From: Bacillota bacterium
GTDB taxonomy: Bacteria > Bacillota > Clostridia > Peptostreptococcales > Anaerovoracaceae
Assembly: GCA_017442785.1 (NCBI GenBank)
Contig: JAFRZB010000039.1
Location: forward strand, 1 to 59,939
Reading direction: 5' to 3'
Length of the DNA stretch: 59,939 nucleotides
Numbering within the stretch: the stretch's first letter is position 1; the number at the start of each line of letters is the position of its first letter. The notes below the pieces were generated by a model, which did not search any database, had not been told where the DNA came from, and saw only the letters and a list, made by a program, of their open reading frames with translations. Made by a program: the position numbers and the translations under genes. Positions 1 through 59,939 of the stretch are shown piece after piece.

Positions 1-236
1 GGATTGAGGATGTCGATCAGCCTCTTGTGGGTCCTCTGCTCGAACTGCTCTCTGCTGTCCTTGTACTTGTGCACCGCCCTGAGGATGGTGACTACTTCCT
101 TTTCGGTGGGAAGTGGGATAGGACCGGAGACCTCTGCGCCGGTCTTCTTGGCAGCGTCCACTATCTTAGCGGCGCTCTGGTCGAGAGCTGTGTGATCGTA
201 GGCCTTGAGCCTGATCCTGATCTTCTGACTGCTCAT
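1..236 (-). CDS. rpsJ: 30S ribosomal protein S10 (3' end cut by window edge)
   Basis: This is the first 78 codons of ribosomal protein S10, a 30S head protein that is normally the first gene of the S10-spc ribosomal operon; in NusA/NusB-containing antitermination complexes it is also called NusE. The N-terminus [15 protein letters not shown] and the following [15 protein letters not shown] and [11 protein letters not shown] segments are diagnostic. The reading frame runs off the left edge, so about 25 residues are missing. An AGGAGG ribosome binding site lies just upstream of the ATG at 236. The frame stays open upstream to another ATG at 341, which would add 35 residues not typical of S10. 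I therefore prefer the start at 236. Confidence 0.95.
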
Positions 237-340
237 GTTTTGTTTTTCCTCCTTGCTTGTCTTTCGTCCTTTGGTATTTCGGCACATTTTCGCTATCTCT
301 GTGCCGGGCGGCTCTCTTGAACACGCATTCTTGCGTTTCA

Positions 341-484
341 TCAGTCTCCCCTCAAAAGAAGACCGCGAGAACCCCTCGCCGGCCTCGAAGGGCCGACAAT
401 TCTCTGCAGAAATTCCCTGATAGCGCAGCAACTTCCTGCGTCTTTGCCGGGCGAAAAAGCGCATTTTTCAATGGTTTTGGGCAT
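341..484 (-). other. Possible 47-codon leader ORF upstream of rpsJ
   Basis: The stretch 237-514 is a roughly 280-nt leader between the rpsJ promoter and the rpsJ start. It holds a short ORF that starts [17 protein letters not shown], preceded by AAAGGGG at good spacing from its ATG at 484. Its stop overlaps (TGATG) an ATG at 341 that is in frame with rpsJ and has its own GAGGGGAG. The same RNA can form small GC-rich hairpins, for example CGGCC/GGCCG near 390-405. Either this is a translated leader peptide, or the ORF is accidental and the leader acts as structured RNA. I see no known riboswitch or ribosomal-protein leader consensus. Confidence 0.3.
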
Positions 485-520
485 ACTGAGCCCCTTTTTC
501 CGCCTTAAGCAAGCCCTAAT

Positions 521-549
521 AATATACAACCGACGAATATAAAATGCAA
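521..549 (-). promoter_or_regulatory. Promoter of the rpsJ operon
   Basis: On the minus strand there is a -35 box TTGCAT (544-549), a 17-nt spacer and a -10 box TATATT (521-526). Transcription would start near 514, giving a leader of about 280 nt. The rest of the space up to 700 is AT-rich with runs of T and A and shows no gene. Confidence 0.6.
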
Positions 550-699
550 GCACTTTTTTTAAAAAAACCGCATTTTTTTAATCTTTTTTTTAACGCTCAA
601 AACTCAGTATTTTCAAGGGTTTCCGGACAAGGCGCATCCCGATTTGAAACGCGTTCATTGCACACCGTGCCGTGCGTTCCATTTCGGATCAAAATATAT

Positions 700-720
700 G
701 GCCCGCAGGCGATGCGGGCC
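700..720 (-). terminator. Hairpin downstream of the YdcF-like gene
   Basis: GGCCCGC and GCGGGCC form a perfect 7-bp stem with a 7-nt loop, about 50 nt past the stop of the YdcF-like gene on the minus strand. It is followed by a U-rich but interrupted stretch (ATATATTTTG). It is likely to stop transcription before the rpsJ promoter region. Confidence 0.55.
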
Positions 721-772
721 ACAATATGTTGGTGATATCAACGTTTTTCGGCTTTTATGGATAATTACGAAT

Positions 773-1606
773 CTAATCCCCGTAGCTCCCGAGGAGCCTT
801 TCCTTTATATTTGCGGCGTATTCGCGGACCACGTAATGCGGCACCAGCACCTTAAGGCCGGTGGCGCCCAGGTACTCCGCGTTGTAATATCCGGCAGCGG
901 CTGCCAGCTTGGACACCCTGTAGAGGTGGAAGCCCGAGGATACTATCAGGACCTTGTCCTGCATGCTGCCGCCGTTGGCAAGGATTATCTCCTTTGCGAA
1001 CTCCAGGTTCTCGACGGTGGTGGTGCTCTTGTCCTCTATCAGGAGCCGTATCCACGGTATGCCGTGGGCGTTCAGCTCCCTGGCGCTTACGAAGCCCTCG
1101 GCCGCGCCCTCGTCCTCTCCCTTGCCTCCGGTGGTTATTATCCTGAGGCCGTGGTCGAAGCTGCTCTTGTTAATTATCTCTACGCCCACGCGCGGCGCGG
1201 CGTATTCGGCCGCCTTCTCTATGCGGGCGGAGAACTCGGTGGAGGGCTGGTCCCCGTTGACCTTGGCGCCCAGGACTATCAGCCAGTCCGCGTTCTCCGG
1301 CGGCTCCCTGAAGGCGTAGTCCGCCACCCTGTACACGTAGATGCCGAAATTGACGAGTACGGCAAGGATGATGAGCCCGAGAATCCACTTTACCACGGAC
1401 GGCAGTCCGGCGCTTCCGGAGAACAGGAAGCTGAAGATCAGCAGCAGCGCGCCCACGATGAACCATATGTAGTTGAACCAATTCTGCGAGCGGAAGTACT
1501 GGAGGACTATTATCCCGTAAGCTATGCAGATCATGGCTATAAGCAGCAGTATGATGCTTATCGGGCCTGCTCCCCTCTTATGCTTCTTTGCGCTTTTTCC
1601 TGCCAT
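773..1606 (-). CDS. YdcF/SanA/ElyC-like DUF218 membrane protein
   Basis: A 277-residue protein with three hydrophobic segments near the N-terminus (about residues 15-35, 45-62 and 70-92), followed by a soluble DUF218 domain. Family hallmarks are the first strand WLIVLGAKVNGDQPS, the ITTGGKGEDEG loop, the LIEDKSTTTVENLEFAKEI block and the VSSGFHLYRVSKLA block. DUF218 proteins such as ElyC and SanA are linked to envelope and polyprenyl-phosphate homeostasis, but their reaction is poorly defined. The soluble domain should face outward if the three segments all span the membrane. The gene has AGGAGG six bases before its ATG and appears monocistronic. Confidence 0.8.
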   Translation of the reverse strand: MAGKSAKKHKRGAGPISIILLLIAMICIAYGIIVLQYFRSQNWFNYIWFIVGALLLIFSFLFSGSAGLPSVVKWILGLIILAVLVNFGIYVYRVADYAFREPPENADWLIVLGAKVNGDQPSTEFSARIEKAAEYAAPRVGVEIINKSSFDHGLRIITTGGKGEDEGAAEGFVSARELNAHGIPWIRLLIEDKSTTTVENLEFAKEIILANGGSMQDKVLIVSSGFHLYRVSKLAAAAGYYNAEYLGATGLKVLVPHYVVREYAANIKERLLGSYGD

Positions 1607-1792
1607 CAGAGACCTCCTACGCGTCTTTACTAATATAATAATATATCATAAAAATGACGCTTATGTGACTGTTAATACGGAGCTGCCCACGAAATAGTGC
1701 GGAATTATCATCAGTTTGCGCCCCGCAAAGCCTGCCTTTCGGACACGCTCCCGCTTGCAGGGGGCCATCCCAGCGGTCCAGCAGCCGTGATC

Positions 1793-1981
1793 ATATAAGA
1801 TCCTGAGAAGTGCTACTGAGCCTGCCGGTGTTAACGGGGCTCCGCAGGTGGTATCACGCTGCCGGATCTGAGCTGCTGACGAAGTCCGCGGCGGGCCGGT
1901 CCGCCGCAGCGTCACCTCCGAGGACCCAGCCCCGGATAATACCGGCAGGTTAAGTCGTCGGCTGTGCTGAGGATCTCATAT
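1793..1981. ncRNA. Candidate rod-shaped structured RNA (possibly 6S-like)
   Basis: No gene occupies 1607-1985, but the segment folds on paper into a long rod. An outer stem pairs 1793-1807 with 1967-1981 (13 of 15 pairs). A 13-pair stem joins 1821-1833 and 1937-1949 without mismatch (one G-U). A 7-pair stem joins 1835-1841 and 1928-1934. A terminal hairpin pairs GCGGCGG (1878-1884) with CCGCCGC (1891-1897). The outer stem and the inner rod are separated by an open bubble of 13 and 17 nt. Size (about 190 nt) and shape resemble 6S RNA, and the plus strand carries CTGAGCC and GGCTCCGC-like stretches seen in 6S. The strand is not settled. The part 1680-1790 also has GC-rich inverted repeats. Confidence 0.4.
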
Positions 1982-1984
1982 TAC

Positions 1985-2012
1985 AAAAGGCGCGCCGTTT
2001 TGCAGCGCGCCC
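1985..2012 (-). terminator. Terminator of the rnf operon
   Basis: GCGCGCC/GGCGCGC stem with a 9-nt loop, followed on the minus strand by TTTTGT. It lies 26 nt past the stop codon of rnfB. Confidence 0.8.
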
Positions 2013-2037
2013 TTATGGTCTTTTTTCCCTTCCGGGA

Positions 2038-2865
2038 TCATCCTACCTTTACTACAGGCTTTGCCTGCGGCTTGGGGTACATCTTGATGACCTTCTTGGG
2101 GCATGCCTTTGCGCAAAGGCCGCAGTTCTTGCACTTGTCGATGTCTATCACGGCGTGGTTGTTCTCCACGTGGACGGCGTCGAACTTGCAGGCCTTCTCG
2201 CAGAGCTTGCAGCCTATGCAGCCCGCGGAGCAGAGCTTGTTGGTGACGGCTCCCTTGTCGGCGGAGCTGCACGCAACGTACACGCGCTTTACGTCCGGGA
2301 TGATGTCTATGATGTGCTGGGGACAGGTCCTGGCGCACATGCCGCAGCCTACGCACTTTTCTCTGTCGACCTTGGCAAGACCGTTGCAGACCTGGATGGC
2401 TCCGTAGGGGCAGGCCCTCTCGCAGTCTCCGAAGCCTATGCATCCGTACTTGCAGGAGCCGGGACCTCCGAACAGGCCCTTGGCTGCTGCACAGGTCTTG
2501 AGACCCTGATAGTCCATCTCGGGCTTGGTGACGTCGCACAGACCGGAGCAGCGCACGTTGGCTACCTGCTCTATCACGTCCTCCGCGTCCTGGCCGAGTA
2601 TGGCGGCTATGGCGGCCGCCACAGCGTCCGCGCCGGGAACACACAGGTTGGTCTTTACATCTCCGCCTTCGGCAAGAGCGGCGGCGTAATCGTCGCAGCC
2701 TGCGAATCCGCAGGCTCCGCAGTTTGCACCGGGAAGCTCGGCCCTGATGGCGGCCTGAGTCTCGTTAACGGGTACGGCCATGAACTTGGCCGCAAGCGAC
2801 AGGAGCAGCGCAGCTATGAGCGCTATAGCGACTGCCGCAGCTATCGGAATTATAAATGCCTGCAT
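2038..2865 (-). CDS. rnfB: Rnf electron transport complex subunit B
   Basis: The iron-sulfur subunit of the Rnf ferredoxin:NAD+ oxidoreductase, thought to accept electrons from ferredoxin on the cytoplasmic face. It has one N-terminal membrane anchor (residues about 3-30). The Fe-S motif NCGACGFAGCDDYAAAL comes next, followed by four CxxCxxC-type ferredoxin clusters (CIGFGDCERACP, CVGCGMCARTCP, CIGCKLCEKAC, CKNCGLCAKACP). The first of these has lost one spacing Cys (GCIGFGDC). I place the start at the ATG at 2865 with AGGTG six bases upstream; a GTG at 2874 directly abuts the rnfA stop. It is the last gene of the operon and is followed by a terminator. Confidence 0.93.
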   Translation of the reverse strand: MQAFIIPIAAAVAIALIAALLLSLAAKFMAVPVNETQAAIRAELPGANCGACGFAGCDDYAAALAEGGDVKTNLCVPGADAVAAAIAAILGQDAEDVIEQVANVRCSGLCDVTKPEMDYQGLKTCAAAKGLFGGPGSCKYGCIGFGDCERACPYGAIQVCNGLAKVDREKCVGCGMCARTCPQHIIDIIPDVKRVYVACSSADKGAVTNKLCSAGCIGCKLCEKACKFDAVHVENNHAVIDIDKCKNCGLCAKACPKKVIKMYPKPQAKPVVKVG

Positions 2866-2874
2866 ATCTGTCAC

Positions 2875-3474
2875 CTACATTCCGAAAATGTTCTCCAGCA
2901 TGCCGGAGAAGCCCAGGAAGCAAAGGCTTGTTATGGATGCCGCTATCAGCGTGGAAGCGACGCCCTTAAAGGCCTCGGGATAATCGTTGGTCTCGATCTT
3001 GCTGCGGACGCCCGCAAACAGGAACATGGCCAGAAGGAATCCGACACCGGATCCGAACGAGTTGAGCATGGACTGAAGGAAACCGTATCCGTTGTCTATG
3101 TTCAGCACGCATACGCCCAGGATGGCGCAGTTGGTGGTGATCAGCGGGAGGTATATTCCCAGGGACTTGTGCAGAGCCGGGATGTACTTCTTGAGGAAGA
3201 TCTCTATCATCTGCACCAGCGCGGCTATCACGAGTATGAATATGATAGTCTGCATGTATCCCATGCCGTGCTTATCCAGAAGGTAGGTCTGGATGGGCCA
3301 GGTGACCGCCGTGGCTATTACCATTACGAATATTACCGCAACAGACATGCCCATGGCGCTGTCGAGCTTCTTGGAAACGCCCAGGAACGGGCAGATGCCG
3401 AGGAACTTGGCCAGTACGTAGTTGTTGGTGATTATAGCGCTCAGCACTATGTAGAAGACTGCAGATAAGCTCAT
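2875..3474 (-). CDS. rnfA: Rnf complex membrane subunit A
   Basis: A 199-residue integral membrane subunit with about six transmembrane helices. It is homologous to RnfE and forms with it the pseudo-symmetric membrane core that carries a buried [2Fe-2S] cluster. The family segment NNYVLAKFLGICPFLGVSK near the N-terminus contains the conserved Cys, and the second half has ITTNCAILGVCVLN with the partner Cys. Its ATG overlaps the stop of rnfE (ATGA), so translation is probably coupled. Confidence 0.95.
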   Translation of the reverse strand: MSLSAVFYIVLSAIITNNYVLAKFLGICPFLGVSKKLDSAMGMSVAVIFVMVIATAVTWPIQTYLLDKHGMGYMQTIIFILVIAALVQMIEIFLKKYIPALHKSLGIYLPLITTNCAILGVCVLNIDNGYGFLQSMLNSFGSGVGFLLAMFLFAGVRSKIETNDYPEAFKGVASTLIAASITSLCFLGFSGMLENIFGM

Positions 3475-4154
3475 GCTTCCTCGCCTCCTTCCTTCTGTAC
3501 CTCAGAGCAGAACGCGGCTCCGGGGCAGCCGAGGCACTTGTTCTGGCACTTCTCGGCCACCTTGCCCTTAGTCAGCTTGTTTACCACGGCTATCAGGACT
3601 CCGAACACGAAGAATCCGCCGGGAGCCATGATCATGATGGTGAACGGTGTGATGGTGCCTGCGGTAATGACCTTGCCGAATATGGTGCCGTTTCCGAGCA
3701 GCTCTCTGATGCAGGCCATCACGGTGGCGGTGAGCATGTAGCCAAGGCCCATTCCTATGCCGTCCAGCATGGAGTCCACCACGCTGTTCTTGCTGGCAAA
3801 GGCTTCAGCTCTTCCTAGTATGATGCAGTTTACTACGATCAGCGGTATGTAGACGCCCAGGGCCTTGTCCAGGGCCGGCACGAAGGCCTTCAGCACCAGC
3901 TGGACCATGGTAACGAAGGTGGCTATTACCACTATGTAGCAGGGTATCCTTACGGTATCGGGGATTATCCTCTTAAGGGCGGATATCATGATGTTGGAGC
4001 AGGTGAGCACCACCAGCACGGATATGCCCATGCCCAGACCGTTTATTGCCTGGGTGGATATCGCCAGAGTGGGGCAGGTACCGAGCACCAGCACCAGCAC
4101 CGGGTTCTCTCTGATGATACCGTTGGTAAGTATCTTCAGCTTATTGTTCTTCAT
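3471..4154 (-). CDS. rnfE: Rnf complex membrane subunit E
   Basis: A 227-residue paralogue of RnfA with the matching cysteine segments (ENPVLVLVLGTCPTLAIST and LIVVNCIILGRAEAFA). The C-terminus carries a short Cys-rich tail, CQNKCLGCPGAAFC, which could hold a metal but is not needed for the family call. In canonical clusters rnfG sits just before rnfE. Here the rnfE ATG overlaps the rnfD stop and has GGAGG six bases upstream, so nothing lies between them. Confidence 0.94.
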   Translation of the reverse strand: MKNNKLKILTNGIIRENPVLVLVLGTCPTLAISTQAINGLGMGISVLVVLTCSNIMISALKRIIPDTVRIPCYIVVIATFVTMVQLVLKAFVPALDKALGVYIPLIVVNCIILGRAEAFASKNSVVDSMLDGIGMGLGYMLTATVMACIRELLGNGTIFGKVITAGTITPFTIMIMAPGGFFVFGVLIAVVNKLTKGKVAEKCQNKCLGCPGAAFCSEVQKEGGEEA

Positions 4155-5122
4155 TTGGCGCCTCCTTCCGCAGGCTTAAAGACCTTGCGCCTCGTGAGCC
4201 TGTCGATGTGAGGAGTAAGTATGTTCATAAGGAGTATGGCGAAGGATACACCTTCCGGATAGGAAGCGTACACCCTTATCAGCATGGTGAAGATGCCGCA
4301 GCCTATTCCGAAGATTATCCTTCCCGGAGTAGTTATCGGGGAGGTGACGTAGTCAGTTGCCATGAAGATGGCTCCCAGCATTACGCCGCCCGCGCAGAGC
4401 TGGAATATCGGATCCAGCCCGAACACCAGGGACAGCACGGCTACCGTTCCGAGGAATGCCACCGGGATGGCCGGGGAGATGACCTTCCTTACTATTAGAT
4501 ATATGCCGCCGAGCAGCAGAGCCGCGGCGCTTATCTCACCCATGGAGCCGTTTATGAGTCCCAGGAACATCTCCAGGTTGGTGGGCACCGTTCCTCCCGC
4601 GGCGCTTATGGCCAGCGGGGTGGCTCCCGTTATGGCGTCCTGCTCGGCAACGGAGAGTATCGCCTGGCTCATCCTGGGGGTTATGGCCCAATTGGCCATG
4701 GGACCGGCAAAGCCTATGAACAGCGCTATCCTTCCGACTATCGCGGGGTTGGCGAAGTTCTGGCCGAGGCCTCCGAAGAGCTGCTTAACGACTACTATCG
4801 CTATGAAGCAGCCTATGACAGCCATCCACAGAGGAATGCCCACCGGGAGGTTGAAGGCCAGTATCACGCCAGTCACCACGGCGCTCCAGTCGCCTATGGT
4901 GTTGCTGCGCTTGAGGATCTTTCTTGTCACCCACTCGAAGAATACGCTGAATACGGCGCATACTGCGGTGAGCAGCAGGGCCCTCGCTCCGAATACATAT
5001 GTCGATACGGCAAGTGCGGGGATAAGCGCTATGACCACGTCCCTCATTATCCTCGCGGTATCCGCGGGCGCCACTACGTGAGGCGCGGACGCAACGATTA
5101 GATCAGTATGTCTGTCTGCCAT
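4151..5122 (-). CDS. rnfD: Rnf complex flavin-bearing membrane subunit D
   Basis: A 323-residue polytopic NqrB/RnfD-family protein. The covalent FMN site is visible as ITGATPL around residues 164-170, where Thr168 should carry the flavin by phosphoester. Other family marks are GGLGQNFANPAIVGRI and DYVTSPITTPGRIIFG. It has GGAGG ten bases before its ATG, which overlaps the rnfC stop by one base (TAATG). The normal partner in flavin electron transfer, RnfG, is not encoded in this operon. Confidence 0.95.
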   Translation of the reverse strand: MADRHTDLIVASAPHVVAPADTARIMRDVVIALIPALAVSTYVFGARALLLTAVCAVFSVFFEWVTRKILKRSNTIGDWSAVVTGVILAFNLPVGIPLWMAVIGCFIAIVVVKQLFGGLGQNFANPAIVGRIALFIGFAGPMANWAITPRMSQAILSVAEQDAITGATPLAISAAGGTVPTNLEMFLGLINGSMGEISAAALLLGGIYLIVRKVISPAIPVAFLGTVAVLSLVFGLDPIFQLCAGGVMLGAIFMATDYVTSPITTPGRIIFGIGCGIFTMLIRVYASYPEGVSFAILLMNILTPHIDRLTRRKVFKPAEGGAK

Positions 5123-6420
5123 TACTTCTTAGCCTCCATTACCAGCGCCTTCGCCTGCTTTATCTCAAAGTTGAGCTGCTTTCTTGCGGGGCAGGAATAG
5201 CTGCAGCTTCCGCAGTCCATGCAGTAGAGGACGTTGAGCTCCTTAAGAGCTTCTATGTCCTTATCCTTGAATGCCCTGGAGATCTTGGCCGGCATAAGTC
5301 CCATCGGGCAGCCTGCTACGCAGCGCCCGCAGTTGATGCACGCCGTCTCCTTCCTCTGCTGCGCGAAGGCCTCGTTGAAGCAGAGTATGGCGTTGTTGGC
5401 TTTTACTATAGCGAAATCGTCCCTGGGGACGGCACGTCCCATCATGGGCCCGCCGAGGAGTATCTTCTTCGGTTCCTCCTTAAGGCCGCAGAATTCCAGA
5501 ACGTCGCTTATGGGAGTTCCGATCGGAACGTCCACGTTCTGCGGGTGGAGCACCACGTTGCCGTCCACCGTCATGCACCTGGATACCATCGGAAGCCCTG
5601 TCCGGAGGAAATGCTGGAGCTTCATCACGGACGTTACGTTCATGACTATGCAGCCCACGTTCCAGGGGATCATGCCGTAGGAGACTATCCTTCCTGTGGT
5701 CTCGTAGATTATGACCCTCTCGGCGCCCTGCGGGTAGATCTGCCTTAAGGTGTGGACCTTTATGGCCGGGTCCCCTGCCAGAAGCTCGTTGAACCTGGCT
5801 ATGGCGTCCGGCTTGTTGCTCTCTATGCCTATGTGGCACTGGGGTATCTCAAGCCATTTCATGACAGCGCGTATGCCGTCTATGATGTCCTGAGTGTAGC
5901 TGAGCATTACGGCGTGGTCTACCGTAATGTAGGGCTCGCACTCGGCGCCGTTAATTACGAGGACATCCACCTCGCCCGGCTTGATGTTGACCTTGCCGGA
6001 CATAGGGAAGCCCGCGCCGCCGAGACCTACGATGCCGGAGTTCCTTACCGCTTTGACGAAATCCTCAAGACTGTTGATCTCCGGCGGGAGGACTGTGTCG
6101 AGCAGCTCCTGCTTGCCGTCGGACTTGATGACGACGCTGGTATCGACTCTGCCGTACTGCGTCATTCCCTGCGTTATCGCCTCTACCGTGCCGGAAACGC
6201 TGCTGTGAACAGGCGCGCTTATGCGCTGATCGGAATTGCCTATAAGCTGTCCGACCTTTACAGTGTCTCCTACCTTTACCACAGGCGTGCAGGGCGCACC
6301 GATATGCTGCACCATGGGTATGTATACCCTTTCAGGTACAGGCATGGGGATGATAGGCATCCCCGCGGTGTTCTTGCTGTGTTTTACATGCACCCCTTTA
6401 AGGTGCCTGGAAAGACCCAT
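5122..6420 (-). CDS. rnfC: Rnf complex NADH-binding subunit C
   Basis: A 432-residue peripheral subunit that binds NAD(H) and FMN and forms the NAD+-reducing end of the complex. The N-terminal barrel-sandwich part (APCTPVVKVGDTVKVGQLI) is followed by the flavin/NADH fold with GLGGAGFPMSGKVN and INGAECEPYITVDH. Near the C-terminus there are two [4Fe-4S] motifs, CINCGRCVAGCP and CMDCGSCSYSCP. It is the first gene of the operon and has AAGGAG just before its ATG. The Rnf complex couples ferredoxin oxidation to Na+ or H+ export in anaerobes. Confidence 0.96.
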   Translation of the reverse strand: MGLSRHLKGVHVKHSKNTAGMPIIPMPVPERVYIPMVQHIGAPCTPVVKVGDTVKVGQLIGNSDQRISAPVHSSVSGTVEAITQGMTQYGRVDTSVVIKSDGKQELLDTVLPPEINSLEDFVKAVRNSGIVGLGGAGFPMSGKVNIKPGEVDVLVINGAECEPYITVDHAVMLSYTQDIIDGIRAVMKWLEIPQCHIGIESNKPDAIARFNELLAGDPAIKVHTLRQIYPQGAERVIIYETTGRIVSYGMIPWNVGCIVMNVTSVMKLQHFLRTGLPMVSRCMTVDGNVVLHPQNVDVPIGTPISDVLEFCGLKEEPKKILLGGPMMGRAVPRDDFAIVKANNAILCFNEAFAQQRKETACINCGRCVAGCPMGLMPAKISRAFKDKDIEALKELNVLYCMDCGSCSYSCPARKQLNFEIKQAKALVMEAKK

Positions 6421-6440
6421 CGCTTCTCCTTTTTTAATAA

Positions 6441-6469
6441 ATGATATAAAAATGACAGATTTTCATCAA
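6441..6469 (-). promoter_or_regulatory. Probable rnf operon promoter
   Basis: Minus-strand TTGATG (6464-6469), 17-nt spacer, TATCAT (6441-6446). It would give a very short leader before the ribosome binding site of rnfC. The AT-rich spacer up to 6580 contains other possible boxes, so this is a best guess. Confidence 0.45.
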
Positions 6470-6569
6470 CTGTTTACTTTACTATAAGTTGACAAAAAAG
6501 TAAAGCCCGCTTTTACATGTATATATTTAGAAGGCAATTTTTATGCGCTACGCGAAATCTTCATTATTT

Positions 6570-6580
6570 TATGCTATAAT
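6570..6580 (+). promoter_or_regulatory. Extended -10 promoter of the homocysteine methyltransferase gene
   Basis: TATGCTATAAT is a perfect -10 box with the TGn extension. I see no good -35 box 17 nt upstream, as is usual for extended -10 promoters. Transcription would begin near 6587, about 54 nt before the ATG. Confidence 0.6.
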
Positions 6581-6640
6581 ACCGTAACGCTGCCGCCAAA
6601 GCCGGCGGAAAGAAGCAATTGCAGCACACGGAGAAAGACC

Positions 6641-7462
6641 ATGAAAAAGATAACTCTCCTCGACGGAGCCTCCGGCACCATGCTTTGGAACATGGCCGCT
6701 GCCGAAGGGACAGAAAAGATGCCTGTATGGAAATACAACGTCGCCGCGCCCCGGCTGGTGGAAAGACTGGCCCTGGAATACCTGGCTGCAGGTTCGGAGA
6801 TAATCTATTCCAACACCTTCTGCGCAAACCCGCCCGCTGCAAAGGCGGAGGGCTGCAGCTTCGAAGAGATAATAGACGCGGGCGTATCCATTGCAAAGGA
6901 CGCCGCAAGAGGCTTCTGCACTAAGGTGGCCCTGGACTTCGGCCCCCTCACGGAGGCTCTGGAGCCTTTCGGCGGGATCACCGAGGAGGAATACAGGGAC
7001 TGCTTCAGGAGGATGTGCAGAAGAGGCGCCGCGGCAGGCGCCGACCTCATAGTCCTGGAGACCTTCATGGACGGAAGATCCCTTAAGATAGCGGCAGAAG
7101 AAGCCGCGGAGACAGGTCTTCCTCTCATGTGCTCCCTGAGCTTTGCCAAGAACAACCGGACCTTCTTCGGAACAGGCATAGACGAGATCCTGGAGGGGAT
7201 AAGCGGCCTCGGCCCCATGGCAATAGGCCTTAACTGCTCCTTCGGACCGCTGGACGCTCAGCCCGTCATAGAGGAGTTTTCGCAGAAGACGGACATACCG
7301 CTCCTGCTTAAGCCGAACACCGCGGATATGGGGCCGGAAGAATTCGCTAAGGCCGCAGAGCCTTCCCTTCCCAAGGTGAGCTTCCTGGGAGCCTGCTGCG
7401 GATCCGACCCGTCGTATATCCGAGCCTTGCGGCAGACGGTACTTGATGGTAAAATAATCTAA
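6641..7462 (+). CDS. Stand-alone homocysteine S-methyltransferase domain protein
   Basis: A 273-residue protein equal to the homocysteine-binding barrel of methionine synthase (the N-terminal domain of MetH) or of BhmT/MmuM. It starts with LLDGASGTMLW, a typical first strand. The three zinc-binding cysteines are visible: one in GLNCSFGPLDAQP and two in GACCGSDPSYIRAL. It would transfer a methyl group to homocysteine to make methionine, but the methyl donor cannot be told because no folate, cobalamin or activation domain is attached. Such short proteins in anaerobes often work with a separate corrinoid protein. GGAG lies seven bases before the ATG. The next gene starts two bases after the stop. 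Confidence 0.85.
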   Translation: MKKITLLDGASGTMLWNMAAAEGTEKMPVWKYNVAAPRLVERLALEYLAAGSEIIYSNTFCANPPAAKAEGCSFEEIIDAGVSIAKDAARGFCTKVALDFGPLTEALEPFGGITEEEYRDCFRRMCRRGAAAGADLIVLETFMDGRSLKIAAEEAAETGLPLMCSLSFAKNNRTFFGTGIDEILEGISGLGPMAIGLNCSFGPLDAQPVIEEFSQKTDIPLLLKPNTADMGPEEFAKAAEPSLPKVSFLGACCGSDPSYIRALRQTVLDGKII

Positions 7463-7463
7463 T

Positions 7464-8645
7464 ATGAAAAAAACGCTTTTAAGAACCATATCCTGCCTGC
7501 TGACCCTCACGCTTTTGCTGTGCGGGCTTTCGTCATGCACGGCGTGGGATAATTTCTACAACGCGTTCATACACAAGAAGCCTCAGGAGGACAAGCTCAT
7601 AAGGATAGCGGTCTTTGAGCCCCTTACCGGAGAGTATGCTTCTGCGGCAGCGGACGAGATAGCCGGAATAGAGCTGGCGCAGAAGCTCTTCCCCACCGTC
7701 CTGGACTCCACCGTGGAACTGGTATACTTCGACAACAAGTCCAACCCCGACACCGCAAAGCAGCTGGCCGAGGAGATCGCCGGAGATGAGACAATAAAGC
7801 TGGTGCTGGGAAGCTACGGCAACACCATGACCGTGGCTGCGGGAGATATATTCGAGGAGGCAGGGCTTCCGGCGATAGCCATCACCTGCACCAACCCCCT
7901 CATAACCAATACCAATACCAATTACGCAAGAGTCTCTCCGGTGGACAGCTTCGAGGCATTGGGAGCCGCGGAGTTCCTTGCAGTCAACCTCGGGATAACG
8001 AACGCCTGCGCCCTGTATCAGGCAGGAAACGACCTTTCGAGGACGAGAGCGGAAGCCTTCGTATCTGCCTTCTCGAAATACAAGGGAAACGAGACACCGT
8101 CCCTGTACGCGATAAGCTTTGCCGAAGGCGAGAGCTATGACGCTCTGTTCGAGGAGATAGAAGCCGCCGGCGCAAAGGCCATATACTTCCCGTCGGATCC
8201 GGAGCTTGCGAAGGGGCTTATAGCCGAGACTCAGTCCCTGGGCTTTTCCTTCGAATGGGTAGGTAGCAGCCTCTGGGCAAGATCAGGCATACAGAACTCG
8301 TACTACACCATAGACTACGACCCGTACGAGACGCTCTCCTCCATGACGCAGACCTTCCTCAGGTCCTACAGGGAGAAGTACGGAAGGGACGAGACACCGT
8401 CCTACGAAACGGCGCTCGGCTTTGACGCCTATCTGCTTGCGCTTGCGGCGATACGCGAGGCCGAGAGCGCGGATGACAGAGCAGCCGTACTGAGCTCGCT
8501 CTACGCTATCAACGGACTCTCCGGAGCCACGGGCACAATAACGATGAGCCCCAGCGGAGACCCGATAAAAAGCATATTGATAGAATCGATAACAGGAAGC
8601 GTGGAAGCGCCCATAGCGTCGGTGCTTCCGGGCAGCGGTAAATAA
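7464..8645 (+). CDS. Lipoprotein solute-binding protein, branched-chain amino acid type
   Basis: A 393-residue secreted lipoprotein. The signal peptide ends in the lipobox LSSC (Cys about residue 28). The rest is a type I periplasmic binding protein of the Peripla_BP_6/LivJ family, with the opening strand IRIAVFEPLTGEYASAAADEIAG and the GSYGNTMTVAAGDIFEEAG block. The ligand is probably an amino acid or small amide. No ABC permease or ATPase gene is nearby, so it may serve a distant transporter or act as a sensor. There is no clear ribosome binding site, and translation may be coupled to the gene before it. Confidence 0.82.
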   Translation: MKKTLLRTISCLLTLTLLLCGLSSCTAWDNFYNAFIHKKPQEDKLIRIAVFEPLTGEYASAAADEIAGIELAQKLFPTVLDSTVELVYFDNKSNPDTAKQLAEEIAGDETIKLVLGSYGNTMTVAAGDIFEEAGLPAIAITCTNPLITNTNTNYARVSPVDSFEALGAAEFLAVNLGITNACALYQAGNDLSRTRAEAFVSAFSKYKGNETPSLYAISFAEGESYDALFEEIEAAGAKAIYFPSDPELAKGLIAETQSLGFSFEWVGSSLWARSGIQNSYYTIDYDPYETLSSMTQTFLRSYREKYGRDETPSYETALGFDAYLLALAAIREAESADDRAAVLSSLYAINGLSGATGTITMSPSGDPIKSILIESITGSVEAPIASVLPGSGK

Positions 8646-8657
8646 AGGAGAAAGAAC

Positions 8658-8888
8658 ATGAAAGAACAGATCATAAGCGTACTTGAGCAGATCAGACCCT
8701 TCCTTCAGAGAGACGGAGGAGACGTTGAATTCGTAGATTACAGCGACGACGACAAGATAGTCTTCGTAAAGCTCCAGGGACACTGCGCGGGCTGCCCGCA
8801 CGCTCAGGCCACCGTTAAGGGCGGAATAGAGTCCATACTCAGAGAGCAGTTCCCCGACGGCGTATCCGCAGTAGAGGCAATAAACTAA
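8658..8888 (+). CDS. NifU-like Fe-S cluster scaffold/carrier protein
   Basis: A 76-residue protein made only of the NifU C-terminal (Nfu) domain. It has the opening IRPFLQRDGGDVEFV and the cluster-binding CAGCPHA motif (Cys-x-x-Cys). These proteins carry [4Fe-4S] clusters to target enzymes as dimers. AAAGGAG stands nine bases before the ATG. Confidence 0.93.
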   Translation: MKEQIISVLEQIRPFLQRDGGDVEFVDYSDDDKIVFVKLQGHCAGCPHAQATVKGGIESILREQFPDGVSAVEAIN

Positions 8889-8918
8889 AGAAGGAGCGCG
8901 GCACAGACCGCCGGGACC

Positions 8919-10439
8919 ATGAGATCTTCAAGAAGAAAGAAGAAAGTAAGGATCAAATGGGGAAGGTTCATCCTTTCCCTGTTCGTGCTGTGCGCGGTAG
9001 TGCTTGCCGGGCTGCTGTTCTGGCCGCTGCCGGATAAGCCGGCTGAAAACACCAATACTGCAGAGCCGCCGGAAAACACCGTGCCCGAGCCCCCTGTGCA
9101 GACGGAATTCTCCTTAAGGTTCCGCTGCGTGGGAGACATTATGGCGCACGAGAGGAACTACATAGCCGCCAGACAGGCGGACGGATCCTACAGCTTCGCC
9201 GACACTTACGTATACGTTGAAAAATATCTGAAGAACGCCGATATGACCCTCGGAAACTTCGAGACCACCTTCAGCGGATCCACCAAGTATTCCAGCTTCC
9301 CGCGCTTTAACTCGCCGGAGGCTCTGGCTACAGACTCCCGCGCCGCAGGCATCAACATTGCCCTGTTCGCAAACAACCACATGCTGGACACAGGCGTGGC
9401 GGGAGCCAGGAACACTGTTAAGGTGCTCAGGGAGAACGGCTTCGACGCCGTGGTAGGAGCGCGCGCCGAGACCACCGAGGACCGCTCCGCGGTAGTTGAC
9501 GTCAAGGGCGTAAAGGTAGGCATAGTCTCCTTCGGCTACGAGACCCGCATAGTAAACGGCCACAGGACCATGAATGGTTCCACCATGGCCGCGGACGCGC
9601 CGGACTACATCAACTGCTTCCGCTACGACAACGGCCACGTTTACAAGGAGCACCTGGACAACATCCTCAATGAGATAAAGTGGTGCAAGGACAACGGCGC
9701 CGAGCTGGTGATATGCTACTTCCACTGGGGCACCGAGTACAAGAGCACTCCGGACAACGCCGACAAGGAGCTGGCAAGGCTCTGCGCGGAGGCCGGAGCG
9801 GACATGATATTCGCGTCCCACCCGCATATCATGCAGGCAATAGACGTAATAGAGGTGGAGGTCCCCTACCCGGCCGAGCCGGAACCTCAGCCCGCTGCTG
9901 AGCCCGAACCTCAGCCCGAGCCTGCAAAGGAAGAGGAAAAGGAAAGCTGGATAATCCGCCTGCGCAAGGCCTTCGGCCTTATTAAGGAAGAAGCTCAGCC
10001 TGAGCCGCAGCCCGAACCTGAACCTGAGCCGCAGCCCGAACCCGAGCCCAAGCCCACCAGCTGGACCAAGACCGTCCCGGTGTTCTACTCCATGGGCAAC
10101 TTCATCTCCAACCAGAGGTACGAGACCCTGCGCGGAGGAAGCGCCGCGGAGAGCAGAGCTGCGCGCTGGACGGAGCGCGGAATGATAGCCAATGTGGACC
10201 TGGTGTACAACAGACAGACCGGAGAGGTCACCTACACCGACATCAGCTGCATCCCAACCTATGTGGACAGGGACGATCTCCACGGAACGCCCTACAAGTT
10301 CGCGATAATCCCGCTGCTGGACGATCTGCCGAACAATCCGATGCTCAAGCGCACGGGCAGAGTCCAGAGGGCACAGGATGCTCTCAAGGCCATCACCGAG
10401 TTCCTCGGAGAGCAGTACATCTTCAAGGGAACGACATAG
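8919..10439 (+). CDS. CapA-family (PGA_cap) metallophosphatase-like membrane protein
   Basis: A 506-residue protein with an N-terminal basic stretch and one membrane anchor (about residues 11-32), so the large domain should be outside the cell. The PGA_cap fold is shown by CVGDIMAHERN, GNFETTFSG, ANNHMLDTGVAGA, ICYFHWGTEY and FASHPHIMQAID. This family includes CapA of poly-gamma-glutamate synthesis, but no capB or capC is near. An insertion of about 65 residues before the last strand is rich in Pro-Glu and Pro-Gln repeats, split by a helix-like segment around KESWIIRLRKAFGLIK. The best ribosome binding site, AAGGAG, is 22 bases from the ATG, which is too far. Translation may be weak or coupled. 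Confidence 0.8.
   Translation: MRSSRRKKKVRIKWGRFILSLFVLCAVVLAGLLFWPLPDKPAENTNTAEPPENTVPEPPVQTEFSLRFRCVGDIMAHERNYIAARQADGSYSFADTYVYVEKYLKNADMTLGNFETTFSGSTKYSSFPRFNSPEALATDSRAAGINIALFANNHMLDTGVAGARNTVKVLRENGFDAVVGARAETTEDRSAVVDVKGVKVGIVSFGYETRIVNGHRTMNGSTMAADAPDYINCFRYDNGHVYKEHLDNILNEIKWCKDNGAELVICYFHWGTEYKSTPDNADKELARLCAEAGADMIFASHPHIMQAIDVIEVEVPYPAEPEPQPAAEPEPQPEPAKEEEKESWIIRLRKAFGLIKEEAQPEPQPEPEPEPQPEPEPKPTSWTKTVPVFYSMGNFISNQRYETLRGGSAAESRAARWTERGMIANVDLVYNRQTGEVTYTDISCIPTYVDRDDLHGTPYKFAIIPLLDDLPNNPMLKRTGRVQRAQDALKAITEFLGEQYIFKGTT
9868..10053 (+). repeat. Pro-Glu/Pro-Gln coding repeats in the CapA-like gene
   Basis: Two tracts of short tandem repeats built from CCT/CCC-GAG/CAG codons (9868-9933 and 10000-10053) encode PEPQP-type repeats. 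They likely form a rigid extended spacer outside the membrane and could change length by slippage. Confidence 0.75.
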
Positions 10440-10450
10440 GGGACGGTTCT

Positions 10451-11179
10451 CTATATCACCATGCCGCCGTTGACGCCGAGGATCTGGCCTGTTATGAAGG
10501 AGGCCTTATCAGACGCCAGGAAGGCCACCGCATTGGCAATGTCCTCCGGTGTGCCGTTGCGCCCAAGAGCGCTCTGCTCCGCAAGGGCATCGAGGTCCTC
10601 CTCGGAATACTCCGCGCACATGTCGGTAAGTATGCATCCCGGAGAGACCGCGTTGACGCGTATACCGGATGGTCCCAGCTCCTTGGCAAGAGCCTTGGTG
10701 AAGGCGTCCACGCCGCCCTTGCTGGCGGAATATACGGACTCGAAGGACGCACCTGTCTGCCCCCACATGGAGGAGATGTTGACTATGCAGCCGCTCTTGC
10801 GCTCCACCATCCCGGGGACTATCTCCCTGCACAGGTTGAACATCCCCTTGAGGTTGGCGCCCATCAGGGCGTCCCAGTCGGCGTCGGTCATATCCTGCAC
10901 CAGCCCGCTGATGCTTACGCCCGCGTTGTTGACGAGGATGTCTGGGACACCTATGTCCTTTATTATCTTCTCGCAGCCCGCACGCACGGAAGCAGGGTCG
11001 GAGACGTCGAAGCGGCAGAGCCAAGTCTTTCTTCCCAGCACGCCTATCCGGGACTCCGTCCTCTCCGCGGCGGTCCTGTCGCTCTTAAAGTTTATTATTA
11101 TGTCGCAGCCCTCTTTGGCAAGAGCCAGAGCGCAGGCCGCTCCTATCCCGCGGCTTGCGCCGCTTATAAGTGCAAGCAT
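10451..11179 (-). CDS. Short-chain dehydrogenase/reductase, FabG-like
   Basis: A 242-residue classical SDR. The NAD(P) loop is SGASRGIGAACALALA near the N-terminus. The NNAGVS motif and the catalytic Ser, Tyr and Lys (NISSMWGQ, then YSASKGG) are present, and the end reads ITGQILGVNGGMVI as in 3-oxoacyl-ACP reductases. It may act in fatty acid synthesis or reduce another ketone, since neighbouring fab genes are absent. Its start lies 14 bases past the stop of the glutamine synthetase gene, with GGGAGG before the ATG, so it is probably the last gene of that operon. Confidence 0.88.
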   Translation of the reverse strand: MLALISGASRGIGAACALALAKEGCDIIINFKSDRTAAERTESRIGVLGRKTWLCRFDVSDPASVRAGCEKIIKDIGVPDILVNNAGVSISGLVQDMTDADWDALMGANLKGMFNLCREIVPGMVERKSGCIVNISSMWGQTGASFESVYSASKGGVDAFTKALAKELGPSGIRVNAVSPGCILTDMCAEYSEEDLDALAEQSALGRNGTPEDIANAVAFLASDKASFITGQILGVNGGMVI

Positions 11180-11193
11180 CTCAGCCTCCCGCG

Positions 11194-13104
11194 CTACAGA
11201 ATGTTCCTGCAGTACTCGGCGTACACGGCCTCAAGAGCCTGTACCCTTTCCACGGTCTGCAGCTGCAGATCCGATGCCGCCTGATAATCCTTGTCCTCAA
11301 GGGCTCTTGAGAGCCTTGTGAGCAGAGACGGGGAGTCAGCGCTGTCACGCGCTATCTCCTCCTGCATTATCCTGATGGCGCTGTACCTTGCAGCGTCCAG
11401 ATCCGTGCAGTCGGCATCCGAGTGCCTCTTTTTGCACCTGCGGACCCTGTCCCTGAGCTCCGGGACTATGCGGTCGTGGAGCTCCATCACCCAGCTGTCC
11501 AGAGCGGCGGCCCTGAAGGATGCCAGGTCCAGAGCGGAGAAGACCATGTCGCTTTCCAGGACCTTCACCTTCTCCGGGAACACATCCAGCGCGTGGATGT
11601 TCTCCCAGGCAGTGGCGGGAGTCCTGCCGAACAGTCTGTCTCTTTCTTCCTTGGTATAGTCCTCGAATATGTTCTGCTCCGTGCGGTAAACGCGCCCGGT
11701 CTCAAGGTAGAAGTCTTCGTCCTCAGCGCTCTTGGAAAGGGAGGCCAGAAGCTCGTCCGGGTCCTTTCCCGCGGCCAGCACGGCCTTTATTCCGTCCAGC
11801 ATGGCCATCATGCAGGCGGCCAGCACCATGTAGGTGTTGCTCTTGGGGTTGGGCGAACGAAGCTCGAACCTCGTTGCAAGAGGCTTCTCCGGATCCCTTA
11901 TGACGCAGGCCAGAACGCTCCTGTTCCTCGAAGGCGTAAGCACATCCGGTCCGAGGCTGGTGACTATGCTCACCGGCGCCTCGTAGCCGGGCTTGAGCCT
12001 GTTTATGGCGTCCGTGGTGGGGTTGGCTATCGGGTTTATTATCTCGTAATTCTTAAGAAGGCCCATGAGGGCGCCGAAGCCTATGGGGCTTAAGTATGCG
12101 CTCAGAGGATCCGCGGCGGCGAAAAGGCTCACCACCCTGCCGTCCTTAAGCCTTGCGGCGGCGCCCAGGTGGGTGTGCTTTCCGGAGCCCGCCACTCCCT
12201 CCACGGGCTTAGCCATGAAAGTCACGTCCAGACCGTACTGTCTGAAAACGTCCTTTATGAAGTAGCGTATGACGAAATCGTTGTCCGCGGCCTGCATGGG
12301 ATCCGAGAAGCGCCAGTCTATCTCCAGCTGCTCCATGATATGCTGGTAGTCTCCGCCCTCAGTCATCTCCGGATTAACTCCGCCGACCTCCTTATGGCCC
12401 ATCTCAACGCCGAAGCCGTACTTGTCGAGCAGCAGAAGCGTCTGCTCCATGGCGGTGCGGACCGGACCTACCGTACGCTTCCAGTACTGCTCCTTGAGCT
12501 CCTGTGAGGTGTGCAGCCTTTCCTTGTCGGCCACCTCGTGAGGCGTCATTACGTAGAACTCCATCTCGGTAGCAGAGGTAAGGATGATGTCCTCTATCTC
12601 GTCCGCGCTGTCTATCGGAAGATATTCCATTACGTAGGGGTACTGCTCAAGAAGCCTTTTAAGCTCCCTCTTGAAGCACTCCGACGCGTTCTTGAGTATG
12701 GCCCTCGAGCCCACCTCAAGGGTCTCGTTGTGCATAAGCGTAGCCGGTATGCGCAGCGTTCCGAGCGGCATGGAGCCGCCCATGTCGTCCGCGTAGGCAT
12801 CAAGGTTGTGGTCTACGTACCAGTTCACCGAAGTGTCCGGGACGAAGGTCACCTTGGCGTTGGCTATGTCCGCTATAAGAGGCAGCTGCACGGAGGAGCC
12901 GTCAGTCTGAACGCCTCCGGCAAGGAAGCTTTTGATATCGTTCAGGAAAAGGCGGACAGGTATCTTCTCGTCGGTATCGTTTCCGTTGATGTCCACCCCG
13001 ACGAGCGAAACAAAAGCTACCTCGGGGTGTTCCCCGAGGATAGCCTTCAGACTTTCTTCATCGTGTTTTTCAGGAGGGATGCAGTACAGAAGCTGCCTAC
13101 TCAT
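11194..13104 (-). CDS. Glutamine synthetase family protein, long form
   Basis: A 636-residue protein with the ATP-dependent glutamate-ammonia ligase fold. Visible marks are the metal-binding ATEMEFYV (residues 178-185), GSGKHTHLG (306-314), the NRSVLACVIRDP segment and ATRFELRSPNPKSN. It is longer than ordinary GlnA (about 440-470 residues) and shorter than GSIII (about 700). The extra C-terminal 150 residues are helical. The subtype is not clear to me, and activity on another amine is possible. I chose the ATG at 13104 because GGAAGGAG lies eight bases before it; an in-frame ATG at 13137 has no such site. The start overlaps the end of the UPF0182 gene by eight bases. Confidence 0.87.
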   Translation of the reverse strand: MSRQLLYCIPPEKHDEESLKAILGEHPEVAFVSLVGVDINGNDTDEKIPVRLFLNDIKSFLAGGVQTDGSSVQLPLIADIANAKVTFVPDTSVNWYVDHNLDAYADDMGGSMPLGTLRIPATLMHNETLEVGSRAILKNASECFKRELKRLLEQYPYVMEYLPIDSADEIEDIILTSATEMEFYVMTPHEVADKERLHTSQELKEQYWKRTVGPVRTAMEQTLLLLDKYGFGVEMGHKEVGGVNPEMTEGGDYQHIMEQLEIDWRFSDPMQAADNDFVIRYFIKDVFRQYGLDVTFMAKPVEGVAGSGKHTHLGAAARLKDGRVVSLFAAADPLSAYLSPIGFGALMGLLKNYEIINPIANPTTDAINRLKPGYEAPVSIVTSLGPDVLTPSRNRSVLACVIRDPEKPLATRFELRSPNPKSNTYMVLAACMMAMLDGIKAVLAAGKDPDELLASLSKSAEDEDFYLETGRVYRTEQNIFEDYTKEERDRLFGRTPATAWENIHALDVFPEKVKVLESDMVFSALDLASFRAAALDSWVMELHDRIVPELRDRVRRCKKRHSDADCTDLDAARYSAIRIMQEEIARDSADSPSLLTRLSRALEDKDYQAASDLQLQTVERVQALEAVYAEYCRNIL

Positions 13105-16066
13105 TGGTCTCTCCTTCCGCGTTCTGCGGTCCGGCAAGCTGTGTAAGTATGTCGGAGAGCTGCTGCATGTACTGGCCGTAGCCCGCCCAGTCGAGGTTCT
13201 TAAGAGCCTCCTGAGCCTTATCGTAGGCCTCCTGGGCCATGATCACGAGCTCTTCGATCGTATGCTCGCCCGGATCCACCGGATCTACCGGCTGCGGACC
13301 GGGTTCGGGCTCCTGACCCTTCTTCTCGATCTCGTCCGCCATCTCCATGCCCGTGATTATCGGGTAGGGAGTAAGCAGCGGATCGCCGGCGCCCTTGCCG
13401 AACAGCATGTCCAGGGCCTCAGCCAGCGTGGCGGCATAAGCGAGCTTCTCGTTGTAGAATACGATCACCCTCTTTACCTCAGGAAGGCTGGCGGTGGATG
13501 CCTCCAGATATACCGGCTCAACGTAGAGCAGCGAATCCTCGATCGGTATTACGAACATCTCGCCCCTGGAGTACTTGGAACCGCTTCCGTTCCACAGCGA
13601 GAACTCCTTGGAGATCTCGGGATCCTGGTCTATCTTGGACTCTACCTGCAGCGGTCCGTATATCAGCTTGCCCTTGGGCATCTGGTACAGCATTATGTCG
13701 CCGTAATGGTCTCCGTCGGAGCGCGCCACCAGTATTCCCGTGAGGTTGTTCTTTCCGGCAGGAGTATAGGAAACGTTGCTTACGAACTCTGTCTCCTTCT
13801 CTCCGGGCAGCTTCATTATGAAGAAGTTGGCGGTCATCGTGGTCTCTGACTGATCGTAGATGTTCTTGGAAATCTGCCATGCGTCCTCGTTCTGGTAGAA
13901 CACCGCCACGTCTGTCATGTGATACCTTGCGTATACTCCCGCCTGGATGTTGAACATCGCGTTGGGGTACTGCAGGTGGGCCTTGAAGCTCTCGGGCATC
14001 TGCTCCATTCCCTTGAAGAGCTTGGGATAGATCTTGGCGAGCGTCTGGATCATCGGATCCTCGGGATCGCAGATGTAGAAGTTAACGTCTCCGTTGTAGG
14101 CATCGATTATGATCTTTACCGAGTTGCGGACGTAGTTGGTCTTGTACATCTTGTCGTAGGGCTCAGAGTACGGATAGAGAGTGCTCTGGGTGTAGGCGTC
14201 AACTATCCAGTAGATCTTCCCGTCTACAGTCACCACGTAGGGATCGTCGTCGTAGGTGAGGAACGGAGCTATCTTCTGGACCCTCTTCATGATGTTGCGG
14301 TATATCATTATCCTGGACTCGCTCGTGATGTTGGTGGATACCAGCATCTTGAGGCTCTTCTCCCTTATGGAGAACAGGATGCGGTTGGCAAGCCCGAGCT
14401 TTATTCCGCCGGTGCCCTCATAGGTGGTGTACACGTTGGAGTCTCCGGACGGGTAGTCGAACTCGGTCTCACCGGTCTTGACGATTATGTAATCGCTGTT
14501 CATCTCTCCGTAGTAGATCTCGGGCCTTGTTATCTGGACCTCCGGGATCTGGGATATGGGCGGTATGTTCTGGATGAGCATCTCGGGCTGGCCGCTGCTT
14601 GTGATGCGGTCTACCCTGGAGAGCGTGAGCCCGTAGCCGTGGGTATACTTCAGGTGCCTTATGAGCCAGGAATCGTCCACGTTGGAGGAATCGATCTCTC
14701 TGGCGGACAGGAACACCTGGGTGTATTCGTCGTTTATGTTGTAGCGGTCTACGTCTACGTCGTTAAAGGAATAATACCTTCTTATGGTCTGGGTCTGGGA
14801 GTAGAACTGCTTGGTGGGAGCGAAGTCGTTGATCCTCAGGTTGGACAGCGTGCCCATGTTGCGGAGCACGTCGACTATGTCAAGATCCGCCTGGGGGTCG
14901 AACACCTCATCGGTTATGTCCTCAAGGTCGTACGCAAGACGCGTGTACGTGATGTTGTTCTGCAGGTACTTGCTCTCCTTGTTGAGCTCGTTAGGCTCTA
15001 CGACTATGGTCTGGACCAGCCTGGCCGCGCCTGTGCCCACCAGGGAGATGACTATCATCAGCACCGGTACCGCAAAGGCCAGGAGGACCTTCTTCTTAGT
15101 GGCGGCTATCACAAGCAGGACTGCTTCCACTATGGCAAGAACTATCAGTATCCTGTAGACAGTCAGAGTGACGGTCACGTCAGTGTAGCCCGCGCCGTAG
15201 GCGACTCCGGTGCCTCCGTAGAGCAGGCCGAATCTGCCGAGATAGAGCTTGGCTGCAAGCGCCAGGAAGAGCAGCACGCCCAGGACAACTATCTCCTTGA
15301 GCGCAACGTTCAGCACCGCCTTGGCCTTAAGCACGAAGGTGCTTTTTGCCGTCCTCTCCCGCATCTGATCCGCCTTGCTGCCGAAGCTCTTGAAGATGGA
15401 ACCGAGCGGATCGTTGGGATCGAACTCGAAGTTCTGCTGCGCCTCTGAGGTCTGCTCCTGATGACGCTCCGGGCTTGCTATGCCCACCAGCAGGGAGTGG
15501 AACAGGACCGTAACTACCAGGAACGCGATTATCACCAGCAAGGCGCTGTCCGCAAGACCCTTAAGGAAGTTGTAGCGGAACATGTAGAAGCCGACGTCGT
15601 TTCCGAACAGCGGGTCCTTTATCCCGAAGCTGCTGTAATTGAAGAACTCCAGCATCTGGAACCACAGCTTGGATACCAGGATCACGGAGAGGAACACGGC
15701 GAGTATCACCGCAAGAACGTTCCTTATGCGCCTTACGGCCTTCTTGTCGGCCTCGTCCTCTATCTTGAATTCGTTCTTCTTAAGGAAGTTGTTCTTGAGG
15801 GCGCTGAGCACGAATATGCCTATGACGGTGAATATGACCACCGCGGGCACGCCTATCTTGAGCTTGGTGACTATCTCGGTAAGGAATACCGAGATGTAGC
15901 CCACCTCTCCGAACCATATAAGATCCGTAATGAAGTCCGCGCAGCTCAAAACGATCACTATCAGAGCGATTATTATCGCGACCGCTATGATCAGACGCCT
16001 CTTTTTCTTTGCCGGGTCCACAGGCTTTTTGGTCTTTTCTACTTTGGTATTTTCAGTATTTTCCAT
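13097..16066 (-). CDS. UPF0182 family large membrane protein
   Basis: A 989-residue protein of the UPF0182 (COG1615) family. The N-terminal third has about seven transmembrane helices, beginning with a 20-residue hydrophobic stretch at residues 27-46 and including the family-typical SCADFITDLIWFGEVGYISV. The remaining 650 residues form a large domain, probably outside the cell, followed by a Pro-rich link (EPEPGPQPVDPVDPGEH) and a helical tail. The biochemical role of the family is unknown. Here it sits between a zinc-ribbon membrane protein and glutamine synthetase in one operon, with gaps of six bases or overlaps. Confidence 0.9.
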   Translation of the reverse strand: MENTENTKVEKTKKPVDPAKKKRRLIIAVAIIIALIVIVLSCADFITDLIWFGEVGYISVFLTEIVTKLKIGVPAVVIFTVIGIFVLSALKNNFLKKNEFKIEDEADKKAVRRIRNVLAVILAVFLSVILVSKLWFQMLEFFNYSSFGIKDPLFGNDVGFYMFRYNFLKGLADSALLVIIAFLVVTVLFHSLLVGIASPERHQEQTSEAQQNFEFDPNDPLGSIFKSFGSKADQMRERTAKSTFVLKAKAVLNVALKEIVVLGVLLFLALAAKLYLGRFGLLYGGTGVAYGAGYTDVTVTLTVYRILIVLAIVEAVLLVIAATKKKVLLAFAVPVLMIVISLVGTGAARLVQTIVVEPNELNKESKYLQNNITYTRLAYDLEDITDEVFDPQADLDIVDVLRNMGTLSNLRINDFAPTKQFYSQTQTIRRYYSFNDVDVDRYNINDEYTQVFLSAREIDSSNVDDSWLIRHLKYTHGYGLTLSRVDRITSSGQPEMLIQNIPPISQIPEVQITRPEIYYGEMNSDYIIVKTGETEFDYPSGDSNVYTTYEGTGGIKLGLANRILFSIREKSLKMLVSTNITSESRIMIYRNIMKRVQKIAPFLTYDDDPYVVTVDGKIYWIVDAYTQSTLYPYSEPYDKMYKTNYVRNSVKIIIDAYNGDVNFYICDPEDPMIQTLAKIYPKLFKGMEQMPESFKAHLQYPNAMFNIQAGVYARYHMTDVAVFYQNEDAWQISKNIYDQSETTMTANFFIMKLPGEKETEFVSNVSYTPAGKNNLTGILVARSDGDHYGDIMLYQMPKGKLIYGPLQVESKIDQDPEISKEFSLWNGSGSKYSRGEMFVIPIEDSLLYVEPVYLEASTASLPEVKRVIVFYNEKLAYAATLAEALDMLFGKGAGDPLLTPYPIITGMEMADEIEKKGQEPEPGPQPVDPVDPGEHTIEELVIMAQEAYDKAQEALKNLDWAGYGQYMQQLSDILTQLAGPQNAEGETNE

Positions 16067-16072
16067 TCTGCC

Positions 16073-18220
16073 CTACCTTCCGCCGAACAGGCCCTTTACC
16101 GCCTCGAAGGCGGACGCCAGGGCTGCCCTTATGGCTTCTTCTATCTGGACGAGAGCCTGCGTTGCTCCGGCGTCCGGAGCCAGCTTCGAGAATCCGAATA
16201 CGGCAAGCTCGAATACCGCGCAGACTATAAGTATCGCTATTACTATCTTAAGAAAGATGTGCTTGGAAACGACTTCATCGTCATCCTCATCCTCTTCATC
16301 ATCTTCATCCTCTGCTCCGGATGCCTTGCTTTCGGTGAGAGCAGGATCGAACTGCTGAGTGACCTCAAGAGGCTTCTCCTCCGCCTGTGGCTCCTCAGCC
16401 GGAAGCTCATGTGCCTCGGGCTGTTCCTCCGCCGGAAGCTCCTGCGCCTCGGGCTGCTCCTCCGCCGGGAGCTCTGCCGCAGGAAGCTCCACCTCAGCGG
16501 GCTGTTCTTCCGCCTGAGGCTCCTCCAGACCCGCAAGCTCTTCCTCAAGATCGTACTTGGTGGCAAGGAGCTCTGCGTCCGCCGCTCCCGCGACGTGCGG
16601 TCTCTGCGGTATCTCCTCAATTACCTGAGCGGCGTCCTCCGCAGGCTGCTCTTCAGCTGCCTCTTCGGAAACTGCTTCCGGAGCTTCTTCCGCGGACTTC
16701 TCCTCCGGGATGCTCTCGGCGGCCTTTGCGGCCTCGCTCCTGAGCTCCGCAAGAAGGTCGTCTATGGACTTCTCCGGAAGATGCTCTTCAGAAGGCTCCT
16801 GCGCTGCGGGCGCCTCAGCAACTTCCGCTGCCGGAGCTTCGGGCTGCTCGTACAGCCTGGCGCGTTCCTCGGCGTCCTCGGAGATGCGTCTGAACACCCT
16901 GGTGCTTGCGGGGTCCGCGGTTATCATCGGTGCTTCCTTTACAGCCATCGCCGCGCTGCGGACGGTACCTATGCCTGCAAGGGCCTCCAATATGCCTCCT
17001 ACGGGGATCTCCCTTGTAGGCTCGGAGGGCTCCGGAGCGTCCAGATCTATGAATGTGGCATCGGAAACAGGTGTCTCCGCATTCTTCTTCGCCGCGGCTA
17101 CGGCCTCGGCCACCTCTCTTGCGGCAACATCCGGATCCTTACCGCCGGCTACCTCGTCAAGGCTCCTGAAGTAAGCCTCTCTGGCTGCAGCCATGGCTGC
17201 CAGACGCTTCTTCCTAAGAGACCTGTTGTTCTCGGCTATTACCTCCTGAGACTCAAGCTCCTTTATGGTGTTCTCGATAGCCTCGATGTCATACTTCGTG
17301 GGATCTCCCGCGGGCAGCTCCACCTCCGCGGGGGGCTCCGGATCTACCGTCTCCTCCACCTTGGGGAGCTCGGGAGACTGGCTGAAGAACTTCTGCGCCG
17401 GGGTCTCCTCCGTCTGGGCGGGCACGTCCTCCATCAGCAGCTTCTCGAACTCTGTGAGCTCCTGCGCGTGGACTGTGGGCTCGGACGGCTGGAAAGGATG
17501 CAGGGTGTCGCGGAGAGGATCGAAATCGTCTCCGTGCATGGCGTGTATCCTGTCATATTCGCGGTCCAGCAGCTTCTGGAACTCGTCGTTCTTCCTCTGG
17601 AAGGTGTAGAACTTGGGCTGAGTATCCTGCTGCCTGGGCTCTCTTTCGGGAATGATGTCCCTGAGCGTAAACTCCATGCTCGCCGGATCCGTCTGGACCG
17701 GGGTTATGGGCATGGGCTCGGAGAGCGTCATGGATTCTATCTTGGCTGTGGCGGGATAAGACGGCTTGGTGTCTCCGGGAGCCATGGGCCACGCCGGCCC
17801 CGTCTGCATGACGCCGGTGGCGGTGAACTTCTGAGTATACCAGTAGGGCCTCGTGGGCTCCTCCGCCTTAGGCTCCTCCTTTACCGGCGCAGGCTTTGCA
17901 GCCGGCTTTTCCTCTTTCCTGTCCGGTATCGAAACATAGCCCTCGGAAGCGTCCTCGGACATTACGGTCACAGGTCTATTCTTTTCAAGCGCTGCGGAGA
18001 TCTCGGCCTCGGAAAGCGAGACGGTGTTGGTGCGGGTATTGAATTCCGGCCAGCTCATGTTGATGTCTTCCATCTCCTTGGGCTTCGGGAAATCCTTGGT
18101 GTTCCAGCTCAGTTCTCTGGTCGCCCTGATCACCTCATCGTCCGCGCTGACCCTCGCCCCGCACATGGGGCAGTGGGTCTGGGTGGGACCGACTTCGCAG
18201 CCGCATACTTTGCATTTCAT
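16073..18220 (-). CDS. Zinc-ribbon membrane protein with acidic Pro/Glu-rich middle
   Basis: A 715-residue protein of no known family as a whole. It opens with a zinc ribbon, MKCKVCGCEV then HCPMCG (Cys 3, 6, 17, 20). A long low-complexity region rich in Glu, Ala and Pro follows, with 11-residue tandem repeats of the type AEEQPEAQELP near residues 575-620. An acidic run of Asp/Glu precedes one transmembrane helix close to the C-terminus (IFLKIVIAILIVCAVFELAVF). The topology suggests a cytoplasmic zinc ribbon tethered to the membrane. I chose the ATG at 18220, with GGAGG eight bases upstream, over a TTG at 18238. It is the first gene of the operon with UPF0182, glutamine synthetase and SDR. 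Confidence 0.75.
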   Translation of the reverse strand: MKCKVCGCEVGPTQTHCPMCGARVSADDEVIRATRELSWNTKDFPKPKEMEDINMSWPEFNTRTNTVSLSEAEISAALEKNRPVTVMSEDASEGYVSIPDRKEEKPAAKPAPVKEEPKAEEPTRPYWYTQKFTATGVMQTGPAWPMAPGDTKPSYPATAKIESMTLSEPMPITPVQTDPASMEFTLRDIIPEREPRQQDTQPKFYTFQRKNDEFQKLLDREYDRIHAMHGDDFDPLRDTLHPFQPSEPTVHAQELTEFEKLLMEDVPAQTEETPAQKFFSQSPELPKVEETVDPEPPAEVELPAGDPTKYDIEAIENTIKELESQEVIAENNRSLRKKRLAAMAAAREAYFRSLDEVAGGKDPDVAAREVAEAVAAAKKNAETPVSDATFIDLDAPEPSEPTREIPVGGILEALAGIGTVRSAAMAVKEAPMITADPASTRVFRRISEDAEERARLYEQPEAPAAEVAEAPAAQEPSEEHLPEKSIDDLLAELRSEAAKAAESIPEEKSAEEAPEAVSEEAAEEQPAEDAAQVIEEIPQRPHVAGAADAELLATKYDLEEELAGLEEPQAEEQPAEVELPAAELPAEEQPEAQELPAEEQPEAHELPAEEPQAEEKPLEVTQQFDPALTESKASGAEDEDDEEDEDDDEVVSKHIFLKIVIAILIVCAVFELAVFGFSKLAPDAGATQALVQIEEAIRAALASAFEAVKGLFGGR
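16390..16510 (-). repeat. 33-bp tandem repeats in the zinc-ribbon gene
   Basis: Two near-identical 33-bp units plus partial copies encode AEEQPEA(Q/H)ELP. The copies differ at only a few bases, which suggests recent slippage. Confidence 0.6.
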
Positions 18221-18258
18221 ATTAGCGTTCCTCCGCAATATACATTATGAGTCACTCT

Positions 18259-18287
18259 ATTATATTACAAATATATCAACTGTTCAA
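18259..18287 (-). promoter_or_regulatory. Promoter of the zinc-ribbon/UPF0182/GS/SDR operon
   Basis: Minus-strand TTGAAC (18282-18287), 17-nt spacer, perfect TATAAT (18259-18264). The start would be near 18252, about 30 nt before the ATG. Confidence 0.75.
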
Positions 18288-18307
18288 CAGAAAGCCGCCG
18301 CGCGCGT

Positions 18308-18335
18308 AAAAAAGACCGCCGGGACTGCCCGGCGG
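18308..18335 (-). terminator. Terminator after the URO-D family gene
   Basis: An 8-bp perfect stem CCGCCGGG/CCCGGCGG with a 4-nt loop, followed on the minus strand by TCTTTTTT. It separates the URO-D gene from the operon promoter just downstream. Confidence 0.9.
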
Positions 18336-18359
18336 CCTGATTATCGTTTCATTAACTTT

Positions 18360-19436
18360 TTACTTTGAGAACGCGATCCTGGACTGCCTGTAGAGCTCCT
18401 CGCAGAAGGCCGGAGTGAGCATCTTGAAAGCCATTCCCGGCACCAGGCAGGGCTTGTCCTTTCTGCAGAACCTTGCCGCGTACTTTCTGGCCTCCTCTCT
18501 CTGCTGCTCCGGCGTGGAATCGTCCACATCGTAGTCCGGATAGACTCCGATGATGATCTTGTCGCCGTACATGTCGTAGAGCTTGGCCGTGTCGTTCATG
18601 GGCTGTCCGGCCCAGGAATCCCAGCCCGCAGCTATCATGTTGGGGACCTGCTTCTCTATCTTTCCGCAGGAATGGAAGTCCGCGATCTTACCCTTGGAGT
18701 GGATGAAATCCGTGACCTTCCTCATGTAGGGCACTATCATCTCCCTGACTACGTCCGGGCTGAAGAAGGTGTCCTTCTGGGCGCCCCAGTCGTCATGTAT
18801 GTAGAAGATATCCACCTGCGGGTAGTAATAGCAGTAGTGGTCGAAGATGTCCACGTACATGTCGGAAAGCTTGGTAAGGAAAGCGTGCACGGCGTCCTTC
18901 TGATCCTCGTCTATCAGGGCCATTATGGCTCCCTCAAACTCCATGAGGCTTATTATCCTCTCGAAGAATCCGTTCTGGAGCCACGCCTTTACCGGAACGC
19001 CGTCGTCGAAGAACGGCTTGTTGTACTCGGAGCTGTTCTTCCAGTCCCAGGCGTCTATGTCCGGCCAGACCAGGACCTTTTCCCAGTCGTTCATGTCTTC
19101 CAGCATGGGCTTTCCGGGACGCACCATGGAGCCCCGCACCTGCTTTATGTACTCCCACTCCACGCCGAACATGTCCTTGCCGCCGCCCTCGGTATCCGGG
19201 TCGAACGGCTTGCAGTCGAATACCATGCCGCGCGCTATGTTGTCCGGGTTTATCCTCGGGGCGAAGGTCTTATACTCGTTGCCCGTAAACTGCCAGACAG
19301 GCTCGTGCTTCTTGTAGAGAGACTCCGAGGCCTCCCTTACGGAGCACGGGAAATCGTAGATGTCCACCTCTCCGAACATGGTCTTCTTTTTATCGACCAC
19401 CTTCATCTCTTTTTCGCTGAACTTGGGAACTGACAT
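18360..19436 (-). CDS. Uroporphyrinogen decarboxylase (URO-D) family protein, probable methyltransferase
   Basis: A 358-residue URO-D-fold protein. In anaerobes this fold often serves corrinoid-dependent methyl transfer (MtaA/MtbA and O-demethylase types) rather than haem synthesis. A zinc-binding motif of that kind is seen in DFHSCGKIEKQVPN, with His and Cys two apart, and further on in CLVPGMAF. The segment DIFYIHDDWGAQKDTFFSPD is typical of the methyltransferase branch. No corrinoid protein or haem gene is next to it, so the substrate is unknown. AGGAGG lies seven bases before the ATG. A gap of 46 bases separates it from the gene upstream, and the two may be co-transcribed. Confidence 0.75.
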   Translation of the reverse strand: MSVPKFSEKEMKVVDKKKTMFGEVDIYDFPCSVREASESLYKKHEPVWQFTGNEYKTFAPRINPDNIARGMVFDCKPFDPDTEGGGKDMFGVEWEYIKQVRGSMVRPGKPMLEDMNDWEKVLVWPDIDAWDWKNSSEYNKPFFDDGVPVKAWLQNGFFERIISLMEFEGAIMALIDEDQKDAVHAFLTKLSDMYVDIFDHYCYYYPQVDIFYIHDDWGAQKDTFFSPDVVREMIVPYMRKVTDFIHSKGKIADFHSCGKIEKQVPNMIAAGWDSWAGQPMNDTAKLYDMYGDKIIIGVYPDYDVDDSTPEQQREEARKYAARFCRKDKPCLVPGMAFKMLTPAFCEELYRQSRIAFSK

Positions 19437-19482
19437 TTCATTACCTCCTGTGCAAATGATCCCGCTTTCTCAATGCCGCGGC

Positions 19483-19998
19483 CTAGCTGTAGAATGTCTG
19501 CTCTGTCTTTGCGATGGAATATGCCACAAGGAATGCCCAGTCTATGAACTCCTCCGAGGTAGTCACCTCCAGAGCGAATCTTGAGGTAAGCACGAAACTG
19601 CTCCCCTTGCCCGAGGACGTCACTATCTCAGCTATCTTGTCGCCCTTTAGGGTAACGTCATAGGCCATGCCCAGCCTTCCGCGCTGTATGCCGGACTCTA
19701 TCCTTATGCCGCGCTCGTGGAGATAGTCCCAGATCTTCTCGTTGTCGAACTTGAAATGGGACTTGGTGAAGGTGAACCCTCCCAGAATGCCGGAGGTCTC
19801 GCTGGTGACGGTGTGGCCGACCTTATGCACCTCACTCCTTCCCGTGATGTGGTTTATGAACTCGACGTCCGCCGCGCCGAACAGCGGCTGCTTGAGCACG
19901 TTGGCCTCATAGACCACTTCCTGATTATCGTCCTCCATCAGATATCCCTGCTTTACGGACGCCTTTCCCGGGTGAAAATAATATGTCTTAGTTTCCAT
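19483..19998 (-). CDS. Hypothetical protein, possibly LURP-one/tubby-like fold
   Basis: A 171-residue soluble protein I cannot place firmly. It has alternating short strands with motifs like YLMEDDNQEVVYEANV and a final hydrophobic helix FIDWAFLVAYSIAKTEQ. This recalls the LURP-one-related/tubby C-terminal barrel, in which a central helix fills the barrel. That link is by eye only. It overlaps the preceding small membrane protein gene by 11 bases and so is part of the same transcript. Confidence 0.5.
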   Translation of the reverse strand: METKTYYFHPGKASVKQGYLMEDDNQEVVYEANVLKQPLFGAADVEFINHITGRSEVHKVGHTVTSETSGILGGFTFTKSHFKFDNEKIWDYLHERGIRIESGIQRGRLGMAYDVTLKGDKIAEIVTSSGKGSSFVLTSRFALEVTTSEEFIDWAFLVAYSIAKTEQTFYS

Positions 19999-20470
19999 AG
20001 CCCCATTCCTCTTCCTGCTGTCTTAATCTTTTTATTTTCTGCATCGCCTTTACGATGCTAATTATCCCGCCAATCAGCGCAAGCGCTCCGACACCGATGC
20101 ATATGTACGGGATCAGTGCCTGGTTGCGCATCTGTACCACTTCGCCCGGATCCTCCGGATTATAAAAGACCTTGATATTGTCGCCGGCCTTTATGTTTGA
20201 AAGCACTCCGAGCTCGGATTCGTATTCCCTGCCGTTTACGGTGTATTTAACAGTAACATCGTACTCGGCGTCGTGGTGCGTACTGTCGCTGTCGGTATAC
20301 TCCTCCCGGACAAGCTCGGCCTTTGAGACGACCGCGCTGACCTCTTTGTAGTCCCTTGCATCACTGATGTTTCCCACAGTCACGAGCCCGAAGATAAGCA
20401 ACATCAGTCCGCCCGGGATGAGGAACCTGCCCAGGGTGGTCGCCTGCATAAGCTGAATAAACTTGTTCAT
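19988..20470 (-). CDS. DUF3592-like small membrane protein
   Basis: A 160-residue protein with a transmembrane helix near each end (about residues 13-32 and 116-140). The outer domain between them contains VKYTVNGREYESE and IKVFYNPEDPGEVVQ, both typical of DUF3592. The role of the family is unknown. I chose the ATG at 20470, which follows a G-rich AAAAGGGGGAGAG stretch. A TTG at 20488 is less likely. The basic, Glu-rich tail ends in the cytoplasm. Confidence 0.7.
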   Translation of the reverse strand: MNKFIQLMQATTLGRFLIPGGLMLLIFGLVTVGNISDARDYKEVSAVVSKAELVREEYTDSDSTHHDAEYDVTVKYTVNGREYESELGVLSNIKAGDNIKVFYNPEDPGEVVQMRNQALIPYICIGVGALALIGGIISIVKAMQKIKRLRQQEEEWGYGN

Positions 20471-20517
20471 CTCTCCCCCTTTTGGCAATTGTTAATAATA
20501 TAATTATGTTACAGAAA

Positions 20518-20546
20518 ATTATATCACCGCCCGGAAAATGCGTCAA
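20518..20546 (-). promoter_or_regulatory. Promoter of the DUF3592 gene
   Basis: Minus-strand TTGACG (20541-20546), 17-nt spacer, perfect TATAAT (20518-20523). It begins at the end of the upstream gene's terminator. Confidence 0.8.
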
Positions 20547-20571
20547 TAAAAAGCCCGGCACATGGCCGGGC
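20546..20571 (-). terminator. Terminator after hydrolase-membrane fusion 1
   Basis: GCCCGGC/GCCGGGC stem with a 5-nt loop, followed on the minus strand by TTTTTATT. It lies 38 nt past the stop codon. Confidence 0.9.
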
Positions 20572-20608
20572 CTTTCGGTGATAATATTTTGATCCAGGTG
20601 AGTTCTGA

Positions 20609-22510
20609 TCAGATCCTCAGCTGGCCGAAGAGCACGCAGGTCAGGCATGCCACGGTACCCATCAGGATCGCGGAGAGCCAGAGGTTTCCGGTCTTTCTGA
20701 AGAGGTAGGTGGATCCGCCGACTCCTACTGCCATGCCGGCCGGCATACCCCAGAGTCTCTGGGTGTCCGCGTTGAAGTTCAGCAGGAACGAAGTGTCGGC
20801 TGCGGAACCGATGGACTGGAAGTGCCACTTGAGGGCTATGATCAGCACCAGAGTGAACTCCGCCAGGAGCACGTTCACGACTATGGCCCTGAGAGTATCC
20901 TTCCATTCAACACCCGTGGAGGGGAGCCTGCGCTCGATGTTGTTTCCGAGGTTGGAGAGCACGAAGCACGGTACCCAGATGCAGATGTAGGGCAGGAAGT
21001 ACGGGATCTTGAAGAGCGGAATGCTCTTGAATCCGAAGAACCATGCGTAGAAGTCCGTACCGGTTATGGTCTCCTGCAGGAGGATCAGGCCGAAGGCTAT
21101 CGCAATGGTAGCGGTGGCTACGAGTATGGTCTTCCAGATGTAGCTGAAGGTTATCTTCTTCTCGCCGTAGGCGGTCATTCCGAGATCGCTTACGGTCATC
21201 TTCTGCTTCTTGCCGTCCGTAAGGCAGAAGAGGATGAAGGTCAGGACGCCAAGAACGGACAGACCGATTATGGTGAAGAACGCAACGTTGGCATAAGTAA
21301 GGTTGAAGCCTGCGCGGATGGCGTTCTTGTTCTGCGGTGTGAGTATGCCGAATGTACCGGTCTTGAGGACTATCCAGGGGAAGACTATGCCGCAGATGGC
21401 GCTTATCGCAAATCCCTTGCCGCGAAGGCCTATGTTTCTGGGAAGCGGCTGCTTAACAGCGCTGAATGCGGGAACTCCCTCGATCAGCATCAGTGCGATT
21501 GCGCAGATCAGAGCGCCGAAGCAGAGTATGCCTGCAAGTCCGATGTAGTCCTTGTACATCCATACCTGGTTGGAAGCCTCTATGTAATTGGGAACGTTGG
21601 CCTGGCCTACAGTCTCCTGAGCGAACCAGATGAGCTTTTCGATGGCGCCCTGGTTGACGAAGGCTGCCTCGTGGATGCGCTGATAGTCTCTGGAGGCGTA
21701 GAAAGCGTTGCCTGCCTCAAAGGATCCGTAGAGCTTGTCCAGCTCTATGTCTCCGCCGGTGTAGCCTGCCCTGCCCTCGAGCGCGGGAGCGGCCTTCATG
21801 GTGTCAGCGATGAATTTTTCCGCGGGGGACTCTACGTCGCCGTTGGTGGTGAGAACGTTGCCCTTATACTGGCTCCAGCCCTCCTGAAGCGCCTTGCCGT
21901 AGAAACTCATACCCATGCCGGAAGCGTTGATTACGCCGATAGTATTGTGCAGAACTCCGATCGCCTTGGCGGTGCAGCAGCCCATGGAGTGGCCCGCCGA
22001 GATGATCTTTGTAGCGTCTACATTTCTCATGGAGGCGAGCACATTGTAGTAAGCCTCGGCTACGTAGACCATTGCGGCTTCGTTGAGAGCCCACTCATCG
22101 ATGTACTGACCGGAATCTCCGGAACCGTACTGGTCTATGGAGAGAACTACGAATCCGCGTCTTGCGAACTCTACCGCCCAGGATTCGTGATTCCTGGCGT
22201 TTCCTGCGTTGCCGTGGGTGCACATGATAGCCGGCGCCGGGGTCTCATCTGTAGCATTGCTCGGGATATACACAAGAGCGCTTAGGGGAACTCCGTCCGG
22301 ACCGGTGATGGTGGTCCTTGTGATCTTCACGTTGCCGAAGCCCGTGACTGCGCCCCAGTTGAAGAACGCCAGTACGATAACAAGAGCCAGGGAGATCCAG
22401 AAGAATCTGTGGATGTTCTTCTTTCTCTTTGCCCTGCCCTCTTCGGTAAAGAACTCGTCGTGAAGTTTCTGATCCATTTTCTGATCATTTTCCTTGCTGA
22501 ACTTTGCCAT
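20609..22510 (-). CDS. Alpha/beta hydrolase fused to a polytopic membrane domain (copy 1)
   Basis: A 633-residue protein. After a charged N-terminus and one helix (about residues 36-52) comes an alpha/beta hydrolase domain with MCTHGNAGNARNHES, GFVVLSIDQYGSGDSG and the nucleophile elbow GHSMG (Ser175). From about residue 390 there are roughly seven transmembrane helices, including PRNIGLRGKGFAISAICG. The hydrolase is probably outside, between the first helix and the membrane domain. The substrate is unknown. The copy at 49061-50878 has the same order and shared signatures (GNARNHESWAVEF, PRNIGLRGKG, ERRLPSTG). I chose the ATG at 22510 with AAAGGAG before it; the open frame further upstream is not convincing. 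It is divergent from a LytTR regulator gene. Confidence 0.82.
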   Translation of the reverse strand: MAKFSKENDQKMDQKLHDEFFTEEGRAKRKKNIHRFFWISLALVIVLAFFNWGAVTGFGNVKITRTTITGPDGVPLSALVYIPSNATDETPAPAIMCTHGNAGNARNHESWAVEFARRGFVVLSIDQYGSGDSGQYIDEWALNEAAMVYVAEAYYNVLASMRNVDATKIISAGHSMGCCTAKAIGVLHNTIGVINASGMGMSFYGKALQEGWSQYKGNVLTTNGDVESPAEKFIADTMKAAPALEGRAGYTGGDIELDKLYGSFEAGNAFYASRDYQRIHEAAFVNQGAIEKLIWFAQETVGQANVPNYIEASNQVWMYKDYIGLAGILCFGALICAIALMLIEGVPAFSAVKQPLPRNIGLRGKGFAISAICGIVFPWIVLKTGTFGILTPQNKNAIRAGFNLTYANVAFFTIIGLSVLGVLTFILFCLTDGKKQKMTVSDLGMTAYGEKKITFSYIWKTILVATATIAIAFGLILLQETITGTDFYAWFFGFKSIPLFKIPYFLPYICIWVPCFVLSNLGNNIERRLPSTGVEWKDTLRAIVVNVLLAEFTLVLIIALKWHFQSIGSAADTSFLLNFNADTQRLWGMPAGMAVGVGGSTYLFRKTGNLWLSAILMGTVACLTCVLFGQLRI

Positions 22511-22612
22511 TGCTGTCTCCTTTAAGTTAATTTCAAATAGTATTATTGCGGCTTGCACAGGAAGTCTACCAATTCCGGGGAGCCCTGTAAACAGCTCTGG
22601 CACCACGGGCAT

Positions 22613-22653
22613 CAGCGGCGACCTGAGCGGCATGTCTGAATGCATGAGCGGCA
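22613..22653 (+). promoter_or_regulatory. Direct repeats in the divergent spacer of module 1 (candidate regulator site)
   Basis: The nine bases TGAGCGGCA occur twice, at 22624-22632 and 22645-22653, with a gap of 12 bases and a period of 21. A partial copy CAGCGGC is at 22613-22619. LytTR-domain regulators typically bind two 9-bp direct repeats separated by about 12 bp, so the geometry fits, although the bases differ from the classical AlgR/AgrA consensus. Confidence 0.45.
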
Positions 22654-22736
22654 AAAAACGATACATGAATGGATAATGCCCCACAAGAAGCCTTTTATAT
22701 GATATACTTATAACAACTTGTTTCGGGAGGGACGAA

Positions 22737-23456
22737 ATGACGCACCGTATAGCTGTATGCGATGACGAGAAGAACATGCTCCGCCAGATATCCAGCTATC
22801 TGGACCAGTGGCAGAAGGAGACGGGAAACGAGCTTGAGCCGTTCTTCTTTTCGTCCGCGGAAGACCTGCTTCAGAACATGGACAGGAAGACCTCTCTTGT
22901 GCTTCTGGACATCTCCATGGGCGGAATGACCGGGATGGACTGCGCAAAGGCGCTGCGCGCCGAAGGATTCCCGGGGGAATTCATATTCATTACCAGCATG
23001 GAGGATTACGCGCTTGAGGGCTACAGGGTCCACGCCTTCGCGTTCCTTACCAAGCCTCTCGTTTACGGAGAGCTTAAGCAGGCCTTAGGCGAATTTACGG
23101 CAAAGCACAGCGCAAAGCGACCCGCCGTAATTCCGGTGGACACGGCAGGCGGCACAAAGATCATCAGGATAAGCAGCATACTTTATGCAGAGGTCTACGG
23201 AAGGGAAACGTCCTTTATCCTTAAGGACGGAACACGGGTGGATTCCGTTATCCAGCTCTCCTCCGTAGAGGAAGACCTGGCCAGATACGGGTTCTTCCGC
23301 TGCCACAGAAGCTGCCTTGTCAACATGAAATATATAGAAAACATTTCCGGCACGGAGCTTACCATGGCGGACGGCAGCGTAGTTCCCCTAAGCAAGCACC
23401 GCGCAAAGGAGTTCATGTCCTCCTACGCCCGCTTTATGAAGGTGGACCTGCGATGA
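22737..23456 (+). CDS. LytTR-family response regulator (module 1)
   Basis: A 239-residue AgrA/LytR-type regulator. The receiver domain (residues 1-120) has the acidic pair at 9-10, the phosphoacceptor Asp58 in LVLLDISMGG and the Lys in FLTKPL. The LytTR DNA-binding domain (about 135-235) is marked by FFRCHRSCLVNMKYIENI and VPLSKHRAKEFMSSY. It should be phosphorylated by the kinase encoded next, whose gene overlaps it by four bases. GGGAGG stands before the ATG. Likely targets are its own operon and the divergent hydrolase gene. Confidence 0.92.
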   Translation: MTHRIAVCDDEKNMLRQISSYLDQWQKETGNELEPFFFSSAEDLLQNMDRKTSLVLLDISMGGMTGMDCAKALRAEGFPGEFIFITSMEDYALEGYRVHAFAFLTKPLVYGELKQALGEFTAKHSAKRPAVIPVDTAGGTKIIRISSILYAEVYGRETSFILKDGTRVDSVIQLSSVEEDLARYGFFRCHRSCLVNMKYIENISGTELTMADGSVVPLSKHRAKEFMSSYARFMKVDLR

Positions 23457-24772
23457 ATTTCATCTGGATCTCCAGCTTTGCCGCGGATACGGCCTTCATA
23501 TGGCTGTTCTTCAAACGGAGCGCTTACACGCCGCAAAGGCAGCGCAAATGGCTGAAGCCCGTCCTTGCGGCGCTTCTCATAACGCTCTACCTCAACGACT
23601 CTTTAATGCCCATCCCCTATGCGTCTGTGAGGGTCGCAGTACGCGCAGCCATCTATTTCCTGTGGATATTCCTTGCGGAAGGAGTGCCCTGGCGGCCTTC
23701 CGCCTACGCGGCGGTCTTCTGGACCGGTATATATACTCTCTTTCAGAACGTCGTCTTCGGGCCGCGGCTGTACATTTTCTTTTCGGGACAGACAGACATC
23801 ACCGGCTCCCGCTTCTGGAGCCAGATCATCATCTCGCTCATCAACATCGTCATCCGGCTCGTCTACTTCGGCATCCTTTCCCGGATCCTTCCCTTCGAGG
23901 GCATCGCGGGAGCAGAGGTCTTCCATATACTGTTCGCTGCCGGAGTCTGCGCCATGTCCATATACACAAAGGATACCAGCGCCCGCATGAGGAGCTTCTT
24001 TGAAGAAGGGCCCTCACTTTTCTCCGTGTACTTTGTGATAATACACATCGCGCTCCTTTTGGCGCTTATTGCGTTTGAGATGTCCAGACGGCGTGCAGTG
24101 GAAAAAGCGTCGCTCCAGATACAGAACAACGCCGCGGAAGCCCTGATGAGAAGCATAGAGGACCGTCAGATGTCAGAAGATGCCGTAAGGACCCTGCGCC
24201 ACGATCTGAAAAATCACGCGGTATCCCTCCAGCTGCTTTTGGAACAGGAAGACACAGAAGCGGCAAAGGCTTATCTTTCCAACTTCCTTGAAGCCGCTAA
24301 AAACCCTGTCGACGGTTTCTCAACAGGAAACAGGCTCCTGGACGGGCTGTTCGCGCAAAAACTGCTCCCGGCCAGAAGACAGGGCGTGAATGTCAGCACC
24401 TCTCTTGACTTCTCGGAGGGCTCTTTTATAGATAACTACGACCTGTGCGTTATGATGGGCAACATACTGGACAACGCCGCAGAGGCCTGCGCAGCCCTTC
24501 CGAAGGACGCGGAAAGGTTCATAAAGATATCCGGCGGACCTGCAGCAAACTATATGCTTATAGAGGTCGCCAATTCGAGCGCAAGAAAGGCCGATCTTCT
24601 TAACGGACTTCCCGCTACCAGCAAGAAGGACAAGGCAATGCACGGATTCGGTCTGAGAAGCGTCAAAAACGTTCTTGCACACTACGGGGGCACCATGGAT
24701 ATAGAGCAGACGGAAAGCGTCTACTCCATTACGCTTATGATCCCGAGAAAAGGAGGCGCTCGCAATGAGTGA
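23453..24772 (+). CDS. GHKL-domain (AgrC-like) sensor histidine kinase (module 1)
   Basis: A 439-residue kinase with about six transmembrane helices in the first 210 residues and almost no outside loops, as in AgrC-type peptide or lipid sensors. The phosphorylated His250 lies in LRHDLKNHAVSLQL. The ATP-binding domain has NILDNAAEACAAL and the G-box HGFGLRSVKNVLAHYGG. It overlaps the regulator gene by four bases and the following CapA-like gene by eight, so all three genes form one operon. The signal is not known. No gene for an AgrD/AgrB-type peptide is present. Confidence 0.9.
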   Translation: MNFIWISSFAADTAFIWLFFKRSAYTPQRQRKWLKPVLAALLITLYLNDSLMPIPYASVRVAVRAAIYFLWIFLAEGVPWRPSAYAAVFWTGIYTLFQNVVFGPRLYIFFSGQTDITGSRFWSQIIISLINIVIRLVYFGILSRILPFEGIAGAEVFHILFAAGVCAMSIYTKDTSARMRSFFEEGPSLFSVYFVIIHIALLLALIAFEMSRRRAVEKASLQIQNNAAEALMRSIEDRQMSEDAVRTLRHDLKNHAVSLQLLLEQEDTEAAKAYLSNFLEAAKNPVDGFSTGNRLLDGLFAQKLLPARRQGVNVSTSLDFSEGSFIDNYDLCVMMGNILDNAAEACAALPKDAERFIKISGGPAANYMLIEVANSSARKADLLNGLPATSKKDKAMHGFGLRSVKNVLAHYGGTMDIEQTESVYSITLMIPRKGGARNE

Positions 24773-25979
24773 AACGATAACAGTCCTGGGCGTGGGAGAT
24801 ATCATCCTGGACGCTCCGGATCCGGAAAAGTATTTCGATACCAGTAAGGACATCTTAAGGGCGGCGGATATCGCCGTCGGAAACATGGAGGACCCGCATA
24901 CAGACCGCCCGAGTTGGAGCAATATGGAGTCCCACTCCGCTCCGGCGTCGGCCCTTGATAACCTCAAAGCCTTCAAATACGCAGGTTTTGATGTGGCCAC
25001 GATAGGCGGCAACCACTGCTTCGATCAGGGTCCCTTCGGTATAACAGACCCCATGGAGTATTTCAGATCTGCAGGCATAGCCACCTGCGGCTCAGGGGCA
25101 AACTGCGACGAGGCTAGAAAGCCTGCAGTAGTTGAAAGAAAAGGCATCAGGACCGCCTTCCTCCATTACAACCTGACCGGCCCGCGCGAATGCTACGCCA
25201 CGGTGATGAAGGCCGGCTGCGCCTACATAAGGATAGCCACAGCCTACTGCAACGACAGGGCAGAGCCCGGCGGATCCCCCTCCGCCATCTACACCATAGC
25301 AGATCCCCGCGGAAAAAAGAACATGGCGGACGACATACTGGCAGCAAAAAAAGCTGCGGACCACGTGATAGTCTATTTCCACAGCGGAAGCCCCGGAAAG
25401 GCTCTCCTGAACCAGTACGAGCTGGACCTTACCCACTACGCCGTGGACATGGGTGCCGCAGCTGTGCTCTGCTGCCACACCCACGCCATAGCGAGCATGG
25501 AGATCTACAGAGGAAAGCCGATATACTACGGCCTTGGGAACTTCGTTACCGTCACCGGAGCCATGGACCCGGACGCTCCAAATGCCAGGCAGCGCCGCAC
25601 CAACTTCTACGGCTGGCCGGGAATACAGCCCTGGTGGGATTTCGACGTCTTCAAGATGCTCGGACCCGGAGACGTGCCCAACTACCCGTTTGCGGAATAC
25701 TCCAGGAACACAATGATAGCCAAGCTGGAATTCAGTAAGGAAGGACTGATCTCGGCGGGCTTCATACCCTGCTGGATAAACGACGCGGCGCAACCGACCC
25801 CGGTCACCAGGGACGGCAAAGGCAGGGAAGTGGTGGAATACATAGCGGACTGGGAGAAGAAGGCAGGCTTTGATTTCCCCTTCGCCTGGAACGAAGAAGG
25901 TACCGAGATAATGTTCGACCTCAGCAAGGACACCAAGTCCGTGTATCTGGACCCGCCGCCGGAGTTCGGCCGCTACTGA
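24765..25979 (+). CDS. CapA-like (PGA_cap) metallophosphatase, no signal peptide
   Basis: A 404-residue protein of the same superfamily as the CapA-like protein at 8919-10439, but only distantly related. Family marks are VLGVGDIILDAPDPEKYF, VGNMEDPH, ATIGGNHCFDQG, VIVYFHSGSPGK and CHTHAIASMEIYRGKP. There is no signal peptide or membrane helix, so it should work in the cytoplasm. Its ATG overlaps the end of the kinase gene, which ties it to the two-component operon. Substrate unknown. The second copy of the module lacks this gene. Confidence 0.75.
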   Translation: MSETITVLGVGDIILDAPDPEKYFDTSKDILRAADIAVGNMEDPHTDRPSWSNMESHSAPASALDNLKAFKYAGFDVATIGGNHCFDQGPFGITDPMEYFRSAGIATCGSGANCDEARKPAVVERKGIRTAFLHYNLTGPRECYATVMKAGCAYIRIATAYCNDRAEPGGSPSAIYTIADPRGKKNMADDILAAKKAADHVIVYFHSGSPGKALLNQYELDLTHYAVDMGAAAVLCCHTHAIASMEIYRGKPIYYGLGNFVTVTGAMDPDAPNARQRRTNFYGWPGIQPWWDFDVFKMLGPGDVPNYPFAEYSRNTMIAKLEFSKEGLISAGFIPCWINDAAQPTPVTRDGKGREVVEYIADWEKKAGFDFPFAWNEEGTEIMFDLSKDTKSVYLDPPPEFGRY

Positions 25980-25999
25980 AATACCGGATCATAAATTTT

Positions 26000-26027
26000 A
26001 AGGGCTATGATTATACAGAGCCCTTTT
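26000..26027 (+). terminator. Terminator of the module 1 operon
   Basis: AAGGGCT/AGCCCTT stem with a 12-nt loop, followed by TTTTGTG on the plus strand, 20 nt past the stop of the CapA-like gene. Confidence 0.75.
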
Positions 26028-26030
26028 GTG

Positions 26031-26080
26031 TTGACTTTTTGATTCTACTGTTGTAGAATCAGTTGACACTACAAATGTAG
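26031..26080 (+). promoter_or_regulatory. blaI-blaR1 promoter with two operator palindromes
   Basis: The promoter is TTGACT (26031-26036), 17-nt spacer, TAGAAT (26054-26059). Overlapping the -10 box is a perfect palindrome, GATTCTAC-TGTT-GTAGAATC (26041-26060). A second, CTACA-AA-TGTAG, is at 26069-26080. Both carry the TACA/TGTA or CTAC/GTAG core of BlaI/MecI operators. This argues for autorepression by the BlaI-like protein. Confidence 0.85.
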
Positions 26081-26096
26081 AGTAAGGAGCCGACCC

Positions 26097-26474
26097 ATGA
26101 AACACAATATAAAGAAGCTGCCGGATCTGGAACTGGAAGTCATGCAGGCTCTTTGGACCTTTAAGCCGCCTGTGCCCAGGGCACTGGTCGAGGAAAAGAT
26201 CAGAGAGACCTCTCCTCTGGCACAGACCACCATCCTTACGCTGCTTTCAAGGCTTGTAAAAAAGGGCTTTGTGGAAGCGGAAAAACAGGGCAGGAGCAGC
26301 GCCTATACGCCTCTTGTAAGCAGAGAGGAATACCTGGCCTCCCAGAGCAGACGCTTTTTTGACAAGCTCTGCAAGGGCAGCGTCTCGGACTTTGCAACGG
26401 CGCTTGCGGACAGCGGGATAAGCAGGGAGGATCTCGCAGAGCTGCGAAGACTGCTGGAGGAAGGTGAGCTATGA
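26097..26474 (+). CDS. BlaI/MecI/CopY-family transcriptional repressor
   Basis: A 125-residue winged-helix repressor. The start KKLPDLELEVMQALW and the recognition region TTILTLLSRLVKKGFVEAEKQGRSSAYTPLVS are typical of BlaI/MecI. In the family the repressor is inactivated by cleavage triggered by its BlaR1-type partner, whose gene overlaps this one by four bases (ATGA). AAGGAG stands before the ATG. Confidence 0.93.
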   Translation: MKHNIKKLPDLELEVMQALWTFKPPVPRALVEEKIRETSPLAQTTILTLLSRLVKKGFVEAEKQGRSSAYTPLVSREEYLASQSRRFFDKLCKGSVSDFATALADSGISREDLAELRRLLEEGEL

Positions 26475-27928
26475 ACAGCTACCGAGAGTTCCACATGATG
26501 TGGTGGCCCCTGTTCCTGATCCTTACATCTGTCCTTTTCGTTTCGATGAGGATCAAAAGGGCTGCAGACCCCGATTCGGGGCAAAAGGTCAGGGAATCAC
26601 GCATCTTCGGCGGGTACATAACCGGTCTTTTTGCGATAGTCCTTCTGGCAACGGCCCTGATGCCCTCGATCTACATGGGAGTGCTGATCGGTTATCTATT
26701 CGAATTCGTTCTGGCTTCTCTGTATTACATTGCTCTTTATTACGCCATGCCGGCCCTGCGTTCAAAGATCAGCGCCGTAGCCTGTTCTTCCCTTTGGCTG
26801 ATACCGGGCGCGACAGCGATCCTGACAGCCAATTACACATGGCGGGCCAACAGTCCGCTGCTTTGGATACGCTTTGGCAAAGGAGCTGCAAAGGTGCTGA
26901 TGATCATAGCGGCAGTTTACTTTGCTGCAGCGTTCGTACTGTTCGCACGCAGCATAATCTCACATATGATCTACAGAAAAAAGGTGCTGTCGGCATCTTA
27001 TCCTGTAACGGATGAGGCGGTGATATCGATACTGATGCAGGAAGCGGAACTTACCGGGTCCTTCAAAAGGTACGTGCCGGATCCTGTAGTTTCAACTGAA
27101 GTCAAAATGCCTGTCGCCATAGGATTGTTCATGAAGAAGATCAGGATAGTGCTCCCGGATGCGGATTATACTCCGGAAGAGCTCAGACTGATCTTCCGCC
27201 ACGAGCTGATCCACATAGCCAGGCGCGACAGCCACACAAAGCTGGACATGGCTCTTCTCTGCGCTCTGTTCTGGCCCATCCCGCAGATGAGAAGATCTGC
27301 GCAGCGCTGCGCGGAGGACCTGGAGCTGGCATGTGACGAAATGGTATTAAGAGGACTTACAGAAGAGGACCGCATTGCGTATGCCGAGCTGATACTCTCC
27401 AGACCATCAGAGAGCAAAGGCTTTACCACCAGTCTTTCCGCCGGCGCGGAATCCCTGAGATACAGGCTCCGGGAAATACTGACGCCGGAGACGAAACGTT
27501 CCGGCGCGGCGTTTGTATGTATAGTTTTAGTTGCCCTGGTACTGCTGTTCAGGTCTGCAGGGCTCTCGGTCTATGCCGGAAAAGGGCAGGAGATCATATT
27601 CGGAAAGCAGGATGCGGCCGCAGCTATCCAATGGGAGGCGTTCCTTCCGCACGACGGAGACTACTTTCTCGATGAGGTAACGATAGATTCAGAAAAACTG
27701 AACGAATACCTTTCCGGACTGGAGCTGGACCACGCCGGATGGGAAGATCCGGAGATCAGAAGATCCCCCGAGATCAAGTTCTATTACCATGCTCCTCAGG
27801 GCAAAGACAGCATGACCCTGTCGCTCGGAAACGACTACATAATGGTCTCCGGAAAAGGATCCGGAGCCATGGGTATCTACCGCATCCCCGGCGGGCTCGA
27901 CTGGGACTTTATCGATTCTCTGTATTAG
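26471..27928 (+). CDS. BlaR1/MecR1-type M56 membrane peptidase with a non-penicillin-binding C-terminus
   Basis: A 485-residue membrane protease. About four helices flank the M56 peptidase domain, whose zinc motif HELIH is at residues 244-248 (RHELIHIARRDSHTK). Another helix near 345-360 leads to an outside domain of about 125 residues. That domain is much shorter than the penicillin-binding sensor of BlaR1 (about 250 residues), and I see no STxK or KTG motif, so it should sense something else. It would signal by cleaving the BlaI-like repressor. No beta-lactamase gene is nearby. Its last 20 bases overlap the end of the convergent glycosyltransferase gene. Confidence 0.87.
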   Translation: MNSYREFHMMWWPLFLILTSVLFVSMRIKRAADPDSGQKVRESRIFGGYITGLFAIVLLATALMPSIYMGVLIGYLFEFVLASLYYIALYYAMPALRSKISAVACSSLWLIPGATAILTANYTWRANSPLLWIRFGKGAAKVLMIIAAVYFAAAFVLFARSIISHMIYRKKVLSASYPVTDEAVISILMQEAELTGSFKRYVPDPVVSTEVKMPVAIGLFMKKIRIVLPDADYTPEELRLIFRHELIHIARRDSHTKLDMALLCALFWPIPQMRRSAQRCAEDLELACDEMVLRGLTEEDRIAYAELILSRPSESKGFTTSLSAGAESLRYRLREILTPETKRSGAAFVCIVLVALVLLFRSAGLSVYAGKGQEIIFGKQDAAAAIQWEAFLPHDGDYFLDEVTIDSEKLNEYLSGLELDHAGWEDPEIRRSPEIKFYYHAPQGKDSMTLSLGNDYIMVSGKGSGAMGIYRIPGGLDWDFIDSLY

Positions 27929-28913
27929 ACTGCACGGTCCGTTTCTTTCTGCTGATGCGGCAAGCCAGCCTGAACAGAGCCGGGCTTATCCTGAAAAGAT
28001 GCAGCAGGAACAGCTGCTTTTCGGAAAGGATATGTTTTTCACCCCGCCCGGCAAGCCTGGCATTCCTTACATTGGCACAGCACCATTTGTAATACGGACC
28101 GTTCCTGTTGATCTTTTTTCCGGAACGCTCCCATCTTTTAATTTGGTTCAGCGCATTGCTCGCTCTCACCTCGTCTATGATGTATTCCGGATACCCCCAA
28201 TCGACCAGATCGTGCTTCTGGCTATCCATCATCTCCATCAGATCGGCGCGATCCTTTTTGGTGCCGGAAGATGTGATCGATCCCGGTCTTTCACTATAAT
28301 AGTTGTACAGAGGCTTATCCACAAAGACGATCACATCCGACGCCAATATGAGCTTGTGCGTAGTGGCCTCGTCCTCGAAGTTTTTTCCCGCAGGATACTC
28401 TATCCCCTCGAACAGACCCCTTTTGTACAGCTTATTCCACGCGTAACTGCATATCCCTTTATACAGCATCATGTCAACAGCGGCACTTTTGCTGACTATG
28501 CCCTCAGGCAGAACAGTAAAAGCCCGTTGTGCTGTATCTCCGTTCCTTAGCCTGTTGAAACGAAACATCACAAGATCCGCCCCGTATCTTTTTGCGGCTT
28601 CATAAGGGATACTGCAGAAATCCGGCTCAACCCAGTCGTCGCTGTCAATGAACATCAGCCAGGCCCCGCGCGATACGCTTATTCCGTAGTTCCTGGCACA
28701 GGATAGGCCCCTGTTCTCCGTGTGGAAGACCCTGCAGCGGCTGTCCTTTGCGGCATACTCGTCGCATATGGCACCGCAGCCGTCCGGTGAGCCGTCATCG
28801 ACCAGTATGATCTCTATGTTCTTATATGTCTGCGCCGTGACGCTGTCCAGACATTTGCGGAGGTAGGGCTCCACTTTATATACCGGTATGATAATGCTTA
28901 TAAGATCGTCCAT
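27909..28913 (-). CDS. Family 2 glycosyltransferase
   Basis: A 334-residue GT-A enzyme. The nucleotide-sugar fold is clear in ISIIIPVYKVEPYLRKCLDS, ILVDDGSPDG, ENRGLSCARN and the metal-binding FIDSDDWVEP. There is no membrane segment. Such enzymes add sugars to envelope polysaccharides or glycolipids; the acceptor is unknown. The gene follows ahcY by 17 bases and probably shares its transcript, although the functions do not match. No strong ribosome binding site is seen. Confidence 0.9.
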   Translation of the reverse strand: MDDLISIIIPVYKVEPYLRKCLDSVTAQTYKNIEIILVDDGSPDGCGAICDEYAAKDSRCRVFHTENRGLSCARNYGISVSRGAWLMFIDSDDWVEPDFCSIPYEAAKRYGADLVMFRFNRLRNGDTAQRAFTVLPEGIVSKSAAVDMMLYKGICSYAWNKLYKRGLFEGIEYPAGKNFEDEATTHKLILASDVIVFVDKPLYNYYSERPGSITSSGTKKDRADLMEMMDSQKHDLVDWGYPEYIIDEVRASNALNQIKRWERSGKKINRNGPYYKWCCANVRNARLAGRGEKHILSEKQLFLLHLFRISPALFRLACRISRKKRTVQSNTENR

Positions 28914-28930
28914 GCCCGGACAGCCCTTTC

Positions 28931-30175
28931 TCAGACCGCAGACTTGTTCAGGTATTCCACTTGCTCCGGGGTCAGCTCGTCTATCTTCTTTCCAAGGAAC
29001 GCCAGCTTTCTGCGCGCTACATCAAGGTCCACTTCTCTGGGGACGTCTATGAGGAGCTCCGAAAGTCTGCCCTCATGCTCCACGAGGTATTTCGCGGAAA
29101 GAGCCTGGATGGCAAAGCTCATGTCCATTATCTCCGCGGGGTGTCCGTCTCCCGCTGCAAGATTGACGAGCCTTCCCTCAGCAAGCACGTATACATGTTT
29201 TCCGTTCGGGAGTGTGTAACCCATGATGTTATTGCGCATCTCGCGGATCTGCGATGCGATCTCGCGGAGGCGCTTCATGTCTATCTCCACATCGAAATGT
29301 CCGGCGTTGCAGAGGATGGCGCCCTCCTTCATGGCAAGAAGGTCAGGCTCGGTTATAACGCCTGCGCAGCCCGTTACCGTAATGAAGAAGTCTCCCTTTG
29401 CGGCAGCCTCCCTCATGGGCATTACGTCGAAGCCGTCCATTACCGCCTCTATGGCCTTTATCGGGTCCACCTCAGTTACTATCACTCTGGCACCGAAGCC
29501 CTTGGCGCGCATGGCGACGCCCTTGCCGCACCAGCCGTAGCCGGCTACCACAACTGTCTTTCCGGCCACTATGAGGTTGGTGGTCCTGTTGATGCCGTCC
29601 CAGACGGACTGGCCGGTACCGTATCTGTTGTCAAAGAGATGCTTGCAGTCCGCGTTGTTGACCCTCACCATCGGGAACCTGAGCTTGCCCTCCCGGGCCA
29701 TGGCGTTGAGCCTTATTATACCTGTGGTGGTCTCCTCGCAGCCGCCTATGACGTACTTGAGCTCATCCGTAAGCTCCGTGTGCAGCATGTGCACCAGGTC
29801 TCCGCCGTCATCGATTATTATGTTGGCGTGGTGCGAGAGGGTCTCCCTTATGTGGGCGCTGTATTCCTCCGCGGTGGCTCCGTGCCAGGCGTAGACGTTA
29901 AGGCCTGCCTTTACGAGGGCCGCCGCAACGTCGTCCTGTGTGGACAGAGGGTTGGAACCCGTTATGTACATCTCCGCGCCGCCCGCAGCCAGCACCTTGC
30001 AAAGATACGCGGTCTTTGCCTCCAGATGTATGGACAGCGCTATGCGCTTCCCCTCAAAGGGCCTGGTCTTTGAGAACTCCTCCTCCAGGCTCCTTAGCAG
30101 CGGGCAGTTCCGCTTTACCCACTCTATCTTGTTCTCGCCGGAAGGCGCAAGGCCTGCATCTCTTATGATACTCAT
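28931..30175 (-). CDS. ahcY: Adenosylhomocysteinase
   Basis: A 414-residue S-adenosylhomocysteine hydrolase, which splits the product of SAM-dependent methylation into adenosine and homocysteine using bound NAD+. Marks are LSIHLEAKTAYL near the N-terminus, the NAD loop VVAGYGWCGKGVAMRAKG, NADCKHLFDNRYGTGQS and the end block ILCNAGHFDVEID. I chose the ATG at 30175, with AAGGAG ten bases upstream, over the ATG at 30199. Homocysteine from it could feed the methyltransferase at 6641-7462. Confidence 0.96.
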   Translation of the reverse strand: MSIIRDAGLAPSGENKIEWVKRNCPLLRSLEEEFSKTRPFEGKRIALSIHLEAKTAYLCKVLAAGGAEMYITGSNPLSTQDDVAAALVKAGLNVYAWHGATAEEYSAHIRETLSHHANIIIDDGGDLVHMLHTELTDELKYVIGGCEETTTGIIRLNAMAREGKLRFPMVRVNNADCKHLFDNRYGTGQSVWDGINRTTNLIVAGKTVVVAGYGWCGKGVAMRAKGFGARVIVTEVDPIKAIEAVMDGFDVMPMREAAAKGDFFITVTGCAGVITEPDLLAMKEGAILCNAGHFDVEIDMKRLREIASQIREMRNNIMGYTLPNGKHVYVLAEGRLVNLAAGDGHPAEIMDMSFAIQALSAKYLVEHEGRLSELLIDVPREVDLDVARRKLAFLGKKIDELTPEQVEYLNKSAV

Positions 30176-30250
30176 GTCTTTCGATCTCCTTTTTCCCATG
30201 TCTTATTATTTTATCATAGTTCAAAGCCGAATACACTTGAAAGCTGAATA

Positions 30251-30259
30251 TGGTATAAT
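30251..30259 (+). promoter_or_regulatory. Extended -10 promoter of the LTA-synthase-like gene
   Basis: TGGTATAAT gives a perfect -10 with TGn extension; no clear -35 is seen. Transcription near 30266 would leave about 26 nt to the CTG start, including AGGAGG. Confidence 0.6.
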
Positions 30260-30291
30260 ATATCTCAAATTTCCAAAAGGAGGCGGCCGGA

Positions 30292-32355
30292 CTGAATAAT
30301 GACACACCCGCAAAAAAGAATAACGCCGCGGAAAAGAATGGCGGGGCCGTAAGGCTCCTGGCATGCTTTCTGGCCTTCTATGCCGCTGTCATGTTCTGGG
30401 AGGTCTTCCTCTACGACCAGATTAACGGCAGCCTGCAGGGATTTCCTGCATGGGCAGCTCTTTTCACGCTGCCTGTGGCCATGCTCTGCGCCTTCATTAC
30501 AGGCTGGATAAAGAACAGGGCAATAGGCCGCGCGGGAAGCATCCTTGTGATGCTGATCATCTGGATCTATTACGCCGCGCAGCTGGTGTACCAGCGCATA
30601 TTCGGCTCCCTCTTTTCAGTCTCCATGATAAGCATGGCAGGAGACGCCATAAGCGATTTCCGCTGGGCTCTGCTTTCCATGCTGAAGCAGTCTCTTGTGG
30701 TGCTGGGCGTCAGCCTGCTCCCGGTGCTTCTCTACGCCCTGTGCCTCTTTATTTTCAAAACGCATCCGCATTACGGGGCAGGTCTGCACGGAGCCGCTCT
30801 GGTCCTTGCCGCAGCGCTGTGGGCAGCGGCAGTTCTGATGCTGCCGGCGGGAGGGACTGACGATACAAGCGCGTATTTCGCCTACCACAGCAGCCTGGTG
30901 GACACAGACACTGCAGCGGCAAAGCTGGGCATACTCGCCAACTCCTTGGTGGAGGCCAAGGGCATGATATTCGGCAAAGAAGAGCCCCCGGAGGAAGAAC
31001 CTCAGATAAACTACGCCGCCGCGGAAGACGCGGACGACACGGAGCCCCTGGGCCTGGATCTTTCACCTAACATCCTAAGCGCCATAGACTTCCGCAAGCT
31101 GGCGGAGAAGACCGGAAACAGCAGCGTTAAAAATCTCTGCGCATACTTCGCGCAGGAAAAGGGCACGTCGAAGAACGGTTACACAGGCCTCTTTAAGGGC
31201 CACAACCTCATCTACATCTGCGGAGAAGCCTTCTCCCGCCTTGCCGTAAACGAAAAGGCAACACCCACCCTCTGGAAGCTGTCCCACGAGGGCATAGTCC
31301 TGAATAACTACTACAACAGCTTCATAAACTGGACCACCAACGGAGAGTTCGCCCTGCTCACCGGGCTGTGGCCGGACGTATCCAGAGACGCATCCTCCTC
31401 TTCCGGAAACGGGACCTTCATAAGGAGCGCCAAACACCTGATGCCCTTCGGACTGGGGACGATATTCAACGATCAGTGCGGCGCAAACAGCCGTGCGTAC
31501 CACAACTACGAGGGCTATTACTACGGAAGGAACAAGTCCCTCCCAAACCTCGGCTTCAGCTGCAAGTTCATGAATGACGGCATGAGCTTCACCACAAAAT
31601 GGCCGGCCTCGGACCTTGAGATGATGGAGCAGTCCGTGCCGGACTACATAAACGACGACTGCTTCTGCGTCTACTACATGACCTTCAGCGGTCACGGGCC
31701 GTACAACGGCGACAATGTGATGCGCAACCGCAACATAGACAAGGTAAAGGAGCTTCTCGGAGAAACGAAGCTCACCGCCGCCTCCCAAAGCTATCTTGCC
31801 TGCAACTACGAGCTGGACAAGGCCCTGGCATACCTGCTTCAGGAGCTGGAGAAGGCCGGAAAGCTTGAAAATACCGTAATAGTCCTTGCCGGAGACCACT
31901 ATCCCTACAACCTCAGCTACCCCGACAGGGATAACCTCGCCGGACATGCGCTGGACAACAACTTCGAGATGTACGAGAACACCTGCATCATCTGGAGCGG
32001 CATGCTAAAAGACCCCGTCTATGTGGACGAGGCCTGCTGCAACGTGGACATTTTCCCAACCATACTTAATCTTTTCGGTCTTGAGTACGATTCCAGGCTG
32101 ATGGCCGGCCGCGACATCTTCGCGGACACGGAGCACTTTGCCATGATCTACAACAAGAGCTTCATCACTACCGAGGTCAAATACAACGCAAGGAACGGCA
32201 AGGCGGTCTGGTCCGAAGGAAATACCATGACGGACGAGGAGCGCAAAGCCTACATTGAAAAATACAAGGAGCTGGCAAATACCCGCTACTCGAACAGCCT
32301 TAAAATGGAATCTGCAGACTTCTACAGATTCGTCTGGGACAATACGGAGTTCTAG
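30292..32355 (+). CDS. LTA synthase-type membrane sulfatase/phosphoglycerol transferase
   Basis: A polytopic protein with about four to five N-terminal helices and a large outer sulfatase-fold domain, as in LtaS and MdoB-type enzymes that move glycerol phosphate from phosphatidylglycerol onto acceptors. Family marks are LIYICGEAFSRLAVN (metal ligand Glu), WTTNGEFALLTGLWPD with the catalytic Thr, YMTFSGHGPYN and LAGDHYPYNLS. AGGAGG at 30278-30283 lies eight bases before an in-frame CTG at 30292. From there the first membrane helix is complete (687 residues). The first in-frame ATG, at 30391, would cut that helix in half and has no ribosome binding site. I therefore place the start at CTG. Confidence 0.85.
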   Translation: MNNDTPAKKNNAAEKNGGAVRLLACFLAFYAAVMFWEVFLYDQINGSLQGFPAWAALFTLPVAMLCAFITGWIKNRAIGRAGSILVMLIIWIYYAAQLVYQRIFGSLFSVSMISMAGDAISDFRWALLSMLKQSLVVLGVSLLPVLLYALCLFIFKTHPHYGAGLHGAALVLAAALWAAAVLMLPAGGTDDTSAYFAYHSSLVDTDTAAAKLGILANSLVEAKGMIFGKEEPPEEEPQINYAAAEDADDTEPLGLDLSPNILSAIDFRKLAEKTGNSSVKNLCAYFAQEKGTSKNGYTGLFKGHNLIYICGEAFSRLAVNEKATPTLWKLSHEGIVLNNYYNSFINWTTNGEFALLTGLWPDVSRDASSSSGNGTFIRSAKHLMPFGLGTIFNDQCGANSRAYHNYEGYYYGRNKSLPNLGFSCKFMNDGMSFTTKWPASDLEMMEQSVPDYINDDCFCVYYMTFSGHGPYNGDNVMRNRNIDKVKELLGETKLTAASQSYLACNYELDKALAYLLQELEKAGKLENTVIVLAGDHYPYNLSYPDRDNLAGHALDNNFEMYENTCIIWSGMLKDPVYVDEACCNVDIFPTILNLFGLEYDSRLMAGRDIFADTEHFAMIYNKSFITTEVKYNARNGKAVWSEGNTMTDEERKAYIEKYKELANTRYSNSLKMESADFYRFVWDNTEF

Positions 32356-32410
32356 TATCATACGGCCTTCAGAATATAGCCATCGAAAAGTTTTTCCCAT
32401 TTGCTTTGAA

Positions 32411-32438
32411 AGCGTGCTATAATATATGAGCACGCTCA
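32411..32438 (+). promoter_or_regulatory. Promoter and TetR-type operator of the EamA transporter gene
   Basis: The extended -10 TGCTATAAT (32415-32423) is flanked by an inverted repeat, AGCGTGCT (32411-32418) and AGCACGCT (32429-32436). The palindrome TGAGC-AC-GCTCA (32427-32438) sits at the expected transcription start. Nearly the same palindrome lies in front of the amidohydrolase operon at 34215-34226. Confidence 0.7.
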
Positions 32439-32463
32439 ATTTTTGAAAATGGAAAAAATAGTA

Positions 32464-33897
32464 ATGAACAGAAAAACAGTAACTGCATATGTATTGGTGA
32501 TCCTTGCGGCAGTAGGCTTCGGCCTCCAGCCGCTACTGGCAAACATAGTGTACGGATATGGTATAGGGCCTGTCATGCTTGCCTGGCTGAGGGTAGCATG
32601 CATGTGCCCGATATTTCTGATACTATCCCTTTTAAAGCGTCAGAAGCTCGCTGTCGGGCTCAGGCCTGTGCTGAAGTGCGCCTTTCTCGGGCTGATGGGC
32701 GCTGTTCTTACTACCGCGTTCTTATTCAATGCCTACCGCATGATAGACACATCTGTCGCGACCATACTGAACTTCACGTACCCGGTATTCGTTCTGGTCC
32801 TTGGGATAGTGATCTACAGGGAGAAGGCGGATATAAAGCAGGTGCTGGCGCTGATAATATGCATAGCCGGCATAATACTGGTCTGCGGGAAGGGCGGCAA
32901 TATCAGCTTTGCGGGAGCGGCGCTCGCGCTAGGCTCAGGTATAACATACGGAATCTATATACTCTACCTTGATAAAAGCAGGATCATAGACGAAATAGGC
33001 TTCTTTTCCTTTTCTTTCTGGTTTTTTCTGATGTCAGCCGTTATGCTGCTTCCGATAGCAGCTTTCGGAGGAGAGTTCTCTCTCAGGATATCCGCCGAAG
33101 GGTGGCTTTGGGTGATCATCTTTTCACTTGACGGGGGAATAATCGCCACGACATTCCTCTCGTACGGCATTAACATAGTAGGCGGAGTAAGGTCCGCTAT
33201 CATAGGCGCCCTGGAACCGGTGACCAGCGTCATAGCAGGCGTTCTGGCGTTCGATGAGGTCCTTACCGGACTTAAGATCCTCGGAATAGTGCTGATAATT
33301 GCGGCAACTGTAGTCGTCATCCTTCCAGGGAAAGAAAAAGCCGCCCGCAGATGCGGGCGGCCGATGCATACCTTAAGAAAGCTACTCGGAGAACGCAAAA
33401 TCCTTAAAGAAGGCTATGTCAAAGCCCATCTCATCGAACAGCTTCTTTGCCTCCTTTGCGGCGTTTTCCGCTATCTCATCTCCGAGATTCAGTATCCTAA
33501 AGAACATCAGCGTATTGAACTCCGACACATAATTCAGATCATATTCGTATATGTTGCTCCGCAGTGCTATAAGTATGGACTGGTCTATGCCGGAAACCAG
33601 AGCTGCTGTCAGCCTGAACTGCTTATCGTCTATTTTGAGACCTCCGTCGGTCCGATGGACCTCCAGCGCTTCTACAGTCGAGTCGAAGTTGTCTTCTCCC
33701 AGGGCTTTGGATGCAAGGACTTCTCTCATGAAGCGCCTTATGTTCTCATCATAAAACATGAGATACCATCTTGCCCTGATTATGAGGGCAGTCATGATCC
33801 AGTGGTCTACAGGCCTTCCGAGCTTTTGTTTTACATAATCGATAAGACGAATGTTGTAATCTCTCGAAACAAGATCCGCAAGCGCGGCCTTGCTTGA
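32464..33897 (+). CDS. EamA/DMT-family transporter with a 3' read-through extension
   Basis: The first roughly 290 residues are a standard ten-helix drug/metabolite transporter with two EamA repeats, for example FGLQPLLANIVYGYGIGPVM and IIGALEPVTSVIAGVLAFDE. The family normally ends about 33340. Here the frame stays open for another 180 codons across a terminator hairpin and antisense to the TetR gene, and that tail has no membrane-protein character. In either other frame a stop follows within about 40 or 75 bases. A one-base change near the AAAAA run at 33335-33339 would restore a normal end. I use the ATG at 32464; a ribosome binding site is weak. Confidence 0.75.
   Translation: MNRKTVTAYVLVILAAVGFGLQPLLANIVYGYGIGPVMLAWLRVACMCPIFLILSLLKRQKLAVGLRPVLKCAFLGLMGAVLTTAFLFNAYRMIDTSVATILNFTYPVFVLVLGIVIYREKADIKQVLALIICIAGIILVCGKGGNISFAGAALALGSGITYGIYILYLDKSRIIDEIGFFSFSFWFFLMSAVMLLPIAAFGGEFSLRISAEGWLWVIIFSLDGGIIATTFLSYGINIVGGVRSAIIGALEPVTSVIAGVLAFDEVLTGLKILGIVLIIAATVVVILPGKEKAARRCGRPMHTLRKLLGERKILKEGYVKAHLIEQLLCLLCGVFRYLISEIQYPKEHQRIELRHIIQIIFVYVAPQCYKYGLVYAGNQSCCQPELLIVYFETSVGPMDLQRFYSRVEVVFSQGFGCKDFSHEAPYVLIIKHEIPSCPDYEGSHDPVVYRPSELLFYIIDKTNVVISRNKIRKRGLA
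33335..33361 (-). terminator. Terminator of the TetR gene, inside the EamA reading frame
   Basis: GCCGCCCGC/GCGGGCGGC, a 9-bp perfect stem with a 4-nt loop, followed on the minus strand by TTTTTC. It is 20 nt past the tetR-type stop. It may also end transcription of the transporter gene from the other side. Confidence 0.88.
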
Positions 33898-34047
33898 AAA
33901 ATGATAGGCTATCGAACCCGCAGGGATATCCGCTGCGCTGCAGATCATATCATAAGTGGTGTTATTATAGCCGTTCCTGTAGAAGAGCTTTTTTGATGTC
34001 TCGAAAATCAGCTGCTTCTTTTTGTCACCAGCTCTTACCTTTACCAT
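33382..34047 (-). CDS. TetR/AcrR-family transcriptional regulator
   Basis: A 221-residue regulator. The helix-turn-helix lies in residues 10-55 (ETSKKLFYRNGYNNTTYDMI, then AGSIAYHFSSKAALADLV). The C-terminal ligand domain is not similar to any group I recognise. It is divergent from the amidohydrolase operon and convergent with the EamA transporter. The shared palindrome at both promoters is its most likely binding site. AAGGAGG stands before the ATG. Confidence 0.9.
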   Translation of the reverse strand: MVKVRAGDKKKQLIFETSKKLFYRNGYNNTTYDMICSAADIPAGSIAYHFSSKAALADLVSRDYNIRLIDYVKQKLGRPVDHWIMTALIIRARWYLMFYDENIRRFMREVLASKALGEDNFDSTVEALEVHRTDGGLKIDDKQFRLTAALVSGIDQSILIALRSNIYEYDLNYVSEFNTLMFFRILNLGDEIAENAAKEAKKLFDEMGFDIAFFKDFAFSE

Positions 34048-34072
34048 CTTGCGCCTCCTTTACTATTAGATA

Positions 34073-34101
34073 ATTTTAGCGCAAATCCTGATTATATTCA
34101 A
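34073..34101 (-). promoter_or_regulatory. Promoter of the TetR-type gene
   Basis: Minus-strand TTGAAT (34096-34101), 17-nt spacer, TAAAAT (34073-34078), about 20 nt before the ribosome binding site. Confidence 0.6.
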
Positions 34102-34168
34102 GACCATATAAAATGACGGATCTTTGGAGAAAACGCAAAAAAAGACCACTTTTTTTTGTGATTTTTGC

Positions 34169-34226
34169 TTGACGGGCGCAAAACGGCAGGCTTATACTGA
34201 AGACGGACAAAATATGAGTATGCTCA
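34169..34226 (+). promoter_or_regulatory. Promoter and operator of the amidohydrolase operon
   Basis: TTGACG (34169-34174) and TATACT (34193-34198) with an 18-nt spacer form the promoter. The palindrome TGAGTATGCTCA (34215-34226) lies about ten bases past the expected start, inside the longer near-palindrome AATATGAG-TATG-CTCAATAT. It matches the site before the EamA gene in 10 of 12 bases. Confidence 0.7.
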
Positions 34227-34262
34227 ATATTTGTGGACAGACCAATTTTCAGAGGTAAGGAA

Positions 34263-35903
34263 ATGAAAAAGGCGAAACTAGTTTTATTCAGCAACGCGAT
34301 ATTCGATTCCGTTGCCGAAAGCCCCTTCCCCGGCGGCATAGCAATAGACGGGAACAAGATCGTTTACATCGGCCCCAAGGACGAGCTCCGTCCGTTTATC
34401 GGTCCCAACACCACCGTTAAGGATTTCGGAGACAAACTTATCACTCCCGGATTCTGCGATGCTCACGCGCATATCGAAGGCGGCATCTACAGAGAATGCG
34501 TACCGCAGGCAGACCTTTTCACCGCAAAGTCAGAAGATGAATGTGCCAGAAGATGCGCGGAATTCGCTCAGGCGCATCCCGAACTGGACATAATATGCGG
34601 AAACGGATGGAATCTCACCGAGTGGGAGGAAGGCGCCCCTGCACCTACCAGGCATTCTCTGGATAAATATCTTCCAGACAAGGCAGTATTCAATTTCTGC
34701 GCGGACGGCCACAGCTTCTGGTGCAACACCAAAGCCATGGAACTTGCGGACCTTGACGGGATGATGAAAAAAAATCCCCGTCTCCCGGCTGGATCCATAG
34801 TCCGCGAGCCCGACGGACATCCCTCCGGCCAGTTCAAGGACGGCTGGAGCCTGGCGCTCAGGGAAAAGAGCCAGAAATATCCGGAAGAGACCATGTTCAA
34901 ATTCACCAGGGACTATGTCAAAAAACTGAACAGCATGGGCACGACTTCAATGGGCGAAGTCAGCATGGTGCCTCCGGATGCCATAGTTCCCTTCTATTCC
35001 AATGTAAAAAGGCTTGAAAACAACGGCGAGCTGACGCTCAGGCTGTTCATCTATCCCGGAACAAAAAGGATGGAGACGGAAGGCCTTGAACAGCTGTTCC
35101 AGTACGCTGAATTCATAAACTCGGATCTGCTTAAGCTCTGCGGCCTGAAGGCCGTGATCGACGGAGTGCCGGCCACTTATACGGCAGCCCTTCTGGAGCC
35201 CTATGCAGACGATCCCTCCACTAAGGGAATGCTTATAAAACCCAGAGAAGAACTGATCCCGTATATCGTAAAGGCAAACGCTCTCGGGCTTCCGGTCCGC
35301 ATACACGCGGTAGGAGATGCGGCCGTAAGGATGTCGCTCGACGGATTCGAGGAGTCCATAAAGGTGAACGGAAGGCTCGGCCTTCGCAACGCCATAGAGC
35401 ATATGGACGCCGTGGATGAGGCAGATGTGCCCAGATTCAAGGAGCTGGACGTCATAGGATCCATGCAGCCCGCGCATCTGATAATGGACAACCGCATCCG
35501 CGAGGCCAGATGCGGCAAGGAGCGCTCAAAGTACGACTGGGGCTTCAGAAGACTCATCAACGCCGGTGTAAAGATGGCGTTCGGCACCGACGCTCCGGTA
35601 GTATCAGCCAATCTGTACGAGAGCTTCTACATGGCTGTATACCGCAAGAACCTTAACGGCGTGTCCCTCAACAGAGAAGGTGCCGGAGACCAGTCTCTTA
35701 CCCTTGCGGAGACTCTCAAGGGATTCACCATCGGCGGGGCGTACCTGCACGGCGTGGACGACAGGCTCGGCACCCTTGAGGCCGGAAAGTACGCCGACAT
35801 TACAGTGTCGAACATTAACCTGTTCGATGCCACGGAAGAAGAACTGAAGACCGCACACTGCGTTTATACCATATTCAACGGCGACGTGGTCTATCAGGAG
35901 TAA
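34263..35903 (+). CDS. YtcJ-like metal-dependent amidohydrolase (copy 1)
   Basis: A 546-residue Amidohydro_3 enzyme. The N-terminal small barrel (AIFDSVAESPFPGGIAIDGN) leads to the metal-binding ITPGFCDAHAHIEGG. Later ligands are in PVRIHAVGDAAVRM, NAIEHMDAVDE and AFGTDAPVVSANLYESFYM, and the barrel closes with LEAGKYADITV. Relatives hydrolyse N-formyl or N-acyl amides and other cyclic or linear amides; the substrate here is unknown. I chose the ATG at 34263 with AGAGG before it. The operon also encodes a transporter and a second copy, so uptake and breakdown of one class of compound is likely. Confidence 0.87.
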   Translation: MKKAKLVLFSNAIFDSVAESPFPGGIAIDGNKIVYIGPKDELRPFIGPNTTVKDFGDKLITPGFCDAHAHIEGGIYRECVPQADLFTAKSEDECARRCAEFAQAHPELDIICGNGWNLTEWEEGAPAPTRHSLDKYLPDKAVFNFCADGHSFWCNTKAMELADLDGMMKKNPRLPAGSIVREPDGHPSGQFKDGWSLALREKSQKYPEETMFKFTRDYVKKLNSMGTTSMGEVSMVPPDAIVPFYSNVKRLENNGELTLRLFIYPGTKRMETEGLEQLFQYAEFINSDLLKLCGLKAVIDGVPATYTAALLEPYADDPSTKGMLIKPREELIPYIVKANALGLPVRIHAVGDAAVRMSLDGFEESIKVNGRLGLRNAIEHMDAVDEADVPRFKELDVIGSMQPAHLIMDNRIREARCGKERSKYDWGFRRLINAGVKMAFGTDAPVVSANLYESFYMAVYRKNLNGVSLNREGAGDQSLTLAETLKGFTIGGAYLHGVDDRLGTLEAGKYADITVSNINLFDATEEELKTAHCVYTIFNGDVVYQE

Positions 35904-35954
35904 TCATATATCATAGTTGTCCATTATCTATTCTTAGTGAAAGGAGAAAAAGAA

Positions 35955-37403
35955 ATGGAAGAGAAGAAGAACGGAGGACTTCGCAGCTGGCTCGGAATGT
36001 TCAGCCGCGCGACGCTCATCTCCCCTGTATCTCGTCAGAACACGACCATATTCCTGACGAGACTTACGATGGTCTATCAGACCTATGTACTGTGCACGCT
36101 CATCAAGATACCCGACAGCGTCTACGGTACCATGTCCCTTATCTGCTCGATAATCAGCATCATCTGGTGCCCGGTGAGCGGAATGATCATTCAGCGTTCC
36201 AACATGCGCTGGGGCAAAAACAGGTCCTGGTGCTACGTCGGAGGTATACTTGTAACGGTATTCACCTTCCTGCTGTTTACCGACATCGGCCTTGAGAACG
36301 GACCGCTCAAGTATCTGTACTACGGAGCGCTCGTAGTCATCGTTCCGAACGTATTCAACTTCGTTGCGAACGTAGGATACACACTTATGGCTGTCGCATG
36401 CAAGGATTCCAAGTCCAGGGCAGACTCCTCCGCAGTAGCATCCCTGATCACAGGACTGTTCTCGCTCATCACCGGATACGTAGTAGTTCCTTACATCACC
36501 ATGCTCACGCTTAACCACGGCGAGACAAAGGCTTACAGCATGTATGCCCTCACCTGCGTCCTCGTGATGCTGGCGATAGACTTCTTCACCGCATGGCTCG
36601 CAAAGCCGTTCGAGCCCTCCCTCTCCAAGGAAGAGCTTGCCGCAGCCAAGGCTGCTCAGAGTCAGGTAAAGAGAGAGAAGGCAAGCGTTAAGGAAATGGT
36701 CAAGATATTCTTCTCCTGGCCCATCCTGTCCCTGCTCCTTGCTTCCGTCATCCTCGACCTCGGCGGAATGATGGCAGCTCCCGCACAGGTCTACTACTTC
36801 AACTTCGTTCTCCAGCAGCCCGAAAAGATGGGCTTCGTAATGGGTACCAGCGCGTTCGCCATGATAGTTGCATGGCTGGTAGCGCCCATACTCAGGAATG
36901 CTCTTAAGACAGACAAGAAATGCTACATGGTATGCCTCGCAGGCAACCTGCTGCTGAGCCTACTGGCGTTCCTCATCCCGAATCCGAACGTCATAATCTG
37001 GTGCCTGATAATAAAGCAGGTATTCGGACAGGCAGGCATAGTATTCTTCCTGACCTTGCTGGCAGACGCCGGTTCTTACATCTCCTTCAAGAAGGGTAAG
37101 GACTACAACGAATTCGTCATTTCTCTCTGCACAATGTCCGGAAAGTTCTCCTCCACAGTAGTACCGGCTCTCCTGGCATTCATATTCGCAGCCATCAGCT
37201 TCAACCCTGCAGCGCTGACGCCGCTCGCCATCAGCACGATCACGGCCACCCAGACATGGATCCCCGGACTCTGCGCAGCCATAGCTATTCTCTTTGCGCT
37301 CTCTCATAAGGCAGAAAAGTACAGGAAAGAGATGGCAAAAGCAGGCGTTCTCAGGGGCGCTGACATAGCTGAGGCAGCTCAGGCTGAGGAAGAAGGCAAG
37401 TAA
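35955..37403 (+). CDS. GPH-family/MFS sodium or proton symporter
   Basis: A 482-residue transporter with about twelve membrane helices, of the glycoside-pentoside-hexuronide:cation symporter type. Typical segments are GMIIQRSNMRWGKNRSW, with the conserved charged loop after helix 2, and DAGSYISFKKGKDYNEFVIS in the second half. It sits between two amidohydrolase genes and probably imports their substrate. AAAGGAG stands eight bases before the ATG, and the stop overlaps the next start by one base. Confidence 0.85.
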   Translation: MEEKKNGGLRSWLGMFSRATLISPVSRQNTTIFLTRLTMVYQTYVLCTLIKIPDSVYGTMSLICSIISIIWCPVSGMIIQRSNMRWGKNRSWCYVGGILVTVFTFLLFTDIGLENGPLKYLYYGALVVIVPNVFNFVANVGYTLMAVACKDSKSRADSSAVASLITGLFSLITGYVVVPYITMLTLNHGETKAYSMYALTCVLVMLAIDFFTAWLAKPFEPSLSKEELAAAKAAQSQVKREKASVKEMVKIFFSWPILSLLLASVILDLGGMMAAPAQVYYFNFVLQQPEKMGFVMGTSAFAMIVAWLVAPILRNALKTDKKCYMVCLAGNLLLSLLAFLIPNPNVIIWCLIIKQVFGQAGIVFFLTLLADAGSYISFKKGKDYNEFVISLCTMSGKFSSTVVPALLAFIFAAISFNPAALTPLAISTITATQTWIPGLCAAIAILFALSHKAEKYRKEMAKAGVLRGADIAEAAQAEEEGK

Positions 37404-39052
37404 TGAGATACGCAGATCTTGTTTTAAAAAGCAGCGCTGTCTTTGACGGTGTTAATGATGTACCTTTCGATGGCGCCGTAGCCGTTTCCGAAGGAAAGAT
37501 CGTTTACTGCGGAAACAAGGAAGGTGTTCAGGACTACATAGGCAACCTCACTGTGGTAAAAGACTTCGGAGACTGCCTTATCACCCCGGGCCTGTGCGAC
37601 GGACACGCGCATATCAACGGTACAATATTCCGCGAATGCGCTCCGGCTGCGCACATAGACAACTGCACGTCCATGAAGGAGTGCCTCGACGTTACCTGCG
37701 AATTCTATAAGCAGCATCCGGAGGTGGAATTCGTTTACGGCACGGGATGGATGCTCAATTACTGGGAGGAGGGCGCGCCGTTCCCCACCAAGGAGGACAT
37801 AGACGCGGTGCTCCCGGACATACCGGTATATCTGCAGAGCGGAGACGGTCACACCTTCTGGCTCAACAGCAAAGCCATAGAGGTCTCCGGAATACTGGAC
37901 TTTAAGGCCAAGAACGATTCCTGGCTGAGCCCGGACTGGCTCGTTAAGGACGGCGAAGGAAAAATGACCGGACTGTTTAAGGAGGGTTACGTAGGATACC
38001 TCATGGACATAACCCAAAGAGTATCCCCCGCCATGATGACCTCTTTCAGAAAGGATCTCGTCAGGATCATGAACTCTTACGGACTTACCGGAATGAGCGA
38101 GATGACCATGTTCGACCCGTCAGTACTTCCTGAAAACCTTGCCGATTTCAAGATGATGGAAAAGGCCGGAACTCTGTCCGCGAGATTCTATCTCTTCGTG
38201 GATCCGTTCAGGAATCCGCGCGGCATACAAAGCGTCATAGACATGGTGCCCTTCTTTGATACTGATCAGATAAAGATCGTCGGCATAAAGGAGTGCATGG
38301 ACGGTATCCCGGCAATGCATACCGCGGCAATGATAGAGCCGTACTATGACGACCCGTCCACCACAGGCGTATTCGCAAAGGACAAGGAAGTCATAATGAA
38401 CGAGATCGTTACCGCGAACAAATACGGTTTCCCGGTAAGGACTCACTGCACCGGCGACAATGCCGTAAGATACGCTCTTGACTGCTATGAGGAATCGCTT
38501 AAGCAGAACGGCAGAAAAGGTCTTAGAAATACCATCGAGCACATGGACGGCGTAAGCGACGCCGACCTGCCGAGATTCAAGGCTCTCGATGTGACTCCTT
38601 CCATGCAGCCCGCGCACCTTATCATGGACAACCGTATAAGGGTGCAGCGCCTGGGTCCTGAAGTGTCAAAGTATGACTGGGCTTTCAGACGCCTTGCGGA
38701 CGCCGGGATGACAGAGCATCTTGTAGTCGGGACCGACTCCCCGGTCGTAAGCATCAATCCGTACCACAATATCTACATGGCTGTTACAAGAAAGAACCTT
38801 CAGGGCGAATGCCTCAGCCGCGAGGGCGCGGGAGACCAGGCGCTTACGATGACAGAGGTGCTGAAGGGCTACACCGCAAACGCGGCCTGGATAGCCAACA
38901 TGGAAGGTAAGGTAGGTACGCTTGAACCCGGAAAATACGCTGACATAACAGTAAGCAGCTGTGACCTGTTCAAAGCATCCGAGGACGAACTGCGCGACGC
39001 GCACGCCGTCTGCACGGTGTTCAACGGTAAGATAGTATTTGACGTCTCCTAG
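37403..39052 (+). CDS. YtcJ-like metal-dependent amidohydrolase (copy 2)
   Basis: A 549-residue paralogue of the enzyme at 34263-35903, alike along the whole length. The metal sites are ITPGLCDGHAHINGT, PVRTHCTGDNAVRY, NTIEHMDGVSD and VVGTDSPVVSINPYHNIYM. The pair shares unusual stretches such as MQPAHLIMDNRIR and KYADITVS. The two have diverged mainly in the central part (residues about 150-270), which may set substrate choice. It is the last gene of the operon. Confidence 0.87.
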   Translation: MRYADLVLKSSAVFDGVNDVPFDGAVAVSEGKIVYCGNKEGVQDYIGNLTVVKDFGDCLITPGLCDGHAHINGTIFRECAPAAHIDNCTSMKECLDVTCEFYKQHPEVEFVYGTGWMLNYWEEGAPFPTKEDIDAVLPDIPVYLQSGDGHTFWLNSKAIEVSGILDFKAKNDSWLSPDWLVKDGEGKMTGLFKEGYVGYLMDITQRVSPAMMTSFRKDLVRIMNSYGLTGMSEMTMFDPSVLPENLADFKMMEKAGTLSARFYLFVDPFRNPRGIQSVIDMVPFFDTDQIKIVGIKECMDGIPAMHTAAMIEPYYDDPSTTGVFAKDKEVIMNEIVTANKYGFPVRTHCTGDNAVRYALDCYEESLKQNGRKGLRNTIEHMDGVSDADLPRFKALDVTPSMQPAHLIMDNRIRVQRLGPEVSKYDWAFRRLADAGMTEHLVVGTDSPVVSINPYHNIYMAVTRKNLQGECLSREGAGDQALTMTEVLKGYTANAAWIANMEGKVGTLEPGKYADITVSSCDLFKASEDELRDAHAVCTVFNGKIVFDVS

Positions 39053-39073
39053 TTGTATGACATAGCATGCCAC

Positions 39074-39113
39074 AAATCAAAGGCGTCCCTTGGTACAGGG
39101 ACGCTTTTGATTT
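39074..39113. terminator. Bidirectional terminator between convergent operons
   Basis: AAATCAAA, CGTCCCT, a 6-nt loop, AGGGACG and TTTGATTT make a long near-perfect hairpin with A- and T-rich flanks on both sides. It serves the amidohydrolase operon on the plus strand and the DUF2974 gene on the minus strand. Confidence 0.85.
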
Positions 39114-39147
39114 GGAACTGTAAAAGTATGCGGCCTTATTGCCCGGC

Positions 39148-40308
39148 TCAGGCCTTTTCTTCCGCCGCGGACTCTTCCTTATCTCTTTTGAAAACTCCCG
39201 CAATGAACTTTTTGACGTTGTCCAGCGCAGCTGCGGAAAGCTGCGAGAACGCGTCCTTTGTAGTTCCGTCTATATCCAGGAAGCCCTTGAGGATGGCCTC
39301 TATGCCGTCTTTTCCTCCGGCTGCGATATCCTCTATGGTCTTTGCCCCGCCGGCGCCTAAGGCGTCGAACAGATCGTTTACCAGTACGCGGCGGTTTCCC
39401 GGAGGCATACCGTCTATCCACTCCCTTAAGGTCTCGTTTATCCAGCGATCCTTAGGCTCCGTAAGCTCGGACATCGCCAGCCCTCCGTGGTATACGCCCC
39501 AGGAGGTTATGGAGTGCTGCATGGCGCCGTCGTTGGAGGACAGTATGATCTTGGTGTTCGGGAACGGGATCTCCATCAGCCGCCCTATTATGCAGTATTC
39601 GGGAATTATCCTTTCGGCCTTGGAATATATCCTCTCCACGGTCTCAGGCGGGACCACGTCCGGAGAGAAGCCCGGGCCGTCCAGGACGAAAACCTTCTCC
39701 ACCTTCTTGAGTATCTCGTCCGGCAGCTGACAGGCCGCGTAGGCCGCGAGGTTCGCTCCCTTGGAATGCCCGCCTATGTACCAGAGACGGCGGTCGGACG
39801 GACTGAGTATGCTCTTCCTGTGCTTTCCGAAGACCTTCTCTGCATACTGCTTTGCGAGCTTTTGCGCCTGAGTCTCGGTGTACGCCGCCATAAAGTCCTC
39901 CTTCCAGCCAATGAGGCTGTTGTCCGTGCCGCGGTAGGCTATGAAGGAGAAGTCCTTTTTATACGAGAACGTTACGGCCGAGAACTGCAGGGACTGGTCG
40001 GGGTCGAATACGTCCATGTAATTGCTCAGCTTAAGCTCGCCGAAACGCTTGGACATGGCAGCGGCCTTAAGAACCTCGCCTGCGCCCTGCTCTCCTCCGG
40101 TTATCCTTATCTCTATCTTTCCGCTCTCCATGCAAGGCAGTATGTCCTTAAGGAAGAATCCGCCTCTTTTTCCGGCTATCTCAGGGATGACAGGCCCGAA
40201 ATCGTAGTATGCAAGAGTGCAGAGCACTATGGCGTCCACCTCTCCCAGAGGCCTTACCGTAAAGTCTATGTCTCCCAGCCAGGCGATGTAATCTGTAGTC
40301 TTATCCAT
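39148..40308 (-). CDS. DUF2974 (Mbeg1-like) lipase-fold protein
   Basis: A 386-residue alpha/beta hydrolase of the DUF2974 family common in gut Clostridia. The nucleophile elbow is YIGGHSKGANLAAYA, with Ser as nucleophile. FSFIAYRGTDNSLIGWKEDF precedes it, as in lipases of this group. The C-terminal 60 residues are helical and charged. No signal peptide is seen. The substrate is unknown, though a lipid or lipid-linked ester is plausible. The start lies three bases past the araB-type stop, so it belongs to that operon. Confidence 0.82.
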   Translation of the reverse strand: MDKTTDYIAWLGDIDFTVRPLGEVDAIVLCTLAYYDFGPVIPEIAGKRGGFFLKDILPCMESGKIEIRITGGEQGAGEVLKAAAMSKRFGELKLSNYMDVFDPDQSLQFSAVTFSYKKDFSFIAYRGTDNSLIGWKEDFMAAYTETQAQKLAKQYAEKVFGKHRKSILSPSDRRLWYIGGHSKGANLAAYAACQLPDEILKKVEKVFVLDGPGFSPDVVPPETVERIYSKAERIIPEYCIIGRLMEIPFPNTKIILSSNDGAMQHSITSWGVYHGGLAMSELTEPKDRWINETLREWIDGMPPGNRRVLVNDLFDALGAGGAKTIEDIAAGGKDGIEAILKGFLDIDGTTKDAFSQLSAAALDNVKKFIAGVFKRDKEESAAEEKA

Positions 40309-40311
40309 GGT

Positions 40312-41943
40312 CTATCCTTTCATCTCTCTGAGCTTCTTAAGGGCGGAGGCTTCATCTCTGCCCAGTTTTTCGTGAAGATCGTGCCAGACCCCGTAGAGCC
40401 TTTCGTAAACGGCGCTGCTTTCGGGATCCGGAGTTATGACATCCTCCTTAAGGCCGCCCATGGCGGCAGAGGCTTCGAACACGTCACTGTATCCTCCGCT
40501 CTCCTTTCCGGCGGCTCCGGCCGCGAATATGGCAGAGCCAAGGGCGCTGCTCTCCGAGGACCTTACCCTGCGGACCGTAAGCCCGGTAATATCCGAATAT
40601 ATCTGCAGGAACAGCCTGTTTTTGGCTGCTATCCCGCCGGACGCGTAAAGCCCTTCCACAGGCACTCCTGCGCGCCTGTAGGCCTCTATTATCTCCCTCA
40701 GCCCGAAGCCCAGGCCTTCTATCAGGGCCCTGTAGACTTCCTCCGGGCGGGTGTCCAGGGTAAGCCCGAATATCGCTCCGGAAAGCGACGAATCCGCAAG
40801 GATGGAGCGGTTGCCGCCCCACCAGTCCAGGACCAGCAGGCCGGACTGCCCGGCCTTCAGCTTCTCCGCCTTTTCGGTAAGGAGCTGATGGACGCTTAGC
40901 CCGCGGGCTTCGGCCTCTTCTGCGATGTTTTTCCCGCAGGCGTTCTCCGCGAACCACGCCAGAGTATCCCCTACCGCGCTCTGCCCGGATTCGTAGCCGT
41001 AGAAGCCCGGATACACTCCGTCCTTTACTATCCCGAACGCACCCTCCACAGGGCGGAACTCCCTGCTCAGAAGTATGGTGCAGCAGGAGGTCCCGAGTAT
41101 CAGGAGCATGTTGTTTTCCTTTACCTCCCCCGTCACCGCGTAGGTAACGTGGGCGTCTATGTTTGCCGCGGCAACAGGTATCCCGGGGGCAAGCCCAAGC
41201 CTCCGAGCGGCTTCTTCCTTAAGCCTCCCCGCGGTCTGCCCCAGGGGGACCCTTCTTTCCGGCAGCTTTAAAAGCACTCTGCCGAAACCCTTCTCAGCAG
41301 CCTCAAGGAACTCCGCGCTCACGGAAGGATCGCTCTCGGAGAGCAGCATCTTGTAGCCTAAAGGCCCGGTGCTGGCTGTCATTTCGCCTGTCAGGGCCCA
41401 TACGGCCCGGTCTCCTGCCTCGCTGAAATACGCCGCGGCCTCGAACACCTCCGGGTCTTCCCTGTATATTTCCAGAAGCTTGGGGAGCATCCATTCCGCG
41501 TTTATCTTTCCTCCGCAGCGGGCAAGGAAGGCTTCATTCCTCTCCCTTGCCAGAGCCGTAAGCTCGTCTGCCTCAGGCTGCGCGTGGTGGTGCTTCCAGA
41601 GCTTCATCCACGCGTGCGGACGGCCGGTAAAGCCCTGTTTTTCGCACAGGGGCGTTCCTTCCGCGTCCACCGGCAGGAAGGTGCTGGAGGTGGCGTCTAT
41701 GCCTATGGCAATGATGTCCTCCGCGGAAACGCCGCTTTCCGAAACGGCCTCCTTTATTACCTTAAAGAGCCCGTCCATGTAGTCCTTGGGGTCCGCAAGG
41801 GCAAAGCCGTCCTTCTCCATCACCCCGTGCGGGTAGGTGAAAGACGCGCTGCCTGCGATGCTGCCGTCTCTTACCGAGGCGACGACTGCTCTTACGGACA
41901 GAGTCCCGAAATCGGCCCCGACGGTATACTTATCTCGGCTCAT
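40312..41943 (-). CDS. araB: FGGY-family sugar kinase, ribulokinase type
   Basis: A 543-residue FGGY kinase resembling ribulokinase (AraB), which phosphorylates L-ribulose. Typical segments are VGADFGTLSVRAVV, AIGIDATSSTFLPVD, KLWKHHHAQPEADEL, MLLILGTSCC and LYASGGIAAKNRLFLQI. The histidine-rich KHHHAQ block is typical of AraB. Neither the isomerase AraA nor the epimerase AraD is in the window. It overlaps the araM-like gene by 14 bases, an arrangement also found in Bacillus arabinose operons. Confidence 0.87.
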   Translation of the reverse strand: MSRDKYTVGADFGTLSVRAVVASVRDGSIAGSASFTYPHGVMEKDGFALADPKDYMDGLFKVIKEAVSESGVSAEDIIAIGIDATSSTFLPVDAEGTPLCEKQGFTGRPHAWMKLWKHHHAQPEADELTALARERNEAFLARCGGKINAEWMLPKLLEIYREDPEVFEAAAYFSEAGDRAVWALTGEMTASTGPLGYKMLLSESDPSVSAEFLEAAEKGFGRVLLKLPERRVPLGQTAGRLKEEAARRLGLAPGIPVAAANIDAHVTYAVTGEVKENNMLLILGTSCCTILLSREFRPVEGAFGIVKDGVYPGFYGYESGQSAVGDTLAWFAENACGKNIAEEAEARGLSVHQLLTEKAEKLKAGQSGLLVLDWWGGNRSILADSSLSGAIFGLTLDTRPEEVYRALIEGLGFGLREIIEAYRRAGVPVEGLYASGGIAAKNRLFLQIYSDITGLTVRRVRSSESSALGSAIFAAGAAGKESGGYSDVFEASAAMGGLKEDVITPDPESSAVYERLYGVWHDLHEKLGRDEASALKKLREMKG

Positions 41944-43306
41944 CTTTTACGAACTCCTTCATGAGAATGTCCTTTGCGGGCTTAAGAAGATCCAGATCCC
42001 AGAAGAGCTGGAGTATGGTGTAGCGCGCCCTTAGCTCCTTGGCGTAGAGTATGCCGTCCTCGACGTACTGCGGGCAGACTCCTACCTGCTCCGGCCTTAC
42101 CGGAGCACCGAGAGACTCAAGGACCTCCCTTATCCTTGCGCTGGGCGGTGCGGATGCCGCAAGAGCCTGTATCTCATCCCAGCGGGCCTCTATAACGTCC
42201 AGACGCTTAAGGAGCCCTTCTATGGAATTCTTGCCGTTCTTCTTTTCAAGGTCTATGACTACGGGAGCGCCGCCCCTGTAGGCGCGCTTCATCTCGGTCT
42301 CCCAGGCCTCAAAGGGCGGCCTTTCGGCCGCGGACTTCCTGAGCGCAGCAAAGTCCGGCTTTTCCATACCGGCAAGGAGCTCGTAAAGGCGCAGCATCAT
42401 CACCGTGCCTATACCCACCTTCGTGCCGTGCAGCACTGCGGGTATGCCGTCGAAGAGGAACTGCATCTCAAAGTAGTGCGATATATGGTGCTCCGCGCCC
42501 GATGCCGGCCTGGAGTTTCCGGCAAAGTCCATTGCCATGCCGGAGAGCACCAGCCCTTCGGTAAGCGTGCGTATGTCCTGGGGATCCCTTTCGGGAAGCT
42601 TCTCCGCCGCCTTCATGGTCTTGTCTATGGCGCCGCGCATTATGCCTTCTATCGTGGGGCAGAAGTACTCTCCGTTGACTATATTGGAGAGCTTCCAGTC
42701 CGTAAGGCAGTTGTATTTTCCGAGTATGTCCCCGACGCCTGCGGAGAGCATCTTCATGGGCGCCTTTGTCATGATGTCAAGGTCCGCCACCAGCGCCACC
42801 GGGGCGTGGGCGTTAAGCGTCACCTTAAGGTTATTCTGTATCAGAGGCGCCACGCCGCTCACCGCTCCGTCCATGGAGGGCGCGGTAAGTACGAGTATGA
42901 AGTCCCTTCCCGTAATGTACGAGAGGTAGCGCCCGAGGTCGTTTATGGTCCCGGCGCCGACGGATATGACAAGATCGCAGTCCGTCGGGAAGGCCATGCA
43001 TAGCTTTCCGAAAGACAGCTCGTCCGCGGGAAGGTCTCCCACCTCGGGGCTCTCAAGCACGCTGAAGGTAAGGTCCACGGACGCGGCCCTGAGTATCTCC
43101 GCGGTCTTTTCTCCGCAGACCGCCCAGGTGTGGGTATCGCATACCATATGCGGCCGCTTTTTACCGAGCTCCTCAAGAAGCCCGGGAAGCTCGGCTATGG
43201 CTCCGCTTTTCATTATCATGCGGGAAAACCTCGTGGAATGGTGCTTTCCGCACCCGCAGTCGAACGACGCCCCTAAAAGCGCCTCTATGGTAAGATCTCT
43301 GTTCAT
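41930..43306 (-). CDS. araM: sn-glycerol-1-phosphate dehydrogenase (AraM family)
   Basis: A 458-residue member of the iron-containing/glycerol dehydrogenase fold. AraM of Bacillus reduces dihydroxyacetone phosphate to sn-glycerol-1-phosphate, the archaeal-type lipid backbone. Marks are VGAGTINDLGRYLSYITGRDF, TAPSMDGAVSGVAPLI and SGAEHHISHYFEM with metal-binding His. An N-terminal Cys-x-Cys (DCGCGKHHSTRF) is also typical of the AraM group. I chose the ATG at 43306, with GGAGG six bases upstream, over the one at 43339. It is the first gene of the operon. Confidence 0.87.
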   Translation of the reverse strand: MNRDLTIEALLGASFDCGCGKHHSTRFSRMIMKSGAIAELPGLLEELGKKRPHMVCDTHTWAVCGEKTAEILRAASVDLTFSVLESPEVGDLPADELSFGKLCMAFPTDCDLVISVGAGTINDLGRYLSYITGRDFILVLTAPSMDGAVSGVAPLIQNNLKVTLNAHAPVALVADLDIMTKAPMKMLSAGVGDILGKYNCLTDWKLSNIVNGEYFCPTIEGIMRGAIDKTMKAAEKLPERDPQDIRTLTEGLVLSGMAMDFAGNSRPASGAEHHISHYFEMQFLFDGIPAVLHGTKVGIGTVMMLRLYELLAGMEKPDFAALRKSAAERPPFEAWETEMKRAYRGGAPVVIDLEKKNGKNSIEGLLKRLDVIEARWDEIQALAASAPPSARIREVLESLGAPVRPEQVGVCPQYVEDGILYAKELRARYTILQLFWDLDLLKPAKDILMKEFVKDEPR

Positions 43307-43410
43307 GAACGGCCTCCGAAAATCCATGGATGTACTCATCCTTTTGCTATTATTTTAGCACAGTTTTATTGTATAATCATCATTGTCAGAAAGCGAAAGG
43401 ATGCAGGAGC

Positions 43411-43725
43411 ATGAAAAAAGTACGTATTACAGTCAAGAAAAAGGCCCTCTACGAGGACCTTATAAAGGAATACGAAAACCCGATCGAACACGCCTGCAGC
43501 ATGAGGCTCGGGCAGGAATTCATCGCAAACGGATGGCAGAAGCCTGAGGGCTTCTGCGACAGCGCGTGGGACAGCATCTCGCCCTTCGTAATGGCGCTGT
43601 CGCACGGCGCAGAGGACTTCTACGACGGATGGATGAAAAACAGCCGCTCCGCCATGATCTCCTGCAACGACGGCTTCAGACCCGTCAGTTTCCTGCTTGA
43701 GACCATGGACGAAGAGGCAGACTGA
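43411..43725 (+). CDS. TIGR04076 family protein
   Basis: A 104-residue protein. The pattern matches the TIGR04076 family: MKKVRITVKKKALYEDLIKE at the start, then GWQKPEGFCDSAWDSISPFV and the end block SCNDGFRPVSFLLE. The family has no proven function and is frequent in anaerobes. The gene lies between divergent araM and convergent esterase genes, ending two bases before the esterase stop. An AGGAG is close to the ATG. Confidence 0.8.
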   Translation: MKKVRITVKKKALYEDLIKEYENPIEHACSMRLGQEFIANGWQKPEGFCDSAWDSISPFVMALSHGAEDFYDGWMKNSRSAMISCNDGFRPVSFLLETMDEEAD

Positions 43726-43727
43726 TA

Positions 43728-44702
43728 TCATAGCTTGAACAGTATCTTAAGATAGTTCCAGAAGTAGTACGGCACCAGGTAGTCCGTATGGTAATAATCC
43801 GACAATGAGTACAGGATGTTGTTCTTCTTCGGATCCGTTCCGTAGGAGAAGCAGTCCTGATCCGTTATCAGCTTAAGCTGGGCGCGCATGTGGGCTCCGT
43901 CCATGGGACCGCCGCTTGCGGCATAGATGAAGAACGGAAGCTCCGGGTACTTCTTTATCGGAGCGGTCACGTATGCCAGCACCTCCTCGTCCGAGGGTCT
44001 GGGGAAAGGCCTGCTGCCGCGCGGCATCGGAAGAGGCTTGTCGCAGAGCAGCCCCGCGCTCGTGGGGCAGAACCACCTGAAGTACGGGAAGGCATGGTTG
44101 AACATGCTCCATGTCCATACGCCGCCTCTTGAGTATCCGGAGAACGCCCTGTGGTCCCTTGTGGCTATTATGCCTTCCTCTGAGGGGTCCTCCAGATAAG
44201 TGTTGTATTTCATCTCCACCGCGGGGATTATGTCCTTTATTATCTCCTTGTCATAGTTGGCCGGAATGCCCGGGGTGTTGCCGTCTCCGGCCTCAGCGTT
44301 TCCGGTCTGTATCCTTTCGTCAGCGTCGCGCATGGGATCCATGTAGTAGGTAATGAACACTATTATGCACGGGTCGTTCTCGCCGGAATCGAAGAGCATG
44401 TCGAACATGTACTTGTTGCCGCCCACCGCGAACATGGCGGGCTCGCAGGTATTTCCGTGCTGGAAGTACAGAACGTTGTACTTCCTGGACTTGTCCTCCT
44501 TATCGTAGCAGTACGGCAGGTACACATACGCCCTCTTGTTGTAAGTGATCCCGTTCTCATAGACCGAGGTAGTGTAGTCCAGCCTTTCCACAAATCCCAT
44601 CTTTTCCGGAACGCCTGTCCGAAGGTACGGGTTCTCCTCGTGGACCGTCCTGTAGTTTATTACTTCTCCGGGCTCTGTAATGACTTTTCTGTACTTATCC
44701 AT
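43728..44702 (-). CDS. Esterase D/enterochelin-esterase-like hydrolase
   Basis: A 324-residue alpha/beta hydrolase of the putative esterase (COG2382) type, which includes feruloyl and acetyl-xylan esterases. Typical features are KRAYVYLPYCYD, VLYFQHGNTCEPA, the nucleophile elbow AFSGYSRGGVWTW (Ser) and YAASGGPMDG. There is no signal peptide, so it should be cytoplasmic unless exported by another path. GGGAGG stands before the ATG. It is followed on the strand only by the convergent small gene, and appears to be transcribed alone. Confidence 0.8.
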   Translation of the reverse strand: MDKYRKVITEPGEVINYRTVHEENPYLRTGVPEKMGFVERLDYTTSVYENGITYNKRAYVYLPYCYDKEDKSRKYNVLYFQHGNTCEPAMFAVGGNKYMFDMLFDSGENDPCIIVFITYYMDPMRDADERIQTGNAEAGDGNTPGIPANYDKEIIKDIIPAVEMKYNTYLEDPSEEGIIATRDHRAFSGYSRGGVWTWSMFNHAFPYFRWFCPTSAGLLCDKPLPMPRGSRPFPRPSDEEVLAYVTAPIKKYPELPFFIYAASGGPMDGAHMRAQLKLITDQDCFSYGTDPKKNNILYSLSDYYHTDYLVPYYFWNYLKILFKL

Positions 44703-44753
44703 TTAGATGTCCTCCCTGCGAAAATGCAGCCTGTATAATAAATGCCCGCGGGC

Positions 44754-45743
44754 TTACCTGTAGCTGTCCAGAACGCGCTTTAAAAGCTGCGGATCGTCTG
44801 TCATTATGGCGTCCGCGCCCAGCTCTATAAGAGCGCGCATGTCCTCCTCTTCGTTTATGGTCCAGAACTGGACCGCTATGCCGCGCCTGTGCGCGCGGTC
44901 GATTATCGTCTTCCTTGTAAGATCCAGCTCGATACCCTTTATGTTATATGACATCGGTATCTGCAGACAGGAGAAATCGGCCTTAAACAGCGGGTTTACG
45001 CGCAGCAGCTGGCTGATTATGAACTTGGCCGCGCCTGCGGTCGACGCGCCGCGCATAAGTCCGGGATGGTCCTTTTGCAGGCAGTCTTCTATGGCCGGGT
45101 GGAAGGTGCCCACCACCAGATTGCTCCTGTAATCCGGGAAGCGCTCGGCAAGGGTCCTGTCTATGATATCCGCTGCTGCAAAGCCCTGCTCCCCGTCGTT
45201 CTTTATCTCCACGATGAACAGCAGATCCTTTCGGGCACCGTAGAACTCCTCTAAAAGCTCGTGGAACTCAAGTATCTTAAGACCTTTTGCGGCCTGCTCC
45301 GCATCCGTAAGGTCCCTGTATATGTACCGGCCGCTTTCGGGGTCCTTAAAGTTATAGCCCATGTTGTACGCGCGCAGCTCCTCAAGGGTGTGCTCCGCTA
45401 TGACTACCTTTTCCGCGTCCTCCGGGCAGGCCACGCGGTTTATGGAAGAGTCGTGGCTGTAGACCAGGTGACCGTCGGCGGTCATCCAGAGGTCGGTCTC
45501 GCAGATCTGTATGCCGTATTCATTTACAGCGGCCCTGAAGGCCATGAGTGTGTTCTCCGGGTTGCTTATACCGCCGCCTCTGTGGGCTGCTATCATGGGA
45601 AGCGCGTCCTTTGCCTTAAGGAAGGGGTTTGCTGCCGCCTTTTTACCCGGAATGATATTAATCGCAGCCATGAACACCGCCAGGACTATTATCACACACA
45701 GCAGGACCTTAAGTCCCTTATGTTTTTTCTTCTGTCTTTCCAT
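44754..45743 (-). CDS. Membrane-anchored glycerophosphodiester phosphodiesterase
   Basis: A 329-residue GDPD-family enzyme with one N-terminal membrane helix (about residues 8-30), so the enzyme faces outward. The active site marks are MIAAHRGGGISNPENTLMAF, ETDLWMTADGHLVYSHDSS and the end block AVQFWTINEEEDMRALIELG. Such enzymes split glycerophosphodiesters, from phospholipids or teichoic acids, into glycerol phosphate and an alcohol. The ATG at 45743 is preferred. It may share a transcript with the esterase gene 51 bases downstream. Confidence 0.9.
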   Translation of the reverse strand: MERQKKKHKGLKVLLCVIIVLAVFMAAINIIPGKKAAANPFLKAKDALPMIAAHRGGGISNPENTLMAFRAAVNEYGIQICETDLWMTADGHLVYSHDSSINRVACPEDAEKVVIAEHTLEELRAYNMGYNFKDPESGRYIYRDLTDAEQAAKGLKILEFHELLEEFYGARKDLLFIVEIKNDGEQGFAAADIIDRTLAERFPDYRSNLVVGTFHPAIEDCLQKDHPGLMRGASTAGAAKFIISQLLRVNPLFKADFSCLQIPMSYNIKGIELDLTRKTIIDRAHRRGIAVQFWTINEEEDMRALIELGADAIMTDDPQLLKRVLDSYR

Positions 45744-45844
45744 AATGCACCTGCTTCGCCGTGTACTTATACATGTATTATACACGAAACGGCCTGACGT
45801 GCACGGCCGGCATCCACATTATTGCATAAAACTGTGCCCGAATT

Positions 45845-45879
45845 AAAAAACGGCCGCCCCGGAAGGTCCGGAGCGGCCG
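45845..45879 (-). terminator. Terminator of the EctB-like gene
   Basis: A 12-bp stem (CGGCCGCTCCGG with CCGGGGCGGCCG, one mismatch) followed on the minus strand by TTTTTTAATT. Confidence 0.9.
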
Positions 45880-45892
45880 ATGTTAATTATTT

Positions 45893-47155
45893 TCAAAGGG
45901 TCTTAAGCTCCTCGGCTATGGAGTCCCTTACGATCTCAAGGCCTTTCAGAAGAATATCCTTTTCTATTACCAGGGGAGGCATTATCTTTACCACACTTCC
46001 CTTTCTTCCGCAGCTTTCTATTATAAGGTCCTTGCCGAAGCACCTGTCCAGCACCCTGCCGCTGAAGCCTTCAGCGGGGATCTTGGAGCAGTCTATGCCC
46101 CAGATGAGGCCCCTGCCCCTTGCGGTAAGACGAGCGTCAAGCGGAAGGATCTCCCGGGCTATGAAGTCGTGAGCGACCGTCTCCATCTCCCTTACGTGCT
46201 CTTCGATCTTGTTGTCCAGCATGTACTCCAGCCCTGCGTTTGCGGCCACAAAGGCGAGCTGGTTGCCCCTGAACGTTCCGTTGTGCTCCGCAGGAGCCCA
46301 GATGTCGTACTCGGGCTTTATAAGCACCAGCGCCAGCGGGAAGCCGTAGCCGCCTATGGACTTGGACATGGTAACTATGTCCGGCTGTATGCCCGCCCTC
46401 TCAAAGGAGAAGAACTCGCCCGTGCGGCAGCAGCCCACCTGTATGTCGTCAACTACGAACAATATGCCGTATTCCCTGCAGAGATCATATGCCGCCCTGA
46501 GCCACTCGGAAGACATGACGTTTATCCCGCCCTCCGCCTGGAGAGTCTCCACGAACAGCGCCGCGGGCTTTTCCGCGCCGCTGTGGTCGTCCTCCAGCAG
46601 ATCCCTCATGTAGGCTATGGTGTCCAGCTCCGGGTACATGTAGGGAGCCGGAATGAAGGTGGCGTTGGTGAGAGGCACGCCTGAGCCCTTCCTGTGCGAC
46701 TGATCCGTGGTGATGGCCAGAGATCCGAGCGTCATGCCGTGGAAGGCTCCCATCATAGCAAAGACATTAGTCCTGCCGGTAACCTTGCGCGCAAGCTTAA
46801 GTGCAGCCTCGTTGGCGTTTGTCCCTGTGGGGCCTGTGAACTGTATCCTGTAATCAAGGCCTCTCGGCTTAAGCACCTTTTCCTCGAAGGTGGATATGAA
46901 CCTCCTCTTGGGAACGGTATACAGGTCCAGAGCGTGCATCAGGCCGTCGCCCTCCAGGTATTCCAGCACATCCTTCTTTATGTATTCGTTGTTATGCCCG
47001 TAGTTCAGTGCACCTGCGCCGCAGAAGAAATCTATGTAGCGCTTTCCGTCCTCATCAAAAATAAAACAGTCCTTAGCTCTTGCAAAGACCGCCGGGAAAT
47101 GCCTGCAGTACGAACGCACCTCGGATTCGTACAATTCAAATGGTTTAGTATTCAT
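45893..47155 (-). CDS. EctB-like diaminobutyrate-2-oxoglutarate transaminase
   Basis: A 420-residue class III PLP aminotransferase that resembles EctB along its length: YESEVRSYCRHFPAVFARAK, FFCGAGALNYGHNNEYIKK, LKPRGLDYRIQFTGPTGTNA, VVDDIQVGCCRTGEFFSFE with the cofactor Asp, the PLP lysine in VTMSKSIGGYG, and NGTFRGNQLAFV. EctB makes L-2,4-diaminobutyrate from aspartate semialdehyde. The ectoine partners ectA and ectC are absent here. It could supply diaminobutyrate for another purpose or work on a related amine. I chose the ATG at 47155. A palindrome overlaps its promoter. Confidence 0.85.
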   Translation of the reverse strand: MNTKPFELYESEVRSYCRHFPAVFARAKDCFIFDEDGKRYIDFFCGAGALNYGHNNEYIKKDVLEYLEGDGLMHALDLYTVPKRRFISTFEEKVLKPRGLDYRIQFTGPTGTNANEAALKLARKVTGRTNVFAMMGAFHGMTLGSLAITTDQSHRKGSGVPLTNATFIPAPYMYPELDTIAYMRDLLEDDHSGAEKPAALFVETLQAEGGINVMSSEWLRAAYDLCREYGILFVVDDIQVGCCRTGEFFSFERAGIQPDIVTMSKSIGGYGFPLALVLIKPEYDIWAPAEHNGTFRGNQLAFVAANAGLEYMLDNKIEEHVREMETVAHDFIAREILPLDARLTARGRGLIWGIDCSKIPAEGFSGRVLDRCFGKDLIIESCGRKGSVVKIMPPLVIEKDILLKGLEIVRDSIAEELKTL

Positions 47156-47173
47156 CTCCGATACCACCTCCTT

Positions 47174-47214
47174 TTTGATACTATATATTGTATATCAAAT
47201 AAAAAAAAGGTCAA
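47174..47214 (-). promoter_or_regulatory. Promoter and candidate operator of the EctB-like gene
   Basis: Minus-strand TTGACC (47209-47214), 16-nt spacer, TACAAT (47187-47192). The inverted repeat TTTGATA (47174-47180) and TATCAAA (47193-47199) brackets the -10 box, which suggests a repressor site. No regulator gene is next to it. Confidence 0.65.
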
Positions 47215-47242
47215 GTGAAGAAGACCTTTTCCCAACATCAAA

Positions 47243-47271
47243 TTGTAAAACCCCGTTCCCTGCCATATAAT
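47243..47271 (+). promoter_or_regulatory. Promoter of the macrodomain-SirTM pair
   Basis: TTGTAA (47243-47248), 17-nt spacer, perfect TATAAT (47266-47271). The start would be near 47278, about 35 nt before the ATG. Confidence 0.75.
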
Positions 47272-47312
47272 TAGACTGTATATGAGTTCGACAAAAAAGG
47301 AAGGTGCCGCAA

Positions 47313-48134
47313 ATGGATCAGAAGGAACGTCTGGACAGGCTCGTAGAGATATTCAAGGAAGACTCTGTCCTGTATAAGGACATGGAGACTCCGAAGGACG
47401 ACGAAGGCAAAAGGCAGCTCCTGCGCTCTCTCATGAACATAAGGATGCCCAAGGCAATGCCCCGGGAAGTCCTTGAGCTTCAGGACGAATACCTTAAGGA
47501 GCGCAGCCTGGAAAAAGGAATAGTACACCTTAAGGACATTCCGGCCGCAGCGGAGCTCGGCAGCCGCCATGCTTTTTCTGATAAGCTCTCGATATGGAAG
47601 GGAGACATCACAAGGCTGGCCGCGGACGCCATAGTAAACGCGGCGAATTCGCAGATGCTGGGATGCTTCATACCCATGCACAACTGCATCGACAACTGCA
47701 TACACTCCTTTGCGGGAGTGCAGCTGCGGGAGGAGTGCAGCCGCCGCATGGATGCGCTAAGAGAGGAGCACGGACCGGACTACGAACAGCCGACCGCCGT
47801 TCCCATGCTTACGGACGCCTACGACCTCCCCGCAAAGAAGGTCATCCACATAGTAGGCCCCATAGTTTCCGGAGTGCTGACAAAAGATCTGGAGGAGGAC
47901 CTTGCAGCCTGCTACAGGAACACACTGGATCTGTGCCTCGAAAACGGCCTCCGCTCCGTTGCCTTTTGCTGCATATCCACCGGCGTGTTCCGCTTCCCCG
48001 GAGGGCGGGCATCAGAGATCGCAGTAAAGAACGTAACGGACTGGCTCCGGAAGCATCCGGACGCGGTAGACAGAGTCATTTTCAACGTCTTTAATGACAG
48101 GGACAAAGAATATTATGAACAACGGCTTTTCTAA
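47313..48134 (+). CDS. Protein-ADP-ribose hydrolase, zinc-type macrodomain
   Basis: A 273-residue protein with a helical N-terminal part of about 85 residues and a macrodomain. The ADP-ribose pocket shows WKGDITRLAADAIVNAANS and CCISTGVFRFPGG. The stretch MLGCFIPMHNCIDNCIHSF carries the Cys and His residues that mark the zinc-dependent macrodomain class paired with SirTM. It would remove ADP-ribose from protein. AAGGAAGG stands eight bases before the ATG at 47313; a GTG at 47304 is less likely. Its 3' end overlaps the SirTM gene by 20 bases. Confidence 0.9.
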   Translation: MDQKERLDRLVEIFKEDSVLYKDMETPKDDEGKRQLLRSLMNIRMPKAMPREVLELQDEYLKERSLEKGIVHLKDIPAAAELGSRHAFSDKLSIWKGDITRLAADAIVNAANSQMLGCFIPMHNCIDNCIHSFAGVQLREECSRRMDALREEHGPDYEQPTAVPMLTDAYDLPAKKVIHIVGPIVSGVLTKDLEEDLAACYRNTLDLCLENGLRSVAFCCISTGVFRFPGGRASEIAVKNVTDWLRKHPDAVDRVIFNVFNDRDKEYYEQRLF

Positions 48135-49005
48135 GCTTTCCGAAGCTATAAAAACAGCAGAAGCCGTAGTCATAGGCGCGGGCGCAGGGCTCTCCGCCTC
48201 GGCGGGGTTTTCCTACAGCGGGGAACGCTTTGAGAAGTACTTTCCGGACTTCATCAAAAAGTACCGTATGGAAGACATGTATTCCGGCGGCTTCATCGTG
48301 ATGCAGCGTCCCCCGGAAGAGCTGTGGGCATACTGGAGCCGCTACATATACATAAACCGCTACATGGATCCGCCAAGGCCTGTTTACGATATGCTGCTGG
48401 ATGTGATAAGAGACAAAGACTATTTCGTCATTACCACGAACGTGGACCACTGCTTCCAGAAGGCAGGCTTCGACAAAAGCAGGCTCTTCTACACCCAGGG
48501 GGACTACGGCCTCTGGCAGTGCAGCAAGCCCTGCCACGAAAAGACCTACGACAACAAGGAGACTGTGCGGGAGATGGTGCTTGCTCAGGGCTTTACCATT
48601 GCGGAGGACGGCACGCTGACGGTATCGGAAGGGACGATGCTTAAGGCGGAAGTCCCGTCCGCGCTGGTCCCCTTCTGCCCCGTCTGCGGAAGGCCCATGA
48701 GCATGAACCTTAGGGCAGACGATACCTTCGTGGAAGACGAAGGCTGGCACAGGGCGCTGGAAAGATACTCGGACTTTATCGAAAAGCGCAGAGGGCGCCG
48801 CATGCTCTACCTGGAGCTTGGAGTCGGGATGAATACCCCAGGCATAATAAAATACCCGTTCTGGCGCATGACCAACGAGGACCCGAATGCAGTATACGCC
48901 TGCGTAAACTACGACCGCGCCTTCGCGCCCGACGCCATAAAGGCAAGGTCCGTATGCTTCAGCGGTGACATAGGCGAAGTGCTTGAAATGATGATGAATA
49001 ATTAA
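48115..49005 (+). CDS. Class M sirtuin (SirTM), protein ADP-ribosyltransferase
   Basis: A 296-residue Sir2-fold protein. The NAD pocket has VVIGAGAGLSASAGFSYSG (residues 18-36) and ITTNVDHCFQKAGF (106-119). The zinc ribbon uses Cys136, Cys140, Cys188 and Cys191. Gln128 of TQGDYGLWQC stands where ordinary sirtuins have the catalytic His, as expected for SirTM enzymes that transfer ADP-ribose instead of removing acyl groups. In staphylococci and streptococci SirTM modifies a lipoylated GcvH-like protein encoded beside it. No such gene or lipoate ligase is present here. I prefer the ATG at 48115; one at 48094 is also possible. Confidence 0.88.
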   Translation: MNNGFSKLSEAIKTAEAVVIGAGAGLSASAGFSYSGERFEKYFPDFIKKYRMEDMYSGGFIVMQRPPEELWAYWSRYIYINRYMDPPRPVYDMLLDVIRDKDYFVITTNVDHCFQKAGFDKSRLFYTQGDYGLWQCSKPCHEKTYDNKETVREMVLAQGFTIAEDGTLTVSEGTMLKAEVPSALVPFCPVCGRPMSMNLRADDTFVEDEGWHRALERYSDFIEKRRGRRMLYLELGVGMNTPGIIKYPFWRMTNEDPNAVYACVNYDRAFAPDAIKARSVCFSGDIGEVLEMMMNN

Positions 49006-49008
49006 ATA

Positions 49009-49036
49009 CCCGGGCATCTCTGCCCGGGCATTCTTT
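49009..49036 (+). terminator. Terminator of the macrodomain-SirTM pair
   Basis: CCCGGGCA/TGCCCGGG, an 8-bp perfect stem with a 4-nt loop, followed by CATTCTTTTG. The other side is also AT-rich, so it may serve the convergent hydrolase gene as well. Confidence 0.85.
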
Positions 49037-49060
49037 TGTATTGCTGTGGTATATGAAGAA

Positions 49061-50878
49061 TTACATTATTCTGAACTGTCCGTAGAGGGAGGCTGCCAGG
49101 CAGCATACGATGCCCATGGTGAAGGCGCCGAGCCATACGGAGCCGCTCTTTCTGAAGAGATAGGTCTGGCCTATTCCGGCAAGAGTCATTCCGACCGGCA
49201 TGCCCCACAGACGGCAGATGGCTACGCCCCAGTTCGCAAGCGCCGTAGCGTTGCTTCCCACAACGTGGATCTGGATGTGGTTCTCTATCAGGACCAGAGC
49301 AGTTATCATGATCATGGAGAGCAGTGAGTTGAATACGACTGCTATCACGAAGTCCTTCTTGTCGTTGCCGGTGGAGGGCAGGCGGCGCTCAACATTCATG
49401 CCGAGGGCTGCGATTATGAAGGCCAGGATCCAGAAGACCATGTACGGAATGTAGTTGATGAACTTGTTCCAGGGGATGGGCCTGAAGCCGAAGAACAGGC
49501 AGTAGAAGTCTGTTCCCAGAACGTCGCCCTGCAGGCGCAGGTAGCTCCATCCGGCTGCTACGGCGATCAGAGCTATAAGGAAGGCCTTTCCGATAAGCTT
49601 CCAATCCAGCTTGGTCTGCTTGGCTTCTGAGGTGAGTCCGAGGTCGCGGAGATTGGCCTTGTGCTTCTTTCCGTCGGTGAGAAGGAATACAGCCAGCATT
49701 ATCAGGCCGAGCAGGTTGATACCCAGGACCGTTGTGAACGCGTAGTTCTGCATGTTTCCGCCGAAGAGCTTGGTGGACTTATAGATATTGGTTATGAGGT
49801 TGTAGATCGGCCCGCCGAAACGTATCGTTATGAGCGGGAAGACCAGAGCCGCTACGATGCTCAGGGCCAGGCCCTTGCCGCGGAGTCCTATGTTCCTGGG
49901 CATGGGCTGGATGACGCCCTCAAAGCCCTTGACATTGGTTCCGATGTAGATGGCCAGGGTGATGATGAAGAACACGAAGGAGTACATTCCGAGAAGTCCT
50001 ATGACGTCCTTCCACAGCCAGATCTGGTTGCTGCCTTCAATGTAATTGGGGATGTTGTCGTGGCCTATGGCATCCTGGGCGAAGTTGAGCAGGTTTCCGA
50101 TGCACTCGGAGCTTATGAAGGCCGCCTCGTGGATCATGTCCTGCTGGCGGATAACGAGGAATGCGTTGCCCTGTTCGAAGGACCCGAGTATCGTGTCGGT
50201 CGGCACCCTGTTCTTATCGTCATAGCCCGGGAATCCGGTCTTGGCGAGGAGCGATCCGACTCTGCCCCAGTAATTCTTTTCCGCGGAGCTCTTGTCTGCG
50301 GTACCGGTAAGAGTAAGGATGTTTCCGTGGTAGACCTCGTCCTTAGTGGCTACGCCCGGAGAGATGAGATTGCAGAGGAGAACTGCCTTGGGGTTGTTCC
50401 TTGCAGCAAGGAAGTAAGCGGGGTCTGTACCCATGGAATGACCGCCGTAGACGACATTGTCATGATCTACGCAGCCGAGAGTTCCTATGTAGTCGATGTA
50501 TTCCTGGAGAGCCGGCCATTCGGTATCGGTTATTGCCTGACCGTTGAAGTCGGATCCGCCGTTGCCGTACCAGTCTACGGAAAGGACTACGAAGCCTCTT
50601 CTGGAGAATTCCACTGCCCAGGACTCGTGGTTGCGGGCGTTTCCGGATATTCCGTGGAACATGATGAGAGCCGGTGCCGGGTTTTCTTCCGTCGCTGTCT
50701 TAGGCACGTAGAGCAGCGCTGTGTTCTCGTATCCGTTCTGAGATACAAGGTCCATCTGGACGATCTTGGTGCTTCCGGTGCCGGTGATCACGGCCCAGTT
50801 TACGATAGAGATGACGACCATCACTGCCAGAGCAATGAGGAACGCTCTCGTTGCGTTGGACTTCTTTGCGGTGTCCAT
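49061..50878 (-). CDS. Alpha/beta hydrolase fused to a polytopic membrane domain (copy 2)
   Basis: A 605-residue paralogue of the protein at 20609-22510. One N-terminal helix (about residues 11-32) is followed by the hydrolase domain: MFHGISGNARNHES, GFVVLSVDWYGNGGSD and the elbow GHSMG (Ser148). The last 260 residues have about seven membrane helices, with PRNIGLRGKGLALSI and MNVERRLPSTGNDKKD. The two copies share order and motifs but differ over much of their sequence, so the duplication is old. GGAGG stands before the ATG at 50878. It is divergent from the second LytTR regulator gene. Confidence 0.82.
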   Translation of the reverse strand: MDTAKKSNATRAFLIALAVMVVISIVNWAVITGTGSTKIVQMDLVSQNGYENTALLYVPKTATEENPAPALIMFHGISGNARNHESWAVEFSRRGFVVLSVDWYGNGGSDFNGQAITDTEWPALQEYIDYIGTLGCVDHDNVVYGGHSMGTDPAYFLAARNNPKAVLLCNLISPGVATKDEVYHGNILTLTGTADKSSAEKNYWGRVGSLLAKTGFPGYDDKNRVPTDTILGSFEQGNAFLVIRQQDMIHEAAFISSECIGNLLNFAQDAIGHDNIPNYIEGSNQIWLWKDVIGLLGMYSFVFFIITLAIYIGTNVKGFEGVIQPMPRNIGLRGKGLALSIVAALVFPLITIRFGGPIYNLITNIYKSTKLFGGNMQNYAFTTVLGINLLGLIMLAVFLLTDGKKHKANLRDLGLTSEAKQTKLDWKLIGKAFLIALIAVAAGWSYLRLQGDVLGTDFYCLFFGFRPIPWNKFINYIPYMVFWILAFIIAALGMNVERRLPSTGNDKKDFVIAVVFNSLLSMIMITALVLIENHIQIHVVGSNATALANWGVAICRLWGMPVGMTLAGIGQTYLFRKSGSVWLGAFTMGIVCCLAASLYGQFRIM

Positions 50879-50921
50879 TTTTTTACCTCCGATTCGAAAT
50901 AATGAAGCGATCAACGATTAC

Positions 50922-51046
50922 AGCGGGATTAAACCACAAAGAATACAGTGATTTCAAGGCTTTTCCCCAAGCGGGAGGCTTACGCCCCAAGTGGCGATCC
51001 TTGTTCCCCTGACTGGCCGCCTGGCTTCCTGAATGGACAAAGCGGG
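50922..51046 (+). promoter_or_regulatory. Repeated AGCGG-type motifs in the divergent spacer of module 2
   Basis: CCCCAAG(C/T)GG occurs at 50965-50974 and 50985-50994, a period of 20 bases. AGCGGG also occurs at 50922-50927, 50970-50975 and 51041-51046, the last touching the -35 box. The AGCGG core recalls the TGAGCGGCA repeats of module 1. These are candidate regulator sites, but the match is short. Confidence 0.35.
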
Positions 51047-51076
51047 TTGCCAAGAGCATCTGACCGCATATATAAT
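51047..51076 (+). promoter_or_regulatory. Promoter of the module 2 two-component operon
   Basis: TTGCCA (51047-51052), 18-nt spacer, perfect TATAAT (51071-51076). The start near 51083 leaves a leader of about 50 nt. Confidence 0.7.
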
Positions 51077-51133
51077 ACAAATGACAGGATAACACGCTAA
51101 AACAGCCGGCAGCTGCCGCTGCGGAGGTCTTCG

Positions 51134-51844
51134 ATGTGGAAAGTAATAGTATGTGACGACGAGCAGGAATGCAGAGACAGCGTTCTGGATATGCTGGACC
51201 GCTACGAAAAGGAAAGCGGGGAATCGTTCGACGTAAGCGTCTGCACCAGCGGCGAGGAGCTGCTAAAACGCTTTGACAAGACTGTGGACATCCTCCTTTT
51301 GGACATCCAGATGAAGACACTTTCCGGAATGAACGCGGCAAGAGCGCTTAGGCAGAAAGGCTCCGACGTTCAGATAATATTCATAACTGCCATGTCCGAA
51401 TACGCAATAGAGGGTTACGAGGTCCATGCGTTCGGCTTCCTTAAAAAGCCGGTCCACTACAGACAGCTTGCCTGGCAGCTTGAAGACGTTATCGAGGCGA
51501 TAAAAAAGAAGCGCGGCAGGAGCATAGTCGTCCAGTCCGGGGACAAAATAAAAGCATTCAAATCTTCTGAGATAGCCTGGGCGGAGGTGCTGGGCCACGA
51601 CGTCAAGCTGCACCTTGCCGGAGGCGGAGAGGAAAGCTGTACCACTCCCCTTGCGAAACTGGAGAAGGACCTGGCCGGAAGCGGTTTCTTCCGCGTCCAC
51701 AAAAGCTTTCTTATAAACATGGACCACGTAAGGTCCATAAATCAGGCAAGCGTCAGCATGGTGGACGGGGGCGAGTTACCTCTCAGCAAACACCGCAAAC
51801 AGGATTTCATATACGCATTTGCGGAGCATAAGGGCCTGGCATAG
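51134..51844 (+). CDS. LytTR-family response regulator (module 2)
   Basis: A 236-residue AgrA-type regulator, paralogous to the one at 22737-23456. The receiver domain has the acidic residues at 8-10, phosphoacceptor Asp57 in ILLLDIQMKTLSG and Lys in FLKKPV. The LytTR domain is marked by FFRVHKSFLINMDHVRSI and LPLSKHRKQDFIYAF. GGAGG stands six bases before the ATG. The kinase gene follows after 17 bases. Confidence 0.92.
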   Translation: MWKVIVCDDEQECRDSVLDMLDRYEKESGESFDVSVCTSGEELLKRFDKTVDILLLDIQMKTLSGMNAARALRQKGSDVQIIFITAMSEYAIEGYEVHAFGFLKKPVHYRQLAWQLEDVIEAIKKKRGRSIVVQSGDKIKAFKSSEIAWAEVLGHDVKLHLAGGGEESCTTPLAKLEKDLAGSGFFRVHKSFLINMDHVRSINQASVSMVDGGELPLSKHRKQDFIYAFAEHKGLA

Positions 51845-51861
51845 GCAGAAGGGGGTCCGTT

Positions 51862-53187
51862 TTGATTTTCGAGCTAAAAGCCGTACTGCAGATGCTGTTC
51901 GATCTGGCTGTGGTCTTCTGGTTCTTCCGCCCCGTAACAAGTCAGATAAACCCGGCCCGGAGAGCCGTGGCTGCGCAGGCTGTGCTGCTGCTTACGTTTC
52001 CTCTGTATTTTGTATCCGGCCTTACATTCATCGTGCGCATCCTTATCAGGTTCGCGGTATATTTTGCCGCACTCACGGTCTCCGGAGTCAGAAGCCTTTT
52101 AAGGAACGTCTATCTTTCGGCCCTCGTATCCATACTGTTCATGGCCTGCCAGAACATTTTCTTCTCTCCGAAGCTGGTAGACATCTACCGCGGAACTTAC
52201 AGGTTTACCGGAGTGCGCTCCGTCGACCTTGCGGCGTGCATAGTCATCCAGTGGTCGGTCTATATACTCGTTTTCTTTTACATCCGCAAAATGATAAAGC
52301 TGGACAAGCTTCAGCGCTTTGAGCCTGTTGAGTGGATGGTAGCTGCAGTTGCGCTGATCACGGAGGTCTATATTAAACAGGCCCTTCCGACGGTAAGCAG
52401 TACGGAGGGTGAGCATATTGAAATAACTATCTTTTCAGTCATCCTGAACATAGTAGTCGTCGCCTTTCTGGGAAGCTTCGAGAGATATATCCACGAGAAG
52501 CAGCGTTCGGAGGAGATGCGCCTGCAGGAGGTAATGAACGAAGCGTATTTCAAGAACCTTGAGCTTAAAAAACAGCGCGACGAGGACGTGCGCAGGCTTC
52601 ACCACGACATGAAGAATCACCTGCTTGCAATAGAAAAGATGGCGGGCAGCGGAGACTGCCGCGTTACGGAATACATAGGAGAGCTGGCGGGTACACTTGA
52701 GCCGTATGAGAGTCTTGTGGAGACCGGAAACGAGCTTCTTAACGGAATACTTTCGGAGAAGCAGGCGCTGGCTCGGACTAAGGAGATAGACCTTGAGATC
52801 CAGGCCGACTGCAGCGGCCTTAAGGCCGTGAGCGACATGGATCTCTGCACCATATTCGGCAACGCGCTGGACAACGCCATAGAAGCATGCGAAAAGGTCG
52901 AACCGGCAGAGGAACGTGTCATCAGAGTGAGGACAGAGAGCCTTGCCGGTCAGACCTTCATAACATTCATGAACAGCTGCACAGGCACCGTAGCAATGGA
53001 GAACGGTCTCCCGCAGACTACCAAAAAGGATAAAAACATGCACGGCATAGGGATACGCAGCATAAAGCGCGCACTGGAGAAGTACGGCGGAACTCTCAGG
53101 ATGAAGTCAGAGCCGGACCGGTTTACGCTTACCGTAATGATACCGATGTCGGGACAAGCAACGAACACGGGTGATCACCTGTCTTGA
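51862..53187 (+). CDS. GHKL-domain (AgrC-like) sensor histidine kinase (module 2)
   Basis: A 441-residue kinase with about six transmembrane helices (residues 1-205), a coiled-coil linker around 205-245 and the phosphoacceptor in RRLHHDMKNHLLAIE (His248). The ATPase domain has IFGNALDNAIEACEKV and HGIGIRSIKRALEKYGG. Translation appears to start at TTG (51862), with GGGGG seven bases before it; no upstream ATG is in frame. The sensor part is no closer to that of module 1 than expected for a shared fold, so the two may sense different signals. The next gene is a TetR regulator with its own promoter. Confidence 0.9.
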   Translation: MIFELKAVLQMLFDLAVVFWFFRPVTSQINPARRAVAAQAVLLLTFPLYFVSGLTFIVRILIRFAVYFAALTVSGVRSLLRNVYLSALVSILFMACQNIFFSPKLVDIYRGTYRFTGVRSVDLAACIVIQWSVYILVFFYIRKMIKLDKLQRFEPVEWMVAAVALITEVYIKQALPTVSSTEGEHIEITIFSVILNIVVVAFLGSFERYIHEKQRSEEMRLQEVMNEAYFKNLELKKQRDEDVRRLHHDMKNHLLAIEKMAGSGDCRVTEYIGELAGTLEPYESLVETGNELLNGILSEKQALARTKEIDLEIQADCSGLKAVSDMDLCTIFGNALDNAIEACEKVEPAEERVIRVRTESLAGQTFITFMNSCTGTVAMENGLPQTTKKDKNMHGIGIRSIKRALEKYGGTLRMKSEPDRFTLTVMIPMSGQATNTGDHLS

Positions 53188-53196
53188 CGAAATATA

Positions 53197-53247
53197 TTGA
53201 CACTGTGTCAGAATGATTGTATGCTATTTATACTGACACAGTGTCAG
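53197..53247 (+). promoter_or_regulatory. TetR-type promoter with two operators
   Basis: TTGACA (53197-53202), 17-nt spacer, TATGCT (53220-53225). Two perfect palindromes with the same core, TGACAC-N-GTGTCA, lie at 53198-53210 (over the -35 box) and 53234-53246 (past the expected start). Their centres are 36 bases apart. This is a clear autorepression layout. Confidence 0.88.
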
Positions 53248-53281
53248 GGTGTTGGATCAGTACGCTTCACAGGAGGCAGCA

Positions 53282-53905
53282 ATGAAAAAAGGAACACCCG
53301 AACAGATAGCCCTTAAACGGGAAGAGATAATCAACGCCTGCGAGCAGCTCTACCGGACCATGAGCTTCCGGGAGATAACGCTCAAGGACATCGGAAACAT
53401 AACATCCTTTTCCCGCCCTGCCATCTACAACTATTTTGAGACAAAGGAAGAGATCTTCCTGGCGCTTTTCAAGAGAGAATACGACCTCTGGAACGCTGCT
53501 CTTGTCGGGATCATAGGCGAAAGCGGCCGGCTTTCCAGAAAACAGCTTGCCGAGCGCATCGCAGCTTCCCTTGCGGACAGGCCGCAGCTCCTTAAGCTCC
53601 TGTCCATGAACAACTACGACATGGAAGCCAACAGCCGCCCGGAGATGCTGACGGAATTCAAGCGCTCCTACGGCAGATCCATCTCGCTCATGCAGGAGCT
53701 TTTGGAAAAGCACTGCCCCGGCATGAGCGCTGAGGACATCAGGAACTTCATCTATACCTTCTATCCTTTCATGTTCGGGATCTATCCCTATACCTCGGTG
53801 ACGGACAAGCAGAAGACCGCCATGCAGCAAGCCGGGATAGATTTTGAATATCAGACGGTCTTCGGGCTTACCTGCGGATGCATATGCCGTCTGCTCGGAG
53901 TATGA
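53282..53905 (+). CDS. TetR/AcrR-family regulator of the redox operon
   Basis: A 207-residue regulator. The DNA-binding part is in residues about 10-55, with ITLKDIGNITSFSRPAIYNY and FETKEEIFLALFKREY. The C-terminal part has the TetR_C type seen in regulators near flavodoxin and aldo/keto reductase genes of gut Clostridia. I chose the ATG at 53282 with GGAGG five bases before it. It most likely binds the TGACAC palindromes and controls itself and the three genes that follow. Confidence 0.9.
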   Translation: MKKGTPEQIALKREEIINACEQLYRTMSFREITLKDIGNITSFSRPAIYNYFETKEEIFLALFKREYDLWNAALVGIIGESGRLSRKQLAERIAASLADRPQLLKLLSMNNYDMEANSRPEMLTEFKRSYGRSISLMQELLEKHCPGMSAEDIRNFIYTFYPFMFGIYPYTSVTDKQKTAMQQAGIDFEYQTVFGLTCGCICRLLGV

Positions 53906-53936
53906 CACTTTCAGAGAGTTCAAAAGGAGGTACACC

Positions 53937-54983
53937 ATGAAATATATCAAATTGGGCAGCTCAGACCTTAATGTATCCCGCATCTGCATGGGATGCATGG
54001 GCTTCGGGGATCCCGGACGAGGCCAGCACAGCTGGACAATCGACGAGGAGCACACAAGAGAGATCATAAAGCGCGGACTGGAACTCGGTGTCAACTTCTA
54101 TGACACGGCGATAGCCTATCAAAGCGGCACCAGCGAGCAGTATGTCGGCCGTGCCCTCCGGGACTTTGCAAAGCGAGATGATGTGGTGGTAGCTACCAAG
54201 TTTCTTCCCAGGACTCAGGACGAGATAGAGCGCGGAATAAGCGGCAGACAGCACATAAAAAACATGATCGATAAAAGCCTTCAGAATCTGGGCATGGACT
54301 ATGTGGATCTGTATATCTACCATATGTGGGACTGGCAGACTCCCATAGAAGACATAATGGACGGCCTGGCCCGCATGGTAAAGGCCGGAAAGGCAAGATA
54401 CATCGGCATCTCCAACTGCTTTGCATGGCAGATAGCAAAGGCGAACGCCTTTGCCGAGAAGGAAAGCTTTCCGAAGTTCGTCTCCGTGCAGGGCCATTAC
54501 AATCTTATCTTCCGCGAGGAGGAAAGGGAGATGGTCCCCTACTGCAGCGAGGAGAACATAGCGCTTACGCCCTACAGCGCCCTGGCTTCCGGCAGACTTT
54601 CGAGGCTTCCCGGCGAAGGCGGAACAAAGCGGGCCGAAGAAGATGCCTACGCGAAGTTCAAGTATGACGCGACAGCTGCGCAGGATAATGTGATCATCGG
54701 CCGCGTTGCCGAGCTTGCGGAAAAGCACGGCGTGACCATGACTGAAGTTTCTCTTGCCTGGCTGCTGACGAAGGTGACATCGCCCGTAGTCGGCGCGACA
54801 AAGCTTCATCATATCGAAGGCGCGGCAAAGGCCGTGGATCTGGTGCTTACACCGGAGGAGATGCTGTATCTGGAAGAGCCTTACGTGCCGCATCCGCTGG
54901 CAGGCGTAATGGCGCAGAACAAGCCGGCGGCAGCAAAGGAAAAACACGTCTGGTCCACGGGAGACCAGAAGATAGGAAGATAA
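53937..54983 (+). CDS. Aldo/keto reductase
   Basis: A 348-residue AKR of the YghZ/Tas/IolS type that reduces aldehydes or ketones with NADPH. Tetrad residues are seen in NFYDTAIAYQSGTSEQYVG (Asp, Tyr), VVVATKFLP (Lys) and LYIYHMWDWQTP (His). ISNCFAWQIAKA and the C-terminal ATKLHHIEGAAKAVDL line the cofactor pocket. AAAGGAGG stands before the ATG. The gene after it starts 13 bases past the stop. Confidence 0.93.
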   Translation: MKYIKLGSSDLNVSRICMGCMGFGDPGRGQHSWTIDEEHTREIIKRGLELGVNFYDTAIAYQSGTSEQYVGRALRDFAKRDDVVVATKFLPRTQDEIERGISGRQHIKNMIDKSLQNLGMDYVDLYIYHMWDWQTPIEDIMDGLARMVKAGKARYIGISNCFAWQIAKANAFAEKESFPKFVSVQGHYNLIFREEEREMVPYCSEENIALTPYSALASGRLSRLPGEGGTKRAEEDAYAKFKYDATAAQDNVIIGRVAELAEKHGVTMTEVSLAWLLTKVTSPVVGATKLHHIEGAAKAVDLVLTPEEMLYLEEPYVPHPLAGVMAQNKPAAAKEKHVWSTGDQKIGR

Positions 54984-54996
54984 GGAGAATACGGAA

Positions 54997-55764
54997 ATGA
55001 GTAAAAAGATTGTTCAGACAGCTGGAAGGACCCAGCTGGGAGAATTCGCCCCTATGTTCGCGCACCTCAACGACGACGTGCTCTTCGGAGAGGTATGGAA
55101 TGAGGAGGCGATAGATATAAAGACAAAGTGCATCATTACGGTGGTGTCTCTTATGGCCTCCGGGATAACGGACTCCTCCCTGACATATCATCTGCAGAAC
55201 GCAAAGGCGCACGGCGTCACGAAGGAAGAGATAGCCGCCATCATCACCCATGCCACGATGTATGTCGGCTGGCCCAAGGGCTGGGCGGTATTCAGGCTGG
55301 CCAAAGAGGTCTGGAACGAAGATGCTCCCGCGCTTACGGAAAAGGACAGATATCAGAACACCATATTCTTCCCTGTCGGGGAGCCTAATCCTTACGGCAA
55401 GTACTTCAGCGGGCAGAGCTACCTTGCGCCTCTATCCACGGAGCAGGTGCCGGTCTTCAACGTCACCTTCGAGCCCGGATGCCGCAACAACTGGCACATC
55501 CACCACGCAAAGATCGGCGGCGGACAGATGCTGATCTGCGTAGGAGGCAGGGGTTTTTACCAGGAATGGGGCAAGGAGCCCGTGGAGATGACCCCGGGTA
55601 CCGTCATAAACATCCCTGCAAATGTAAAGCACTGGCACGGCGCGGCGCCGGATTCCTGGTTCTCTCACCTTGCGGTAGAGGTACCAGGTGAAGAGACCTC
55701 CAACGAGTGGCTGGAAGCAGTAAATGACGCGTATCCGTCGCCTCTTTCCGGGGACAGAAAATGA
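54997..55764 (+). CDS. Carboxymuconolactone decarboxylase-cupin fusion protein
   Basis: A 255-residue two-domain protein. The N-terminal CMD domain (residues about 1-115) includes TKCIITVVSLMASGITDSSL and ITHATMYVGWPKGW, but has no CxxC, so it is not an AhpD peroxidase. The C-terminal cupin (about 140-240) has the metal-binding NNWHIHHAKIGGGQM, with two close His, and VKHWHGAAPDSW with a third. Such fusions accompany aldo/keto reductases and flavodoxins in many anaerobes, and a role in redox or quinone-like chemistry is likely. The last four bases overlap the next gene. Confidence 0.88.
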   Translation: MSKKIVQTAGRTQLGEFAPMFAHLNDDVLFGEVWNEEAIDIKTKCIITVVSLMASGITDSSLTYHLQNAKAHGVTKEEIAAIITHATMYVGWPKGWAVFRLAKEVWNEDAPALTEKDRYQNTIFFPVGEPNPYGKYFSGQSYLAPLSTEQVPVFNVTFEPGCRNNWHIHHAKIGGGQMLICVGGRGFYQEWGKEPVEMTPGTVINIPANVKHWHGAAPDSWFSHLAVEVPGEETSNEWLEAVNDAYPSPLSGDRK

Positions 55765-57857
55765 TAAAGAAGACTGTAGATGCGGCAATGACCGTCGTTC
55801 TGCTCTGCCTGATGTCTTATCAGGTGGTGGGAGAGGTCCTGCACGAGTGGGGCGGCATGGCTATGACTGTCCTGCTGATAGTCCATCACATTCTGAACAT
55901 ACGCTGGTACGCGTCGCTTTTTAAGGGCAGATACAATGCCTACAGGACGGTCAGTACAGTAATAAACGTTCTGCTGCTGGTATCTATTGCTCTGACTGCG
56001 GTCTGCGGCATGAGCATGAGCGGACACGCAGTGCCCTTCCTGTACGGGATGCTCCCGGTATCCTTTGCAAGGCGCTTCCACCTGACGATGTCATACTGGG
56101 CTTTCGTTCTGATGGGGATACACCTGGGGCTCCACCTTCCCGCAATGACAGCGGGGATCAAGCCGGGCAAGACTGCAAGGATCGCGCTTAGCTGCGTGTT
56201 CACCTGCATAGCGGGAATAGGCCTGGGGCTGTTTCTTAAGAACGGCATCCAGGATTACCTGTTCTTCCGCACACCTTTCGCATTCTTCGATTTCGACAAG
56301 TCCGCGGCGCTGGTGTTCGCGGAGAACCTGGCGGAGCTTTTCTTCTTTGCGTTTGCGGGCGCGAACATAGTCCGTATAATACGCAGCTCCGGCGGCAAAA
56401 AGGAGGGCAAGAGCCCCCTTGTGCCCGTGCTCTGCATAGTCCTCGCGGTAGTTATAGGAGCAGGAATGATGATTATAGGAAACCGCAGACCGGAAGCAAG
56501 GGAGGATGTCCCGGAGGCACCGCAGAAGGATCCCGCCGAAGTATCCGACGGATTCATACTTGTTGCGGGCGGCACCTTCCTTATGGGAAGCCCGGAGACC
56601 GAAAACTGGCGCATAGATGACGAGACCAGGCATTCGGTAACGCTCTCCCCGTTCTACATTGATCCCTATGAGACCACTCAGGCCGAGTACGAGCGCCTGA
56701 CTGGGGAAAAGCCTTTCTCGTTTGCGGGAGACAGGCTCCCAGCAGAAAGTATATCTTGGCTGGACGCGGTGCGCTTTGCCAACGCGAAGAGCGCTGACGC
56801 CGGCCTTACACCTGTCTACACTATAGGCCCGGACGGAGTTTCATGGGATCTCTCCGCCGACGGATACCGCCTGCCCACGGAGGCAGAGTGGGAATACGCC
56901 TGCAGGGCGGGCACGACGACGCCTTTTAATACGGAGAAGTCCTTAAGCGCCGCTGAAGCGAACTTCTACGGCCACTACCCCTACGAGATAGAGGAGAATT
57001 ACTTCAACAATTCCGTTCTTGAGGCAAGGCCGGGTGAATACCGCCAGAAGACCCTTGCCGTCGGAAGCTTTGAGCCTAATGCCCTTGGCCTTTATGACAT
57101 GCACGGAAACGTCAACGAGTGGTGCTGGGATCTTTACGGAAGCTACGGCACATCAGCGCTCACGGATCCTACGGGACCGCTTTCCGGGACCAGGCACGTC
57201 TACCGCGGCGGCGGATGGAACGACTTTGCCAAGAACATGCGCAGCGCTTACCGCGCAGCGGGGCAGGAGGACATGAAAAGTGCAAACCTCGGCGTGCGCC
57301 TTGTAAGAAACGCAGGCAGCAGCCGCTCAGGCATAGTCACCTCAAGCGAAAAGCTTGCCCGGACCCAAAGCGGCGACAGGATGCTTATAGCCTATTTCTC
57401 CTGGAGCGGCAACACGCGCGGCATAGCCCGGGAGATAAAGTCCCAGACCGGCGCGGACCTCTTTGAGATTTCACCGGTCCACCCCTACTCATCCAGCTAC
57501 AATACCGTCCTGATGGAGGCGCAGGAGGACCAGCACAGGCAGGCAAGGCCGGAGCTCTCAGGACATGTCGACAACATGGACGATTACGACATCATCCTGC
57601 TCGGCTACCCCAACTGGTGGGCATCCATCCCCATGCCTATAGCGTCCTTTCTGGAGGAATACGACTTCTCCGGAAAGACCATCATCCCGTTCTGCTCTCA
57701 CGGCGGAGGAAGGTTCGGGCAGAGCCTTACAGCCATCGCGAAGCTGGCCCCGGATGCAGTGATAGGAGAAGGCCTTTCGGTACACTATTCGGGCGGATCA
57801 TCGCTGCATGCGGACGTGGCGGCATGGCTTAAGACGAACGGCATCGGGTCTGATTGA
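55761..57857 (+). CDS. DUF4405 membrane domain - SUMF1/FGE-like domain - flavodoxin fusion
   Basis: A 698-residue three-part protein. Residues 1-230 form a DUF4405-like membrane domain of about six helices with His pairs that could bind haem (LLIVHHILNIRWYAS, FHLTMSYWAF, MGIHLGLHLPAM). Residues about 262-530 are a SUMF1/FGE-sulfatase fold (GGTFLMGSPETENWR, DMHGNVNEWCWDLYG, VYRGGGWNDF, NLGVRLVRN). The two catalytic Cys of true formylglycine-generating enzymes are missing, so it should not act as one. Residues 541-698 are a flavodoxin with the FMN loop AYFSWSGNTRGIA and YPNWWASIPMP. The FGE-like part should lie after the last helix. It may pass electrons between a membrane haem and flavin, by inference. 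Confidence 0.8.
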   Translation: MIKKTVDAAMTVVLLCLMSYQVVGEVLHEWGGMAMTVLLIVHHILNIRWYASLFKGRYNAYRTVSTVINVLLLVSIALTAVCGMSMSGHAVPFLYGMLPVSFARRFHLTMSYWAFVLMGIHLGLHLPAMTAGIKPGKTARIALSCVFTCIAGIGLGLFLKNGIQDYLFFRTPFAFFDFDKSAALVFAENLAELFFFAFAGANIVRIIRSSGGKKEGKSPLVPVLCIVLAVVIGAGMMIIGNRRPEAREDVPEAPQKDPAEVSDGFILVAGGTFLMGSPETENWRIDDETRHSVTLSPFYIDPYETTQAEYERLTGEKPFSFAGDRLPAESISWLDAVRFANAKSADAGLTPVYTIGPDGVSWDLSADGYRLPTEAEWEYACRAGTTTPFNTEKSLSAAEANFYGHYPYEIEENYFNNSVLEARPGEYRQKTLAVGSFEPNALGLYDMHGNVNEWCWDLYGSYGTSALTDPTGPLSGTRHVYRGGGWNDFAKNMRSAYRAAGQEDMKSANLGVRLVRNAGSSRSGIVTSSEKLARTQSGDRMLIAYFSWSGNTRGIAREIKSQTGADLFEISPVHPYSSSYNTVLMEAQEDQHRQARPELSGHVDNMDDYDIILLGYPNWWASIPMPIASFLEEYDFSGKTIIPFCSHGGGRFGQSLTAIAKLAPDAVIGEGLSVHYSGGSSLHADVAAWLKTNGIGSD

Positions 57858-57902
57858 CAAGCTGGCTGTTTCGGTGTAAACTCCATTTATTGGCCGTATA
57901 AT
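57854..57902 (+). promoter_or_regulatory. Possible promoters of the acyl-CoA synthetase gene
   Basis: TTGACA (57854-57859) with TAAACT 17 nt on (57877-57882) is one option; a perfect TATAAT at 57897-57902 lacks a good -35. Either gives a short leader to the ATG at 57924. Confidence 0.45.
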
Positions 57903-57923
57903 ATAATTGAAAGGAGCCACTGA

Positions 57924-59783
57924 ATGAGACCCGTTCCCCCCGAAGAATACGAACGCATGCTGCAGGACGACCGCGACTGGGCGAACCGACTGGTGCAGGC
58001 TGTAAAGGACGATCCTCGCAAGTACGTTAAGTACCGCGACCCCCGCCCCATAACCTCCATCAAGAACATGATAGAGACCTCCGCGGAGATGTTCCCGGAC
58101 CACATAGCTTTCTATACCAAGTTCGAGAAAGGCCCGTACAAGACCATCACCTTTAAGGAGTACATGGCGGACATCAACGCCCTGGGAACCCAGCTTATAG
58201 CGATGGGTCTTAAGGAGAACCGCATAGCCATAATAGGCGACACCAACTACACCTGGTCCGTAAGCGACATGGCAGTAGTCTGCGGAACTGGCTGCGCAGT
58301 GCCTCTCGACAAGGAGCTCCCCTACGACGACCTCAAGAACCTTATCAGGGAATCCGAAGCAACCGCAGTGCTGTTCGACAAGAAGCGCGAGCCCATCTTC
58401 ACCCGCATGATGGCCGAGGGCGGCACGCCGCTCAAATTCCTCATAGCCCAGCAGGAGCACGAGGAGCGCACGGTGGAAGTATCCCTGGAGGACGGCACAA
58501 AGAAGTCCGTACAGGTCCTCTCCTTCTGGAAGCTGCTGGAAGCAGGCAAGGCTCTCGTTGCGGGCGGAGACAGGAGCTTTATTGACGCTCAGATAGACTC
58601 CCGCGAGACCTCGATAATAATATTCACCTCAGGCACCACAGGCATGGCCAAGGGCATAATGCTCTCCCACCGCAACATCTGCGCGGACCTTATAATATCG
58701 CCCACGGTGCTTCTGGTAACGGACCACGAGATCTTCTTCTCGATGCTCCCGATACACCACACCTACGAGTATACCTCCGACTTCCTGATGCCCCACTTCA
58801 AGGGCTCGGCAGTTGCACACTGCGAAGGTCTTAAGTACATACTCAAGAACATCCAGGAGGTCCACCCAACCTTCTTCCTGGGCGTGCCCGCCGTCTTTGA
58901 GACCCTGCACAAGCAGATCTGGAAGGGCATACGCGCCAAGGGCAAGGAAGCCGTTGCAAAGAAGGGCGTAAAGATATCCCTCTTCTTCCGCAACAAGCTC
59001 CACATGGACGTATCCAACCTCTTCTTCAAGGAGATAAAGGAGCAGTTTGGCGGAAGATTCCGCATGTTCATAGCGGGCGGCGCCGCCATCAACCCGGCAA
59101 TACTGGAGGACTTCCAGGCCTTCGGAATACAGGCCCTTCAGGGCTACGGGCTCTCCGAGTGCGCTCCGATGGGCGCCCTCAACCCGGACACCTGCCCCAA
59201 GGCCGCTTCCATAGGCGTTGCCTTCCCGGGCTGCGGAGCAAGGATAGACGAGCCTAACGAGGACGGCATAGGCGAGATATGCCTTCGCGGCGAGAACGTG
59301 ATGCTTGGATACTACAAACGTCCGGACCTTACCGCGGAAGTCATCCGCGACGGCTGGCTCCACACCGGAGACCTCGGCTACATAGACAAGGAAGGCTACA
59401 TCTACATAACCGGCCGCGCCAAGAACGTAATAATCACCAAGAACGGCAAGAACGTGTTCCCCGAAGAGCTTGAATACGAGCTCTCCCTGCACGACTGCAT
59501 AAACGAGTCCATGGTGTTCGAGGCGGAGTCCGAGAACAAGGACGACACCGTGATAGCGGCGTCGATATATCCCGACTGGGAAGTCATAAAGGCAGCGCTG
59601 GCCGAAGGCGCCGACGATACCGCAAAGGTCGAAGAGTATCTCTGGAAGGCCGTAAACGAGACCAACGCCAAGAACCCGACCTACAAGATGATAAAGCAGA
59701 TCTTCGTCCGCCACACCCCGCTGGAGAAGAACACCTCCAACAAGGTGGTCCGCTTCCGCCCGGGCAACAAGCAGGGCAACTGA
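57924..59783 (+). CDS. Long-chain fatty acid-CoA ligase/AMP-binding enzyme
   Basis: A 619-residue adenylate-forming enzyme of the long-chain acyl-CoA synthetase type. The P-loop-like motif is IIIFTSGTTGMAKGIMLSHR, the acyl/adenylate motif LQGYGLSECAP, the hinge WLHTGDLGYIDKEGYIYI and the late lysine in YKMIKQIFVRHTPLEKN. It activates a carboxylic acid with ATP and joins it to CoA, or to an acyl carrier. AAAGGAG stands seven bases before the ATG. It is transcribed alone and is followed by a strong terminator. Confidence 0.92.
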   Translation: MRPVPPEEYERMLQDDRDWANRLVQAVKDDPRKYVKYRDPRPITSIKNMIETSAEMFPDHIAFYTKFEKGPYKTITFKEYMADINALGTQLIAMGLKENRIAIIGDTNYTWSVSDMAVVCGTGCAVPLDKELPYDDLKNLIRESEATAVLFDKKREPIFTRMMAEGGTPLKFLIAQQEHEERTVEVSLEDGTKKSVQVLSFWKLLEAGKALVAGGDRSFIDAQIDSRETSIIIFTSGTTGMAKGIMLSHRNICADLIISPTVLLVTDHEIFFSMLPIHHTYEYTSDFLMPHFKGSAVAHCEGLKYILKNIQEVHPTFFLGVPAVFETLHKQIWKGIRAKGKEAVAKKGVKISLFFRNKLHMDVSNLFFKEIKEQFGGRFRMFIAGGAAINPAILEDFQAFGIQALQGYGLSECAPMGALNPDTCPKAASIGVAFPGCGARIDEPNEDGIGEICLRGENVMLGYYKRPDLTAEVIRDGWLHTGDLGYIDKEGYIYITGRAKNVIITKNGKNVFPEELEYELSLHDCINESMVFEAESENKDDTVIAASIYPDWEVIKAALAEGADDTAKVEEYLWKAVNETNAKNPTYKMIKQIFVRHTPLEKNTSNKVVRFRPGNKQGN

Positions 59784-59806
59784 TGATCAAAACACACAAA
59801 AAAACC

Positions 59807-59833
59807 AACCCCGCGTCCAACGCGGGGTTTTCC
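59807..59833 (+). terminator. Terminator of the acyl-CoA synthetase gene
   Basis: AACCCCGCG/CGCGGGGTT, a 9-bp perfect stem with a 5-nt loop, followed by TTTTCC. The A-rich left side could make it work in both directions. The last 100 bases of the window show no gene; a short imperfect inverted repeat (GCTGCTTA and GAAGCAGC) is near the edge. Confidence 0.88.
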
Positions 59834-59939
59834 ACAATCGGGCATAGCCCTTGTCCCACGCTGACGCGTACAACGCGTAAACGCATCTGCCAACTGCGAT
59901 GCTGCTTACTTGCTCGTTTTAAACGGGGAAGCAGCAGTA

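Follow-up and report, generated by a model that had tools for sequence, protein, structure and literature searches.

Recurrent pairing of a hydrolase-membrane fusion with a LytTR/GHKL two-component system in an Anaerovoracaceae genome and its relatives

BtsS/BtsR and YpdA/YpdB are pyruvate-sensing LytTR systems, each of which drives a single transporter gene. Gut Clostridia commonly have AgrC-like kinases that lack an accompanying peptide gene, and what most of these sense is not known. In the excerpted text of PMC6193735, LytTR Regulatory Systems (HdrRM, BrsRM) are built without a kinase, from a LytTR regulator plus a membrane inhibitor, and employ half-sites such as ACCACTTAC-12 bp-ACCACTTAT, while published LytTR promoters are described there as carrying repeats 11–13 bp apart, about 10 bp ahead of the -35 box.

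Layout of the two units and comparison with described systems

The window, a stretch of 59,939 nucleotides from an Anaerovoracaceae genome, holds two units in which a hydrolase-membrane fusion faces a LytTR regulator and a GHKL kinase (Table 1). The earlier note had described the first as a divergent unit with overlapping regulator, kinase and CapA-like genes and had reported that the hydrolase-regulator-kinase set recurs further along the window. All of the named genes were found, as was the second set, and the overlaps in set A amount to 4 bases between regulator and kinase and 8 bases between kinase and CapA. The open reading frame of hydrolase A extends to 22777; the ATG at 22510 is the start that fits the relatives, and a gap of 226 bp thus separates hydrolase A from regulator A. 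Hydrolases A and B were the sole full-length copies found in the window genome, which is 80%-complete, a third match being a weak 57-codon piece. The genome has three LytTR genes in all, two of which lie within these two units.

The CapA-like phosphatase had also been counted as part of the unit. It is present in the window, but among 49 related loci it adjoins the regulator or kinase solely in the window and at L044, and it was not beside the kinase in the same-genus loci L038, L039 and L045. CapA was consequently ruled out as a part of the conserved set.

Table 1. Features of the two units in the window.
Feature	Position	Strand	Evidence
Hydrolase-membrane fusion A, 633 aa	20609..22510	-	Abhydrolase_1 30.6 bits (cut-off 25.8); hydropathy; alignment
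Candidate promoter of hydrolase A, TTTACA-17 bp-TAGACT, begins 9 bp past last half-site	22563..22591	-	Consensus scan
Tandem LytTR-type half-sites A, period 21 bp: CCATTCATG, CCGCTCATG, CCGCTCAGG, CCCGTGGTG	22601..22672	-	Pattern scan
Response regulator A, receiver and LytTR DNA-binding domain, 239 aa	22737..23456	+	LytTR 2.7e-17; Response_reg 2e-13
GHKL histidine kinase A, 439 aa, N-terminal half membrane-embedded	23453..24772	+	HATPase_c_5 6.9e-22; hydropathy
CapA-like (PGA_cap) protein	24765..25979	+	PGA_cap 5.9e-49
Hydrolase-membrane fusion B, 605 aa	49061..50878	-	Abhydrolase_1 5.1e-11; 41% identical to A
Candidate promoter of hydrolase B, TTGAAA-18 bp-TTTAAT, begins 8 bp past last half-site	50928..50957	-	Consensus scan
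Tandem LytTR-type half-sites B, spacing 20, 22, 20 bp: CCATTCAGG, CCAGTCAGG, CCACTTGGG, CCGCTTGGG	50966..51036	-	Pattern scan
Response regulator B, receiver and LytTR domain, 236 aa	51134..51844	+	Domain search
GHKL histidine kinase B, 441 aa	51862..53187	+	Domain search; hydropathy

In both copies the regulator joins a receiver to a LytTR domain, the kinase joins HATPase_c_5 to a membrane part, and predicted tandem repeats about 21 bp apart precede the -35 box of the putative target gene. AgrC/AgrA systems likewise have a membrane-embedded HATPase_c_5 GHKL kinase, a LytTR regulator and tandem repeats ahead of the -35 box. The module proteins however score far below the cut-offs of the AgrC and AgrA models, and the conserved putative target here is the hydrolase. 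AgrB was matched in 1 of 17 genomes, drafts that are incomplete, and not in the window genome, which indicates that signalling is not of the Agr type; the earlier claim of a missing peptide gene is borne out to that extent. No peptide gene was seen between hydrolase, regulator and kinase. For the two regulators, BtsR is the best-scoring model, at 56.6 and 74.7 bits, both values below its cut-off of 246. As in BtsS/BtsR and YpdA/YpdB, a LytTR system appears with one main putative target, which would be an outward-facing hydrolase here and is a transporter there. Compared with HdrRM and BrsRM, as far as the excerpts of PMC6193735 describe them, the half-sites are closely similar and the repeats lie about 10 bp from the -35 box, whereas the regulator here has a receiver domain and a kinase, the gene of which adjoins it in both window copies. 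No description of the hydrolase-kinase-regulator pairing was found in the open-access literature, as judged from search listings.

Recurrence of the pairing and sites upstream of the hydrolase

Regulator and kinase were found close to the hydrolase in 26 of the 49 related loci, several of which are truncated by contig ends, and in three gene orders. In 31 loci chosen by hand among the 49, one for each of 31 genomes, a LytTR gene lay within 5 kb in 19, where chance would give 0.59, and a million simulations never exceeded 7; the pairing is thus beyond chance. Gut and rumen bacteria are among the carriers of the module, and one cultured carrier, Pseudoflavonifractor sp. An85, has four copies of it. 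The two gut clades of the hydrolase tree comprised 27 linked, 11 unlinked and 3 undecided rows, while distant fusions had no LytTR/GHKL neighbour in the stretch seen, both in the tree (4 of 4) and in a later search (7 of 7). The outcome that the earlier note named as counting against its pairing, homologues mostly lacking such neighbours, thus holds for the distant fusions and fails within the two gut clades. Searches of the whole order (8 of 393 genomes) and class (8 of 391), with the window genome counted in each, added few loci, mostly distant relatives. No relatives were found in 110 candidate stretches from viral contigs, and plasmids gave 5 distant matches, none covering 80%.

Tandem LytTR-type half-sites 20–22 bp apart precede 29 of the 32 linked hydrolases and none of the 10 unlinked controls, as scored with a pattern that was partly derived from the very loci later counted. 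In co-directional loci the half-sites lie directly upstream of the hydrolase gene itself (13/13). In 18 of the 23 regions the best promoter began 8–10 bp beyond the last half-site, as compared to 8.1% of shuffles, and half-sites with a fitting promoter precede linked hydrolases in each of the three gene orders. Based on the tandem half-sites and this geometry, the hydrolase gene is very probably the target of the LytTR regulator, and the suggestion that the hydrolase is the output protein is well supported.

Half-sites were missing at L051, at the second hydrolase of L078 and at L117, the one really new linked locus; the other new linked locus, L176, is a near copy. The unlinked locus L082 has a weak half-site pair. 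When repeats were counted free of any pattern, a distance of 21 bp separated linked from unlinked loci less cleanly than the pattern did and was the top distance in the unlinked controls too, largely owing to region L077. Using a matrix from other genera, the B sites ranked first in the window, yet within reach of shuffles, and the A sites were not singled out.

The kinase branch and its co-variation with the hydrolase

All 29 linked kinases tested group together in the GHKL tree, in a single branch (support 85) that includes 4 others, of which two adjoin a hydrolase, one is cut by a contig end and one is without a hydrolase. A further 16 GHKL kinases from the same genomes sit outside the branch. 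Distances between hydrolases correlate with distances between their kinases (Mantel r 0.60, 0/5000 permutations). Partner swaps were also observed, in that the clade II hydrolases of L074 and L071 are joined to kinases nearest those of the window's clade.

The earlier note had suggested, among other roles, that the hydrolase may make, remove or sense the signal. These results bear on whether the hydrolase makes or destroys the ligand of the kinase, which would create a feedback loop of the kind known from quorum sensing or quenching. The shared branch, the kinases staying with the hydrolase despite changes in gene order, the correlated distances and the apparent control of the hydrolase by the regulator, which such a loop requires, are all consistent with this role. 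A private ligand would however hinder the partner swaps, at least 10 hydrolases of the same family occur without the kinase, and AgrB is confined to the single genome mentioned above. We consider such a loop unlikely.

The hydrolase, its genomic neighbours and a proposed role

Fusion A consists of an N-terminal helix, an alpha/beta hydrolase domain (about residues 60–305) and about eight C-terminal membrane helices, as judged from hydropathy and profiles, slightly more helices than the about seven of the earlier note. Both A and B exceed the Abhydrolase_1 cut-off. The proposed triad of hydrolase A is Ser175, Glu227 and His280, and the Ser, Asp/Glu and His columns, the acid column having been picked by eye, are conserved in 33 of 33 aligned members. 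The hydrolase domain appears to face outward, given the basic residues ahead of the first helix. Profile matches of the hydrolase part to the PDB start at 4.3e-18, and in fold and motifs it resembles Abhydrolase_1 and Hydrolase_4 proteins (feruloyl esterase EST1E, MHETase-like esterases, DPP4-like peptidases), from which it differs by fusion to a membrane domain that has neither Pfam name nor PDB match. The membrane domain gave zero PDB sequence matches at E 5 or better and nothing convincing among the 25 families listed of 43 in a Pfam scan of 33 members. The fusion architecture also occurs in archaea and alphaproteobacteria, annotated there merely as alpha/beta hydrolase, and the distant fusion in Maritalea comes after a TRAP organic-acid transporter.

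A CPBP (Rce1-like) identity of the membrane domain was considered on account of a terminal YLFRKTGNLW that resembles the third CPBP motif. A profile comparison by hhalign with 22 CPBP proteins taken from relatives gave it no support, the probability being 14.7% over 15 columns, and CPBP was absent among the 25 of 43 Pfam families listed for the fusion.

The large multi-helix domain outside any named family would suit a fusion that acts as co-sensor or inhibitor, binding the kinase in the membrane with the hydrolase domain as ligand-binding part. CPBP-type membrane proteins that modulate kinases provide precedents. In LytTR regulatory systems, in the excerpts of PMC6193735, the regulator likewise has a membrane inhibitor as its partner. 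A protein that merely binds would however not need a triad conserved in every aligned member, the fusion occurs kinase-free at many loci, including those in archaea and alphaproteobacteria, and the CPBP comparison was negative, making this role more doubtful still than the feedback loop.

Among hydrolase loci at least 15 kb long, 16 of 27 carry genes for 2-hydroxyacid/2-oxoacid fermentation, as compared to 0 of 20 control regions; the gene families counted were chosen since they recur in these same loci. Models were confirmed on representatives for 2-hydroxyacyl-CoA dehydratase, CoA-transferase III, VorB-type oxidoreductase, phosphotransacylase and acetokinase. The link stems mostly from the sister clade, with 13 of 17 clade II loci as compared to 3 of 10 clade I loci by our own sorting, and the gene set was not seen within the window. 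Aromatic acids are hinted at by a DAPG-hydrolase domain close to L077 and by a vinylphenol-reductase-like protein close to L067; another protein, at L073, that was assigned by eye to the latter family had no Pfam match.

The earlier note had also considered that the hydrolase acts on membrane lipids, and a related possibility is detoxification of membrane-active compounds in a stress response. The membrane anchoring, weak family matches that range over lipases and esterases, and GDPD and AMP-binding genes elsewhere in the window would fit. The neighbours in relatives are however fermentation genes and not lipid or envelope genes, pointing toward acid and amino-acid fermentation; action on lipids is left without support and this explanation is very improbable.

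We favor, with moderate confidence, a nutrient-type two-component system that switches on an outward-facing hydrolase, which would in turn supply the fermentation of acids or amino acids, each unit having one main target. On detecting a small ligand in or at the membrane, the membrane-embedded GHKL kinase would phosphorylate the LytTR regulator. Bound to the two to four tandem half-sites that immediately precede the hydrolase -35 box, the regulator would turn the gene on. The product would be a serine hydrolase anchored in the membrane through its own multi-helix domain. It would cut an ester or amide outside the cell and so yield an organic acid or an amino acid that can be fermented; the substrate or product of the hydrolase is probably what the kinase senses. 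The recurrent pairing, the common kinase branch, the sites with their promoter geometry, the conserved triad and the metabolic neighbours in the sister clade are computed results, and activation rather than repression, the topology, the substrate class and the ligand are what we infer.

A bolder and rather speculative extension is hydrolase-coupled sensing, in which the outward-facing hydrolase frees, beside the kinase in the membrane, the kinase's own ligand, and kinase, regulator and hydrolase form an exchangeable cassette moving between gut lineages. If true, this would be an undescribed class in which cells tune a gene to a gut polymer or conjugate that is not directly sensed. One kinase branch goes with one enzyme family and the predicted sites of the regulator point at that enzyme; the signal may thus be testable through what the hydrolase cuts.

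Hydrolase units in the window

The divergent unit described in the earlier note, a minus-strand hydrolase-membrane fusion opposite a LytTR response regulator and a GHKL kinase, was claimed to occur in two copies, and both (units A and B) are present in the window, which belongs to a draft genome of 1.73 Mb that is 80% complete. The hydrolases A (633 aa) and B (605 aa) share 41% identity and both pass the Abhydrolase_1 cut-off. For the membrane part, no named family was found among the matches listed and no PDB sequence matched at E 5; an identity with the Rce1-like CPBP intramembrane proteins failed on comparison. The nucleophile and histidine columns were invariant in 33/33 hydrolase rows, while the acid column, picked by eye, held Asp (25 rows) or Glu (8 rows). 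As basic residues precede the first helix, the placement of charges suggests that the hydrolase domain would face outward. The closest solved relatives are esterases, the feruloyl esterase EST1E and DPP4-like peptidases, which do not fix the substrate.

The CapA-like gene placed in the set by the earlier note does follow the kinase gene of unit A, with an overlap of 8 bases, but elsewhere it adjoins the set only in locus L044 and was rejected as a conserved member. AgrB was found in 1/17 genomes and is absent from the window genome. Further features of the window and of related loci are collected in the table.

Coordinates of the two hydrolases and of features observed in the window and at related loci
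Sequence	Positions	Strand	Feature
Window	8919-10439		Another PGA_cap protein, partly of low complexity; its gene immediately follows that of a periplasmic binding protein
Window	18360-20488	-	Same-strand genes downstream of hydrolase A (URO-D family, unnamed, DUF3592); might be cotranscribed with it
Window	20609-22510	-	Hydrolase-membrane fusion, unit A
Window	47304-49005		Macro-domain gene overlapping a gene of sirtuin-like look (by eye; no Pfam match at 0.001)
Window	49061-50878	-	Hydrolase-membrane fusion, unit B
L043 (Actinomycetota)	8252-9688	-	Hydrolase opposite a LuxR-type (GerE) regulator, which replaces LytTR and kinase and has an N-terminal part of hydrophobic look (by eye)
L047	9956-13885		Tandem pair of hydrolase fusions behind a single regulator-kinase pair
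L077	4460-6904		FAD-binding domain fused to a DAPG-hydrolase domain, near the hydrolase locus

Pairing with the regulator and kinase

Matches to the hydrolase family were found in 15/296 genomes of the window's taxonomic family and, at a strict limit, in 8/393 genomes of its order and 8/391 of its class, the window genome being included in each. A scan of named genomes yielded 49 loci, mostly from gut and rumen Clostridia, with two from Actinomycetota and one from Erysipelotrichaceae. In the count of homologues with LytTR/GHKL neighbours that the earlier note proposed, both genes were found near the hydrolase at 26/49 loci, several others being cut by contig ends. In a chance test on 31 loci, hand-chosen at one per genome and with LytTR genes counted genome-wide, a LytTR gene lay within 5 kb of the hydrolase in 19/31 loci versus 0.59 expected, the maximum in a million simulations being 7. 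Linked loci occur in divergent, co-directional and convergent orders, so the link is more than inherited gene order.

A GHKL tree was built from 49 kinases listed from nine genomes, 29 linked and 20 others. All 29 linked kinases fell in one branch (support 85) together with four others, of which L104 and L105 have a hydrolase next door (that of L105 cut by a contig end), L113 sits at a contig end and L107 has no hydrolase in 17 kb. The remaining 16 lie outside this branch, and no part of a hydrolase gene occurs within about 1.5 kb of them. Distances between hydrolases were correlated with those between kinases (Mantel r 0.60, 19 pairs, 0/5000 permutations).

The tree of 45 hydrolases splits into a pair of large gut clades plus a set of distant members. 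Clade I, which contains hydrolases A and B and in which most rows carry GHSMG, has 14 linked rows, 1 unlinked and 2 undecided; for clade II, in which GYSAG prevails, the numbers are 13, 10 and 1, respectively; the four distant fusions are all unlinked. Well-supported branches force at least six changes of state, and the link was thus repeatedly gained or lost. L074 and L071 are clade II hydrolases whose kinases are nearest those of units A and B, which is partner exchange. The same membrane profile was found in fusions from Haloarcula (8e-24) and Maritalea (1.2e-18). This hydrolase-membrane architecture is carried by a plasmid of the archaeon Haloarcula (L168) and by one of the alphaproteobacterium Maritalea (L167), there immediately after a TRAP transporter.

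Several loci depart from the usual arrangement. The cultured Pseudoflavonifractor sp. An85 has four hydrolase modules (L046, L078, L117, L121), each accompanied by a regulator and a kinase of its own. In the L047 genome the LytTR match reads through a TAA, so that regulator may be broken. TetR- or GntR-looking genes (by eye) lie near the hydrolase in L066, L074, L075, L077, L082 and L083 and in L055, L060 and L072, mostly at loci lacking LytTR. Hydrolase frames in two or more pieces (L049, L052, L069) are decay or assembly errors.

Predicted sites and promoter geometry

The divergent gaps contain tandem 9-base half-sites, SCANTYRBG, spaced 20–22 bp on the hydrolase strand. This pattern derives from visual inspection of some of the loci and was broadened once, which means that the counts below are not blind. 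Half-sites were found upstream of 11/11 divergent, 13/13 co-directional (there upstream of the hydrolase gene itself) and 5/7 other linked hydrolases, or 29/32 once the later locus L117, without sites, is included; this count leaves out the second hydrolase of the L047 tandem pair, also without sites, and contains near copies that are not independent (L038/L039; L063/L073/L080/L081). Upstream of the co-directional regulator, half-sites occurred in 3/6 tested regions (L061, L062 and L065, not L057, L069 or L044). Among hydrolases with no nearby regulator, pairs were found in 0/10 controls and 0/2 more (L055, L084), and L082 has a weak pair. They were absent in 7/7 distant fusions. Where a contig end truncates the locus (four cases), pairs occur in L050 and L059 but not in L056 or L076.

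Three checks of the pattern gave a mixed outcome. A matrix built with the window's own sites scored both divergent gaps much higher than the remainder of the window, which is circular. With a matrix from other genera the B sites ranked first (19.4, 18.7; shuffles up to 21.2), and the best A pair reached only 12.8. In a pattern-free repeat count, 21 bp was the leading distance for the divergent and the other linked regions, and ranked second for co-directional ones; it also led in the controls, there largely due to L077. Promoter position played no part in making the pattern. The best -35/-10 pair begins 8–10 bp past the last half-site in 18/23 regions versus 8.1% of shuffled sequences, and does so with a score of at least 8 in 17/23 versus 2.1%.

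The layout is shared with published LytTR promoters, where repeats (half-sites e.g. ACCACTTAC) are spaced by 11–13 bp and lie some 10 bp ahead of the -35 (PMC6193735); AgrA sites are likewise described just upstream of AgrA-controlled promoters (PMC4227749). Site counts, promoter geometry and these layouts combined indicate that the LytTR regulator is likely to target the hydrolase gene through the predicted sites, whose position favours activation.

Metabolic context and regulatory reading

At 16/27 loci of at least 15 kb there is at least one member of 14 gene families of 2-hydroxyacid/2-oxoacid fermentation, compared with 0/20 control stretches taken from ten of the genomes that carry the loci; the families were selected for recurring at these loci, and L064 and L068 are near copies. 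Representatives match D-2-hydroxyacid dehydrogenase, 2-hydroxyacyl-CoA dehydratase (near HadB and HadC, though below the cut-off), CoA-transferase III, VorB (above the cut-off), phosphotransacylase, acetokinase and acyl-CoA dehydrogenase; EtfA, EtfB and lactate-dehydrogenase-like were named by eye. A vinylphenol-reductase-like flavoprotein was observed at hydrolase locus L067. By our sorting, such loci make up 13/17 in clade II versus 3/10 in clade I, and the metabolic reading is therefore weaker for the window's own clade; no fermentation gene set of that kind was seen in the window. A role of the hydrolase in fermentation supply is a fair guess.

The unit itself is real and recurrent, and very probably functional. 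It is highly likely that a LytTR two-component system would drive a membrane hydrolase, probably an outward-facing one, and this regulatory link is the strong part of the reading.
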